NCBI GenBank assembly: GCA_930367215.1
Contig: OV884056.1
Span: 322,492,709-322,556,708, forward strand
Direction of reading: 5' to 3'
Source of the DNA: Pollenia angustigena
Taxonomy: Eukaryota > Arthropoda > Insecta > Diptera > Polleniidae
DNA: 64,000 nucleotides
Position numbers and translations under genes: made by a program. This document shows positions 1 to 64,000 of the stretch, piece by piece; positions within the stretch are counted from its first letter, which is position 1, and each line of letters opens with the position of its first letter. The notes under the pieces are model-generated. The model did no database searches. It was not told the origin of the DNA and was given only the letters and a program-made list of their open reading frames with translations.

Positions 1-1119
1 AAAAAGGTCGAAAAAACATACATATTAATTTTTACATATATTTAAATTTACCATTTTCCCACCAAGTAATATTGTCCAAATAATATGTAACAATTTTCCC
101 GCGAAAGATTTTCTCTTTAACTTTTTTCTCGATTTATTTTTTTTATATATGTATATCTACTTGTATTGCCTCTTTCCTAATAATAAAATAACTATTCTTA
201 TAAAAACAAATAAAACGCAAGAATTTAAATACATAAAATTTTCGCGGCATATTCTTGGTTACAAAAGCTAGAATATATATCTCAAATAAAAAAAACTGGT
301 GATCACCGAAAGAAATTATTGATTTTATTAGATCTTCCATTCCCCATATCTTGCATCTCCCTACGATACCAGGCTATCAGAAATTTTAGCTGCATGCATA
401 TTTTCATTCATGATTTCCAACTTTCAATTTTCCTATATAATTTTCGTCCTGTTTTGAATGAAAATGCCGACCCTGTTATTTTACACACTGTGTGGGACGT
501 CACTACTACGTATACTATGCTCACTAAACATAACCCAAATACATACTCACACAAACAGCTGTCAACAAAATTACACATGGTCAACACATGCATAGAAGAC
601 GGTACCCAACAAACACGGAGCTTTGATTTCAAATTGAAAATGATTTGAAATCAAACGTTTTCTCAAACGACAAACGTTTGATAATGATTTGAAAATCATT
701 TGAAAATCATAGCGTTCTCAACAAAAAGGGGAAATTATTTTCAAATTGAAAAATGCCTTTATTTTCAACTTGCTTTCAAACGTAATTCTCAAATCTTTTT
801 CAAATGTGGAATATAAATAAAAATATTTAATTTTTTTTTATTTAAATTTATTATTTATTTAAATAAACTCTGAGATAAACATTCGGCACCATAGCTAAAA
901 TATGAAATAATGTTCTTTTCGTCCTCTAATTCGTGGAAAGACAAACTACTTGGCTCCCTTTTATTTTGAGGATTGTAGCACCGCGATCGTCCAACAAACT
1001 TTCTTCACTTTCCCGTTTTATTTTCCTTTTTTTTTGTATTCTTTATCATTGGAATTACTCACAAATAATTTTTAATTTTCACAAGGAATAAACTGTTCAC
1101 TTTAAATTAAAATTTATTT

Positions 1120-1482
1120 TTAATTTCAAAAGATTTTGTTATTCGTGCTTAATTCCCAGTTTTTATTCTTGATAAAAACACTTGAAGTGGGGAATGTAAG
1201 ATGAGATAAACCCACTTTTTTATTGTTGATGTGTTTTGTTAAAGCTTTGATATTGTTACAAGTAAAACTATTGCTATAAGTCTTATACGTTTAACAGTTT
1301 TATTTGGTTTAATATCTTTAGTTTTTCTTAAATCTTTATGGGTGAAGTTTCCTGATGATCTGGCCTAAGCAACCAGTGAAATGCATAGGAATAGCTTATC
1401 CCATCAACAATAAATTTCAAGTGTTTTTATCAAGAACAAAAACTGGGAATTAAGCACGAATAACAAAATCTTTTGAAATTAA
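1120..1482. mobile_element. Inverted-repeat element X1 with hammerhead-like motif in its loop
   Basis: Arms of about 67 bases at 1120-1186 and 1415-1482 are nearly perfect inverted repeats containing CGTGCTTAATTCCCAG and GATAAAAACACTTGAA. The loop carries the hammerhead-like motif at 1348-1391. A homologous copy lies at 14809-15178 in opposite orientation. The arm-hammerhead-arm layout matches the repeats at 49.6 and 57.7 kb, so I infer a Penelope-like origin. Confidence 0.65.
1348..1391 (+). ncRNA. Hammerhead-ribozyme-like motif in X1
   Basis: CTGATGA at 1352-1358, stem II CTGG/CCAG (1360-1363, 1373-1376), GAAA at 1378-1381, palindromic helix III ATGCAT (1381-1386), cleavage triplet ATA, and stem I TTTC/GGAA flanking the core. 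One unpaired T lies on each side of stem II, which is not canonical. The diverged copy at 14.9 kb keeps stem I pairing and the palindrome. Confidence 0.5.
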
Positions 1483-1678
1483 AATTTTGTATTCCCAAAA
1501 ATTGAAATTACTTTTTGATTTATTTTTAATAGTAAAACACATGCTACCACAAAGTAACTTGGCGTTTACATTTGCCAGTACTGGCAAGACAGTAGCAATA
1601 CATGCAAACTTTTTCACTAATACATGCACACTTTTCCAACTGTCTTGTCGACTGTCTAGCAAAGTTTGCAGACAGTAA

Positions 1679-2279
1679 TGGCGATTTCTTTTCTGAGAAA
1701 AATATGTTACAGTATATACATGTAACATTTTCTAATGTTACCTATAATCACTCGAAGTGTTACATGTTGTGCAATTTCAATAGAACACAATTAGTGCTTT
1801 TGTAAAAACTATTACACTTTCATCATTAATGTACTTAATGAGCGATTTTTAAAGCTATTTAAGCGGTTTATGCACGCTATTACTGGTTGAAAACAAATAT
1901 TAACATCACCAATGGCTTATAAAAATTAAAACGATTATAATATAAATAGACTTTTTTGATTTTAATGTTTAAATATTTTTATATTTTGTTTTAAAATAAT
2001 TTTTTTAGAAAATTATGGGCGGTATGAATTATGACAAACAAAATAAAACATTTGTTGTACAAACAAAGTAGTATGTACCAAAGTTGTAGAACAGGGCAGT
2101 ATGAACACCTTAAGTAAAAGTAAGGGTAAAATATGCAACATGTTTTGCATGTTTTTCATCAACATATTCACAAAAGAACTTGAACATTTTTCCCATAGTT
2201 GTATTTTTTGTACAAACGAACACAAAAATGTAGAACATGTAACATTAATGCAACATTTTTCTCAGAAAAGAAATCGCCA
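1679..2279. mobile_element. MITE T1 inserted in M1
   Basis: Ends TGGCGATTTCTTTTCTGAGA and its inverse (TCTCAGAAAAGAAATCGCCA). Flanked by TAA at 1676-1678 and 2280-2282. The empty site in the copy at 22.2 kb reads through as one TAA, proving a 3-bp target duplication (or TA with coincidence). Non-coding. Related copies are at 15880-16829 and 62330-62646. A TWA target fits PIF/Harbinger. Confidence 0.8.
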
Positions 2280-2571
2280 TAAAATTGGACAGTGATTTGA
2301 TATTTGCTAACAGTAATCTGAAGTTTTGTTAGCAAAAGGGAAAAAATCAAAGTGTAAAAAAAAATTAAACATATTTTGCCTTGATTTTTTTTATTTTAGT
2401 TTATTGTTATGATTGTTAACACAATATAGTTATTTTAAGCTGTTTTTAAGTTTGTTTAGTTCATGTAAAACACGTTTAGCTGGACTTGAACAGAAACATT
2501 CACGTTTGACTTATTTTTAAAAGTGAACTGTCTTAACTACTGTCTGGACGCCTACGTCACGAAGACAGTTA

Positions 2572-2836
2572 GTGCTGGTTCACACAGGTCAAGTTTGACT
2601 CTTCAAGTCTTGAGCTTTTAGGAGAGAGGGGTAAAGAGAATGGAAAGGGGTACATACTTGACCGTACCAGTCAGTTTTGTATTTTTCTTTTCTTTTTTCA
2701 TCCGTAATATAATAAAAAGCTACAAAGTTGAAGGAAAAGAAAAGAAAAATTAATTTTGTGCATGAACGTGAACGCAAGTTCAAAAGAAAATTTAAATAAA
2801 ACTGTTCAAGTAAACTTGACCTGTGTGAACCAGCAC
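2572..2836. mobile_element. MITE S1 inserted in M1
   Basis: Ends GTGCTGGTTCACAC and inverse. Flanked by TTA on both sides (2569-2571, 2837-2839). The uninterrupted copy at 21914-21930 (minus sense) has a single TTA, so insertion with a 3-bp TTA duplication is directly visible. Non-coding, 265 bp. Shorter relatives are at 13041 and 31723. Confidence 0.85.
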
Positions 2837-3164
2837 TTAGTAGTGTTTTTTGAAACAAATATGTATTTTCTTATTGTCTTGCCAGTACTGTCAAATGTAA
2901 ACGTACTGTAAAAAATTTAACTTTGATCGCCATTTTTAATGATCACATTTATTTTTCGCTTTAGTATTGCCAAGTTTATTTTTGATTTGAATTTAACATT
3001 TGACATCAAATTGATAAAACATTTGATATCAAGTGTTTATTTTGAAATCATTATCAATTTGAAGATAAATGTTAAATCAAACAATTGAAAAACGTTTGAG
3101 AATTGTGTTTGATGTCAATAATAAAGTCATTTCATATCAAAGGTTTGACTTCGTGTTTGTTGGG

Positions 3165-3874
3165 TAGGTATTTCATTAACTTATTTTTATTTTATTTCTT
3201 TTTTCTTTCAGGAATTTCCAGCTAACTTTTTGTTCAGGATTTGGTAAATATGTATCGTTTCTTTTTCCATTAAAACATTTTATTAATATTTTTCTTTTAC
3301 TTTTAGCTAAACTCAATAAATACCACCGGGACATGGGTTGGAGATAATGGACTCCACATGGATAAAACCCCTCCCTATATAATTAAAAAAAAAAAACAAA
3401 TCCACTAGAAAAGATCCGGAGCAGTGTCTCCCTAAGCATAAAGTGGCCTTTTCCCATTTATAAATATTTAAATCCGAGGCATTGGAATGTTCCGCCTCGT
3501 TATGTGCATTCGCCCCAAACGCACGCCAATTTTTTTTTCATGGTAAGGGCATTAGAAGGTTTTCACCCATCATCCGTGGCCTCGAACATTCTTGCCTTTG
3601 CCACACATGGTCGCAACAAGTTTGGTGATAAAACTTGTACTCGGGAAGATCTTTGGTTCCCGAAAATAGGTATTTAAAATACAAATTTATATTTTTGGTC
3701 ATAACTTTTTTGTATCTGAACCGATTTTTTCGAGTTTTTCAGAGGTTTCTACTAGAGATTTCCGTATCCATTGGTAATTTTTTCTTTCTTTTTTTTATTG
3801 AATCTTTCTCGTCGAAAATTACAATATGTATTCAAAGCTTAATCCTATTTGTTTTTTATTAGCCACAGCCAATG
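3165..3874. other. No gene recognised
   Basis: AT-rich sequence with a GC-richer stretch at about 3330-3650 (CACCGGGACATGGGTTGG, GTTCCGCCTCG), whose origin I cannot name. No coding frame of note. Confidence 0.4.
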
Positions 3875-3877
3875 TAA

Positions 3878-4713
3878 CACTGTGCAACAAAAAAACCAGC
3901 CTCAACACTTGCAACGTGAAATGAAAGTAGTCTACTAGTAGAGCAAATTTGCCAAAGGGTTTTGAAAAGTTAGCTCGGGCTTTTTTGAAAAGGCGATTTT
4001 TCGGTCTTAGAAGACCCCGAGTGAAATTTTATGCAGAAAATATTCGTAGAACATTTAAACCCTCTAACGTGCCGTGTAGAAGTTAAAAAATGACAAAAAT
4101 TACCCCTAAAAATTAGTGTTAGAGGTTTAATATATTGTATGAAAAGAATCGCCATACAATTCTTCTGAAGACATCTGCAATAGTATTTTAGGTCAGAAGT
4201 ACATTTAGTATATTTTTTTGACTTGTACCAAACGCCCTTTAAAAATTCAAAAATGTCAATGCCCGAAATTTCGAGAATTCGTTTTAGATACATTGCACGC
4301 ACTTTTGGTCTTTCAAGACCCCTAGTGAAATTTGATGCAAAAAATATTCGTAGAACATTTTTACCCTTAAAAGTGCCGTTTTAGTATACTTTTGTGTAAG
4401 AGTTGGGAAAAAGGACAAAAATTACCCCTTAAAATGAGAATAAGAGGGTTAATAAATTCCAAGAAAAGAATCGCTGTACGATTCTACTTAAGACATCTGA
4501 AATTATTTTTAGCGCAGAAGTACATTAAGTATGTTTTTGGACTTATACCAAACGCCTTTTCAAAAAATTTAAAAACTTTGGGGGCCCATATGCCGGGAGC
4601 CCGAACTAACTTGTCAAAACCCTTTGGCAGATTTGCTCAACTAGTAGTCTACTTTCATTTCACGTTGAAAGTGTTGCGGCTGGCGGCGATGACCCGAATT
4701 TTGTTGCACAGTG
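3878..4713. mobile_element. Inverted-repeat element F1 (CACTGTGCAAC family)
   Basis: Inverted termini of about 108 bases, beginning CACTGTGCAACAAAA at both ends. Exact TAA flanks at 3875-3877 and 4714-4716. Inside, a segment starting near 3999 is repeated in the same direction near 4308 (both contain ATATTCGTAGAACATTT). In copy F2 at 47.4 kb the equivalent halves are inverted instead. Non-coding. Confidence 0.8.
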
Positions 4714-4739
4714 TAATCGCTTATTAACAAACAAAGGTC

Positions 4740-7092
4740 AAAAACCAGCTAGGCTCAAAGTGTCGGTTCTTTTCAGCCTCCAGTGACCTTATTAGAGACT
4801 TATTAGATCCCTAGCGAGGTAGTTGGCATGGATCATTAGTTTATCTCTGTATTTGACTGAATACTATTTTTGTTCCTGGATGATAGGGATGTTAAGATCT
4901 CTTAGGATAATGTCATTACGTATTTACCATGGGGCGCAGACGATTTGTAGTAATATCCTAGACTGTCTTCTTTGTAGCTTCTGGATGTTTGATGCGCATG
5001 CAGTACCCCATAATTGGATGCCATATGTCCATATTGGTTTTGTGATAGACTTGTGTAAGAAAACTTTGTTGTCTAAGGACCGAGGAGCCAATGTAGTTGA
5101 GCTGCTTTAAGTTTAATAGCCGTTTTTTTCGCTTCAATATGACGAGACCAGGTCAAGCGTCTATAAATATGAATTCCCAAGTAGTTTACATGATTTTCTA
5201 CCGGAAGTAATGCTATTTACTTTTACAGCTGGGCACGTTTGTCATCTGAGCGTGAAAGTTAAGTGAGTACATTTAGCCGGGTTAACCTTTATTTTCCATT
5301 TTTCTAGCCAGGCATCTATCTAGTCCATTGATGTGGGACTGCAGACGCTGCGATGCTACTTTTGGGTCCCGATAAACACTAATACATGCTGTGTCGTCTG
5401 CATCGGCTGTATATATTATATCGGCTGTATATATTATATTTTCTTGTTATTTGTTTTTTGACCTTACCATGAATGTTTTGCCAGTAATATATAGCTCTCA
5501 AAGAGTTTGTGAATGTTTTGAGGAAGATTTCGTGTTAGTTTAATGAGTAACCCATCATGCCAAATTTTGTCGAATGCTTGGGAAATGTCTATAAAAAGTG
5601 CTGAGCAATATTCCTTTCTCTCAAACGCGGATCTAATTTGGGTAACAATTCTATGCACTTGTTCGATTTTACCATGCCTTGCTTGGAATCCAAACTTATG
5701 ATCCGAAATGTTTGCGAGTTCATTTAGATAGGGATTTATACTTTAAAGAAATATTTTTTCGAATAGCTTTGATAAGATTGATAGAAGGCTGATTGGTCTG
5801 TACGACGTAATTTGACAAGCGTCTTTTCCTGACTTAGGAATCATAACAATTGTAGAGGTCTTCCAAGAGGATAGAAAGAAGCGAACTCGTTATATCACAT
5901 AAAAGATGAGCAGCAAGAAGCAGACGTAGGTAAGTTTCTTATCGTTGAGCCTGCGATGCGGCCAGGTCCGGGAGATTTTCTAATGTTGACATTTTTTATC
6001 GCTGATTTTACTTGACTTAATTTAAATTTTATTGGATCGTTAACTGTATCAGGAATAATTGGACGACAGGATCTAATATGAGCATCATGTCGCGTTAACA
6101 CTTTATCCAAGTGGCTTGCAAAGGCGTTAATTTTTCATTTGTGTTTTTGGCCCGGGTACGGCTTACCAGTCTTAGTGGAGATTCGTGGGTTATACATATA
6201 TACAGCCTTCCATAAGCTGTAATTGGAGTTTTTTGTGGCATCTATGTAGGCTGTTTAAAATGTAGTTGGGCCTTGATGGTTGTGAAACGATTATGTTGCC
6301 ATTGTCTTCTCAACTTCCTTTTTTCCCTGACAAGGGTCTCTATATCAACCGATGTGAACTACGGAGCACGCTTTATTGTCCGCTTGATTGGGTTCGCATT
6401 TTTTGCTGCAGAATCCAAGCCATCCGTAAATCGTGTAGCTGTTTGGGTGTCAGAAGAATTTTTTAGGGAAATACTCTGAGAAAGACTAGAGCTCACATAC
6501 ATTTTATACTTCAACCAATTTGTGTTTTGCGTTATCAAAGATGCCTTTTAAAATAAGGATTGAAGGTTAATGGTCAGACGATAAATCATATGAGGAACTA
6601 ATTAGTAATTGATCGCGCTTGATGTTTTTAATTACGGCAAAGTCGATAAGACCTGGTAGCTTGTTGAAGTCGGTACGTCCCAATGTGGAGAAGAAGTTAA
6701 GAAATGTTTCTTGTGCAATTTTATGTCTAGTGGGGGCAATATACGGATAATTACGTGATTTTAAAATCTGGAAGATTTATAGAAGTAGCCTGGATACAAT
6801 CTTCCTTGAACTCCGGCATTGGAAAGTGTCTGACGTGTTTGTGCACAATTATGGCTGTGCCACCACAAGCCCGTCCGCTCGGATGTTTTGTGAGGTACCT
6901 ATTTACCCTAAAGCAGTTTTTTAGAGTAAAGTGGGTTTGAGAGACGAGAAGCACGTCGTTTTCGTGTTTATGTTAAGAGAGCCCGTTTGCGTTCCAGAAA
7001 CATGTTTTTAACTGGTTCATTTTTTGTTTAGTAGAACTTGCAGGAGCATCTTTTGGTTTATCATAATTTCCTAAGACATGTTCTGCATGGTG
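4740..7092 (-). pseudogene. Decayed Jockey-clade LINE
   Basis: Remains of a non-LTR retrotransposon of the Jockey clade. Minus-strand pieces in order: end of ORF1 near 7080; start of the endonuclease (CFWNANGLS, then VSQTHFTLKN, 6750-7020); linker IRKSPGPGRI (about 5960-6000); reverse transcriptase block FIDISQAFDKIWHDGLLIKL (5464-5658); and C-terminal RT/thumb pieces to about 4750 (MASNYGV). Frameshifts and stops separate every block, so it is dead. The 5' part is missing: the element starts at the end of ORF1, exactly where the I-type LINE in the same orientation breaks off. No poly(A) tail was noticed at the 3' end. Confidence 0.8.
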
Positions 7093-7112
7093 GCCATGAA
7101 GTTATTTATAAG

Positions 7113-9708
7113 TTAAATTAGATTGGTAACAGCAAACCCAACATGATTTGTTGTTTGAGAACCGTCTGTGAAGATAAATTGCCAATTCTCGTTTTTTAAC
7201 GTTGTAAAAACTTCGTCGAAAAGAGATTTAAAAATATGAGGTGTTGTATTAGTTTTATTGAAAATTTGTAAATTTTTCAAAAAAACACTTTCATCCAACT
7301 GCCAAGGAGTAGAATTTTCCACTGGTGGATTATATTTTGCGATATTGTATTTCTTACCCATTTTAAAAATATGTGCTAGCGTTGATGGGTATTTGAGCTC
7401 GTTTTTTCTTTTTTTTAATAAAGAGATATGTTTGTGGAGCAGAGAGGATTTGGTGCAAAATATTTTATGTGTTAATCGTAATTTAAATTTGTTTGCATGA
7501 ATTCGAAGCGGTTCAAATCCACCTTCAGCTAGAAGATTTTTAATAGGCGTTGTTCTAAATGCTCTAAGGCTGGCTCTAATAGCGCCATGGAGTATGGTTT
7601 CAATAGGCTTAAAAATTGATTTAACAGCTTTGCTATAAATAACCAAACCGTAGTCAATTTTACCCAGGATGGTTGATTTAACTAGCCTTAGTAGACTGTT
7701 GGTGTGCATGTGGCTCTTTGCAGATGATAGATACTTGATGATGTTTAATCTATTAGTTAAGTTCTTTTTAAGATATATACAATGATTTTTAAAACTATAT
7801 TTACGATCAATTAGTAAACCTAAAATTTTACAGCTATCAACATTTTAATACTATTATTATTAAAAATCAAATCTATATTATTACAGTTATGTTTTTTACA
7901 AATGTGCAGGTGATTCGTTTTTTCAAACGAAACATCTGCACCTGAGTTTTTGGACCAGTTGTCAATAGCGATTGAAGTCTGTGAAAATGCTTCTTTAATT
8001 TTATCATTTGATTGTTCTTTAGCTATAACATAGAGGTCGTCTGCATAAATACAGTGATCTACACTCTTATTTGCGCTAATAATGCGACTTAAGTCGTCAA
8101 AAGCAATAATAAAAAGTGTTACTGATAGTGGCGAACCCTGTGGGATTCCATTGTACAGCGAGAAAACATTTGAAAAGTTATTGTTTATGCGAACAGAAAA
8201 TTTTCTGTTTATAAGAAAAGATTTAATTATTTTAAACATTTTTGGGCCTATGGACCAATTTGCAAGTTTTTGAAGTACAATGTGTACCCCAACCCTGTCA
8301 AATGCTTTAATAAAGTCAATTGACAAAATTGAGGTATGATTCCTTGTGGAACGATTTTTGCATATAACATGGTCTAAGTACAATAGGGCATCCATTGTGC
8401 TTAGGCCTGCTTGAAAACCAATTTGATTTTTTGATAAATGCTTATGTCTTTTTACAAACCACATAAGGCGTCTTGAAATCATTTTTTCTAAAAGTTTTGT
8501 AATGCAAGGTAGGAGGGATATTGGACGGTATGAATCGATATTGTCAATTGGTTTATTATTTTTGTGAATGGCTACTACTAAAGCAGTTTTAAAATACTGG
8601 GGAATAATTCCTAGATCAAAAATTTTATTAAATAATTTTAGTATTCGAATTTTGAAGGCATTTGGAAGATTTCTTAGCATTGGATAAGATATTTTATCCA
8701 AACCGGGAGTTTTACCTTTTGAAGTGTTAAGACTGTACGACAATTCCTGTAAATTAAAAGGCTGCTCTATCTCTCTGGATTTAACTGAACAGGTTGAAAC
8801 TGTAAGAAATTGCAGAGTTTGTGATTTTTCATTTTGAAAGTTTTGGGAAAAGTTAATATCTTTTGAGTTGTCGGACCAGTATTTTGCAAATGTTTCAGAC
8901 ATGTCAAGTGCATTAGTTATTGTACTTCCATTTAAAGAAATTGTGTTTATCGTGTTTGGGTGGTAGTTACCGGTTATCTTGCGAATGTCTTGCCATAAGA
9001 TATTGGAGGGAGTGGATGGGTTCAGATTCTCCGTGAAGTTATTGAAAGATTTAATTTTTGCCAACTTTTTGGCCCTATTAAAAATAGCATTATTTTTCTT
9101 GTAAAGAACTAGATTTTCCGTACACATATTTCGTCGAAATTGTTTCCATGCCAACTGTTTTTAGTTTCTAATTCGTTGTAATTCAGGTGACCACCATGGA
9201 ACTGTTTTTGTTCTTTTTTTATTTGAGGACTGAGGAATGCTTTCATTAGCAGACAATCTAATTATTTTTCTTATAGAGGCTGCCTCTTTGTTAACATTAT
9301 CAGAAATTTTAATTTCATCACTATAATGTGATATTTTTGTCTGATAGCTATCCCAGTTTGCTCTTCTTGTGTAAAATTTGGTAAGGAAAGGTTGTTCGAT
9401 ATTATTGTTTATAAGAAGTTGTGTTACGATGGGAAAATGATCACTATTATAAAGGTCATTAATGATATTCCATTTGCACTTGGGAGTGATCGATAATGAA
9501 GCTATTGAGAGGTCAATGTGTTGCAGATGTGTTGCAGAACCATCATTTAACCTAGCAAGGTTTGAGTCCATTAAAAACTGTTCTAAAATTGTGCCTTTTT
9601 TGTCACTAAACAAATAATATCAGGATTCGCATCTGATATAAGTAGCTGTAGATTTGTATAATTGTTGCAATATCCTCGAATATTCCACTGAAGAATATTT
9701 AGGACCAT
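7113..9708 (-). pseudogene. I-type LINE ORF2 (endonuclease, reverse transcriptase, partial RNase H), broken
   Basis: Starts at 9708 with MVLNILQWNIRGYC and NPDIICL, the beginning of an apurinic-type endonuclease; SDHFPIVTQLL (9161-9613) is its C-terminal motif. A frameshift and a stop lie between 9613 and 9154. The reverse transcriptase (7820-9154) is the longest open stretch of the window, 444 codons. It has SYRPISLLPCITKLLEKMIS, FIKAFDRVGV, GIPQGSPLSVTLF and the catalytic IYADDLYV. The thumb and the start of RNase H (FIFTDGSQ) follow at 7113-7709 after another frameshift. The long intact RT frame suggests a fairly recent copy. Confidence 0.85.
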
Positions 9709-9769
9709 ATAAGTATGTATGTAATAAAAAATTAGTAAAGTGCTTTTTAATTCACAAGGGCTAAAAGTT

Positions 9770-11138
9770 TTAATCAGAAATTTCGTCGCTGGTTGACATA
9801 AATTCTATTTCTTTCAGTGTAGTTTCACTATCAGAGCTGAGTTCTGATAAACATACTGATTTGATTGGGGAAATAATAAGAGTGTTATTGGTACTCAGAG
9901 AGCTTGAGAATGTAGGTATATAAGAGCGTATAGGAGGTTATTGTTCATTGTTGCTTTTTTTATTAATTATTGGGTTTGTTTGGGATTGTGGTTTTAAAAG
10001 TAAATTGTTTCCAATTTCTTCTTTAGATTTTTCACCGACTTTGTTAAACTCAGATGTTAGGTTTTTTTTTAAATGTCTGAGGTTAAGGAGAGTTTCTCTT
10101 TAATTTGTTGTGATTTTAAAGAATTGCTGTTGGGAGATAATAATTTTGTTTTTCTTGGTTCTGTTGTTGTATTATTGTGTTCTGTTGTTGTTATATTGGT
10201 TTCTATTGTTGTTTGTTGTAGTGTTATTGGAATTAATAATTTGGTTTGAGGATGCAATTGCGGAATAAGAGGTAAAAGAGGTGGTGTTTCTATTTTGGTT
10301 ATTATGAATTGTTATTGCTTCGCGCATCGAACATTTTTTTTGTGTTTTAATTTTTAGTATTTCTTTTTGTTGAACAAATTTTTTACATTTGTTGGAGGAT
10401 GCGGGGTGTTCTTCTGCACAGTATGTTCGTGTACATGGATTGTCGTTATGAGGGGGGAGATTACAGTTTACACATGAAGGTGACCCATTACAGCGTTTTA
10501 TTGTGTGTCCTAGTACTTGACAATTCTTGCACCTCATAGGATTGGGAATGTACTCACGTACTTTCACTTTGTACCATGAGATGTCAAGAGATTGTGGAGG
10601 GTTGTATAGATCAAAGGTTAATAAAATAACTCCAGAAGGGGATTTTTTACCTTAAATTGTTTTTTCGTATTTGTAAACACTTACAACTCCTTGGGATTTT
10701 AATTCTTGTTCAATTTCCGTATTGAAAAAAATGGTGCATAAATAGTTCCTTTTGTGAAATTTAGGTGTTCATGAAATTTACATGTAATGTCGCATATACC
10801 GAACAAATTTTTGGCATCAACAAACTTTTTGCCAGTCAAATAATCTTTAACAAGAAGAAGTAAATTGCCGTCTCTCAATTGAGAAATAGAAATTATTTCC
10901 TTACTTATGAGATGAAGGGATCTGTAAACTGCAAAGCAAGAATACTTATCTAAAGTTTTTTTTTCGTCAACTGCACTAACAACAACATATTTTGTGGCTT
11001 TTGGGTAGGAAGAGAGGGGAAGTCAATTGCAGACTCATTTCTATTTCTTTTTTTTCGTTTGCTTTGGGGACTTCGATCTGCTAGTAAAGCAAACCGGTTA
11101 TCCCCTAGAAGGGGATGCACTGTAATGCAAGTAATCAA
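9770..11138 (-). pseudogene. I-type LINE ORF1 (gag-like, CCHC zinc knuckle), broken
   Basis: Nucleic-acid-binding ORF1 protein of an I-like LINE. Seen: start near 11138 (NRFALLADRSPQSKRKKR), then an RNA-binding-like region (FVDAKNLFGICDITCKFHEH near 10760-10860), then VKVREYIPNPMRCKNCQVLG with CCHC knuckles (10172-10567), followed by an asparagine/threonine-rich tail. The stop TAA is at 9770-9772. In-frame stops at about 10070, 10650 and 10950 disrupt it. Knuckle plus EYIPNPMRCKNCQ is characteristic of I-clade ORF1. Confidence 0.8.
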
Positions 11139-11289
11139 AGAGGAAAGAAACTATGAATTGTTTGTTTTTTTTTTTTTGTTTATTTAAGAAGGAATAGCAC
11201 TACACTACGCTTTTGTTCTTTTTACGCGATGCGCGAAAGCAATTCAAGGAAAGAATTTGAGTGTTAGTCGAAGACTCGACCAAGGAAAT

Positions 11290-13040
11290 TATATACATAC
11301 ATAAATAGATTTTTTTCTTCAACCAAAAATTTATGTATTTTTGTGGACCTTAAAAAGGAAACTTACCGCTATGCTTTTGATCATACATTTACAAAAAATG
11401 TGCTATATTTTTTCAATTATCGATTTTTATTTGATTAAAAATAGTTCGTTAAAAAATTTGAATACTAAATAGAATTTTTACACCGAATTATGTATCATTT
11501 ATTTAATATAACAAAACTAATTCTATCCTAAAATTGTTTAATTAAACAACATATATAAAATAATTATACACACATATATAAACACACATGTAGATGTGTA
11601 TGTAGAAAGTACACTTTGTATTTGTGATTAAGACTAGTTTATGTTATAGGTTACAGCTAATTTTAAACTAAATAATAACAAAAAAAAAAAAAATTCTTAC
11701 TCAGTAGTTAGACATTTCTAGTTTTCATTTTAACCATCAAACAATATTACAATTATCATTTTTATCGTATTCATAAACCTTTAATTTAAAGGTCAATTCA
11801 AATTCATATACATACCTAAATACTTGGTCAAATTGTTAAGATGTTTGTCTGTTAAAACGACAGTAGAAAATTGCTAACTCATAAAGAGTGATTTACTATT
11901 TTCCTTCCTCTTATTTACAGTAAAAAAATTCTTGGAAGTTAAATAACAACATAATAACTTAATAATAAAACTTAACAAAATTCTTTAAATACATACACAC
12001 ATATATAAATAGCTCAGTCGCTTCAACATCGTCATAAGTCAAAAATCTCAAATGTTGACTTAATATTACTAATGCATAGTAAATCAGGAGAAGAATAACA
12101 TTTTCTTTTTCCATTATGTTGTGTGTAAATTTAAAATTTTAAAGTCGTTTTTTTTGTAAAACTAATATTTTTGAGTTAAGACGATGTTGCAGCAATGAAC
12201 GATATAATATATATATATACATATATATTTGTAGATTTACACTTTAAGGCAATAAAGGCATAGAACATAAATACATAAACAAATACTATGAATACAATTT
12301 TTCTTATGTGTATGTATTTCATCTTAATTACGAATGTATTGAGTGGTTCAAAAACAATTTTTGTGTGCAATGTGTAAACATACCTAACAATATGAATAGA
12401 GAACATCAATGTTAAGATCTTGGCCAAATTTCAAGATTCTACGATAATGGGAAACAGTGGCTGACATCCAAAACGTACTAATACAAAGTTTGTACACAGT
12501 TTTACTTCTGTATTTTAACCATGCACATGTACAAAGTACCGAAACAATGCAACTCTGTGTTCTGTTTATTTAAACGTTTTGAAATGTAAGTGATGCAATG
12601 CATAATAATTAAATAAATATGTATTGCTTGCAAATCAAATATCACAAAGCATCAACTGACCTCGAGCTTAAGCATTTTAACTTAATATCAAAGCATCAAC
12701 TTGAAAACCGATGCTCTGATTGCTTTTTTGCTGCGTTACTAATACTTACCATTGATGTTTTGGAAGGGTTTGCATTGCATATATATTGTACTGCGGCGTA
12801 ATGAAACATTATGCTTTGTTCTTATACAACGCATTTGACGTTTTAGAAGTCAGCCAGCGTTACAAGATCATTTGTAAAAAAAAAACTCTTAGAACCATTC
12901 GTTAAAACTTTGGATCTCCGAATTAGATGATATACTACATGTACGTACAAGTCATAGTAGCCCGTATTTTTTTTAGATTTTTTTAAATAACTAATATTAA
13001 CGGTTTTTAATTTCACATTAATTTCTCATAGAATCATTAA
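11290..13040. other. AT-rich DNA downstream of the elongase
   Basis: Between the I-type LINE and the first MITE. It contains TA/CA microsatellite-like runs and, at about 12650-12700, a short piece (CTGACCTCGAGCTTAAGC) matching the arm of the Penelope-like repeat at 49.6-49.86 kb. Otherwise nothing recognised. Confidence 0.5.
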
Positions 13041-13186
13041 GTGCTGGTTCACACACGTCAAGTTTAACTCGTCAAGTCTTGAGCTTTTAGGAGAGAAGGG
13101 AAAAGAGAATGCTATTTCTTTTCCCCTCTCTCCTAAAAACTCAAGACTTGACGAGTCAAACTTGACGTGTGTGAACGAACCGGCAC
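13041..13186. mobile_element. MITE S2, near-perfect hairpin
   Basis: About 70-base arms starting GTGCTGGTTCACACACG. Same family as S1 but only the arms remain. Flanks TAA/TGA fit a decayed TWA duplication. The single strand would fold into a long hairpin. Confidence 0.85.
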
Positions 13187-13806
13187 TGATTTTACTTGAA
13201 TTTGAAAATAAAACATACAAATTCCTTTTACTACATGCATATCTATATTAATAAAATCGGAGATTTACATTTTTTTTTTAAATTTTCTAAGATTTTTTGC
13301 ACAAATGACCAACGCATATATTTTAAATCTGGCCGAGGAATTAGCAACGATGTATCCTTTTTTATTTTAAGGTACGGTAAAATATAGCTTCTAAAAAGTA
13401 CTTTTGTACCACTCTAATGTACTACATACTCCGTACTCTCCTAGGTATGCACATTATGTTACTGAGAACAACCATAAACATCTGATCTGAATCCTTTCAA
13501 CGAAAATGGTCGAGTTTAGTTAATTATTAGAATTCAGTGATCAAAATTTAAAAACTTGTACATTTATATGTATTTTAAGATAGTAATGCCTAAAATTAAA
13601 CATAACTAATCGATTTTTTTACGAATAATTAAGAACAGTTCTAAGCAAACAAACTTCAAAACAAAGATCCTAAGAAGCGACCCAAAGTACACTGTGCAAC
13701 ACTGGCGATTATTTGTAATTTGAATCGATTTTATAAAACTTTTAAAGGTTGTAATTTGCTTACATATTAATTTGGAATCATTGAGACTGAAGACTGTGGT
13801 TCACAG

Positions 13807-13812
13807 TTTATT
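13807..13812 (-). terminator. Candidate polyadenylation signal of the elongase
   Basis: AATAAA on the minus strand about 340 bases after the elongase stop. It is the first clear hexamer I noticed downstream; in DNA this AT-rich the match could be chance. Confidence 0.3.
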
Positions 13813-14040
13813 GCACGGATATACCTACATATGTTTGTACATGTATATGCAAGTGTATGCATGTGCGGATTTTATAACAAAAAATTAAAAATGGCTATTT
13901 TTATAATATGTACATAATAAGTACGTATTTACACGCATACTTATTCAATTATAACTTTATATGATTTGCATACATATGTATGTATGTATATGGTTAAGTA
14001 CAAATACAACTACATACACGAGTATGTAAATAAATTAATT

Positions 14041-14090
14041 TACACACACACACACACATACATAAGTGTGTGTGTGTATGTACATACGTA
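14041..14090. repeat. (CA)n/(TG)n microsatellite
   Basis: CA run followed within 10 bases by a TG run, making an imperfect hairpin about 60 bases after the elongase stop codon. Confidence 0.8.
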
Positions 14091-14152
14091 CTACATATTT
14101 TGTATTTAGCGTATTTTAGTTAACAACGGGCCTGGCCGAATAAAGAGCACTT

Positions 14153-14443
14153 TTATATCACCTTCTTTTCACTTAAAAGTGGCAACACATCTTGACTGTT
14201 GTTGTTGTTCATTTCGAACGCCTTCTGTCGTTGCAACTGTTGGAATTTGGCTGTTGATTGAGTTGAAGTTAGTGTTATCTTTAGATCCTTGCCCTTTTTG
14301 TAGGCCTGGACGTAAAAGTTCATAAACAAACAGAAGAATATCGAGGAATTAAGTAACAACAAAGCTGAAATGAATTTCGAGAATTGGCACTGCTGACTGA
14401 ATAAGGCGCGAACAGTATGAATGATGCAGAGGACAAATTGAAC
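14153..14443 (-). CDS. ELO/ELOVL fatty-acid elongase, last coding exon
   Basis: C-terminal exon of the elongase, 96 codons plus a TAA stop. Seen: acceptor TTTGCAG directly before VQFVLCIIHTVRALF, which continues the preceding ...TELQI in frame. Next come the last hydrophobic segments (FSKFISALLLLNSSIFFCLF), the family's NFYVQAYKKGK end-of-membrane motif, and a polar glutamine/asparagine-rich cytosolic tail. The protein ends SEKKVI; lysines at -3 and -4 fit the KKXX dilysine ER-retrieval signal, as expected for an ER enzyme. The three visible exons add up to 196 residues. The 39-kb gap to the previous exon is unusually long but filled with repeats; no alternative last exon was seen nearer. Confidence 0.94.
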   Translation of the reverse strand, partial: VQFVLCIIHTVRALFSQQCQFSKFISALLLLNSSIFFCLFMNFYVQAYKKGKDLKITLTSTQSTAKFQQLQRQKAFEMNNNNSQDVLPLLSEKKVI

Positions 14444-14808
14444 CTGCAAATAAAAAAAAAAATATACAAATTATTTTTATGGAATTTAAATATGAACAAT
14501 GTAAAACCATTAATGAAATTTTCTTAAAATTATTTGAATTAAATAAAAAAATAATTATTATTATTTTTTAATTTTGTATGTATTATTATAACACCCTGCG
14601 AGAACAGTTAATACCTTTCAAATAATGTATTTTTCTTCTTAATTGTTTTGTCTTTGAAGATATATATGTATACAAAAATATATTTTCAAAAAAATCCCTT
14701 TAAAGCTTGGAACACTTTTTCCTTTTTGCACACACATAATATAATTTTATCAAAGTTATTTTTATTGGGAATACACAAATTATTATTAATATGATTTCTC
14801 TATGACTT

Positions 14809-15178
14809 GCTAAATTACCAATTTTTATTTTTGATAAATACACTGAAATTTATTGCTGAGGTAAAACTAGTTTCTATGCGCATTTCAATGTTTTCTTAGG
14901 GCAGATCATTAGGAAACCCCTTTCCAAAGATTTTAGAAAAGCTAAAAATATTAAACAAATAAAACTGTACAGCGAATAAGAATTATAAACACTCAAAATT
15001 TTACTTGTAACAATATTAAAGCTTCAACAAAACAACAACCTTCCCCTACAATTGGTTGGCTTTTTCCCGACTCGAATTGTAGTTGTAAGTGGGTAAAAAA
15101 TAAAAAAAAACAAAATTAAAAAACAAATTGGTCAACCATAAGCTTCAGTGTATTTATCAAAAATGGGGAATTTAGCAC
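14809..15178. mobile_element. Inverted-repeat element X2
   Basis: Arms GCTAAATTACCAATTTTTAT and GGGGAATTTAGCACG inverted, sharing GATAAATACACTGAA. Homologous to X1 in opposite orientation, including the hammerhead-like loop. A third right end (ATTTATCAAATATG...GAACTTAGCGCG) sits at about 16833-16880, next to T2. Confidence 0.65.
14870..14918 (-). ncRNA. Hammerhead-like motif in X2, decayed
   Basis: Minus strand: CTAATGA (one core change from CTGATGA) at 14912-14906, GAAA at 14886-14883, palindromic helix III ATGCGCAT, triplet ATA, stem I GTTTC/GAAAC five perfect pairs. Stem II no longer pairs well. Likely inactive relative of the motif at 1348. Confidence 0.4.
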
Positions 15179-15179
15179 G

Positions 15180-15876
15180 TCACAGACTGGGGCCAAAAGC
15201 CCTTTTTCGAGGATCATAACTCTTTAGCTACAATAGTGAGGTACACAAAATTTGATGAGTGTAAATCTTGGAACAAACTGCATGCTCCAACACAATCTTG
15301 GAGGTGTAGGAGGATGGAGAAGGATACCCCCCATACAAAAAATTTCTTACTTGGCTTATATCTGAAAATTACAACAGTGAGGCACACAAAATTAAGACAA
15401 ACTGCATGCTCCAAAAAAATCTTAGAAGTATAGGAGGGGAGACGAGGGGTTTCAGATTTTTTGAGCTCTATCGCCAAACCGGATATCAGAAATCGCCAAA
15501 CGTCAATTTTGTTTAGTTTTTGTTAAATACAGTACGTAAAATTCGTCGAAAGTAAATTTCGTTTTGTTTCTGTAACTTTTTTTTTTTTTTTAAATAACAT
15601 AAAATGGAGATCATATATTCAGTTAAACAACTTATATTAAGTACACAAGTCTATAAGATCGTACACTTCAGTCTCACCGATTTCATTACTGGAGATTTGA
15701 TAAGGTGACCATACGTTCTCTTTTGTAACTGGCTGTCATCTATAAAGTTTGTGGCCTCTTTTATCATCTTTTTTCATAATCTGTCATCTTCGTCGTCTTT
15801 ATTTTTAAAAACATGATCAATATTTGCTTTTATTTTTATAAATTAAAATTAATTAATAATAATAAATAAATAAATC
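15180..15876. other. No gene recognised
   Basis: Contains a diverged direct duplication (GAGGATCATAACTCTTTAGC region against ATATCTGAAAATTACAACAG, each followed by GCACACAAAATT-like sequence). Origin not known to me. Confidence 0.4.
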
Positions 15877-15924
15877 TTATGGCGTTTTCTTTTCTACAAA
15901 AAAATGTGACATTTTATTTAAAAA

Positions 15925-16666
15925 CAAGTAAGAAAGTACAGTCGGTCAAGCCCGACTATATGATACCCTACACCACAGTATTTAAAAACACATCATGCTT
16001 ATGTGTCCATATAAATATGGATTTATCTATGTTTATAACCTTCATGAAAATTGGTTTGAACGTTTGTGAGAGGCAGAAATTGCCCCCTACCTCCCCTTGT
16101 GGTCCTATTTTTGAAAAACTGTATATCTAATGTGTCCCTATAGATATGGATCTATCTATGTTTTAAATTTCATTAAAATCGGTTTGAGAGGCAGAAATTG
16201 CCCCTATCTCCCTTCGTGGTCCTATTTTTAAAAAAATGCATACATTCTGTGTCCATATAGATATGGTTCTATCTATGTTTTAAATTTCGTTGAAATGGGT
16301 TTGATAGTTTCTGAGAGGAAGAAATTTCACCCTATCTTCCCTCGTGGTCCTACGATTCGGCCCATTTCCAATAGGCTTGGTCCTTGAGCCAATAAGGACC
16401 TATGACCCAAATTTCATCAAATTATCTCCAAAATTGCGACCTGTACTTTGCGCACAAGGTTACATGGACAGCCAGCCAGCCAGCCAGCCAGCCTGCCAGC
16501 CAGCCTGCCAGCCTGCCAGCCGGACGGACATCGTGAGTTCGACTCAGAAAGTGATTCTAAGACGATCGGTATACTTTAAGGTGGGTCTAGGACCAATATT
16601 TTAAGGCGTTACATACATCAGCACAAATGAATAATACCCTCTCCACTATTGTGGTGTGGGTATAAA
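15925..16666. mobile_element. Repeat P1 (CAAGTAAGAAAGTACAGTCG...)
   Basis: One end reads CAAGTAAGAAAGTACAGTCG then CAAGCCCGACTATATGATAC; the other reads AATACCCTCTCCACTATTGT ending GGTATAAAAA. A CAGC/CTGC tandem run (16469-16522) and GGACGGACATCGTGAGTTCG lie near the second end. Further copies: P2, P3, P4. Non-coding dispersed family; class not known to me. Confidence 0.75.
16469..16522 (+). repeat. (CAGC)n/(CTGC)n tandem run
   Basis: About thirteen units of CAGC with CTGC variants, an internal expansion within P1. Confidence 0.85.
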
Positions 16667-16792
16667 AATGCAATTTGGTACTGTTTCTTAAAAATTTTGC
16701 TACCGAAAAGGGTGGCTTGTTTTATTGTAAATAACTCACCCTTTTCGGGAGGAAAATTTTTAAGAAACAGACACCAAATTGTATTTTTTTAA
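16665..16792. mobile_element. Hairpin MITE
   Basis: About 48-base arms (AATTTGGTACTGTTTCTTAA ... CCGAAAAGGGTG) around a loop of about 20 bases, directly abutting the end of P1. Confidence 0.75.
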
Positions 16793-17088
16793 ATAAAATG
16801 TTACACTTTTTGTAGAAAAGAAAACACCATTAGTGCATTTATCAAATATGAAAAAATGGGAACTTAGCGCGTCGTACAGAAATCTTATTAATAAAAAATT
16901 AATTTTATTTCACAGCGATCACCGGTTTTTTCTGTCAAATCGTATGGAAAATGTCGTGCCCTGCTTGTTCTGTTCATACTCCTACTGAACTCTCATACAC
17001 TTGCAGTATACAATTTTGAATAAGTTAGTGCAATGAATTTCTTAGTTTCGTTATTTACTTAAGTTAATGTAAATTTTTATACTATATT

Positions 17089-17404
17089 GTCGGCTTAATA
17101 TGCAAACCTGCTAACTCCCTTTCAACAAATTTTACAAGAAAAACCAAAAATATAGTTGATTTGACACACTTCAAGACTCAAATTGAAGAAAAACGGCATC
17201 AAAATCACAATTTAATTAAAAAGTAGTCTAATCACCGCATACGATATAGTGCAAAATTTATCGAAATTATTTTTTTTGGTATCATGAAACTCGAACATTA
17301 CATTTATCGAGTTTTCATTCAATAAGTCAGTGTATTCGCAAAAATATTCGATACTATAGTATCGAATGCGGTGATTAGACCCCAGGTTTGCATATTAAGC
17401 CGAC
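17089..17404. mobile_element. Inverted-repeat element with nested inner pair
   Basis: Perfect 22-base terminal inverted repeat beginning GTCGGCTTAATATGCAAACC. A second inverted pair (GTCTAATCACCGCAT...) lies inside at about 17226-17382 and abuts the right end. Confidence 0.7.
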
Positions 17405-17409
17405 GATAT

Positions 17410-18460
17410 GTTATTTTCCTCTTCCAGAAATGTGGACTCATCCCTAGAGAATTCAAAAGAATAAATTGTCCATTAGTCGCTCCAACTCGCTCTGTTAAAA
17501 ATTCTAGTTATGAAAAACGATGGAGAATAGTATATTCCACAAATCCTAATCATTTTTGTTCGCCCACGTTTACTCCTTCTCCAGAAATCTGGACTTATCC
17601 ATCATAACAGCGTTAACATAAGTTTTGTTATGTGGTTAAAATTATTCTGTTAACATAACAGAATGTGTCTAGGGTTATAAATTTTAAAATTTAACTTCAC
17701 ATAAATAATTTACTTTACATATAAAAATATGGAAAAGTAAATTTGTCTGTAAAATATGTAAAAAATCTTGAAGTCAAATAAATTTTTAATTTTTTTTTTC
17801 TGCATACATACTATTAGAATTAAATAGTGACTATTAATTCTAATAGTATGTAATATGAATATAAAATTCACTTAAAATGATAGAAAAACAAAAATCATGT
17901 GAAAAACAGTTGCAAGTTTTTTTTATATTAGTAATGATAACAAAAAATGACAAGCTGCTAAACAAAATCGCCGAGATAATATAAATAGTAAAAATAGCCA
18001 AGTTAATCGCCAGTTATATCAGAAATCGCCATAAAAGTCGCCAGTCACCAAATGGGAAATCCCATTGCCAAACATATCTGACAGCCCTGGAGGAGATGGG
18101 TATCTCTTATACAAAAAACTATTATTTAATTAATTAATAATTGATTGAGTTCGGATACGAATTACTCGAAAATTAATTTTTTTAATAAGGTTACGTTATT
18201 CGTGGGTGCATGAGAATTTAATTTTTATATTCACGTACTCTAGTTTCTAAATCATTGCAAAACATATATTTAACCACGGTCACACATGTCTCATGTGTGA
18301 CTCACGCGTGATTTATGCGTAACAAATCACGACAATTGCACATCTCTAATAAAAACATGTAAAACATTGACAACAACAACAGCAATAAAAGCTATAGCAA
18401 AACCCGTGAAGACTTTTTGTTTTGTTTTTTAAATCAACGCGTGTTGCTACAAATTCGCAC
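17410..18460. other. No gene recognised
   Basis: AT-rich, with a small palindrome around 17815-17850 (CTATTAGAATTAAATAGTGA against its inverse). Nothing else supported. Confidence 0.4.
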
Positions 18461-18464
18461 AAAA

Positions 18465-18787
18465 AGCTGGAGGTCCACACCACGCGTTACTCGCTTTTTC
18501 GCATCATACGCAGCTGTCAAAAGAGTAGAATCTGTGTAGTTATACGTAGTAAGTTACATGCACAAAAGCGTAGATGCCTTGAGGCGAAAAGTAGGTTTAC
18601 TTTCTACTTTTGTAAGCGTCACAAGCAGCGTTCGAACAAATCAGCTGATTTTGACAAATTAAATTTTTTTTACTTGTGCTGCTGCTGCATAAAAAGCGTT
18701 GCATGTAACTTGAAACGTAGAACGCAAGTAAGGTTATTAAAGCATGCGCTGCGTGGAGGCAAAAACGCGTGTTATGGACCACCAGCT
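18465..18787. mobile_element. MITE with AGCTGGAGGTCCACA ends
   Basis: Terminal inverted repeats AGCTGG(A/T)GGTCCA followed by CACGCGTT on both sides. Noticeably GC-richer than its surroundings. The long frame across it is a by-product, not a gene. Confidence 0.65.
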
Positions 18788-18789
18788 TA

Positions 18790-19280
18790 ACTTCTAAGGC
18801 GCACCGCTGCGCAGCATAATTTTTTCTTAAATAACGCTAGTTTGTTCAACCTTTAAAACAAAGTTAAAATCTCTGCTAATTGCGCCCAATCGATAACTTT
18901 ATGTTACTTAAACTGAGAAAATCCACTTTTTTTGCATTTCCCATATAAACTTAAAAAATAAAAGCACTTCCAAATATAATTTTTTTACAAATTTAAGCAA
19001 AACATTTGAATAAATATGTACCTTTCAAATTACTTTCGGTACATCGGATTTAATTACAAAAAGTTTTTAGCTATTTTTTGGCCTATTTTTTCACTTTTTC
19101 CTAACAATGTTTAATTTAAACGCGTCACTACAAAAGCATCGTTACATATTTTACATTTATTTTTTCGCCTACTGATGTAGAATTTTGTGCACTTTAACCG
19201 AGCACTTTTAGGTTTCACGGTACATGAACTTTTTTTTAATTAATCTGTGAAATCACCGACTTTGGTCCCTGTGTGCGTCA
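18790..19280. other. No gene recognised
   Basis: AT-rich intronic DNA; nothing identified. Confidence 0.4.
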
Positions 19281-19284
19281 TAGA

Positions 19285-19960
19285 GAAATCTTATTTATAT
19301 AATTTTAGACTTGACGTTTGAGTTGGAGATCCTGATTTTAGAATTTGTTGATAGTAAGTTTATTTCCAAACGTTCGCCATTCGTTTAGCTGCTGGCTTTG
19401 CAGACTTTCTACGGCTAACAATACCCATTGAGGAGCCACCTGAGTTTTTAATGATGCTACCTAGTTAGCAAAACTTCTTCATGTCCTCTGTGGCATTATA
19501 TACGGTTTTGAAGGTCCTTTTACAATTCTGTCTAGTTTTTTGACATGTCCGTATTATTGCGAGCTCCCAGTCCCACGATATTTCTTGTTTTTCTGGAAGG
19601 GCTTCTTTCTAACTATGTTCGCATTCCTGCCGAACACCTTTACGTACAGGACTAAGTTTGTTTTAATTTTGACTAGCATCGCATGCTAGTCTTTATATGC
19701 CAGTGCGGCCCACATAATTTCGTACTAGAGCGCACCGAATGCTTTTTCGAAATCTATAAATATAAAATACAATGGGAAACCCGATACCACCAATTCCTCT
19801 ACAGTCACTCCCAGACTGTGCATGATTTCTGTGATCGAAATCCTGCTTGCTTCGCTCTCAATTCTGGTGACAGTTTGTCCGATTTTCGATTTTGGAATGA
19901 ATTAGTTCCAATAGTATTTAAGAGATATTTCGGACATCTTTTTGTGTGTATGGCTTTTAT
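19285..19960 (-). pseudogene. Decayed RTE-type LINE reverse transcriptase fragment
   Basis: Minus-strand pieces in several frames: LSPELRAKQAGFR (about 19830-19870), FIDFEKAFGAL (about 19740), and GSIIKNSGG followed by SRRKSAKPAAKRMANVW (about 19380-19460), then the relic of the next block. RTE-like LINEs carry QAGFR, FIDFEKAFD and YLGS(I/V)I...GG in this order. Frameshifted throughout; both ends missing. Confident it is a LINE, moderately confident of the RTE group. Confidence 0.65.
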
Positions 19961-19964
19961 TGCT

Positions 19965-21850
19965 GGACCACTCAATGGTCTATTTGCATAACATCAAACT
20001 TGTTTGTGCCTTTAATTATAATTGAAACAACTGTTCTGTATTTTGGCTTCAAAAATATGTTCACCGTTATTATAGCGATTATAGCAAGTATTTTAAAGAT
20101 TGCACAAAACATAATTCAATCTAATGTTTTCTGTCTGCATGATATTGCGAGGTGTGAAGGGCAAATTAATAATTTGTATTGTGTTGGCAAAACAGCACTC
20201 GTTTAGTATGAGTTTTCATCGTTGCATGAAACATTTTCTTTTTTTACAATTTGCGAATGTCAACTGTGTTGAACATGTCAGCGTTAGCAAGTGCATGTCA
20301 GCAGGTTCATTTATGTTTGTATGGTTTTTAACTATTTGCTTCTATTTAACATACATACATACATACATATGAATATGTGTATTTTTATAAAAAATTAGTT
20401 AGACAAGTTGTAATTGCCGGGTTTTAAAAACATTTATAATGTAATGTATGAGGGGTGGCAGGAACGTCATGTAATATTAAGTGTAAAAAGAATTATTTAT
20501 ATTTGTGACTGGCAGAGTTTGCCACTAGCCACGCTATTAACTAAGGGTCTTCATGAGATCGCTTGAAAGTCTCGCAACCTGTGAAAACTGCTCAATGTTA
20601 TGCCCTCGCAAATGAACTGTCACAATTGTATGAAAACTCATTTACACAAACCTAGTAAAATTGCACAGCAATTTTGACTCGTAAACCTGCGCTGTTCTAT
20701 TGTGCAATTATCAACATAGCATAAAAATGCTTACCGTTGTTTTTTTTTTTTTTAAATTCAAATGTTGACATACAACAAACAACAAATTCTTGGTATGATC
20801 TGAGTAATTTAGTCTTTTAGCTTTCTTTAGGTATTTTTTAATACAAATTTCACTTTGTAGATAAAAATTTTAACTTTTTTTAAAATTTTTTTTTTTTGTG
20901 TTGACGTTTCTTGCAAACAAACGTTTGAAGTTGCGCAAAAGTTAATAAGGAACAATCTTAAGCGATTTCATGAAGACCTTGAATGTTTCTCCAAAAATTT
21001 TTGCACTTTGTTGAGTTATTGTTTCTTTAAAAAAATTTGAAACAATAAAAAATAATCAAGTATGTATAATTAAAATCATACTCCCTCCTCCTATTTTAAT
21101 TTTGGGAAAAAGTTATAAAAAACAAATTAATTTTGAAGAAATAATTATTTGCCATGGCTGTCTTAAAATAAAATAGCAATGTTTGTATGTTGGGTTAATA
21201 CATACAAATGTTTACTTAGTTTTGTTAAATATTTTCTTATACTTTTATGGTAAATTTTTGTAAAAATGACCTACAAAGCAAATCTTTGTTTAACCAACCA
21301 ACGCAACAAGTTTCCATTAACACTGCAACTGTTGCAGTTGTTGTTGTAGCTGCCACAACAAAAATCGAGTATCGGATATTGAAAAAATTAACTGTTGAAT
21401 AGTTTTAAATACATCGTAAATATTTACATTAAACCTGCCCATAAAGAAATAAATTTTTCTTGGTTCATTGGTGCATATCTAAAACTTTTTGGTGTTAAAT
21501 TTGAAGTCCGTCGGATAACACGAACACGTACCAAAAAAGAGTGAAATTAGAAAAATTTTACTACTTAGAAATTTTTAATGCATTTTCTAACAAAATTAAC
21601 TTTCTAACCATGTATAAAAAAAATTTGAAAAAGCGTAAATTATTGCAAATTTCAATAATTTTAAATTTATGAGTTTCAGATGCTGAATTGAAAAATTTTT
21701 GCCCCATCCAAGAAAAATTAAATATTTTTCTGCCTGTTTGTAGAACACGAGTGCAAAACTCGTTTGCTTAACTAACATTTAAAACAAAAACAAATTTTAA
21801 ACGAGTCTTGCGCTCGTGTTCTACGAACATGCAGTAAGAGTTGGTTTAAC
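19965..21850. other. No gene recognised
   Basis: AT-rich intron with a CATA run at 20350-20368 and long T/A runs (20740, 20880). Nothing supported as a gene. Confidence 0.4.
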
Positions 21851-21854
21851 ACAG

Positions 21855-22287
21855 CGTTTACATTTGACAGTACTGGCAAGACAGTAAGAAAATACATATT
21901 AGTTGCCAAAAACACTACTAACTGTCTTTGTGACGTAGGCGTCCAGACAGTAGTTAAGACAGTTCACTTTTAAAAATATGTCAAACGTGAATGTTGCAGT
22001 GCAAGTCCAGTTAAACGTGTTTTATATGAAATAATCGAACTTAAAAACAGCTTAAAGTATCATTTTTGTGTTAACAAATATAACACTAAAACATAAAAAA
22101 TCAGAGCAAAATATATTTATTTTTTTTACATGTTGATTTTTTTCTCTTTTGCTTACAAAACTTTAGATTACTGTTAGCAAATGTCAAATCACTGTCTAAT
22201 TTTACTGTCTGGTAAATTTGCTAGACAGTAGAGAAGACAGTTGGAAAAGTGTGCATGTATTCGTGAAAAGGTTTGCATGTATTGCTA
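21855..22287. mobile_element. Element M2, uninterrupted copy of M1
   Basis: Opposite orientation to M1. Starts CGTTTACATTTGACAGTACT; ends inside the other terminal repeat. Lacks the T1 and S1 insertions present in M1, giving two empty sites for comparison. Confidence 0.8.
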
Positions 22288-22350
22288 ACCGACACCGACA
22301 TATCGGCGATAGTCCAGGTTTGCCTATTTATCGATATTTTACTGTCGATA

Positions 22351-23256
22351 CACACCACAAAAGCGAAGAGGGTATTATGCGTTTGTGCTGATGTTTGTAA
22401 AACCTTAAAATATTTTTCATAGTACATCTTTAAGTACACCGATCGACTCAGATCGTAATTTTGGAGACAATTTCATGAAATTTGATATATTCCTAATAGG
22501 CACAAGGACCAAAGCATAACATGCTTAGAGGCAACCATTATATGGTTGTGGCGTCTTGATGGAGGACTATTTTAACCATAATACGGTTGTCGGTGTCAAT
22601 AATATGATTAAATTAAGCAAATATGTTTACAATTTTTTTAAAAATAGTTTTGTTGGATGTGACCATATATAAACATGTTTTTTCTCTGCGTGTATTAAGA
22701 TTTAATTTGGTCCAAACTTATTTTATTCCAATCAAAATCATCTTACCAAATTTTATTGAAATCGGTCCATATTCGACTATAGTTTCCATAAAAATACTAA
22801 TCCCGAAAAAAGCTTTTAGTTTCACAACTTTTAAATAAATGTTGGTATTAACATTACAGTTGGCAACAATAACTTTTACGATAGCTATTATGTCATGACA
22901 AAATCCCCTAAAGCCAAATAAATCTCACGTAGATGAGGATGTCTAAATGATATTTGGCGCAAAGAACCTTTAAAGGCCAAATACACTTGTCAAATGCTTG
23001 TCCAGCCGGCGAGTTCATCGTCATATCTAAATTATTTGATTTTCCATCCAACATCGTCGGTGTGACACATACAAACACATTTTCACTTATACTACCACAA
23101 TGCTTGATGAGTAGTGTATTTGGGCCTTTACATGAATCTTAACTTAATAGCATAATTTTGTTTTGGTGTGTCCATGATAACCCATGGGTACAGTCTTGAA
23201 AATTTGTTTTTAAATACTGTGGTGTAGGGTACCATATGGTCGGGCTTTCTTACTTG
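22351..23256. mobile_element. Repeat P3
   Basis: Inverse of P1: starts CACCACAAAAGCGAAGAGGG, ends GGGTACCATATGGTCGGGCT then TTCTTACTTG. Diverged from P1 and P2 internally. Confidence 0.7.
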
Positions 23257-23357
23257 TTTTTTTTTTTTTTGAGTTATTTTAAACAAACAATTTATTTTTC
23301 AATACTTATTTTTTGCATAACAACAGAAATAACATACATATTTCGAAACAGATTATA

Positions 23358-23575
23358 CAGCCATGTCACAGAGTACAATTCCGTTCGGAAACGGAATTCA
23401 TTCCGTATTTTGGTGCTTCAGAAAATGACGAAAAAATGTTTCGGAATGAAACCATTTTTGTTTTCATGAACGAAATGGGAGTTTTCTGTATCCGAAAGGC
23501 CAAAAAACTATCAAAATACACTTTCTATCAATAAACATATATGTTTTCATCGATTCCGAACTCTGTGACATGGCT
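23358..23575. mobile_element. Short MITE with CAGCCATGTCACAGAGT ends
   Basis: Perfect 17-base terminal inverted repeats CAGCCATGTCACAGAGT, flanked by ATA on both sides. Interior has a small palindrome at TTCCGTTCGGAAACGGAA. Confidence 0.75.
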
Positions 23576-23576
23576 G

Positions 23577-24856
23577 ATAAAATCAAAGCCTTGCACGATA
23601 GTAGTGAAATGTCCTCTCAATGCTAAATCTTCCACAAGGTGAATTCAACTACTGGTGGCGAAAGCTTATTTTGACGTTCACTACGTTCACCAGTTTTTAT
23701 ATGCGCTGCATAAAGCACTTTTTGTGTGAAAAATTTATTGCTTCAAAGTGGGAACTCACCATATAAAATTTATTCCTTCCGTAAGCTAGATGGTAAGCGA
23801 AACTCTTACATTTCTCCCTTACAAACTTGCTTCGTTTGAAGCTCTATTTTTTATTGGGGGGAACGAGAGGTCAATGACCCCTGATGGTAAAACATTGGTC
23901 TTTGCGAGATAAAAACATTGATATTTCATACTGTAAGATCGGACTGTAAATGCCTAAAATTGAACGACAAATGTAAAAAGGCGGCCCCTACGTTCGGCAA
24001 ATAAAAATCGTTTTTCGAAACCTACTTGCAAAAATATTTTGTGTTAGAGAGGGTGTACGGGTAAACTTTTTTTGAGGTTATGTCTACTGCACATGTTCCT
24101 AATTAGAAAACCCGTTGTAAGCCAAACCAAACAAAAGAAAGGTACAATTCATTTGAAATTATTTGTTTACAACATCTTAAAAGTGCGAAATCTGTGAATA
24201 GTAAAAAAGTGCAATTCAGTCAGTTTTCGTTTTTTGACAACTCTTTCAATACATCTATCTGGGGCCAAATTACCACATTCGATATTGATCAAAGTTTACA
24301 ATTGAGTTGTTGTGATTTGGCACCTCGTTTATTATTACCTTCAATAAGTCTAGAAAATTTTTCTTAACGTAAGTCATCGCCCAGACTGGCAATTTTTGAG
24401 GAAAGACAAGATCAAAATACAAAAATTACAAAACTAGAATTTCATTATATGGACAGTAATCCAATTTAAAATCAGAATATTAAGAAATTGCAGCAACAAC
24501 AATTCCAAGTCTGGACGATGACTAAGAACAACATTTAAATTTCATCAATATAGAAATAAAGCCATCCTATTTAGTATGTCTTGCATGTGGAATATGTATT
24601 CATGTGTAGCAGAACATGTTACAAGTCAGTATGTATCTTAAACTGTTATTACAGAGCAAGTTTTTCAATAGTTTTGCTTGAAAAAAATTTGTTTCCATTT
24701 TTATTAGCGTTTCTATTCTATTAGAATGTAATGTCTGAAACATTTTCTAAACAATGTCAACGATTCAGTTTTCTTATATGCACGTTTTATTGCATTAAAC
24801 TACCATTTGAATGTCAATAATCTATTAATTAAATAAAATTACCATTAAATAAAATT
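23577..24856. other. No gene recognised
   Basis: AT-rich intron. A GC-richer stretch at about 23960-24070 was inspected; no motif recognised. Confidence 0.4.
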
Positions 24857-25165
24857 AGGCGATAATAATTTTAATAGTAGCCACTATGTCATGACCTTAA
24901 TTTGTTCAAGTAGGCCCAGAACAAACTATAGTTCACATATAAACATCCACTCTAAAACCGCTTTAAGATGAACAAATCTAATGTAGATGTTGATGTCTAG
25001 ATAATATTGGTCACAAACAACTCTTATATGAATCTTAACCTTAAACATATTTTTGTTTAGCTCTGGGATTGCCCTTAGCTCCCAGATGGGGTACACTTTT
25101 GAAAATTTGCCTGTATATACTTTGATACAGGGTGTCAAATGGTCGGGCTTGACTTTCTCACTTGC
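24857..25165. mobile_element. Repeat P4, partial
   Basis: Matches the last 300 bases of P2/P3 (GTCATGACCTTAATTTGTTC, ending ATGGTCGGGCTTGACTTTCT). The other end is missing. Confidence 0.6.
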
Positions 25166-25667
25166 TTCAGATATGATAACTTGCCCTGGTAATTACAAAC
25201 TTGTTTATTTACGCTAACGAATGGCCAGCAGCAAGAAAACTAAAACTACGAATTACTATTGTAAAATCTGAATATGTAGCTTACAGAAACTTTACAAGTT
25301 CTAAAGACATTCAATTGAATGAATTCAATCGCTATTGTATTTACTTTTCTATGTGTAAGACCAGTAAACAAGTAAGTCTCTTTGCATACATATTACTTGC
25401 ATTTTTACTTCAATAAGTACACAATCTTTATAATGATGACGTTTAGAATTGTTTTTATATAATTTGGCACGTTTTTTTTTATTTGTTTATACATACCTAC
25501 ATATGCATGTATCTATACACGCAAAGAAAAAACATGGCTGTGGTAAACATATTCTAAGAGAAACGTATTATGATAATATTCATGATTGTAGTAAACTTAT
25601 TACGATTATTCTTGAATCATTTTATGACCAAATATATTCGTAATATAACATCATAATATTTTTCCCT

Positions 25668-25942
25668 TAATGATATCGACCCCTTTGCGCAAAATTATCG
25701 TATATGCCATTTTTTTTGAAATTGACTTTTTGATGCAATCTTGTTCTACATTCAAAGAGACGTCACCTGACAAAATATTGTAGGCGAATTTCACTTCGTT
25801 GCTCCAAAAATTAAATGTATGTATATTTTCATTTTTATATTGCAAGCGAAGGCAGAGAAAAGTAGAAGAATGGCTGTCCTGTAAAATTTGGTTTTTGTAA
25901 CATACGATCATTTCGCGCAAAAGGGTCGAAATTATTATCATG
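25668..25942. mobile_element. MITE with TCGACCC-TTTGCGC arms
   Basis: Inverted arms of about 38 bases (TAATGATATCGACCCC / TTTGCGCAAAATTATCG). Surrounded by TTATGAT-rich sequence from 25510 to 26040 that may be a larger host element. Confidence 0.6.
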
Positions 25943-26201
25943 TTAATCATAATAAGTCAAAAGTAACCATAGCATATCTGAAAGAATCATATTACGATAA
26001 CTGTAATCATATTATAATCGTAGGTAATCATAATATCGTTTGCCGTAGGTCGCAATTATTTCTAAATTATTTTATAGATTTTTTTTTACTTTTTTTTATT
26101 AAAATAGCATTAAACTAACATGCAATGGTCAATATTTTTTGCACTTTCACAAAGAAAAACAAAAAAAAAAAAAAAATTTTATTAGCAATGCTATTTAATT
26201 A

Positions 26202-26531
26202 AGCCTAGATTACCCGATCTCACAAGTCTTACGTATTCCATAATACTTTGTGAGATAGAAATCTAATGAGTTTTGTTGCGACTGTCAAAAAATCTAATGT
26301 AGCATGACAGTTTGTGTTCACACCATCACACAAAGTATAAACACTCACACATGCAAAAAAGTGCAACCCTGATCCAATTTTTTAAAAAACGATGAAGTCG
26401 TATGGGATGTCAAACATTTTTCATAACACTTGTAATTTTCGTGACACATTGCATTCACACTATCAAACTTTGTCACATTACTTGAGATTTTGACATGTAT
26501 TAATACAAAGTATAATAGTGTAATCTAGCCT
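26202..26531. mobile_element. MITE with AGCCTAGATTAC ends
   Basis: Terminal inverted repeats AGCCTAGATTAC / GTAATCTAGCCT, TTA flanks at 26199-26201 and 26532-26534. Non-coding. Confidence 0.7.
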
Positions 26532-26534
26532 TTA

Positions 26535-27340
26535 ACAATTTTTTATTTAATGAACAATTCGTAAGCTTTTTAATTAATTTCCTTAAAATAATGCGATAGA
26601 ACTGATATAAAATTATTTGACAAATGGAGCTAACAATATATTATAACAGTAAAGTTATTTTGTTTGCATCATAAGCTTACTATGGCTACACGTATAAAAT
26701 CTTATCATGTTATGGTTGAAGGAAGTTCAATATGTTTTCAAAGTTATCATTATTTACATAGTTGTTATAAAAATAATTATTTTTCAGTCAACAATACTCA
26801 AATTTGTAATTGCGATACAAATTGATATGTTTACAGCAACTATAATATTGCTTATATGGTCTTATCTAAAAATTCCAACACAATACACCTTGTCTCAAAA
26901 ACTTTAGGTACATGTTATCAAAAATAACGGTTTTACAAGCATTTTTACATTTTACTACAAACAGTTTCTATTATGTTATTATATTCTCTAAGTTGCTATT
27001 ATGTAAGTTAGAGCTAGGCGTTTTTCTTCCTCCCGAACCCTTTTATTTCCCGGGAAAGCACGATTGACTTTTCATTTTCTCGGGAATTGCCGCGCAATAT
27101 ATTATTAAATTTTATTTATTTAAATAAAAAAAAAAAAACAGTTAATGGGATCTATTTAAAAAGTCTATAAATTCATTAAGCGCTTATATTTAATGCAGAG
27201 CCATCAGCGTTTTAAAACCCCAAAAAAAGTTGAATTATTAAAAAAAATTTTAAATCTTTCTTTAGTTTTTTTATACTTGGCACCGGCGTTATAAATTTGA
27301 AATGTTTTCTAAAATCCTCCTGTATGATGTTATTATTATC
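26535..27340. other. No gene recognised
   Basis: AT-rich; includes TTTCCCGGGAAA (about 27050) and an A run at 27128. Nothing supported. Confidence 0.4.
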
Positions 27341-27344
27341 TTAC

Positions 27345-27780
27345 GATTTGTTATTAATTATGGTTTTAGGCGACTAAACTGTTTTCCGGTAGTAGGGTTT
27401 ATATGGGCCCTAGGGTAAATTATGGACCGATCATCACGAAATTTCACAGCGTCATTTCTAGTCCTTTAAAACTGTGACGTACCAATTTTTGTTATGCTAG
27501 CATTATTAATTATGGTTTTAGGCGTACTAAACTGTTTTCCGGTAGTAGGGTTTATATGCGGCCTAAGGTAAATTATGGACCGATCGTCACGAAATTTCAC
27601 AGTGTTATTTCTAGTTCTAAAAAACTGTGACGTACCAAATTTTGTTACGCTAGCGTTATTTTTTACGGTTTTAGGCGTACTTAACTGTTTTCCGGGAGTA
27701 TTGTTTATATGGGGCTTAGGGTAAATTATGGACGGATCATCACGAAATTTAACAGCGTGATTTACAGTCAAATAAAACCA
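27345..27780. repeat. Tandem repeat, about 152-bp unit, 2.8 copies
   Basis: Units start at about 27361, 27513 and 27666 with TGGTTTTAGGCG and contain TTTATATG, AAATTATGGACCGATC and ACGAAATTTCACAG. Diverged single copies of the TTTTAGGCG segment occur at about 32600 and 33597, so the unit belongs to the dispersed repeat described at 32481. Confidence 0.8.
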
Positions 27781-28241
27781 ATTTTCGCAAAATCTTATCT
27801 CATTCCGTGCCTTGTTTCAGCATTTATATTATTTTTTGTAACAAAATTATCAATTTTTTTAGGTGGTGGTTCCACATTTTGATTCATAGCTCTGGTCCTA
27901 CTGAACCGATTTTGCTCGATTTCATTCATAAACTGCTTAGGATAATTACAAGCAATTTGGCACCAAGTTTGTTCATTTCTTTTGAGTTGTTTGAAAGTGA
28001 TATATACCCTCTTTACAACTAATTGTGGTGGAGGGTATAATAAGCTTTGTGTTAAGTTTTATGAAACCGCATTTGCCATGCATATTATGGTTAGGCCTTT
28101 ACTCTCAGCTAACTGAGCCTTAATTTGTACGTTCTGTTCTGTTCATTTGAAATTCTGTATTTGAGGTTTGTTTCCCTTTTTCGTTCTATATAAAACAGAA
28201 TATTCTGTTGCGGACAAATTTGTTGAAAATATTACTAAACG

Positions 28242-28505
28242 CTCAACAAACAAGAAGTCAAACCTTTGATATGAAATGACTTTATTTATCACTTGACATC
28301 AAACAAAATTCCCAAACGTTTTTTGATTTTAACATTTAAATTCAAATTGAAAATGATTTGAAAATAAACATTTGACATCAAATGTTTTATCAATTTGATG
28401 TTAAATTGGTATAAAATGTTAAATTCAAATCAAAACAAAACTTGACAATACTGAAGCGAAAAATAAATGTAAACATTAAAATGGCGATTACAGTAAAACT
28501 TTTAC
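28242..28505. mobile_element. Partial copy of family O
   Basis: CTCAACAAACAAGAAGTCAA then ACCTTTGATATGAAATGACT, matching the right end of O (2905-3164) in reverse. Other end missing. Confidence 0.65.
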
Positions 28506-28688
28506 TTCGTGGTTAAATGTGTTTTACAAGCAGTGTGACCCTTTTGTCTTTTTGTTTAAAGTTTGTAGAATGGAATTTTAAATTTATTATGATAATTTTG
28601 TTTTTTGAAATTTTAAAATTTATTTTTCCATATTTTATTTTTCCATTTATTGTCAAATTTTATTTTATTTAAAAAAAAAAAAAAAAAA

Positions 28689-28729
28689 TTTCCTGAAGAA
28701 GATTTCCAACGGAAATCGAAATATTGAAT
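28689..28729 (+). ncRNA. Hammerhead-like motif (Penelope type)
   Basis: CTGAAGA at 28693-28699, one extra A, seven-pair stem II GATTTCC/GGAAATC with loop AAC, GAAA at 28718-28721, helix III ATAT, triplet ATT, short stem I TTC/GAA. Core is intact; the extra base after the first core block is shared with the copies at 49.75 and 57.87 kb. Immediately preceded by an A run. Confidence 0.55.
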
Positions 28730-28859
28730 AAAAACTTTTTAATTAATATTTTAAAAAAGTGCCCTGACGCTTAAATAATTTAATAAAATATAAAACTTAT
28801 CAGTTCTGTCAATCTCTATAATTGTATTTTGACATTTATTCGTTTATAGAAATGTATAA

Positions 28860-29035
28860 TAATAGCAACCATGTAAACACAAAAAAAAAAAAAAAAAAAA
28901 AAATTAAGGAAGAAGTGGTAGATTTTACTACAGAAGAAATAACGTTTGTGGAACAGCAATGGCAAAAGCTGAATGCATACGAATTGATCAACCAAAGTTC
29001 AACTATTGAATTCTGGATAGGTGTTTAGAATATGA
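28860..29035 (+). pseudogene. Possible hAT transposase C-terminal fragment
   Basis: EEITFVEQQWQKLNAYELIN and STIEFWIGV followed by LEYDG in a shifted frame resemble the region before the hAT dimerisation domain (W..L, FW..V). Preceded by an A run. Weak; could be chance. Confidence 0.3.
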
Positions 29036-30530
29036 TGGTATTTTGACCAACACTTTGGAAATTAAGGAAAACTATTCATATAATGGTTTGTTTAATGTGT
29101 AATTAAATTTACTGAAAATGCTGTTGAATAGCCTTTTATGTTTTCAATGATAATTTTTGTTTTTACTTATATTTTGTATTTAATAATATATATCTGTGGC
29201 AATAAATAATAATGCTTTTAAATTTTATTACATATTCTTATTATCTTCTTCACGTTGCTTAATTTCAAGTATTAAATGTCATTATTAATAAAACTATTTG
29301 CATTTATATTTTAACTTTCACAATACAACACACAATTCATTTTAGACAAAACCCTTAATATCTCAAAACACGAAATTTCGACTAAAGCCATTATTAATAT
29401 CTAACATTTTTAAAATTTTACAAAAAACTATTTAAAATTTCTTTTTCTTTTACTTTTCTTGTAAAACCTAAAGGCCCAACCATAATATGCATAGCCTTGC
29501 TTAACCTTATTAAAATTAACAAAGACTCTAAAATTTATTTAAAAAAGCAAAAACACAATCAAAAAACATTTGATTCCGTACGGAATGTGCGATCAGTTTC
29601 GCACTTTGCTTGAGCAAATGACAGTTTCATAAAACTTAACAAAAATTTTCTTTAAGTTCACATTTGCTTAAGCCAACTTAAGCACATTATAGTTGCGCCT
29701 TAACAGTTTTATTGACAGTTGACAATGTTGCATATTTTGCAATCTGTAGGTTAGGGCTTTAAGCGTTTATCATGTATTATTTTGTAGATAGGGACTTTTG
29801 TTTTTTTTGGTTAAAAAATCGGTAAATTTTGTCAAACAACTGAATTGTTTTTATTAAATAAATCTATGTACATATGTATCAAGATATATTTACACAAGGT
29901 AGACTCATTTGGTAGTGTAGACATGCTGCTCTATAAAAGGAACCAAGTTGTCAAAATTGTCAAACATATGGGCCAACGAGTTTACCTTATGTACATATAC
30001 CTTGGTACGGATATAATTTATTTTTATTTTAAAGAAATATAATATTTTCAGGTATATTAATGTATAATTCATTCATTAAAACGATACAATTATTTAAGAA
30101 AATTTAGCATTTTCAAATTTAATTTTTAGCATTTTTAGCATTGTTTTAATCCCCATTTAGCATCCAATTTTTTTCCAATTGTGGTCACACTGTTTACAAG
30201 TGAACGATTTATTTCTTGTGAACAATAAAAATTATTTGCGAGTAATTACAATTAAAAAGAACGCGAGTTAATTAAAATAAAACGGGAGAGTGAAGAAATT
30301 ACTATGAGTTTGTTGTAAATTCGCGGTGATACAATCCTCAAAATAAAAGGAAACCAAGTATTTATTTTTAAGAAAAGTTTTTTTTTTTTCAAAATTTCAA
30401 TATTTTTCTTTTTTAAATCAGCTGATTCCTTCAACAGAAAACTAATTACAAAAAATTTGCCACAGAAAAGGACTAAGCAGAAAGGCAACAATTAATTTGA
30501 GTCATTAATATTGTTTCCAGCTTATTGTTA
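29036..30530. other. No gene recognised
   Basis: Very AT-rich intronic DNA with the small palindrome TTCCGTACGGAA near 29580. Nothing supported as a gene. Confidence 0.4.
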
Positions 30531-30538
30531 GCTATTAG

Positions 30539-31413
30539 TAGGGATGAGATTTTCATGCACTAAAAAATCAAAAATATGCGCATAAAATTTGCAATAAAAA
30601 CTCCAAAATATGCATTAAAAACGTGAACATTTTCCTTTAAAAAGCGTTTTTTTTAATTTTATTAAAAAAATAAAAAATTCCATTGCTATTCATAGGTATA
30701 ATATTTTTTAAAACTTTATTTAAATAACAGCATAATTTAAATTTTTGCTTGCATAATCAAATAAATTCTTTTTTATATCTTCAAAAGTAAACCTTTTCTA
30801 ATTCAGATCCCACATTTGATTCTGGATCAAAAATATTTAAAATATGTTTTATTGTTTGAAATCCCATATTTTTTGCAAAACGTTTTGGATGTTTTTTTAA
30901 TTTGTCGGCCTTCATTTCACATTGTTTCCCATATTAAATCAATAAATCAATATTATAGAATTGGCTACTAATTTCCTCAGCAACTCGATATAACCCATGT
31001 GCCTAGCGAGTATGTAACATGTAACAGTTTTGGATAAATTATGTTAGACCAATGGCGCCTTAACCATGTAAGGTGCTGCATCGGTTAAAAGCTTAAGGAT
31101 CTTTTGTTGAAATCTTGTATTTTAAGCAGAGCTCCAAAAAATTTATTTATTGATCTAAACAATTTTTATTTTGGAAAAAATTTTTTATACCATTTTGAAA
31201 TTTTTTGAAGAACTGTTTTTATAATATGGAAATTTAAAAAATATGTTACCCAAAATATGCAAAAATATGAATTTTTATCAAAATATGCAACGATATGCAA
31301 AAACAAATCGATGCCATTTTGACGCAAATTTAATGTTTCGGTAATATAATTGGTCGACATCGATCTTAGACTATCGACAAAAAACATGCATTTGCATGGA
31401 AATCGCATCCCTA
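30539..31413 (-). mobile_element. hAT element with exact 8-bp target duplication and transposase relic
   Basis: Terminal inverted repeats TAGGGATGAGATTTTCATGC / GCATGGAAATCGCATCCCTA. Flanked by identical GCTATTAG at 30531-30538 and 31414-31421, the 8-bp duplication diagnostic of hAT transposons. Minus-strand relic of a transposase at about 30860-31110: LTDAAPYMVKA, then AHGLYRVAEEISSQF and ADKLKKHPKRFAKNMGF in shifted frames. Rich in ATATGCA repeats near both ends. Non-autonomous today. Confidence 0.85.
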
Positions 31414-31722
31414 GCTATTAGTTAAACCATCAGATGTTCCTGTTTAACTACTAGCTAGACAACAGCTTCATACAGACGGTAATTAGATCTCATTAATTGT
31501 TAATATTGTCAGTAAAATTTGTTTAAAATGTTTTACAGCCGTCTGAACGGGAAATATTCTTACATTATTGTAATATCTAACCACCTTCTGTACGAAGCTT
31601 TAGTCACATTTGTTTTTTGTGGATAATTACTACATATTAAAAATTGTATACAGATGCTGCTTGTTTACCAGTAACACTGTCCTTGGTTTCTATAACATTT
31701 TGGTATTGTCCAATCAATTTAA

Positions 31723-31848
31723 GTGCCGGTTCACACACGTCAAGTTTGACTCGTCAAGTCTTGAGTTTTTAGGAGAGAAGGAAACAGAAATGGCATTCCT
31801 AAAAGGTGAAGACTTGCCGAGTAAAACTTGAACTGTGTGAAGCAGCAC
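31723..31848. mobile_element. MITE S3
   Basis: Third S copy: GTGCCGGTTCACACACGTC at 31723, inverse end near 31848, flanks TAA/CAA. Arms more diverged than S2. Confidence 0.75.
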
Positions 31849-31849
31849 C

Positions 31850-32480
31850 AAGCGTTAATTTTTTCCATCTTTAGAAATAATAAAAATGTAATCAAAAACA
31901 CACATACATATATAATAGCAACACTGAAATTTTTTATTTCGCTCTTATTTAAATTTTTATATTACCAATATGTATATTGCTAATATAAAATACATATTAA
32001 TGACTGCAATTTTGGGCCTTGATGTGACAAAACCTTAAATTTAGGCTAAGGGCTTTGGATAGAAAAACCCGAAATTTCAAAAATATTTTCCTCAGAAATT
32101 TTCCCGAAGCGTCTTAAATATCTGAATATATTCAGATTCATCTGTGCGGAACCTTATATACCTCTATATATTGAGATCCATTTAAGATTAAGTACGGATC
32201 GATCGATACTTAGTTTTTTTTTTGTAATACATAAACGGAAAGAAGTGTATTTTCTCAAGCTCATATTTAGTAAATAATTTTTTCCGTGTAAATACATAAT
32301 TATGTACACAAGTATTTAATTTACTTGCTTGTTGTTTTGATTTGTTTCGTGTTTTACTTTTTTCTTTTTAAACAACAACAACAACAAAATTTATTGATAG
32401 CACATATCGTTTTGTAGTTGTGATTCCGTTGTTTTCGTTTTCGTTGGCTGAATTGTTTAGAAGCATAAACATAAATAACA
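31850..32480. other. No gene recognised
   Basis: AT-rich with a short CAACAACAACAA run near 32383. Nothing else. Confidence 0.4.
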
Positions 32481-33640
32481 GGTGAGAATGCAATTTTCGG
32501 CTGTGCCGAATCTTTGATACCCTCTACCTAAAACTATAATTTTTCAAACGTGAGCTTTATATGAGATCTGTAATGGTGTATATGTAACTATTCATTATGA
32601 TTTTAGGCGTAATACAGTGTATTTCGTAAGTACACTTAATTTGGGACACTTGGTAATTCATGAGGCCATTATCAAATAATTATATGATTCTATTTCTAGT
32701 CCTTATTTATACAATACTAGCTTAACCCGGTGTGCTTCGCTACCCCCATCGTTTTAAAATATATAAGTATTTTTAATATATTTTAACAAAAATTTATTTA
32801 TTAAATTATTAACTGCTTCGTAGTAAGAGAATTCCGTGGCATTCAGTAGTTTAATTTTATGGGGGGTATTGCTCTCCCTCCGTCAACCCCGCCCATTTTT
32901 CTTTTAAAATTTACCATAATAGTGGATTTTTCCACGTTTGAAGACTCTAGCTATCATAGTTCTTCAGTAACGTGATATTTAATATTTGCATCCTATGGGG
33001 GGTACCACTTCCACCTCTGCTATTTTATTTCAATTTTGTGCCTCAGAAGATCCTACTACCAAAAGTTCAACAAAATGCTTGCAGCGGCTCTTAAAATATG
33101 AGCTATTTATTATTGACATCCACAAAAAAATATGGCACCGCCCCTTTGTCCAACCACACCTTTTTGAACCCAACGACACATTAATTCAGAACAATAGCCT
33201 TCTGTGAAAATTTAGTGACGATCGGTTCAGTAGTTTATTAGATATAACGTTTTTTACTTTTTCTATAAAGGGGCGGGGCCACGCCCACTTTTTTATTTAA
33301 ACGTATTTCTGTTCATGCCAACAACAAATATACCAAATATTATCGCCGTAGGGCAAAAAATGTCATAAATAACACGAATTTAAATTTTGGGTTGTATGGG
33401 CGTGGCATCGCCCCTTTGCCCAGTCACAATTTTATATAGCCTAATGTCTCTTCCAGGGTCACAGTTACATGCTGTGAAAATTTCAAGTTCATCGGTCAAG
33501 TGGTTTGGCCTCCTATAAGGCACAAATATATATATATATATACAAATATATATACATACATTCACTTTTATATATATAGATATCATTATTTGATTCGGTT
33601 TTAGGCGTCTTATACCCTTTGTACACTTGCATACATTTCG
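32481..33640. mobile_element. Repeat ending TTCGGCTGTGCCGAATC, interrupted by repeat Q1
   Basis: Left end GTGAGAATGCAATTTTCGGC then TGCCGAATCTTTGATACCCT; the same sequence ends another copy in reverse at about 52008-52066. Internal TTTTAGGCGT segments match the tandem unit at 27.4 kb and lie on both sides of Q1 (32716-33582). Confidence 0.55.
32716..33582. mobile_element. Repeat Q1
   Basis: Starts ACTAGCTTAACCCGGTGTGC and ends CTTTTATATATATAGATATC; contains GGGGCGGGGCCACGCCCACT. Copy Q2 at 61554 has the same ends. GC-rich compared with surroundings. Class not known to me. Confidence 0.65.
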
Positions 33641-34150
33641 GAGGAACGCATGGAAGATGTTGAAAATGTGAAATACGCGTTCACACTTGAAACATCTAAC
33701 ATTTACCATTAACAAAAAATGTCACCATTTCTGAAAAAAAAACTTTTATTTTTTTAAAATACTTTTTTTCTACAAAAGTACCAACATTTTAAGAGATAAC
33801 ACCAAAATATTTTTCTAATTCATTTTGTTTAATAATTTAAGCAAAATAAGGCTTGCAAAAAAGGAAAAACTTGAGAAATGGTAACGCTGCTTTCAAAGCA
33901 ACTGCCATTTTGTCAGTGATGCCACAATAATAACAGAATTTATTGCCACTTTTCTAGTGATTACACTAAAAGAATCGAAAAATGTAAAAGGGAACAAAAT
34001 GAGATAGTAACATTCTGTTAAAATGTTGATTTTTATCCCTATGTATTTCTTATGGGAAAATTCCAACATTTTCGCAAATTGATGTTAAATGTTAAAAGTT
34101 GACAAGTGTGAAAAATCTATTAAAGTAATTTTCGGAAGGGGACTTTGTAT

Positions 34151-34914
34151 TAGTGCTGGGAAACTATCGATAGTCTTAAAATATCGAAAATAACGATAGA
34201 AAAAATATCGATATTATTATTATTTAAAATACAGCTATGAAGATATGTAACCGCAGCTATACACACACAGTTTTTACTTTCTCTTATGAATTCGCGCTGA
34301 ATTACAGAAATGATACAAACAACAAGAATGGCAGGTGGTATGGATTGCTTAGCTGTGCTTTTTATAGTGCTAATTAAAGGCCTTTAAGTCGAAATATGTA
34401 CATATATTTGTAAGTCTGGGATCACACTATGAAAGCTTTCTTTCAGAAAGTCTGAGTTTATGGGTGAGAAGGGAAAAAAGGAGCAGCATGTTCTCTTCCC
34501 CTCTCACCAATAAACTCAGACTTTCTGAAAGAAGACGTTTATAGTGTGAACCCAGACTTATGTAAAAGAATGCAATTGCTGGCATAGGACAAAACAATGA
34601 GAATCAAAACCATGTTAGATCAATATCTAAAGTTGCAATAAAATATATTATAGTTCCTGCTACTTCGGTTCCTTCAGAAAGGTGCTTATCAGTAGCACAA
34701 TTTTTTAAAACCTGTCATCTAAAATAACGTGCGTACATACATAAGTACGTCTTATACGTTCAATAAAGTAATAAAAACAACGAACTGTAGCCTGATAACC
34801 AGTTCAAGTTTTCCTGCACAAGCATAAACATTCAGTCGATAGTAATATCGATAGTGAAACCTGAACTATCGATAAATATCGAAAGTAGAAAATATCGATT
34901 GTATCTCAGCACTA
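34151..34914 (+). mobile_element. hAT element with 8-bp target duplication
   Basis: Ends TAGTGCTGGGAAACTATCGA and inverse (TCTCAGCACTA), rich in ATCGAT. Flanks CTTTGTAT (34143-34150) and CTTTATAT (34915-34922) match at 7 of 8. At about 34645-34730 the plus strand encodes VPATSVPSERCLS and AQFFKTCHL, the hAT C-terminal dimerisation motif (PATS..SER.FS). Carries a nested MITE at 34413-34558. Confidence 0.85.
34413..34558. mobile_element. Hairpin MITE (AGTCTGGGATCACACTATG)
   Basis: About 65-base arms starting AGTCTGGGATCACACTATGA, TA on both sides, nested in the hAT element. The core GTGAGAAGGGAAAA resembles the S family core. A second copy is at 42190. Confidence 0.8.
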
Positions 34915-35025
34915 CTTTATATAGAACCGATTTTCAACTCGCGACATATCATAATTAAATCCGGTAGTGTGATTTATAGTCTTAAAAAACGAAACTTGAC
35001 TAAATTTCAAGACAACATGCTTATT

Positions 35026-35745
35026 CATACCCACACCTCAAAAGTGGAGAGGGTATTATGCATTTGTGCTGATGTTTGTGACATCTTAAAATATTGGTCC
35101 TGGATCTAGACTTTTAAGTATACCGATCACTTTCTGAGTCGAATTACCGAAGCCCATCCGGTTGCCTGGCTGTCAATGTAATCCTTGTGCGCAAAGTATA
35201 GGTCGTCATTTTGGAGATAATTTGATGAAATTTGGTTCATAGGCTTTTATCGGGACAAGGGTCAAGCTTATTGAATTTTGGGTGAATCCCATATCAGCTG
35301 TTTCCTGGAATTATTTTGGTATTAAGATTAAATTTGGCTCAAATTTATTTTATGGCAATCAAAACCAAATTTTATTGGAATCGTATTTTACCATAGCTCC
35401 CATACAATTAATACTCCCGAAAATAGCCTTAAATGCCGTAACTTCCTTATGCATGTTTGTATTATAATAAAAATTGGCGATAATAACTTTGACGATAGCT
35501 TCTTTGTCATGACAAATTTGTTGTCCTGGTAGGTCCAAAATTAACCATATTAACCCATCCTAAAATCTCATATAGATAAAAATATCAAAATAATATTTGG
35601 CAAAAAGAACTTTTACATGACTCCTTTGTTTAGGCGGGTCCATAATCGTCCATGGGTCCAAAATAGGGTATACTATCAAAATTGTTTCTATATAATGCGG
35701 TGTAGGGTATCATATGGTCGGGCTTGACCGACTATACTTTCTTAC
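35026..35745. mobile_element. Repeat P2
   Basis: Inverse of P1 over its length: starts ACCCACACCTCAAAAGTGGA, ends GTCGGGCTTGACCGACTATA then CTTTCTTAC. Confidence 0.75.
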
Positions 35746-35883
35746 AGCCAGTTCATCGATTTCGAACGATAACGTTCGCATAGAAAATTACATTTAAAGC
35801 AAAAACAAATTTTAGAATTTTGTTTTTGTTTTAAATATAATTTTCTATGCGAACGTCGACGTTCGAAATCGATAAACAGGCAG
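35745..35883. mobile_element. Hairpin MITE with ATCGATTTCGAACG arms
   Basis: Arms of about 65 bases (ATCGATTTCGAACG..., GTTCGCATAGAAAATTA) directly abut the end of P2. A single arm-like remnant (TATGCGAACGTTAACG) is at about 40285. Confidence 0.75.
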
Positions 35884-36147
35884 TTTATATTTTTTTTATA
35901 AAATTTTTGACTTATTTAGTAAGTTTTTCCTTAGGTTAAATATGACCAATCAAATCAAGTCTTACAAAGCTCAATTGTGCCAAATTGTATTACAATAACA
36001 TTATTCGTTAAAGATTCAGGCTTATTAAATTTTTTTCTAAGAGTGAGACCATAACATTTTCTTCGGTTGAGTCGTTCGGAAGTGAGCTCGTTTTTAACAG
36101 ACGAACCAAAGGAAATGTCTAAATCAATTTATTTTAATTTTTATTGA

Positions 36148-37317
36148 TTACAGATAAATATTGCTTTTGGTGTCGGTAATGATTTCTCTCGATTTATATC
36201 GAGTTTCCTCAGTGATCGCACTATACGTGTTGTTATAGATGGGATTGCATCAAACGAGTTTCAGGTAAAGTCAGGGGTACCGCAAGGTTCTGTCCTTTCT
36301 CCTACGCTATTTCTTATATTTCTTAATGACCTTCTTGGTCATACTTCAAATCCTATCTACTCTTTTGCAGATGACAGCAACATTTGTCATTCATATTCCT
36401 TCGATCATAGGCCAAGCCTTGTTGAGATTGGGGGCAAAAGGCAAAATATGAATGACACTCTTAATCAGGACCTAGCTGCAATCTCTGAGTGGGGTCAAGC
36501 GAATAGGGTCGAATTTAATGCACGCAAGACCCAATGTTGTATGTTGACCCACAGACGGGCCGTGGGATCAACTATGTCATCTGTATTAATGGGTGGCATT
36601 GATATTAAGGAATCGGATACTCTTGATGTTCTGGGCATGAGAAAACAGTGCGATGTCCGCTGGAATAAACACGTTTTCAAAGTGTCGAAAGAGGCATTCA
36701 AGTGTTTAGGTTTTTTAAAACGGTGCAAGAATCACTTCACTTCCTCCGATCTCCTTACTATCTATACCACCTATATCCGACCGAAGATGGAATACAACTC
36801 CCATATATGGGCAGGGGCTTCAAAGTCTATTTTGAACCTTCTGGACCGTGTACAAAGGAGGGCGGTGAAGCTCATCAATGACAGTAGGGTATCCAACTCT
36901 ATTGACTCATTGGGGCATCGTCGGAATGTGGGTTGTGTGACACTTTTCTATCGATATTACCATGGGAGGTGTTCCACTGAGATAAGTGAACTTATTCCAC
37001 CCGCCCGAGTATTTCTTCGTAATACTCGCTCATCCAGTGGATCACATCCGTTTGTAGTCGATTGTCCTGTGTTTCGCACAACGCATTATAGAGAAAATTC
37101 GTTTTTCAGTCGGACTATCCGTATGTGGAATAAACTTCCCGCAGAGGTCTTTCCCGGTACTTATAATTTATTAAGATTCAAGTCAAATGTCCACAAACAC
37201 TATTCCCTCTTTCCTCCTTCCCAAACCTTATTTTCCTGATCAACACAATGCACTGCATATATAGGGGGCATCCCCTGAGTGTTGGTTTATCGTTAAAAAA
37301 AAAAAAAAAAAAAAAAA
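36148..37317 (+). pseudogene. 5'-truncated LINE, reverse transcriptase C-terminal half, with poly(A) tail
   Basis: Open frame 36148-37239 without any stop, 363 codons, but lacking the endonuclease and RT N-terminus. Seen: FISSFLSDRTIRVVIDG, GVPQGSVLSPTLFLIFLNDL, the catalytic FADDSN, thumb (YTTYIRPKMEYNSHIWAG, DRVQRRAVKLI) and the C-terminal HPFVVDCPVFRTTHYRENSF and FFSRTIRMWNKLP. FF.R....WN.LP is usual in the CR1/Jockey-like groups. A 54-base 3' UTR and about 24 A residues follow (37294-37317). Truncation at the 5' end and a clean tail are classical target-primed insertion; the open frame implies recent arrival. Confidence 0.88.
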
Positions 37318-38304
37318 TATGCTGACATATTTATGTACTGTATACCAACGGAATGACAAACTTAGTTTACCTTCATTTATCAGTCGAAGTGGTGTCTCTA
37401 AAAACGAAAATACGGTAAGATAAAAATTCTGTACATGCACACATACTTATGAAGGTACAAACCAACATACATAGTATAAATATTAGGGGCGTACCGCATT
37501 CAAAAAAATTATAAAATACGAAGTACAGTTTGCAAAATGTAAACTGAATTAAATTACCGTGAAATTTAGAAAGTTGCAGCACAAAAAATGCATTCATATT
37601 CTAATTTGTATGCATTTCAGAACTGTTTAATTTGAATTTCAAAGTGTAATTAATTATATAATGAAACGTGCATGCAAAAGATTCTATATTCTTTTTATGT
37701 ATAAATAGCAATTAATATTGTCTTCTATGCTCAGGTACATTGGAAAAATTATAAAAAAATCTGGGATTTTGAAAATTAAATCTAATGGATCAATTTGTGA
37801 AACATTTGACATTTTTTATAAATGTTGTTACTCATTACACTCAAAATAGACAATTTGTATACATTAAAATTCGGCAATTTCACCAAAATATGCGCCAAAC
37901 TAATACTGAGCTGACGATATCTTAAATAACAAAATATTTTCTTGGCTAATGTGAGGTCGCTAAGCACGAATATGAAATTCATTTACCTTTCTTTATGCGC
38001 GTTTTGACGATATTCGCGAAAAAAAAAGTTTTTTTTTGTTTTTGTTTATTGGCATCATTTTATAAAATAAGTTTAACATTGTAAAATAGAGATATCTCTG
38101 TTCTTGCAGCCAAAACAACAACTGTGTTAATCGGAAAAAATTTTTAAAGTTATACCCCTTAAAAAAGTAAATATCTTGATATTTTGTAAAAAACTATCTT
38201 TTTAAATTGCTCCATTAAGTTGAAAAAATATACTGAGAATATTTTTTTATCGCAGTATTTGAAAAATAATCTCCTGGTGATCACAAGATATATAAAATTT
38301 GTAA
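37318..38304. other. No gene recognised
   Basis: AT-rich intronic DNA after the LINE tail; nothing identified. Confidence 0.4.
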
Positions 38305-38312
38305 ACTTAAAC

Positions 38313-39992
38313 CAGTGTTGCCAGTAAAATTTCGAGAAAGATACATTTTAGTTTCCAAAAAGATACACTTTTTCCCAAAATGATACATTAAAAAAAAAAA
38401 AAAAAAAAAATTCAAGTCTATTTTCAACGTTTAACATTTATTAACATTACATTTTTATTTCATATTAAATGAATATTGTAAAGAAAATGATATCATATAA
38501 ATTCATTTTTATATGGGCCAATCCTGTGTGACGAACGCTACATTCGCACGCGTTTTCTGATTGAAATATACGGGCATAATCTGACAATCGCAAAACGCTA
38601 AACATTTGCGATCTTGACTTGAAATTGCATAATACGTGTACTGTAAATCGCAATCGCAAGAAGTTTGGTGACTTCAAATTGCATAAGTATGCTCAAGGGA
38701 ACTTTAAAAAACTATGGCAGGTCGCAAGCAAAACGCACCAGTTTCAGAACACCATAAAATAAATCTGGCGTTTTGCGATTTCAAATCGCGCGATTGTCAG
38801 AACATGGCTGATAAACATTTTTTGGTCTTTCAAAAGAGATAGCTTCTACTTATATATAGTATTTAGTGACATTAATATGTACTTACGAATGACATATATC
38901 ATAATTTCTTAGCAAGTATTTGTTGCGAGATAATTGATCACAAAGTTTTGTGACGCACGCTACGAAAGTGAAAGTATCTTCAAAGGTTGATATATGTCAT
39001 TGAATTTTTAGCGAATTTGGCATGATAAGGTATACAAAATCTAATTCCTAAAAGAAAGATGACTATAAGAGAATTCTTAACGCACTTATTCGCAGCCAAA
39101 AAATGTTGTGATTTTTTTGTCAAAAGCCGTGAACCCTTTGTGACGCAAGCTACACGACGAACGTTACAGTTTTTCCATTACTATTTTATTATTATATTTT
39201 ATTTATTTTAACAAAACAAATTATATTTTTATGAATTGCATTTCTTAAACTAATTTCTTAACTAATGAATATCAACTATTTTTTTTAACGAAATTCATAT
39301 TTTGATAAGTCTGCTGTAAGTGCTATTTTAAGCACAAAAATCACCTAAAATAATGCTAAATTCACGTATAACATTAAGAAATCAGCAGTGGGGTAGGATT
39401 TGGTAAAAATTATTGCATTAATGATCATTGAAATACATATTTTTTAATATAAATATGAAATTATACATCTAGTGTTATATCCCATAAAAAAAAAATTAAT
39501 TTGAAAAATTTTTGGTTGGTGTACTGTTTCAGGGATTTGCCCATATTTATTTAAGTCATAAATATTAGGTATGTAATTTTAAAAAATAAACAAACATTAA
39601 AATTAGTTGTATGTAGCTATCTTTGGATGTTATCGAAACAAATTCATTTTTGTAAAAATTAACATTCTAGTTAAGTCGTTAATACCAAGGCGATTATATC
39701 AAAAAGTTCATATAAATTTCCTGAAAATAAAAGATGTTCATATTTAATCCGAGCAACTTGGCACTACTTGTATTCCTTGATTTAGGTGAATGTTTTCTTA
39801 ATGTTTTCTGTCACCATTATGAAAGCTGCTATTGTATAAGTATTGTGTTGGTTACGACGATCAGTCTTAATAAGTTTTAGTACATTTTGCATACAGATCT
39901 AAAAGTTACGAAAAATGTCAGGATTATACATGGTACGTGAAGCCATCAAAAGATACGAAAAATTTATCTTTCGTATCCTAATGGCAATACTG
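38313..39992. mobile_element. hAT-type element with 8-bp target duplication
   Basis: Ends CAGTGTTGCCAGTAAAATTT and inverse (ATGGCAATACTG). Flanks ACTTAAAC (38305-38312) and ACTTAGAC (39993-40000) match at 7 of 8. No transposase seen. The interior holds three TGTGACG.A.GCTAC motifs (38527, 38949, 39139) and an inner inverted pair at 38580-38801. Confidence 0.75.
38580..38801. mobile_element. Inverted-repeat insertion within the hAT-type element
   Basis: TCTGACAATCGCAAAACGC and inverse GCGTTTTGCGATT...CGATTGTCAGA; interior rich in ATTGCATAA and TTTGCGAT. Confidence 0.5.
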
Positions 39993-40324
39993 ACTTAGAC
40001 AGAAATTTAAAGAGATATAAGTTATAAAGTGGAAAAAGCCGATTTCGTTTCCCACAAAATTGCTTTAATTCAGTTTAAAGTAAAAAAAATTTTTTTTTAT
40101 TAAAATAAATTTTGTATGGGAAATAAAATCAGGCTTTTTTACTTAATCTCCTCGATTTTAAGTTTAAGCTTGAAAGAAATGATTTATTAAATTTTCCGTT
40201 TTAATTAACTAAAAAAAAACTACTAAAACTACCACAACAGCACTGTAAAAAATCTGCATTTGCTTACAATTATACTCTATGCGAACGTTAACGTGTGACA
40301 TCGTGGGATTGGCTGTATAAGTTT

Positions 40325-41015
40325 CCTAATATTTTTAATTAGGCTAAAGTTCATCAAATTTAATTTTCATTAAATTATTTTTATGAAGAAAGGAATCTTA
40401 CAACATGAAATTAATTAAAATTTATTGATAATTTTTCATTCTTGACTGAAGCAGGGCTCGAACCCAGGCGTTTCTACGGACAGGTCACCCTTACATGTTT
40501 CGATTGCAACCGCTCAATCTCAATCTCTTCAGAGGGGTTTATCGTTTAACACTCGCAGCCATCGACGACTGCTGACGTCAATAGTCAAACATCAATCCTT
40601 AAACCAAATTGTATTTAACCTTTGGTAGATCGAAATTTGCTTTTGAATGATTATCTATTTTTTATTTATTTTACATGTTTTTTCCTGACTTCTGTTTTTT
40701 CGTACTTTTGTCAAGAATTCTTCTTGAAGTCCAAAGTACATTATTTTTGTTTTTGTTTTTCATTTTTTTGTCTTTCTTTTTCTTGTTGAACTTTTCCAGC
40801 ACAACTTGAAGGACAAATGCAAACATAGAGCCCGTGCCTTAACTTTAACAATAATTAGTATTGTGGTTATTTTGTTGAACTATTTATGGTTTTTAGTCCA
40901 AATTTTTTAATATTTTTAATTAGACTAAAGTTCATCAAATTTAATTTTCATTAAATTATTTTTATGAAGAAAGGAATTTTATAACATGAAATTAATTAAA
41001 ATTTATTGATAATTT
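40325..41015 (-). mobile_element. Dimeric hammerhead-bearing element, copy A (retrozyme-like)
   Basis: Minus-strand copy of the element at 48811-49616. A body of about 110 bases occurs twice in the same direction (40908-41014 and 40327-40440, period about 575), separated by a unique part that ends in the hammerhead at 40488-40536 and the GGTTCGAGCCC segment. It keeps the two-body layout of copy B but is clearly diverged from it. No protein is encoded. Confidence 0.75.
40488..40536 (-). ncRNA. Type I hammerhead ribozyme motif, copy A
   Basis: Minus strand: stem I CCCT (40536-40533), core CTGAAGA (40532-40526), stem II GATTG/CAATC (40525-40521, 40506-40502; loop lengthened by a GATTGA duplication), core GAAA (40501-40498), palindromic helix III ACATGT, cleavage triplet GTA, stem I AGGG (40491-40488). 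Against copy B, stem I changed from CCAT/ATGG to CCCT/AGGG, keeping all four pairs. Confidence 0.7.
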
Positions 41016-41340
41016 TTTCCTTAAAGTTTCCTTAAAAACAATATGGCGCGTAATGTGTTAAATGTTATTGTTTACATTTGTTTGCAATAGAGCAAATATG
41101 CACTACTAATCTTGCTCATGTTTTTTTTTAGTGCAAACGAAGTAAATTAGAGCAAATTGCAAATTCATACATTTTGTTTGTATTGTGCCAAATGTGTGTA
41201 TTTTTGCACGCATTTGCACTACCCATCGTGATTTCCCTTACTAATATAACATAAAAAATTTAAGTATTTAGACCGTTAAAGAAAGCATAAATCAACTAAC
41301 ATTTCTGGGGACCAATTGCTGTTTTTTTTTTTTGCATATG
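41016..41340. other. No gene recognised
   Basis: AT-rich DNA with a diverged GCAAATNTGCAC-type motif repeated. Nothing identified. Confidence 0.35.
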
Positions 41341-41344
41341 CGCA

Positions 41345-41700
41345 GTATCAAGCTGGAATCTTTAATGAGACATGGTACCAAGATTTTCTTTGAAAAAAGT
41401 TATTTGTGAATGCAAGAAGTGTAGTTTTAGTGGCATGTTGCTTCCGAGTTATTTATATGAAACAAGAATTTCTTGTACCAGTTCTTTGTAATTTGCAGCT
41501 CTTATATTTTCGAAAGCTTTCCACGCTCGTCTTTCTATATTAACCAACTTAGATTTGAACAATTGGCTCTTAAAGATATTTGTTATTTGGGGACCCATAA
41601 ATATGCCTGCTTTTAATTTGGCCTCACTTATGAGTGGAAATATATACTAGGTGCCTAAACGCCTCTCCATCTCTGTTAAAAGCTTTTATCAAATTTTTTA
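41345..41700 (-). pseudogene. Relic of a repeat-associated protein of unknown function
   Basis: Minus strand, with frameshifts: ISEAKLKAGIFMGPQIT, ERRAWKAFENIRAANYKELV, QEILVSYK then LHFLHSQITFFKENLG. From memory, this order (EAK.K.GIF.GPQI, AWK.F....NY.ELV, LK.HFLHSHLDFFPENLG) is found in a multi-copy uncharacterised family in arthropod genomes. I cannot assign a biochemical role. Confidence 0.5.
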
Positions 41701-42189
41701 TTAAGCCTTGATATTTAATAGCGGTAAATATAAATTTGCGATAAATGTTATAAATAAAATTACAGAAGAACAGTCATTTTAAAACAACACATTTGTTAAT
41801 TTTCTGTTTGGAATCGAAACATTTACCTTATTCACAAATTGTTTGTTGTATTTTGATATAATAAATTGGTGTTAACGTCCGAGTTAAATTTTAAGAAAAA
41901 TACTAAAATATATGTAATTTGTTTATTTAACGTGTAAAAACTAAATAATTAAATAAAAATAATGATCTAAAAGTGTAAACAAAACCAGCTGATTAAGTAG
42001 CACACTGAAAATAAATAGCTAACAGAGTTGTATTGACATACAATACATTTGAACATGAATAATAAAACAAAATTTTTATGACGGTCACAAAACTAATCAA
42101 TATGACACAATGAAACACTCTGTGAATTACCCAATTGCATTTATTAAATTTAATTATGAACATCTATGGAAACAAAACACCTCACATTG
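41701..42189. other. No gene recognised
   Basis: AT-rich intronic DNA; nothing identified. Confidence 0.4.
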
Positions 42190-42310
42190 TCTTACTATGA
42201 AAGTTTGAGTTTATGGGTGAGAGGGGAGAGAAGAATAGCCTGTTCTCTTCCCCTCTCACCTATAAAGTCAGACTTTCTGAAAGAAAACTTTCATTGTGTA
42301 AACCCAGGCT
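42190..42310. mobile_element. Hairpin MITE, second copy of the 34413 family
   Basis: ACTATGAAAGTTTGAGTTTA and inverse; right end AACCCAGGCT then TA. Left end decayed. Confidence 0.7.
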
Positions 42311-42311
42311 T

Positions 42312-43844
42312 ACAAAAAGTTTTGAAAAGTCTTTCAATGTTTGAAACATTAACATAATTTTTACTTAAAAAAAAACGATACAACACTAATTTTTACATAT
42401 ACAAACACACAGTCTTATTTTTCTACACTGTAAATTGTAGTGTAGTGGCTTGAAAATGGAAGGAAATCTTGAATTGCTTATGTGGGTCAGTAAATAAAAA
42501 ACTACAAAAAACACATCAATACGAGTGCAGATCAATTGAATTTACAATATTTTTAATCCTTCTAAAACTATTGCTTAATCATAATAATAGGTATAAGAGC
42601 AATTCTTTAACTGTGACATCTGTAACTTGTAACAATTACTTGTTTACACAGTGAACACTTTTTGCTTAAAAAGAAAAATAAAGACGCATTTTGTAAAGAA
42701 AATTGTATAATTTTTCCCACAATGGTGCCATTGTCAGATGCAGTAATTTTACACATCTGCCAAATTAAACTGAGCTTACAATGTTCACACAGTTGCAAGA
42801 CGATTTTAGACATTTTTAATGGCAACATTGTAAGCTTAAAGTTAAGGAAAATTAAATTGAGAGCAACATAAAACCAAGTTATTTCTTTTTTTGTTGAAAA
42901 ATGGAAATTTTTAATAACAAGAAATTAAATAAACATTTTCGAAACTTTCAATCAATAATTAGGGTTATAAGACTGCAAAGCCAAGGTACATACAGTGTCG
43001 GAAAAATATAAGGAACGATATCTTCCTTCCAATTAACATGTCGTAGAAAATTTTGTTTTAATTGATTAAGACATTTTTAAAAATTTTATGCTTTGCTATT
43101 ATGCGCTTAAATTTTTTCATACAATATTTTTGAATTTTCTAAAGTTTATATGAAAATATTTTTTAAGTGAGGTGAATGAAGCGTTTTACGAATAACACCC
43201 GTCATTTTGTATTAATTTCTTATGAAATTGTTGACGTGGAATCGCTATTAAATTTACAATTTTAGTGTTAACAAAAAAATTCTGTTGGGTATCTTTCGTA
43301 CGATTCATTGACATGAAAATCTGACTTTTTGTTGTCAATGGCCTATTAAAATGACAGCTTGTAGGCAAGAGAGGCGAGGAGAATGATTTTTGGCAGCGTA
43401 AAAACTCAGAAGACCTTCTTGCATCAGGCCTTGCCTGATTCAATTACTTTTCTTATCTAACAGCTAAAGAATGCCTCATAGAAGGCCTCAGCTAAATGGT
43501 ATAAAAGATAAGATACGCCTTCCACACTCGCTTCTATGAAAAGGGAGTAGAAAAGGAGTAACATTTTTTTTTTTTTTTGGCACAAGCAAAATAATTATTT
43601 TTTTTTTCATTCCGTTACCGTTCTTATGTACCTGCTAAAGAATCGAGAGCGAAAGGCCTACTCCGCAATGACAACGTGTGTATAAAAGATATGAGTATGG
43701 AATGTAGTGAAGCAGACCTTGTATATCTATAAGAAGGAGTCAGAAGGCATTCACACACAATATCTTTACTTATGAGCACACAAAATTTTTTCGACAAATC
43801 ACGAAAATGCTACCCTGATCTAATTATTGTATTTCAAAAAACAA
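42312..43844. other. No gene recognised
   Basis: AT-rich DNA, then a region (43440-43760) with repeated AAAAGATA(A/T)GA blocks. Nothing supported as a gene. Confidence 0.4.
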
Positions 43845-44949
43845 CCCTGCAGATAACAAGACTTGTCCATACATGCATGCAAAGAGTAGTCCATTACTCC
43901 AAATATATGGGTAAAATGTGGTCCATTTAACATTACGATGTCCTAGGAGGGGCCATATAACTCATCGAAGTAGTCCCTAAACTACTCCATGAAGTACTAA
44001 AGTGGGTTAATTTTAAAAGTACTCCATGTTACTACAGTATGGAGTACACTTAAGAGGTAGTTTAAGCATTTTTCTTTTTAATTTTTTACTAATCGCCTTT
44101 TATGGTGTGTATTTTAGTCTATTATTGCAATTATTAAATATATTTACTTGGTATTTTTAATTTTTTGACCTTTTTTCCACAAATTTCACAAACTTTCACT
44201 TTTAAATAAACAATTAATAATGGACACCATCAGGGCTACCAAAGTGTAATACTGTAAACTATGTATTTACAGTTATTGGCAGCACTGCATGATAATTTCT
44301 TATAACATGATCCATACTACAGTACATTATAGTACGTTTCCACTTACATGTTTTGGGCCACAAAACTAGTTTTGCAGCAAAACAAGTGTTTTGCTACTTG
44401 TTTTCCTATACATTTTTCATGTTCGAAAACTCAAACAAAAACTAGTTTTGCTTCAAAACATGTCGAAAATCATGAATACAACTCTGGGTTAATTATTGGT
44501 AATTGACAATTTCGAAAAAAGTGACATAGTTACCAAAATATCAAGACTTATTAAACAGGTTTATGCAACTCTCCAGCTGATTTGTTTATTTGCAGCGTAA
44601 AAATAATAAAATAATATGGTAAAAAGGTAGTAAATTATGGGCTTTTATATACGTACATATATGTATGTATATCTGTGTATTAAAAAACAAACAAGAAAAT
44701 TTCCTGTTAAAGAAAAATATTTTTTTTTCAACACATATTTTTTTTGGCTTTCATATTTGTTTACAACATAAATGTCAAATTGATTTCGAAAAATCGAAAA
44801 CCAAAACCAGTTTTACATAATGGAAACACTTTGACACGTTTTGCTCAAAACAAGTTGTTTTGCTCATAGTGGAAACATAGTATTAGACCATGTTGTAAGT
44901 AGTCCATTTAAGCCACAATGGACCACGTAGTCCAATATTATCTGTAGGG
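43845..44949. mobile_element. Inverted-repeat element with CCCTGCAGATAA ends, host of a nested MITE
   Basis: CCCTGCAGATAACA at 43845, inverse TTATCTGTAGGG ending 44949. Interior near both ends is rich in TAGTCCAT and AGTACTCCAT. Nested element at 44336-44876. Confidence 0.6.
44336..44876. mobile_element. Nested MITE with GTTTCCACTT ends
   Basis: GTTTCCACTTACATGTTTTG and inverse CAAAAC...ATAGTGGAAAC. Short direct repeat ATAGTA at both flanks. Interior rich in AAAACAAGT/ACTAGTTTTG. Confidence 0.65.
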
Positions 44950-47412
44950 AATATCTAACAACTTATTATGACAGGGTTGTATTTTTCTCAAAATACGTAA
45001 GACTAGTGTGATACTGTAAAACGACCTTCAAATCCTAAGATTTACGATTACTTATGATAATCTTAATGATCTAAAATCTTGCTTAATATTCTAATTATTT
45101 AAATGATTATTAAGAATAAAATTGAAAACAATCAATGACACTCATAATAAAAATTAGAATATTTTTAGATTATTTGGAATTTTTTCGACTATTTTTTGAT
45201 AATTTAAAGTAGTGATTTTTAGATAATTTCTAATCGTAACTTATTTAAAAAAATTCTTTCTCTTCTTAATAAAATTTAACAGCTTTGCTTTAAACCTAAT
45301 AAACTTTATTGAAGTTTTAAGAAGTCTTAGGTTTCTTTCCCCACAGTGCCCAGTCATTGCTATTCGTAACATTATCCGATATATACATAATTTTTTCGCA
45401 GAGTTCCAAATAGGTTTAAAAATTATAATTTATTTAATAATATTATAAGCATGTGAGTTTGTATTCAAATTTAAACGTTTGTTGCAAAAACTATCGTGCG
45501 ACAATAAGTCATGCAATTGCGTTTTTTTTTTATTTTAACACTACACGGAGAAAATAAATTTTTAAAACGATAAAGGGTTTTGCTGACAAGCGTTTCAATG
45601 CAAAATATGTATTGTAAAGCGACGAATAAAGTAAATTCGTTTCTTGATATCTGTTTTATTTTAAATTACTTTATTCTCGCCTTAAATTCTAAATAGAATT
45701 ATTATTTAAGTGTATTTCAAAGTTAAATTGATATAACTACTGAAGTGCGCTAAAAATCGTGGCATTTGTTGTTTACTTTTATATATTTTTTTTTTTTTTT
45801 GGCAAAAAGCGATTTTGTTGTTTGTATGTGCCGTATGTTAAGATACGATTGTGGCACATTACAAGTTGGCAAATATTCTGTTGCAGAGTTATTTATTTTT
45901 GTAGTTGTACTGTTTTTATTTTTTTTTTAGCTTTTAACAATTTCTTGGGCAATTGTTGAAAGAAAAAGCTACCAGCTAGCAAAACTATAGATAAATTTAA
46001 CAAAAATAATAATAATAAAAAAAAAACACTTCCACAACTCTTAAAGAATTACTCAATTTTGTAAATGTTTCATTTGAAAATGTATCTGTGTGAATTCATG
46101 TATGTATGTATATGTTTTAGCAGTTTGGCCGTATGTATCTTTGTGTCTATTGGCGTATCGTAACCAAACATTTACTAAATTTAATCATTTATATTAAAGC
46201 AACAAGCAAAGCAAAGCAAACTGCATTCATTCACAGTGGCGGAGTGCAAAATGAACGTTTTGAATTTAATAAAATTCTTTACAAATTTTAAGTATGTCGG
46301 TCTAAACAACAGGTTTTCCAACCTTTTAATTCGCTGGTTTTTCTCCTTTTAATACATAAATATGTATTTTTGTATGTATGTATATTTAAGTATGCACTCG
46401 TATGTATATTTATCACATTAGTGTGGTCCAAATATAATTTTTGTGCAATCACTTTCAAAATCCCTCAATTTTGGAGTGAAGGCATTATTTTTTTCTGGGT
46501 CAAATATCAATAACACACTTACTCGAATGGGGGTGGGTGTCTTAGATGATAACCAGGGCAAGTTTGTTTATGAGACCAAAAAAAAAAAATAAAATATGCC
46601 AAACAAGCACACACAGAAAACAAATTGGTTGGAAAACGGTTGCAGTAATAAAATATTGATCAAGAAATACAATTTACTATTGCAACTATTAAAAATGTAT
46701 AGTTCTAACTGATTTTTAATTCTCTTGATCATTAAAACGTTATGCTAACTGAAATATGATTCCTTCAATTCTTTTATTAGTTATGATAACTAATTTAATT
46801 TAGTTTTAAAAATTAGTACAAATGGTTATAATCACAACCGAATTTAATACAGGGCAATACTGAATATTGGTCTTTGCAATTAATAATTTGATTTCGTCAA
46901 TAAATTTTGTAATATAAATGTTAATTCATTTATTGCAGCTAATAATCGATTGCTAGTATAGTTTCAATTCGATTACAACAACTGAAAATATAATTATTTG
47001 GTATTCACAACCAAAAAAGATGTTATATGTCCCAATTGTTTACTAAATTTTCTGTCAAAACATTAAATATAATAAAATAATTTTAATTTTATATTAAAAT
47101 AAATAAGTTTGTGTTAAAAAATTGAAAATGTGCAAAAACTTAATAAATAGGGGTAAGTTATTTACGTATTTTTATAATTATGTACATTTGCACGTACATA
47201 TGTGTGTATGTATTATATTTCTTACAAATACACACATATATGTACCCACCTAGCATTTTCAATCAAAAGAATCAAATGGGAATCTCATGAAGGGCATTCA
47301 TCGTCGACGAGCGCAATTTTTAATCGTAAAAGATTCCTCGCACGGGAGAAACTTTTACACAAGCTGATTCCTCTGCGAGATACTTCTACAACACAGCGAA
47401 AGACGCTTTTAT
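44950..47412. other. No gene recognised
   Basis: AT-rich intron. Sequence around 46610 (ACACACAGAAAACAAATTGG) resembles the inverse of about 50460 (TCTGTTTTCTCTGTGCAGG); both may be termini of small repeats, not resolved. At 47260-47400 is a less AT-rich piece with no recognised motif. Confidence 0.4.
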
Positions 47413-48157
47413 CACAGTGCAAAAAAATTTGGGACATTGCCGCCAGCCTCAACACTTGCAACGCTAAGTGAAACTAGAATGTACTTGAGCTAAAAAATAA
47501 TTTCAGATGTCTTCTTTTCTTAGAATATATTATCCCTCTAACACTCATTTTAAGGAGTAATTTTTGTCCTTTTTTAACTTCCCAACAAAAGTATACTAAA
47601 ACGACACTTTAGAGGTTTAAAAAGTTCCACGAATATTTTCTGCATCAAATTTTACTAGGGGTCTTCTAAGAACAAAACATCGTGCAATGTATGTAAAACG
47701 GGTTTTCGAAATTCCTGGCCTTGAAATTTTTGAATTTCTTGAAAACCCATTTTACATAAAGTGCATGAACTTTTTGTCTTAAAATTTGATGCAAAAAATA
47801 TTCGTGGAACATTTTAACCCTCTAAAGTGCCGTTTTAGAATACTTTTGTTGGGAAATTAAAAAAAGGGCAAAAATTACCCCTTAAAATGAGTTATAGAGA
47901 ATTAATATATACTAAGAAAAGAATCGCAATACGATTTTACTGAAGACATCTGAAATTATTTTTTAGCTCAGAGTTACATTAAGTATATTTTTTTTGACTT
48001 ATACCAAACGCCTATTCAAAAAATTCAAAAACTTTAAAAGCCCATATTTCGGGAACTAAAGCTAACTTTTCAAAACCCTTTGGCAGATTTGCTCTAATAA
48101 TGTTCTAGTTTCATTTTGCGTTGCAAGTATTGATGCTGGTTTTTTTGTTGCACAGTG
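47413..48157. mobile_element. Inverted-repeat element F2
   Basis: CACAGTGCAAAAAAA at the left, inverse TTTGTTGCACAGTG at the right, TAT on both sides. A full-length palindrome whose centre is near 47730. Same family as F1, which has one half flipped. Confidence 0.75.
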
Positions 48158-48159
48158 TA

Positions 48160-48810
48160 TTGATCGTAGGCGAATTCGTTTGAGATTTCTGTAAAGATTT
48201 TCTAATGAGTGAATGAATGAATCTTATGAGACTATTGGAGGAATTCCCTTACAACTTGTAGAATGCTTACACATATAACTGAGCCACCTAAACAAGAGCA
48301 TCAAGCTTCTTTTTCATACAATTTATACGAAACAAACCTTAAGATAAGGAATTCAACAACAATCCTGTTGGAAAATCTTATTTGGCAGATCCTTACGTCG
48401 GCTTGTTTAAATAAAATTGTATTAACAAGTGAATTTTCATGTTTTAAAAACGCCCTTATTTAGGTAGCTCAGTAATTGTTATATGACTCATAAGGAGATC
48501 CGCAAAAGGTTCATTCCAAGTTTAAAAGACAAGCGTGTCAGAAAATGTATAAAAAACGAATAAATAAAAAATTTTGATCATCAGAAGATTCTTTGAGGAG
48601 TTAGACAATCGTCTTACAAACATCTTATGCTATCTGGGCAATATCTTAGACCTACATGTACATATTGTTTATATTTTGCTCCGCGTGTACATTGGTCAAA
48701 CAAATATGTTATAAGTACATTAGATGAAAATCGCTGTTTTTTTAGTGATTTTCATATTAATTTACAGCTTCAATCACTGTTCGTATTGTAAAAACCACAT
48801 GTTAATTATT
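48160..48810. other. No gene recognised
   Basis: AT-rich intronic DNA; a short coding-like stretch at 48263-48463 matches nothing I know. Confidence 0.35.
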
Positions 48811-49616
48811 CGAGTGGTTGCGATCGAAACATGTCATGGTAACCTGCCGGCCAGGGTTCGAGCCCGAGCCACGTCAAGAATGAAAGATTATCAATAACAA
48901 TTTTAATTAATTTTCATGTTGTAAAATTCCTTTCTTCACAAAAATAATTTAATAAAAATTAAATTTCATGAACTTAAGCCTAATTAAAAATATTAAAAAA
49001 TTTGGATTAAAAACCATAAATAGTTCAACAAAATAACCACAATACTAATTATTGTTAAAGCTAAGGCACGAGCTCTATGTGTACATTTGTCCTTCAAGTT
49101 GTGCTGAAAAAGGTCAACAGAAAAGAGAAAGACAAAGTGAAAAAACAAAAAATGTACTTGGACTTCAAGAAAAATTCTTGACGAAAGTACGAAAAAACAG
49201 AAGTAAAGGAAAAAACATGTAAAATCAATTAAAATGGATAATCATTCAGGAAAGCAAATTTCGATCTACCAAATGTTAAAATACAATTTGGTTTAAGGAT
49301 TGATGTTTGACTAGTGACGTCAGCAGTCGTCGATGGCTGCGAGTGTAAGACGGCAAATCCATCTGAGGAGATCGAGTGGTTGCGATCGAAACATGTCATG
49401 GTAACCTGCCGGCCAGGGTTCGAGCCCGAGCCACGTCAAGAATGAAAGATTATCAATAACAATTTTAATTAATTTTCATGTTGTAAAATTCCTTTCTTCA
49501 CAAAAATAATTTAATAAAAATTAAATTTCATGAACTTAAGCCTAATTAAAAATATTAAAAAATTTGGATTAAAAACCATAAATAGTTCAACAAAATAACC
49601 ACAATACTAATTATTC
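48811..49616 (+). mobile_element. Dimeric hammerhead-bearing element, copy B (retrozyme-like)
   Basis: A direct repeat of about 245 bases (48811-49050 and 49373-49616; virtually identical on reading) with period 562 bp. Each repeat begins inside or at a hammerhead ribozyme and continues with a GGTTCGAGCCC segment and an AT-rich body. Between them is a unique part of about 320 bases. The first repeat starts abruptly at CGAGTGG, inside stem II; the second has the full ribozyme at 49351-49411. No protein frame, no TG...CA ends, no primer-binding site. This layout, tandem units each with a type I hammerhead, is that of retrozymes and of Penelope-element direct repeats. It abuts a Penelope-like inverted-repeat element at 49617. 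Confidence 0.8.
49351..49411 (+). ncRNA. Type I hammerhead self-cleaving ribozyme
   Basis: All parts are visible. Outer stem I CGGC/GCCG (49351-49354, 49408-49411); internal loop AAAT/TAACCT; inner stem I CCAT/ATGG (49359-49362, 49398-49401); core CTGAGGA (49363-49369); stem II GATCG/CGATC (49370-49374, 49383-49387) with loop AGTGGTTG; core GAAA (49388-49391); helix III ACATGT (49391-49396), self-complementary and too short to close alone; cleavage triplet GTC, so the scissile bond follows 49397. A palindromic helix III implies action as a dimer, as in known Penelope and satellite hammerheads. The same bond in the truncated upstream copy would be after 48835, giving a 562-nt unit. Confidence 0.8.
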
Positions 49617-49860
49617 TGCTTAATATTAAATTAAAATGCTTAAGCTCGAGGTCAGTTGTATGTAAAATTTTTTTTTATTTGTGTAGTTTTTGATGCTGAA
49701 ACGTGAAGAGCTATTACTCCTTTATTGTGGTTAATGTAAATTTTAATTAAACATTCCCTGATGATGATATTCAAAGAATATCGAAATATCGGAAACAAAT
49801 AAAGAAAAATTTTACATACAACTGACCTCGAGCTTAAGCATTTTAATTTAATATTGAATT
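49617..49860 (+). mobile_element. Penelope-like inverted-repeat element with hammerhead motif
   Basis: Inverted arms of about 50 bases containing AATGCTTAAGCTCGAGGTCA and GTTGTATGTAAAATTTTT at 49620-49672 and 49803-49858. The hammerhead-like motif (49754-49794) sits just before the right arm. A fragment of the arm is at about 12650. No coding part present. Confidence 0.65.
49754..49794 (+). ncRNA. Hammerhead-like motif (Penelope type)
   Basis: Stem I TTCC/GGAA (49754-49757, 49791-49794), core CTGATGA (49758-49764), one extra T, stem II GATATTC/GAATATC seven pairs with loop AAA, core GAAA (49783-49786), helix III ATAT, triplet ATC with cleavage after 49790. Everything fits except the unpaired T after the first core block. 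Confidence 0.6.
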
Positions 49861-50662
49861 TTAAAGGTCGAATAAAGAAAAATTATTCTGTTTAACTTCA
49901 GACACTAGAACAAGACGACATTGAAGCCAAAGATTGCTTTTGTTGGTACATTAAGGTATAAACTGTACAACTTTGGAAATCCGTTGGATGATGTGGAAAG
50001 CTGCATGTAGGTGTTTGTATAAAATTAAATAATTTGTATACATATAAAAATATTAATAAATAAATAGTTTTAACAGAAAATGGAGATTATGGGAAAATTT
50101 TGACTTTCTATCTAATAAATCGGGAAAATGGTTCATGTAACCGGTTAAAAAAATATATTGATAACGACAATCAAATCTCTTGTTATGAACACCAATTATG
50201 TGTTAATTCAGTTGCACCTATCATTTATTCGGGTATAAGCACAATTTTGTTTCTAATAATCATACTTACAACTAACAATTTCTGTTGTTATGACTGATTG
50301 TGTACTAAAATTCAAATGTTGCTATCAAAAGTATTATGCCAAGCAACGAAATTTTCAGTAATTGTAACCGAATTGTGTGATAGTACATGCAACCGACGAA
50401 ATTCGATTGGCGCCAAATTCGGTTGTGATTACGAATCTGTTTTCTCTGTGCAGGAATATGCATCCAAACAACTTTATGAAAAATTCATTAATTCGTAGGT
50501 ATTTGAATTGTTAACTAAAAATAAAGAAAATTTATATAAATTGTCGCTCAGATCAATAGACTATAATAAAATAATCACTAAATTTTGCAGTGTGACAAAA
50601 TTCTTTTGATTATCAGCGATTGTTCCCGAGATTCCAATTTATTGCTTGATTGCAAAAAGTAA
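49861..50662. other. No gene recognised
   Basis: Contains pieces such as GAAATTTTCAGTAATTGTAA and TTCGGTTGTGATTACGAATC, possibly a repeat related to 46.6-47 kb. No gene. Confidence 0.35.
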
Positions 50663-50664
50663 TA

Positions 50665-51243
50665 CAGTACTTTTCGTTTATAGTCACTACGCTTATAGTC
50701 ACATTAGCGATTAAGACCATTTTATATGTTTATTTTGCCGCTATAAGTTAATTTTATATAAAGTATTAACGTAATAGTCCATTTAGCGATATAAGCACAT
50801 TTGCCATATATGCCATTTATCAACAGTAGTCAAAGGAAAAAGTAAAGCAAATTAATGGCGTTATAGTCACATTAGCAAAATTTACTAAGTTCTTTTTAGT
50901 TTTCGAATCAAAAATCCATCCAAAGAAAGAATGAATTAAATCATTTAATTTTTGTCATCAACTCTCTACTCGTAAAATATTACCTTTTGCCGTTGGTGAT
51001 ATATCTTGTTATTATTTTAACTATTTTTTATACAGAACGTAACTCTGTTGTAAAACCATAAGCCTGATGTCGGTGTAATTTATATGAATTTTTTATTTCC
51101 TTTATTCACATAACTTGATTATATTCGAATTCGGTTATATGCGTCACAGTTGCATATATGTGAATTAGCCTTATAGTCACATTAGCGATATAGTCCACGT
51201 TATGGTTGCAACTAAAGGATGTGACTATAAGCGAAAAGTACTG
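50665..51243. mobile_element. pogo/Tigger-like MITE
   Basis: Terminal inverted repeats CAGTACTTTTCGTTTATAGT / ACTATAAGCGAAAAGTACTG, TA before the left end. CAGT...TTCGCTTATAGTCAC resembles pogo-type ends. TTATAGTCACATTAGCGAT recurs inside at both ends. Non-coding, 579 bp. Confidence 0.75.
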
Positions 51244-52200
51244 TTTTTTAATTAAAACTTTGATTGTTTGATTTACAAAAAAAACGTGCTGTCAGATAAT
51301 TAAAAAAATCGCTATAAAAAAAATTCATTACAAAAACGAAAACATAAATTTACATACATACATAAATTTAGAAAAATTATGCTTGATATCATAATCAGTG
51401 TAGCGTTTATCACCAATTTTGGTAAACTTTTTTTTAATTTATTGCTCCATGACCAGGGAAATGGCAGTTGAATTTTTTTCCTTGGGACCAATGGAGACAG
51501 AAACAATATATTTATCCGTTTTATGAGTTTCGACATAGGTTTGTTGGTGTATATTTTTGAATGTTACCCATGGCATATTTTATTCAAAAAAGCATATTTT
51601 TAAGCTTTTGGAGCATATTTAGCTCTTTGATGTATATTTTGGTAGTTGTTTTTTTATTTTGCAGAAATTATATACATAAATGCATTTCATCTCATTACAC
51701 CTAGTCCTAGACTAACAAGTAATGTTTTCTGTTTAATAAAATTCATGCAATAACAGCCACCAGATCTTGTGGCTTAGTTCTCTTTAGTCTCCTTGAGTAG
51801 ATTTCATCATTACATAATATGGCTGCTTCTGAATTAACATTACTCTGAAGTCTATATGCGTGATTAGTTGCAAATTTCTGTTTCTAGTTAAATTTGTATC
51901 TCATATTTTTATAGGACTGTAAAACACACAACCAAATTTTGTCAAGATCAAGAAACCCTCTCCCGTAAATCACTTTAATATGTCTATAAACGTAAAATAT
52001 TCATACTCATGGTGAAGGGTATCAAAGGTTCGGCACAGCCGTATATAGAAGTTATACTTTTTTTGTTTGATTTTAATTTCATCCCAATTTAAAAAAAGAG
52101 CATTAAAAATAAAATTTTATGCAATTTTGATGTCTGAATCCGAATTACATTTTTAGTCTTTTTATAGAACATTCTTTCGTTTTGAAGACAGTATTTTTGC
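51244..52200. other. No gene; repeat end at its right side
   Basis: Ends at about 52008-52066 with GAAGGGTATCAAAGGTTCGG then CACAGCCG, the inverse of the repeat end at 32481. Rest AT-rich. Confidence 0.45.
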
Positions 52201-52244
52201 TATGTATGTATGTATGTATGTATGTATGTATGTATGTATGTATG

Positions 52245-52273
<29 letters not shown>
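52201..52273. repeat. (TATG)n microsatellite
   Basis: About 18 uninterrupted units of TATG. The frame across it is an artefact. Confidence 0.95.
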
Positions 52274-52276
<3 letters not shown>

Positions 52277-52340
52277 GGCGGATTTTTTAGCCCGATAGAA
52301 CTTACGAAAGGGTTAGCTGTCAAATGAACTAATATAAAGG

Positions 52341-52997
52341 GCCCATACACGATTCAATTCAATTATCAACTGAGTCGGCTGTTGTCCAAATCAAAGCGTG
52401 TATGGCTTTGTCAATTTAAGCACAGCCGCGAATAACGTTGTAAACGCCACATTTTGCAAATACTGTTTTTTAGCAGATAACCGTTGACCTTACTCTCTTA
52501 CACAGTTTAAACAACAAATCAACCAAAACTATGCACCTTAACGCCTTCAAAATGGCATACAAAGTGCTAGCCAGTGGAAGAACATTGCAAGTTTCTAACA
52601 AAATGATGAAACCGAAATGGTTTTGCAGTGCGGAATAATGTTTTAAAAGCTTTTTGCATAAAAGTTTTTATTATCATTATTTTTAATAATAGGAAAAAAA
52701 CGTTTTTTTGCTGTCCTGAAAAATTATGATTTTGTAACTTAAAACGTTATTCGCGGCTGTGCTTCAATTGATTAGTTTGACGGTTGTCGAGTTGGTTGAA
52801 GAAAAATCAAAAGATTTAGATTTTTTCAGGTTAACTTCGAGGTCTTTCAATTCGATTGTAAAAAAAGTTAAGTATTTTAAAAATGGTCTTTGATTTTTTT
52901 TTTAATTTTAAAATTAATTTAAAGTCTTTCAATTCGGGATGAAGTGTGTGGCCAAGCATCAATTCAGTTGAAAATTTAATTGAAAAGTGTATGCAGC
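52341..52997. mobile_element. Inverted-repeat element, host of a nested element
   Basis: CCCATACACGATTCAATTCA ... ATCAACTGA at the left, TCAGTTGAAAATTTAATTGA ... GTGTATGC at the right. Confidence 0.6.
52420..52762. mobile_element. Nested MITE with GCACAGCCGCGAATAACGTT ends
   Basis: Perfect 20-base terminal inverted repeats GCACAGCCGCGAATAACGTT. Interior non-coding. Confidence 0.75.
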
Positions 52998-53004
52998 GCA
53001 TAAT

Positions 53005-53283
53005 AATTTAAAAATAAAATTTGTCATGAGGTTAATTTTTGGCTTCACGGGCTTGTTAATAACCAAAATGGCCGCATATGGTGGCATCATCAGACCTTAT
53101 TTCTTCAAAAATGAAGCCGAAGCTCGCTTTAGAGTCAATGGAGATTGTTACCGCAGTATGATACAAATATTTTTGTTTGAATATGTGGATAACATTGATC
53201 CGGGCGAGACGTGGTTTCAATACGTGCCATACGGCGACCTCAACAATCGACTTATTGAAATCAAAATTTTTGCGATAAGTTGA
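53005..53283 (+). pseudogene. Tc1/mariner-superfamily transposase relic
   Basis: Plus strand: DEVNF and FWLHGLVNNQNGRIW in one frame, then GGIIRPYFFKNEAE, RVNGDCYRSMI and DIDPGETWFQ-like sequence in another. Mariner-type DDE transposases have HF.L.G.VNKQN.R.W, then GG(I)IGPYFF, V.G..Y..M and WFQ.DGA. About 25 residues between the two blocks are deleted and the catalytic region after WFQ is lost. Its terminal repeats were not found. Confidence 0.75.
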
Positions 53284-53284
53284 T

Positions 53285-53690
53285 TTGAAGAATTGTACCC
53301 GTCAATTTGTATCTGCCTCATAAGAAAGTGGCGCAAAAGTAATGTCAAAAATGTTTACAGATGGCTTCAAACGTCACCTTCTTACATATTCATATCATAG
53401 TATTTCGGCAACCGCTAAACCTATAATGATATTCAAATTGTACTTTGAATTGTTCAATAGTTTTTGAACTACTCTAATGCACTCATATGCCCAAAAATAC
53501 TTGGTAAGTAAATATTGACATTTTTGGTCGCAACTTGTATATGTTTGTATTTATGTATGTGCGATCTTTTTCTTTCAAGAAGGTCATTCAGTATTTTTTA
53601 GGCTGGTAACATGTTTACTTACATCCATGTCCAAAAAAAAAAAAAAAAAAAAAATAACTCACGTTTAAAATATAAAAATATTTAAAATCT
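53285..53690. other. No gene recognised
   Basis: Between the transposase relic and the elongase exon; A run at 53631-53653. Nothing else. Confidence 0.4.
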
Positions 53691-53696
53691 ACTTAC

Positions 53697-53833
53697 AATT
53701 TGCAGTTCTGTCATATATTTTTTCCACCATAAAAATTTGGCATATTCTGGACCCATGGCGGACATCATATAATAGAAGTACATGCAAACGTGCACAAAAT
53801 TATTTAACAAATTAGGAAAGGTTGCATTACCGC
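53697..53833 (-). CDS. ELO/ELOVL fatty-acid elongase, penultimate exon
   Basis: Second visible exon of the same elongase. Seen: acceptor TTTTTAG, 137 coding bases without a stop, donor GTAAGT. With the carried-over base it encodes GGNATFPNLLNNFVHVCMYF, then YYMMSAMGPEYAKFLWWKKY and MTELQI. The NxFVHVxMYxYY and MGPxxxxxLWWKKYxT blocks are the signature of animal ELO proteins just after the histidine box. The exon joins 62697 with an in-frame glycine and ends in phase 0 before the last exon. No frameshift or stop is seen, so the gene looks intact here, in sharp contrast to the surrounding transposon relics. Confidence 0.96.
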
Positions 53834-53834
53834 C

Positions 53835-54498
53835 TAAAAAGAACAAACACAAAAATGTTAATAATTAAAGAAGAAAAAAATAAAATAAAAAATTAGAAAA
53901 CCAGAATAGTAAGAAATACTTAAAATATACATTCTAACATTAAACAATTAGATATTAATTTATTTTTAAAAACAATTAAACAGGTCTTCTTTAAATCCCG
54001 AAATCATTGTCATCATTGTCATAAAAAGAGAAAGATCATGTTTTCGTCAAAAAGGGGATTTTTCGATAATAAATAAATATTGTACATATGTAGATATATT
54101 TAGTGGAAATTATTTAATTGGGTGTGGCATTAAAATAAACACATCAATGCTTAGCCACAAAAAAGTATCGGAATCTTTTAAAAAAAACTTATTAGAGTCT
54201 TAAGAAGATCGACACTTTTTTTTTAGCATTTTTAGGAACGTATTTGCGTAAGAGGCAAAAGAAATTTATCGATTAAACCCCAATGATTTTTTTCTCAATT
54301 TATGACTCTATCAAGGTGAATTTGTACAGGAGAGAGAGATTTAGGATGGCTGTCCCTTTTTTGTTTGTAGTTTTTATGACAAAAGGGACAGCCAGCATAA
54401 CTTTCTCTAATGCGGTCACCTGTTTATTCTGGACCCTATTTATCCCGAAGAGAAAAAATTGTGTTTATTTGCACAATATAAAACATTCCTATCAATGC
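53835..54498. other. No gene recognised; one hairpin
   Basis: AT-rich intron. GGCTGTCCCTTTTTTG (54350) and CAAAAGGGACAGCC form a 13-pair hairpin, perhaps a MITE core. Confidence 0.45.
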
Positions 54499-54501
54499 TA
54501 A

Positions 54502-55349
54502 CAGCCGTATTCATAAAAAAATCATAATTCAGGTTTTAGATGAATTTTAGTTAAAAAACATTGTAAGCCTAAAAAAGCTTTTTTTAAAATTCGTATTCAT
54601 AATCAGCATTTTAACTTACTAGATGACCCGTGCGAATATTGCGCACCGTAATCATTAGTGTTAGAAATAAGCTTTAAAATGAGATATCATTCATTAAATT
54701 TGATGCGGTGGTATGGGAGATATTTGCAACCGACATAAAAAAGTGCTTTAGAAATAATATATGTATATGATAAACGTCTTACCGTATTTTTTAATTGAAT
54801 GGTGGCAACGCTATCTCTTTTATTTGTCACTTGAATCATAACGATACAAAACAGTGGTTATTAATTCATATTAGTTCAAAAATTATTTAGTAAAAGTGCA
54901 ATTTAGGTGTTGACTTTATTGCTAATAAAAAAAGTATTCAAATAACGAGTTTTATTTTATTTGTTTTGATCGTTTACACATCACTAGTTAATTTTGTGCT
55001 ATTAATAATTTTTTGAGCTTTAATTTGTGAAATTAAAAAATATATTAATTCTTCATATTCATACATATTTTTGAATTTAATTTTATTATTAATGCATAAA
55101 TACATAATAATATATTGAATGAAATTTCTCGCAAACATTTTCAAAATGTGCATAAACACAAAGCAAAAAGCAAAAATGCCATTTTAAAATAGGTTTAAAC
55201 AAGGGTCCAACCAATTTTAAAATTCGCTTATTTACACAAGGCTTAAAATAGGATTTTTAAGGTAATATTCGCTTATGAATACAATTTTAACGATTTATGC
55301 TGAAAAAACAGATTTGAAATGATGTTTAAAATGTTTATGAATGCGGCTG
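54502..55349. mobile_element. MITE with CAGCCGTATTCATAAA ends
   Basis: CAGCCGTATTCATAAAAAAA and inverse TTTATGAATGCGGCTG, TAA at 54499-54501 and 55350-55352. Interior contains ACTAGATGACCCGTGCG at 54619, similar to the start of Q1/Q2, so another insertion is likely inside. Confidence 0.75.
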
Positions 55350-55418
55350 TAAGAATGTTACGGGTAGTGATGCCAATTGAAGGGAATTTTTTAAAAAAAA
55401 TTTCAAGCGTAAATCCTG

Positions 55419-55835
55419 GTACTCTGTTCAACATTTCACGTGAAATGCTGTCAAAACGCATTTGAAAAAAAAACTTGTGCGGAATATCTATGAAATAATG
55501 TTCATCTTGTGAAAAAGTTCCAAAATGTTTCTGGCAACTTTTTTTTAAAACAGCGAAATAATGTAAGCTGCACTTATTTCACGTGGAATTTAAAGCAAAA
55601 GCAAAAAAGTTTGAACTGATTATTAAATACTTTCTTTTTTATAAAATTTTTTTATAATTTTTAGTGAAATACATGTGGGTTTTCTTTACATACGCTAAAC
55701 AACGTTGCATACTTTGCTGGAATAAAAACTTCAAATTGTACAAACTCGCATGATTGGTAACATTGATGCATGTCAAAATTTTCGTGTGAAATAATTAATT
55801 TTGTTCAACATTTTTCGCAAATTTGAACAGAGTAC
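55419..55835. mobile_element. MITE with GTACTCTGTTCAA ends
   Basis: GTACTCTGTTCAACATTTCA and inverse AAATTTGAACAGAGTAC. Non-coding. Confidence 0.6.
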
Positions 55836-55986
55836 TAGGCTTAATGAAAAAATTACAGGTTTTTAATTTAAAGGCAAATGTAGGGAATTATCAAAATATC
55901 GAGTCATAATGCAAAAAAAGCTTAAACGACAAAAACAAAATTTTACAGGTTTTTTTATTTAAAAAAAAAAAATTTGTATAAGGGTT

Positions 55987-56556
55987 CCCAACAAACCAAA
56001 ATGATTTATAAATAACTTGTAGCAAGTTTACTAGCATAAGCCTTAACCTTAGAAAAGTGTTGTGATTACTATTATAAAAGGCTTATAAACAATTATTTAA
56101 TAATGAAAACTGATCCCTTGCGATAATATTACTTGTATATAATATAATGTAAGCTAAGAAGTCTAATATTAGAACAAGCTTACAGAAAACTACTTTTCTA
56201 AACTTTAATAAGATTGATTACATACTTTACGAGCATTCTGTTTAAATTTATATGGCATATTTACAAAAAGTTTTTTACTTATATTAAATTTAATCACTTT
56301 TTTACAATTGTGCACTGTTTAAAACAATTTAAAACACTTCACTCTCACGAACCAAACACAAAGACTAAAAACTTTAACTAATAATACAAAATTAGGGCAC
56401 GCGTCATATAACGGGACATCATTCTCAAAAACACTTACAAAACTATAGCGAGAATAAGTCATTTGCAATCATATTTGTTGTCTTGTTGTAGAAAATCTCT
56501 TATGATAAGCTTGTTCTGCAACTCATTTACATTTTTCTCTGTTTTGGTCTGTTGGG
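55987..56556. mobile_element. MITE with CCCAACAAACCAAAA ends
   Basis: CCCAACAAACCAAAATGATT and inverse TTTTGGTCTGTTGGG. The first ten bases equal the end of family O at 605, suggesting the same transposase class. Confidence 0.65.
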
Positions 56557-57616
56557 TTGTAGTGAGATTGCTAATCACAAAATTAGTTTTTACTATTTTT
56601 AAACCTTTTTTTTAAATCAAACCATTTTTTTAGCGCACAATGTTTTAACATTACAGTCAATCATGTGTAGTGAAATTGCTAATTTTCAATTCATCACTCA
56701 ACATCAATAAAATTATTGCAATTATTTTGAACTATTGCACTACCCCCATCTATGATATAAACCATCTGTTTCGATAATTGTCATTAAAAAAAGTAAAATA
56801 ATTTTATTTAAATAATTTTCTAAAATAAAAAACAAGAAAATTTAATTTAATTATTAATTTTTGCACTTTTCTACATTTTTCTTTTTGAAACGCTTGTTAT
56901 AAACCCCTACTCACATATGCAAAATAAAAAATTACAAAACATTATTTTTAAGCCAATTTAATTCTGCCGATATAATCGTACTAATAGAAGAATTTCACAA
57001 TATTTCAACCAAAAAATACTCATTTTCGACATACATATGTATGTATGTACATATGTAAGTTTTAATTTTTATTTTTGATGCAAATAAATTATGATAAAAA
57101 AATTTTTATTTTTGGCCAAAATAAGGCAAAAAATTCCTGTAGCGCAGCCTGGCTGGCAATCTTTAACAAGTGCCAAACCCATGTACGTATATGTTAGGGG
57201 GCGGCGAACAATTCGCTTATTTTTTTCTATTTGCATTAGCACTGACATTCGCTAAAATGTATGCGAATATGACAAGCGAATATCTAATGAATCAAAATTC
57301 TACATAGAAATTACTTTCGAACCGGGAAAAAACCATCACAACTTCTAAACTAGCAGAAATAAATTCAAACAATTTTGAATTTTTATAAAATTTTTAATGC
57401 AAACTTTAAAGTATATGGAAGGATGTATATAAGGGATTTTAAATCAATGTTTTCCGATTTGGATGAAAGGAAAAGACATAAGCTTTCTTTTGAGCAAAAA
57501 AAAAAAAAAAACATTCTGGATAAAATGGAGTTAAGAAAACAAAAAAAATTGTTTCAAAAGATTGATCAAATAGCTATCGAAGCTTCTTGGGACACATTTT
57601 GCTAACACCAATAGGC
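56557..57616. other. No gene recognised
   Basis: AT-rich intron. A lysine-rich open stretch at 57375-57605 (LDERKRHKLSFEQ, KMELRKQKKLFQKI) could be a remnant of something coding but matches nothing I know; part is an A-run translation. Confidence 0.35.
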
Positions 57617-57713
57617 AGGCGCGGATCCAGCTTGAGCCTTACGGGGGGAATTGTGTATAATACAAAAAAGTAAAAAATTTGTTTTTAAAAGTTTATTAAA
57701 AACTAAAATTAAA

Positions 57714-57990
57714 GAACTTTTTTTCCTTTGAGCTCGAGCTCCTGGTTTTTATTATTAATTATTTTAATTAAGAGTTCACAATTTAACGATGTTGACATAA
57801 GATTATAAAAATTAATTTTTTTCTGATTTTTGTACGTTAATAATAATTTTTTCAATATTATACCTAGCCCAGAAGATGTTTTTCAAAGAAAACCAAATAT
57901 TGGCAAAATATAATATTGTTAAATTAAAATAATTAATAATAAAAACCAGGACCTCGAGCTCAAAGGGAAAAAAGTTCTTTTATTTATACA
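57714..57990 (+). mobile_element. Penelope-like inverted-repeat element with decayed hammerhead motif
   Basis: Inverted arms of about 58 bases containing CCTTTGAGCTCGAGCTCCTG and GTTTTTATTATTAATTATT at 57714-57773 and 57925-57982. Same layout as 49617-49860, including TTTTAAACGTCGAATTAAA just after the right arm (TTTTAAAGGTCGAATAAAG there). Confidence 0.65.
57867..57904 (+). ncRNA. Hammerhead-like motif, decayed
   Basis: Stem I GCC/GGC, core CAGAAGA (one change), extra T, stem II GTTTTTC with GAAAAC, CAAA in place of GAAA, then TATT. Two core changes predict no activity; its value is in identifying the family. Confidence 0.45.
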
Positions 57991-59342
57991 TTTTAAACGT
58001 CGAATTAAACAAAATATAAGATTTATTAAATACAATAACGCATATTATATTAAAAAAAACCCTACAAAAAGGTTAAATAAAATATAAGATCAGTTTAATA
58101 TACATTAATCTTTTTAAATAACAAATTTATGATTTCCTTGTGAGGCAAATTTAGACAGTACAGTATGTCTTCTGTCATTGTTGATCTGAGCCATGTTTTT
58201 ATTGGAAATGACCTCCCGCTCGTAGCATTACTGACGAGCATTGAAACGAAAATTTTAAATATTTTTCTTAGATTTGGGTTTATATCTTCATCACAGTTTA
58301 TTAAAGCATCTACAACGTTATCTGATAGATAAGGCTCAAGTTAAGATGTTAGTAGGTGTATATCTCTTTTATCAAATATACTCAGCTCATCAGCTTGTGT
58401 GTGGTTTTAACAGTTTTGTATCTGTATATGACTTGGTTACACTTTGAGGTAGAAGTTTGGGTATGTTCAATACATTTAGGATATCTATTGGAAAAGGTGT
58501 TTTGAAATCTTCTAAAATAAATTCATTAACGGGAATGTTACCTAAAACTCGGTAGTAATCTTCAACATTTTGGATGTGATTATTTCGTTAAAACCTTGTC
58601 TTTTCGATTGGAACCTCGATTTGAACGCAAATAACTTGAACTTTTTCATAAATCGCTTTGAATTATTCTTTGGCTTTATTTCTGTTTTCTTCAAGGCTCA
58701 TGATCGAAGTTTTGATAAGGCTTGATCCTTTTTGATCAATGTAAAATGTTTTGTAAAATTAAACTAAGTGGCTGTGTTACAATAAGTATCACACTTGATA
58801 TGTATATTCCGCAATTAAATTCAAAAGTACTATGTGAGTTCCTAAATATAAAGGTAGATTTACTACCTTTTCACTCAAATATTTTTTCCAAAGCTTCTAC
58901 TATATGATATACACTTGTTGCATAGTGTAAAAATGATTCGTGACGGTCCACCCATCTTGACTCGCATACTGTAAAGAGTTTGGCTCCCAAATATTTATTT
59001 ATTTCATTTATTTGGAACTTCTACAACAAAACATGGGTTTTAGTGAGTAGAAATCTAATGAAGTTATGATAATATGATAAATACTTTGCTAAAACTTTAA
59101 CAAATGATACAACTTTTTTTTATTAATGGCACTTTATTGCTTTTAGAAATTAAGTTGTTTCATTTATAGGAATAGCATTTTGTCGCGGTTTCCAGAGTTT
59201 TATAACAGCTCCATTTTCTGCTGACATCAGAGGATACCCATCGGTCGGGCTTTTTCCCGACAAATCCGTGCTTTCGTCAAAAATTATCGAATAGAATTTT
59301 GATTCATATAACACATACATACATAAATATTGCATTTACTAA

Positions 59343-59592
59343 AGCTACGGTCACACTAGTCCAATATTTGACGAAAAAAACGGGACCAACAAGCAAACTA
59401 AATAATTATTTCCTTTAGTTCCAATATTTATGATGATTTTAACACCACATTTTACAAAAAACGGGTTTTTGCTATGTCTATTAGTTTTATTTGTGTTCAT
59501 TTTGTGATATTAACGCCAAAATCTCACTAACTAATAACAAAAGTATTGGTTATGCTTATTTGGTCAAATATTTAATAAGTGTGACCGTAGCT
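59343..59592. mobile_element. MITE with AGCTACGGTCACACT ends
   Basis: AGCTACGGTCACACTAGTCC and inverse AAGTGTGACCGTAGCT, both followed inward by a TATTTGAC-like block. TAA at 59340-59342 and 59593-59595. It lies just upstream of the surviving hAT transposase relic. Confidence 0.8.
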
Positions 59593-59595
59593 TAA

Positions 59596-60756
59596 CGCTT
59601 ATTAATAATTCAACCGTACGCATTATCAAGTCTTTGGATATAGATGGCACCTGCTGGGATTGAATGTAGAAAAATAAGTATTTGAATACGGTAAACTAGA
59701 TGTTTCATTGGAAATATCTAATAAATAATAATAAGGATTAAGATATGGATACTTATTGAAAATTTCGTTAGAGATTCAATAAAAAAAAAAAAACAAAAAA
59801 AAAACCTTGCTGGGGTTTCCAAAAATTTTGTACATTTAAAAAAAATATTATTATTGGGAATTCTTGTATTGGCGCCTGTCAATAGGTAATAAGTTACATG
59901 AATGAGAAAGAACACCTTTATGGCCAAAATGTCAAATTTGACCCCCTTTAACTCAGAAACTTTTTGACCGATCTTGTTGAAAATTTGTGTCTAAGCTACT
60001 ATCCCATAGGACTAGCCTTGGTGCTAGTTGGGTATGAAATCCCCCATATGTATATAAAAGGAATTGGAGATAGGGGGTAGGTATATTATAAACAAATGAT
60101 GAAGATGAAAAATAAAGTGGATTTGGTCATACCTAAAAATATGGCAGTTTAATAAAATTCTTAAATTTGGCCCCTGCGCCGTTTTTTTATTTTTCATCTT
60201 CATTATTTGTTTTTAATATTATTAAAAAATTTACAAACATTTTTAATACAGACTGGAAATATATTGACAAAACCTCCTATAACTGCCCAGGAGTCGCCCC
60301 TATGGGTATAAAATGTATGACCAACCTCAATTTGTTTTGTGTCCTTAACTTGATCTCAAAACATCCTTGACCTTTATCTCCACCCCTTTGGGGGCTTCCA
60401 TACAAATATGGCGTTTTATGAAATTCTTAAGCTTAATTAAAATTTTTCATGTTTTGTGCATAAAATCAAGAGTTACGACACATTTAAATCTGATAAAATC
60501 CCATACTGCCGACTGTTCTGGAATTATAGCAATTCTTTCTTAGCTTAACTGTATTTCTAATTAAGTTGAAAAATGTTTCTGCTGGAATTATAGAATAACT
60601 TCCATAGCAAAAGTTGAACTGTTTCTTGCGATTGGGATTCAATCGTAGTTCGCCTCCTCGCGGTGCATCCTGGGTAACGCTAAATGAACTGCTGCGAATC
60701 GGAAGCCAAAGTTTATGTTTTTTCAACTTTATCAGACGAAACCTACTGGCTAACTA
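59596..60756. other. No gene recognised
   Basis: Contains an inverted pair ATGATGAAGATGAAAAATAA (about 60098) against TTATTTTTCATCTTCATTAT (about 60185). The last part may be 5' leader of the LINE fragment that follows. Confidence 0.4.
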
Positions 60757-61420
60757 TTGCACAGAAGAGAAAGAAAATTAAGAAATCTAAACCACATATA
60801 TCTGCGTAGCTCCGATTCCTTTAAGGAAACAGCAACACATAAACCAAATAATTGCAAAAACATACAACCGAAAACGGCATTAACACACATTCGAACTAAG
60901 AACACAAATAAAAAAAAAAAAAGAAAACAAAAAATAAAAACTTTCTACAGACATGGCGTGGGCCACAAAACCCAAAGGACCCCAGGTCCGCATATATCAG
61001 CTAAACATAGAGGGCATTAGCAAAGCTAAGTCCGACTATCTGTCACGATTTCTGATAGATGAAAAAGTGGACGTAGTCCTAATCCAGGAAACTCATGCTT
61101 CCTCACTAGAAATTGTGAATAGAAGGGTTAATATATCCGGTTTTAAGCTTCTAGCTGCAATTTACCACCCCAGATATGACATTGCAACTTATATCCAGAA
61201 CGATATCCAAGGCGCTGAAGTCCTTACCTGCGACGAAACTGACGACATCTCCCTTATTACAGTAAATGTTCAAGGCTTACATATAATGAATGTTTATAAA
61301 CCCCCCGCTACAAAGTGGCCAGCTCACGTACTGCCTTCTTACCCCCATCCCGAGGTCTATAGCACGTGGAGGTACGCAACCGATGATGAACATTTCGAAT
61401 CTCTTCTTTCATATAATTTA
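60757..61420 (+). pseudogene. LINE 5' fragment, RTE-like endonuclease domain
   Basis: After a lysine/threonine-rich leader, the frame from 60953 encodes RIYQLNIEGISKAKSDYLSR, DVVLIQETHASS, then VNVQGLHIMNVYKPPATKWP. These match the first half of the apurinic-type endonuclease of LINE ORF2 (QLN.EGI, LIQETH, .NVY.PP). The GDFNSHH block is missing: VY is followed directly by TWRYATDDEHFESL, which normally comes after it. Homology stops near 61420 and the reverse transcriptase is absent. Having a 5' end without a 3' end is opposite to normal LINE truncation. Confidence 0.75.
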
Positions 61421-61553
61421 ATTTTTAAATATTTTGTTGACGTGTGTAATTTCTAAGTGTAGGAAGCGGAATGAACAAGTTGCTTATTCTCCATCTATTT
61501 TTTTTGTATACGTATATCGAGCTCTAACCGCGAAAATAGCGTAAGCGTAAGAA

Positions 61554-62293
61554 ACTAGCTGACCCGACAGACGTTGTCCTGTCCAAATTAGGAAAAATGC
61601 GATGATTTTAAAGAACAAAACTTCCAAATCAGTCAACCGTTCTCCAGTTATGCGCTTAATACAAAAAGTGGGAGTAAAGGTAGGCGTGGTACATTTTTCT
61701 TTCGATGAAAACGTAAAATGGATTTATACGAATATTTAAAAGAAAAATAAGTCAAATTCGATGGAGCCGTTTTTTGATTTTAGGTAAATCAAAAAAAGGG
61801 GGCGGGGAAAAATGTTCTTTCCGTAAAAACCTAAGTTAGACCATGGCAATCATTTTAAAGAAAAAATCGTCCAAATAGGACAAGCCGTTCTCAAGTTATG
61901 CGCTTAATAGAAAAAGTGGGCGTAAAAGTAGGCGTCGTAAATTTTTCTTTCGACGAAAACTTAAAATGGATTAATACGCTAATTTGAAAGAAAAATTTGT
62001 CAAATCGATGGAGCCGTTTTCTGATTTTAGGTAATTCGAAAAAAGTGGGCGTAAAAGTGGGCGGGGCAAAATTTTCTTTTCGTATAAATCTAAAGAAAAA
62101 ATCGTCCAAATTATATAGATGTCATTGGTGGCGCAATATGAAAATTGGATTTTGCCACGCCTCTCCGCCCGCAGACCGAAAATCAAAAATCAGACTTCAC
62201 AGTGTCACCCGCCATCATCAAAATCGGCCCAGCCGTTTTGGAGTCCATACGTTACATACATACACACATCCTGTTTTATATATATAGAAGATA
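61554..62293. mobile_element. Repeat Q2
   Basis: Starts ACTAGCTGACCCGACAGACG, ends CTGTTTTATATATATAGAAG; contains a diverged direct duplication (AAAAAGTGGGCGTAAAAGT twice, about 61910 and 62040). Same ends as Q1. Class not known to me. Confidence 0.65.
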
Positions 62294-62329
62294 TGAAATA
62301 ATATAAAAAAACTCTTCTGTAAAATTTGG

Positions 62330-62646
62330 CGCAAACAAAATATAAAAAAAATTTCAAATTAAAGTAACAAAAAGTCTATTTATATTATAGTCGTTTTAAT
62401 TTTTATAAGCCATTAGTGATGTTAATATTTGTTTCCAACCCGTAATAACGTGCAGAAACCACTTAATAGCTTTGAAAATCGCTCATTAAGTACATTAATG
62501 ATAAAAGTGTAATAGTTGCAAATAAAAGCACTAAATGTGTTCTATTGAAATTGCACAACATGTAACACTTCGAGTGATTGTAGGTAACATTAGAAAATGT
62601 TACATGTATATACTATAACAAATTTTTCTCCGAAAAGAAATCGCCA
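62330..62646. mobile_element. MITE T3, half copy
   Basis: Inverse of the left half of T1 (1679-1980), ending GAAAAGAAATCGCCA with TAA after it at 62647. It lies 50 bases from the elongase exon donor site. Confidence 0.75.
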
Positions 62647-62696
62647 TAAGTAAATATTAATAAATAATAGACCTGAAAAAAGATTGGCAAACTTAC

Positions 62697-62859
62697 CGGC
62701 AATAAATTTAACTAAGACCCATGTTTCCAAAGGCGTTACTGAATGATGGTAGACATGCAGCCAGGTAATTTGATTCGATTTTTTACGCAGTACGAAGAAT
62801 ATTGTATCGGCAAATTCAGTCAACTTTGATAGATAATATACGTAGCAAAGATTTAACAT
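62697..62859 (-). CDS. ELO/ELOVL fatty-acid elongase, internal exon with histidine box
   Basis: Internal coding exon of a very-long-chain fatty-acid elongase, the ER membrane enzyme that condenses malonyl-CoA with a fatty acyl-CoA. Seen: an open frame of 54 codons plus one base, after a TTTGCAG acceptor and before a GTAAGT donor. In order it encodes KLTEFADTIFFVLRKK (residues 12-27 of the visible part), the catalytic histidine box HVYHH (35-39), and TPLETWVLVKFIAG. These are the core motifs of the ELO family, whose box is HXXHH. The exon ends in phase 1, and the split glycine codon is completed by the next exon at 53833. The preceding exons (N-terminal membrane segments, by family length roughly 110-120 residues) are not seen before the window edge. 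Very sure of the family; I cannot say which fly ELO paralogue it is. Confidence 0.95.
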
Positions 62860-64000
62860 CTGCAAATGAAAGTTAAAAATCAAATGAAATGAAATACAAA
62901 TTAAAATACATACGTAAATACATATTTCTAATCCAAATCGACAAACAAAAATGTCAAAAGCAGTTAGGAAATGTTAAATATAAATATACATATATATATG
63001 TCTATGTATATGATTCTCCAATTCCCACTGGAGCACAGGTTTTAAGATAAATGATCTAATGCAAAGTCTTAAAAAACAAGAGATTTAACGAAACGCCTTT
63101 TTGGCGTAACGATACTGACACTCAAAGAAAAGAAATATCAGCGATACCAAATTATATTTATAACAAGTACATGCAAATGATCAGTTGTTCAGTTGTTTAT
63201 ATTCTCGATAGTGTCAAAATTTGCTTACATTTTTAGTGCGCTATGATTTTTTTTTTGTTTTGTTTATGTTTGGCTGTTTGACAGTATCAAGAGTTTTTAC
63301 ACAAACAAAATAAATGTCGTTTTTTTATTGTTGATTTGTTGTAGACTTGCATGTACTTGGTATAAATATTTTTTGGGCGATACCGAGTGAAAAATAGTTT
63401 ATCAGATGCGGCAGAGCTCATTTGAAAATTTGAGTATTTTTGCGCCAATTTCTTTAATTTTGAGCAAACAGTTTTGCGTCTCTAGAAATACAAGAAGATT
63501 CAACGTACTTGGTCAAGATTTTTAAAGCCAAATAAATTAGTTTTTCTTTTTTTTGATCGTATAGTTACGTAGTATATGTATGAAATAATTTAACAGACAA
63601 AAGCTCTTGCCTTACATGCTTAGAACAAATATCTATATTATTTTTATATATTTAAAAATCAAACGCTGTGTCTTGACCGATTTGTATATGAAAGTTCAAA
63701 AAAGCCCAAAAAAAGGTTAAAAAATCGAAAAAAGCGGAAATTGTGTTTTGTATGCAAATTTTACATTGAAGAAGAAACGCCAAAAATAACAGTCGTAAAA
63801 TCAAAAATTCTAAAATGTACGTTTTGTATGCAAATTTGACTTAATACCACCAAAAGGAATTTTATTTCTTCAGTTGGTGGCGGACTCATTGTTTGACAGC
63901 TGCACAGAAACAAACCAAACCCATTTAATCATCCTATTTAAATTAGTCTTATATATATAAAAATAAGTGTACACTTTGATGTCACCACTAACTGCGGAAA
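62860..64000 (-). other. Upstream elongase intron, incomplete
   Basis: AT-rich DNA upstream of the HVYHH exon. I looked for the earlier ELO exons and saw none, so this appears to be intron running off the window. It holds short TATA and CA-rich runs and no recognised repeat. Confidence 0.6.

What the first reader, a model, noticed from the sequence alone, without database searches (positions are those of the whole stretch)
48811..49616. Dimeric element with a complete type I hammerhead ribozyme: a retrozyme-like retroelement in a fly intron
Seen: 562-bp period direct repeat, and at 49351-49411 all hammerhead parts (CTGAGGA, stem II GATCG/CGATC, GAAA, palindromic ACATGT, GTC, two-part stem I CGGC-CCAT/ATGG-GCCG). 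Known: retrozymes and Penelope-like elements carry type I hammerheads with minimal, often dimer-forming helix III in tandem units that self-cleave and circularise. Inferred: transcripts would be cut to 562-nt units and circularised. No protein is encoded, so the family must borrow its replication machinery. The near-identical repeats suggest recent insertion.
Basis: partly seen in the sequence, partly recalled or inferred. Interest (0 to 1): 0.9.

Follow-up and report, generated by a model that had tools for sequence, protein, structure and literature searches.

The report
Self-cutting RNA jumping element in fly
A large fly genome holds more than twenty thousand copies of the core of a small protein-less jumping element that carries a self-cutting RNA, and many copies sit in two-sided arrays that look as if a circular RNA had been copied from both edges of a chromosome cut at once.

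Summary
In detail: a 562-bp unit present 1.43 times (244/244 identical) with a complete type I hammerhead at 49351-49411. Rfam stays below threshold (15.3 of 34 bits), but stem covariation supports the ribozyme. The window holds a second, diverged copy (minus strand, about 40328-41017), and the 1.37-Gb genome has 23,579 exact matches to a 34-nt hammerhead-core pattern. The element fits the known metazoan non-LTR retrozymes. Its copies show something I did not find in the papers I could search: 17 of 25 loci fetched without regard to arrangement (22 of 31 in all) are head-to-head arrays, minus arm then plus arm. In all 22, exactly one outer end lies 211-226 nt after the cleavage point and the other elsewhere; in 14 of 22 the outer edges share >=10 nt, as target-site duplications would. 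Best reading: transcripts are cut and circularised, and the circle is copied, often for several laps, from both nicked target strands. Penelope-like elements, present here with their own minimal hammerheads, are the likeliest enzyme donor; a LINE is not excluded. No RNA was examined.

The parts
48803..48810 (+). Left copy of TAATTATT, possible 8-bp target-site duplication
   Evidence: the same 8 letters belong to the unit's 3' end (49046-49053), so duplication and template microhomology cannot be told apart here (net length 0)
48811..49053 (+). 5'-truncated partial unit, identical to 49373-49615; starts inside hammerhead stem II
48855..48864 (+). B-box-like GGTTCGAGCC, first copy
49054..49615 (+). 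One full 562-bp unit (no long ORF; 32% GC)
49351..49411 (+). Complete type I hammerhead; scissile C at 49397; stem I CGGC/GCCG + CCAT/ATGG, stem II GATCG/CGATC, helix III ACATGT
   Evidence: covariation
49417..49426 (+). B-box-like GGTTCGAGCC, second copy
49608..49615 (+). TAATTATT at the 3' end of the insertion, 211-218 nt after the cleavage point; one outer end of each of the 22 inverted loci lies at 211-226
40328..41017 (-). Second, older copy of the family: 581-bp unit, about 1.19 units; internal repeats differ at 3 of 110 aligned sites
40478..40544 (-). Its hammerhead, with compensatory changes in stems I and II, GUA in place of GUC, and 6 extra nt after stem II begins
40455..40464 (-). 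Its B-box-like GGTTCGAGCC
41024..41032 (-). AGGAAACTT, 5' copy of a probable 9-bp target-site duplication of the second element (6-7 extra bases lie between it and the element)
   Evidence: read; same string found
40319..40327 (-). AGGAAACTT, 3' copy of that duplication
   Evidence: read; same string found

Best explanation
It is a copy of an abundant, recently active, non-autonomous metazoan retrozyme. Multimeric copies are transcribed, the type I hammerhead cuts the RNA to ~560-580-nt units, and a host ligase closes them into circles (inferred from known retrozymes; no RNA data here). A borrowed reverse transcriptase uses the circle as template at a staggered target break. One target strand primes near a preferred RNA site (CUAAUUAUUG, 211-226 nt after the cleavage point); the other strand often primes at a second, variable site. 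Each primer can be extended for more than one lap, and the two cDNAs are joined in the middle. This leaves target duplication, minus arm, plus arm, target duplication, with the RNA 3' ends facing out. Copies with one arm, such as the one in the window, would come from priming on one side only. The insertion geometry and the presence of Penelope-like elements with their own minimal hammerheads make a Penelope-type enzyme the likeliest donor (inferred).
For: Copies: 23,579 exact hammerhead-core matches, 0 for the reversed-pattern control. Stem II matched C-G 15,352 against mixed C/A 74 and T/G 84. Covariation over 16 distinct hammerheads: 11 double-change cells against 4.3 in shuffles, covariation score 0.231 against 0.107, 0 of 500 shuffles as high for either. 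Geometry: within 2.5 kb, 11 minus-plus and 0 plus-minus neighbours among 100 listed places. 22 of 31 fetched loci are head-to-head (17 of 25 without the six); 22 of 22 have exactly one outer end at 211-226. Edge strings >=10 nt in 15 of 29 rows (14 of the 22 inverted) against 1.6% of 812 mismatched pairs. Empty site for a further insertion, in L064: taking out 489 bp (element plus one 13-bp repeat) leaves flanks that match the paralogous copy L073 at 97%. Laps: 27 of 44 arms exceed one unit, the longest 7,494 nt. Unit identity 0.997 within an arm, 0.990 across arms, 0.947 between loci. Penelope-like proteins present; 8 of 11 such loci carry a minimal hammerhead.
Against: No RNA evidence: cleavage, circles and expression are untested. 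The monomer's predicted minimum-energy fold is not the hammerhead (-17.3 against -12.0 kcal/mol without helix III or tertiary contacts), and helix III is weak. In one search two of five measures (pairs with double change 2 against 2.0; further pair types 5 against 5.3) do not exceed the shuffles. 14 of 29 rows showed no edge string >=10 nt, and after taking off the overlap with the arms only 9 of 29 keep >=5 nt. The 211-226 class was defined after seeing the ends. Nine of 31 loci are not head-to-head. One search's listing holds two plus-minus neighbours within 2.5 kb (perhaps two insertions side by side). Central junctions are tight (-2 to +3 nt) in only 14 of 22. No sequence shared between retrozyme and Penelope ends was found. 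For L035 the best other locus (L034) is as similar as its own units, and for L057 the lowest within-arm value is below the best other locus. 5' ends are not uniform (KS p 0.02). A linear multimer as template is not strictly excluded.
Confidence: 0.75

Rival explanations
1. Same circle and twin priming, but the reverse transcriptase and endonuclease come from a LINE (for instance a Jockey-type element) rather than a Penelope-like element.
For: Jockey-like LINEs are in the window. Edge strings reach 18 nt and are A/T-rich. Twin priming is best known from LINE-1 (recalled). PMC4918200 (passages) reports 15-bp LINE-like duplications around Nematostella repeats.
Against: Inverted short arm plus direct tandem part, with one end longer than the other, is the Penelope arrangement described in PMC3846280 (passages). 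I saw no obvious poly(A) tail in the flanks printed, by eye only; some ends lie in A-rich unit sequence.
Confidence: 0.33
2. The inverted arm arises by self-priming or snap-back of a cDNA, as the authors of PMC3846280 propose for Penelope elements, rather than by priming from the second target strand.
For: PMC3846280 (passages) reads palindromes at Penelope's inverted junctions as self-priming. In 3 of 22 loci here (L043, L048, L058) the two central ends lie within 30 nt of each other on the unit, and L043 overlaps by 18 nt.
Against: In 19 of 22 the central ends are more than 30 nt apart on the unit, and the two outer ends differ in all 22, which a fold-back copy would not give.
Confidence: 0.1
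3. The template is an uncut linear multimeric transcript of an existing array, not a circle.
For: An array of 13 near-identical units exists (L039) and could be transcribed as a multimer.
Against: None of the 44 outer ends lies closer than 89 nt to the cleavage point, 27 of 44 arms exceed one unit, and units of both arms are similar in the three loci where this could be compared. I did not search for transduced flanking DNA.
Confidence: 0.15
4. Satellite DNA spread by DNA-level amplification and rearrangement, with the hammerhead as a relic.
For: Homogeneous tandem arrays such as L039.
Against: Shared edge strings around whole arrays, an empty site in a paralogous element, 45 separate clusters in the first 6.1 Mb of one contig, and compensatory changes in the ribozyme stems.
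Confidence: 0.04
5. A small LTR retrotransposon (TRIM) of the Helenus kind with a tRNA-like promoter in its LTR, the 244-bp repeat being the LTR.
For: Direct repeat plus B-box-like motif.
Against: The repeated part has different limits in the loci read, so there is no fixed LTR; inverted arms and a 13-bp duplication against 4 bp for animal Helenus (PMC10886601, passages).
Confidence: 0.02

Closest known systems
Metazoan non-LTR retrozymes (Cervera and de la Pena 2020, PMC7229834; parts 1-2 of the results, the discussion and passages read)
   Same: Type I hammerhead in every unit, tandem units, no ORF, low GC, highly self-paired predicted circle, target duplications longer than 4 bp, weak helix III as in the axolotl motif; insects are named among hosts
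   Different: Unit 560-582 nt rather than ~170-400; head-to-head arrays with one preferred outer end; B-box-like motif. The word 'inverted' does not occur in that paper's main text
Penelope-like elements with minimal hammerheads
   Same: Inverted repeat head to head with a direct tandem part, 9-10-bp target duplications, optional tail on one end (PMC3846280, passages); hammerheads in Penelope repeats (PMC7761336, passages; this genome)
   Different: No reverse transcriptase or endonuclease gene here; hammerhead has full stems I and II; no sequence similarity of the ends found
Schistosome Smalpha SINE-like repeats
   Same: Type I hammerhead in a short repeat (PMC8490949, passages) linked to tRNA sequence (PMC4918200, passages)
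   Different: There a full tRNA; here only a B-box-like block, no tRNA fold found; insertion structure not described in the passages I read
pDo500 satellite DNA of Dolichopoda cave crickets
   Same: Insect tandem repeat with a hammerhead-like structure (PMC2808323, passages)
   Different: Treated there as satellite DNA; [quoted passage not shown]
Plant LTR retrozymes
   Same: Ribozyme-made circles as retrotransposition intermediates (PMC4918200, PMC7229834)
   Different: Type III hammerhead, LTRs, PBS, PPT, 4-bp target duplications

Membership tests
Metazoan non-LTR retrozyme | Type I hammerhead in the repeat unit | tested here: met
   Motif scan, covariation; Rfam only sub-threshold
Metazoan non-LTR retrozyme | Units in tandem, many copies per genome | tested here: met
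   23,579 core matches; 41 of 44 same-strand spacings within 2.5 kb are 560-582 bp
Metazoan non-LTR retrozyme | No protein coded | tested here: met
   Longest ATG frame around the circle 34 aa (+) and 56 aa (-)
Metazoan non-LTR retrozyme | No fixed LTRs | tested here: met
   Repeat limits differ between loci
Metazoan non-LTR retrozyme | No PBS or PPT | not tested
   No search for a primer-binding site or polypurine tract was made
Metazoan non-LTR retrozyme | GC below 50%, target duplications longer than 4 bp | tested here: met
   32% GC; 13-bp duplication with empty site, edge strings in 15 of 29 rows
Metazoan non-LTR retrozyme | Highly self-paired monomer RNA | tested here: met
   Circular fold z -4.8 against 40 shuffles, one unit tested
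Metazoan non-LTR retrozyme | Unit of about 170-400 nt | tested here: inconclusive
   560-582 nt is outside the quoted range, which is descriptive; the same paper's discussion speaks of circles from 150 to over 1000 nt
Metazoan non-LTR retrozyme | Self-cleavage and circular RNA in tissue | not testable with these tools
   No RNA data
Rfam RF00163 Hammerhead_1 | Gathering score 34 bits | tested here: not met
   15.3 bits; no hammerhead match for the second copy up to E 10
Penelope-like element | ORF with reverse transcriptase and GIY-YIG endonuclease | tested here: not met
   No such ORF; it may work with such an element but is not one
tRNA-derived SINE | tRNA-related head | tested here: not met
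   ARAGORN 0 in the window; no Rfam tRNA listed up to E 10. A B-box-like block alone is present
TRIM / Helenus | Two LTRs with fixed ends | tested here: not met

The most novel reading that the evidence does not exclude
Retrozymes enter animal chromosomes by bidirectional rolling-circle target-primed reverse transcription: a ribozyme-made RNA circle is copied for several laps from both nicked strands, the first start being fixed on the RNA and the second opportunistic, with the enzyme lent by Penelope-like elements. In this family the ribozyme's stem-loop II may also serve as the A box of an internal RNA polymerase III promoter whose B box lies just downstream.
Probability: 0.3. Interest if true: 0.85.

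Novelty: new variant of a known kind. Interest (0 to 1): 0.68.

Why it matters
A 2020 review (PMC7761336, section 9 read) says that metazoan retrozymes show no conserved motif from which their helper retrotransposon could be deduced, and seem to have no promoter. This family offers a handle on both: more than twenty thousand ribozyme cores with readable insertion junctions, one preferred start site on the RNA, a conserved B-box-like block, and a helper candidate in the same genome. It would make the way in which an RNA circle is turned back into chromosomal DNA directly testable.

Tried and rejected
Rfam at gathering and at lax thresholds: hammerhead sub-threshold for the first copy, not listed for the second. 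tRNA search: none. DNA search of the whole element in the genome returned nothing although thousands of copies exist; the tool says that it skips very common words, and pattern searches replaced it. Exact-pattern scans of viral and prokaryotic collections: 0; the tool may leave out records of this genome. Homology of the left flank to the unit (22 aligned columns) was not significant (P 0.20). Loop I-loop II complementarity (GGUU/AACC) is not significant on its own (P 0.11 and 0.15). Scarcity of T-runs as a sign of RNA polymerase III was not significant for the first copy (P 0.20) and weak for the second (P 0.012). In 13 of 14 units (one per locus) the only TTTT runs are two sites within q66-85, in L049 one site at q70; these would stop a polymerase III transcript early and speak against it for full-length units. 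LTR/TRIM and satellite readings were rejected (see rivals). An attempt to see the 5' end of a Penelope copy (L074) did not show it; that copy seems 5'-truncated. The count of the T-A form of stem II was asked for three times and never answered.

Rows left out: four of 31 loci (L033, L034, L045, L053) were dropped from the edge-string table because their limits were unclear; 29 rows = 27 loci plus the two window copies. L034 also holds, near its right edge, part of a second array with a minus-plus junction that I did not count. 31 of the 45 clusters in the listing were fetched: the first 20 and the last 5 in order, then six of the rest, four of them because the listing showed them inverted. L064's insertion is head-to-head too but is not among the 22.

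Full report
What is there. The window (31% GC) contains a 562-bp unit present 1.43 times at 48811-49615; the two copies of the shared 244 bp are identical. The unit holds a type I hammerhead at 49351-49411: CTGAGGA, stem II GATCG/CGATC with an 8-nt loop, GAAA, helix III reduced to one A-U pair around the palindrome CATG, the scissile C at 49397, and a stem I in two parts. Two hammerheads were found in the 64 kb by a both-strand motif scan; 200 first-order Markov windows gave 0.01 per window, none at the stricter setting. The second is in a diverged copy on the minus strand at about 40328-41017 (620 of 710 aligned columns identical; 615 of 665 ungapped columns), whose unit is 581 bp and whose internal repeats differ at 3 of 110 aligned sites. 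Between the two copies, 3 of 13 ribozyme pairs have changed on both sides and 12 of 13 still pair; placing 8 substitutions at random among the paired sites gives that many compensations with probability 0.003. On two sequences the tool's own shuffle control is weak (66 of 500).

Only one complete hammerhead is present in each window insertion; the truncated 5' copy of the first lacks the CUGAGGA strand. The predicted minimum-energy fold of the isolated motif is not the hammerhead, and the weak helix III resembles the axolotl motif that acts as a dimer (PMC7229834, results part 2 read). The whole unit as a circle folds much better than shuffled sequence (z -4.8, 40 shuffles).

Family size and covariation. 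The window lies in a 1.37-Gb genome of 31 contigs. The pattern CTGANGAGATNGAGNGGTTGCNATCGAAACATGT has 23,579 exact matches and 0 for the reversed control. At ~565 bp each this would be about 1% of the genome, a lower bound for the family, since partial and diverged copies are not counted. Stem II occurs as the matched pair C-G 15,352 times and as mixed C/A 74 times or T/G 84 times. The remaining 8,069 hold the T-A form, seen often in the listing, and any other letters; the T-A count was not obtained. Subfamily history accounts for part of this pattern, but L037 combines the inner stem I of one subfamily with the stem II pair of the other. Over 16 distinct hammerheads, 11 cells change on both sides of a pair against 4.3 in shuffles, and 0 of 500 shuffles reach this; slid structures give 0 to 2. 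Two of the five measures (number of pairs with double change, number of pair types) do not exceed the shuffles.

Insertion structure. I fetched 31 of the 45 clusters in the listed first 6.1 Mb. With unit position 1 set just after the cleavage site, 22 of 31 loci (17 of the 25 fetched without regard to arrangement) consist of a minus-strand arm followed by a plus-strand arm, so that the RNA 3' ends face outwards. Among the 100 listed places the neighbours within 2.5 kb are 11 minus-plus and 0 plus-minus; a second listing, of C-G forms only, adds six and two beyond 6.1 Mb (my reading). In all 22 inverted loci exactly one outer end lies at 211-226 and the other elsewhere, 20 of them at 119-198, one at 89 and one at 405; the 211-226 end is on the right in 14 and on the left in 8. 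That class was defined after seeing the ends. None of the 44 outer ends is closer than 89 nt to the cleavage point. The two ends of the central junction lie more than 30 nt apart on the unit in 19 of 22 loci, which argues against a snap-back hairpin there; the join is tight (-2 to +3 nt) in 14 of 22. Common strings at the two outer edges are >=10 nt in 15 of 29 rows (14 of the 22 inverted), against 1.6% of 812 mismatched pairs; L035, L040, L041, L043, L051 and L054 are clear examples. Part of many of these strings overlaps the element's own ends; net of that, 9 of 29 keep >=5 nt. One further insertion (L064) sits in the 3' region of a Penelope-like element, and its joined flanks match paralogous copies without it at 97% (L073) and 95% (L069), with a 13-bp repeat TTGTTTTTTATAA. 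27 of 44 arms exceed one unit, the longest being 7,494 nt. Units are 0.997 identical within an arm (66 pairs), 0.990 across arms of one locus (7 pairs, three loci; the compared units of L040 are identical) and 0.947 between loci (522 pairs); L035 ties with its neighbour L034, and L057's lowest within-arm value lies below its best other locus.

How it most likely works. These facts fit a single insertion event in which one RNA template is copied from both sides of a staggered break, often for more than one lap, followed by joining in the middle. A circular template explains laps that start and end inside the unit, away from the cut site, and the similarity of both arms; the hammerhead supplies the cut, and a host ligase the closure, as proposed and shown in vitro for other metazoan retrozymes (PMC7229834). 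That one end is fixed suggests that the first-strand start is chosen by the enzyme or by RNA structure, and that the second start is opportunistic. What is shown here is DNA anatomy only; cleavage, circles and the order of events are inferred.

Helper. A GIY-YIG search gave 19 matches above cut-off (150 of 493 candidates scored), and 12 loci were fetched. The strongest is probably the cellular SLX1 gene (my inference). The other 11 are related to one another by sequence; the two frames that I put to Pfam carry GIY-YIG, one shows a YVDD reverse-transcriptase motif by eye, and 8 of the 11 loci carry a minimal hammerhead of the Penelope kind, on which I call them Penelope-like. PMC3846280 (passages) describes Penelope insertions as an inverted, shorter repeat next to direct repeats, head to head, with 9-10-bp duplications and an optional 31-bp tail at one end; its authors favour self-priming. 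The retrozyme geometry is the same in kind. No shared end sequence was found, and LINEs of the Jockey type are also present, so the helper remains open.

Promoter. The only three GGTTCGANNC matches in the window are in the two copies (expected 0.33). Across 14 loci the 12-nt block GGGTTCGAGCCC is 99% conserved while the 12 columns on either side are at 73% and 75%; this is mainly a contrast between two subfamilies, and 9% of all 12-column windows are fully conserved. The box consensus sequences are recalled. Stem-loop II reads like an A box with two departures from the recalled consensus; no tRNA fold was detected, and the TTTT sites just downstream would end a polymerase III transcript early. 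I regard an internal promoter as possible, not shown.

Relation to what is known. Type I hammerheads in animal tandem repeats, including insects, are known as non-LTR retrozymes (PMC7229834). Linked tRNA sequence is known in schistosomes (PMC4918200, passages). In the papers I could search (most subscription journals are not held, and I read only sections or passages of eight papers) I found no description of head-to-head retrozyme arrays or of twin priming on an RNA circle; PMC7229834 does not contain the word 'inverted' in its main text, and PMC7761336 only in a reference. The element is therefore a member of a known kind whose insertion structure is, as far as I could check, new.

Noticed in passing
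49622-49855: Inverted repeat of 61-nt arms, 98% complementary, starting 6 bases beyond the retrozyme's end; looks like a MITE (Rfam plant miRNA models match it below threshold).
   Followed up: no
7113-10567 (-), 36148-37236 (+), 60938-61453 (+): LINE fragments: reverse transcriptase and endonuclease domains; best named relatives of the first in Bactrocera and Haematobia.
   Followed up: partly
L064:734-1213: Head-to-head retrozyme inserted in the 3' region of a Penelope-like element, with a 13-bp duplication and the empty site in paralogues.
   Followed up: yes
L063, L064, L066-L070, L073: Penelope-like elements of this fly carry minimal hammerheads (CCCCTGAAGA...GACGAAACGTTGGG and variants), about 210-320 nt after the reading frame where nothing is inserted; L070 shows a second frame downstream, as in a partial tandem.
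   Followed up: partly
L034:4597-5090 and L035:3105-4036: The centre of one inverted array seems to be repeated about 16 kb away, perhaps a segmental duplication.
   Followed up: no
G000:C1:12683342-12687031: Seven hammerhead cores in the order minus x3, plus x2, minus x2, with a plus-minus pair only 417 bp apart: perhaps nested or neighbouring insertions.
   Followed up: no
27351-27763 and 16067-16304: Tandem repeats of 153 bp (2.7 copies) and 117 bp (2 copies).
   Followed up: no
47512-47923: Inverted repeat with arms of 79 and 107 nt at 82-85%.
   Followed up: no
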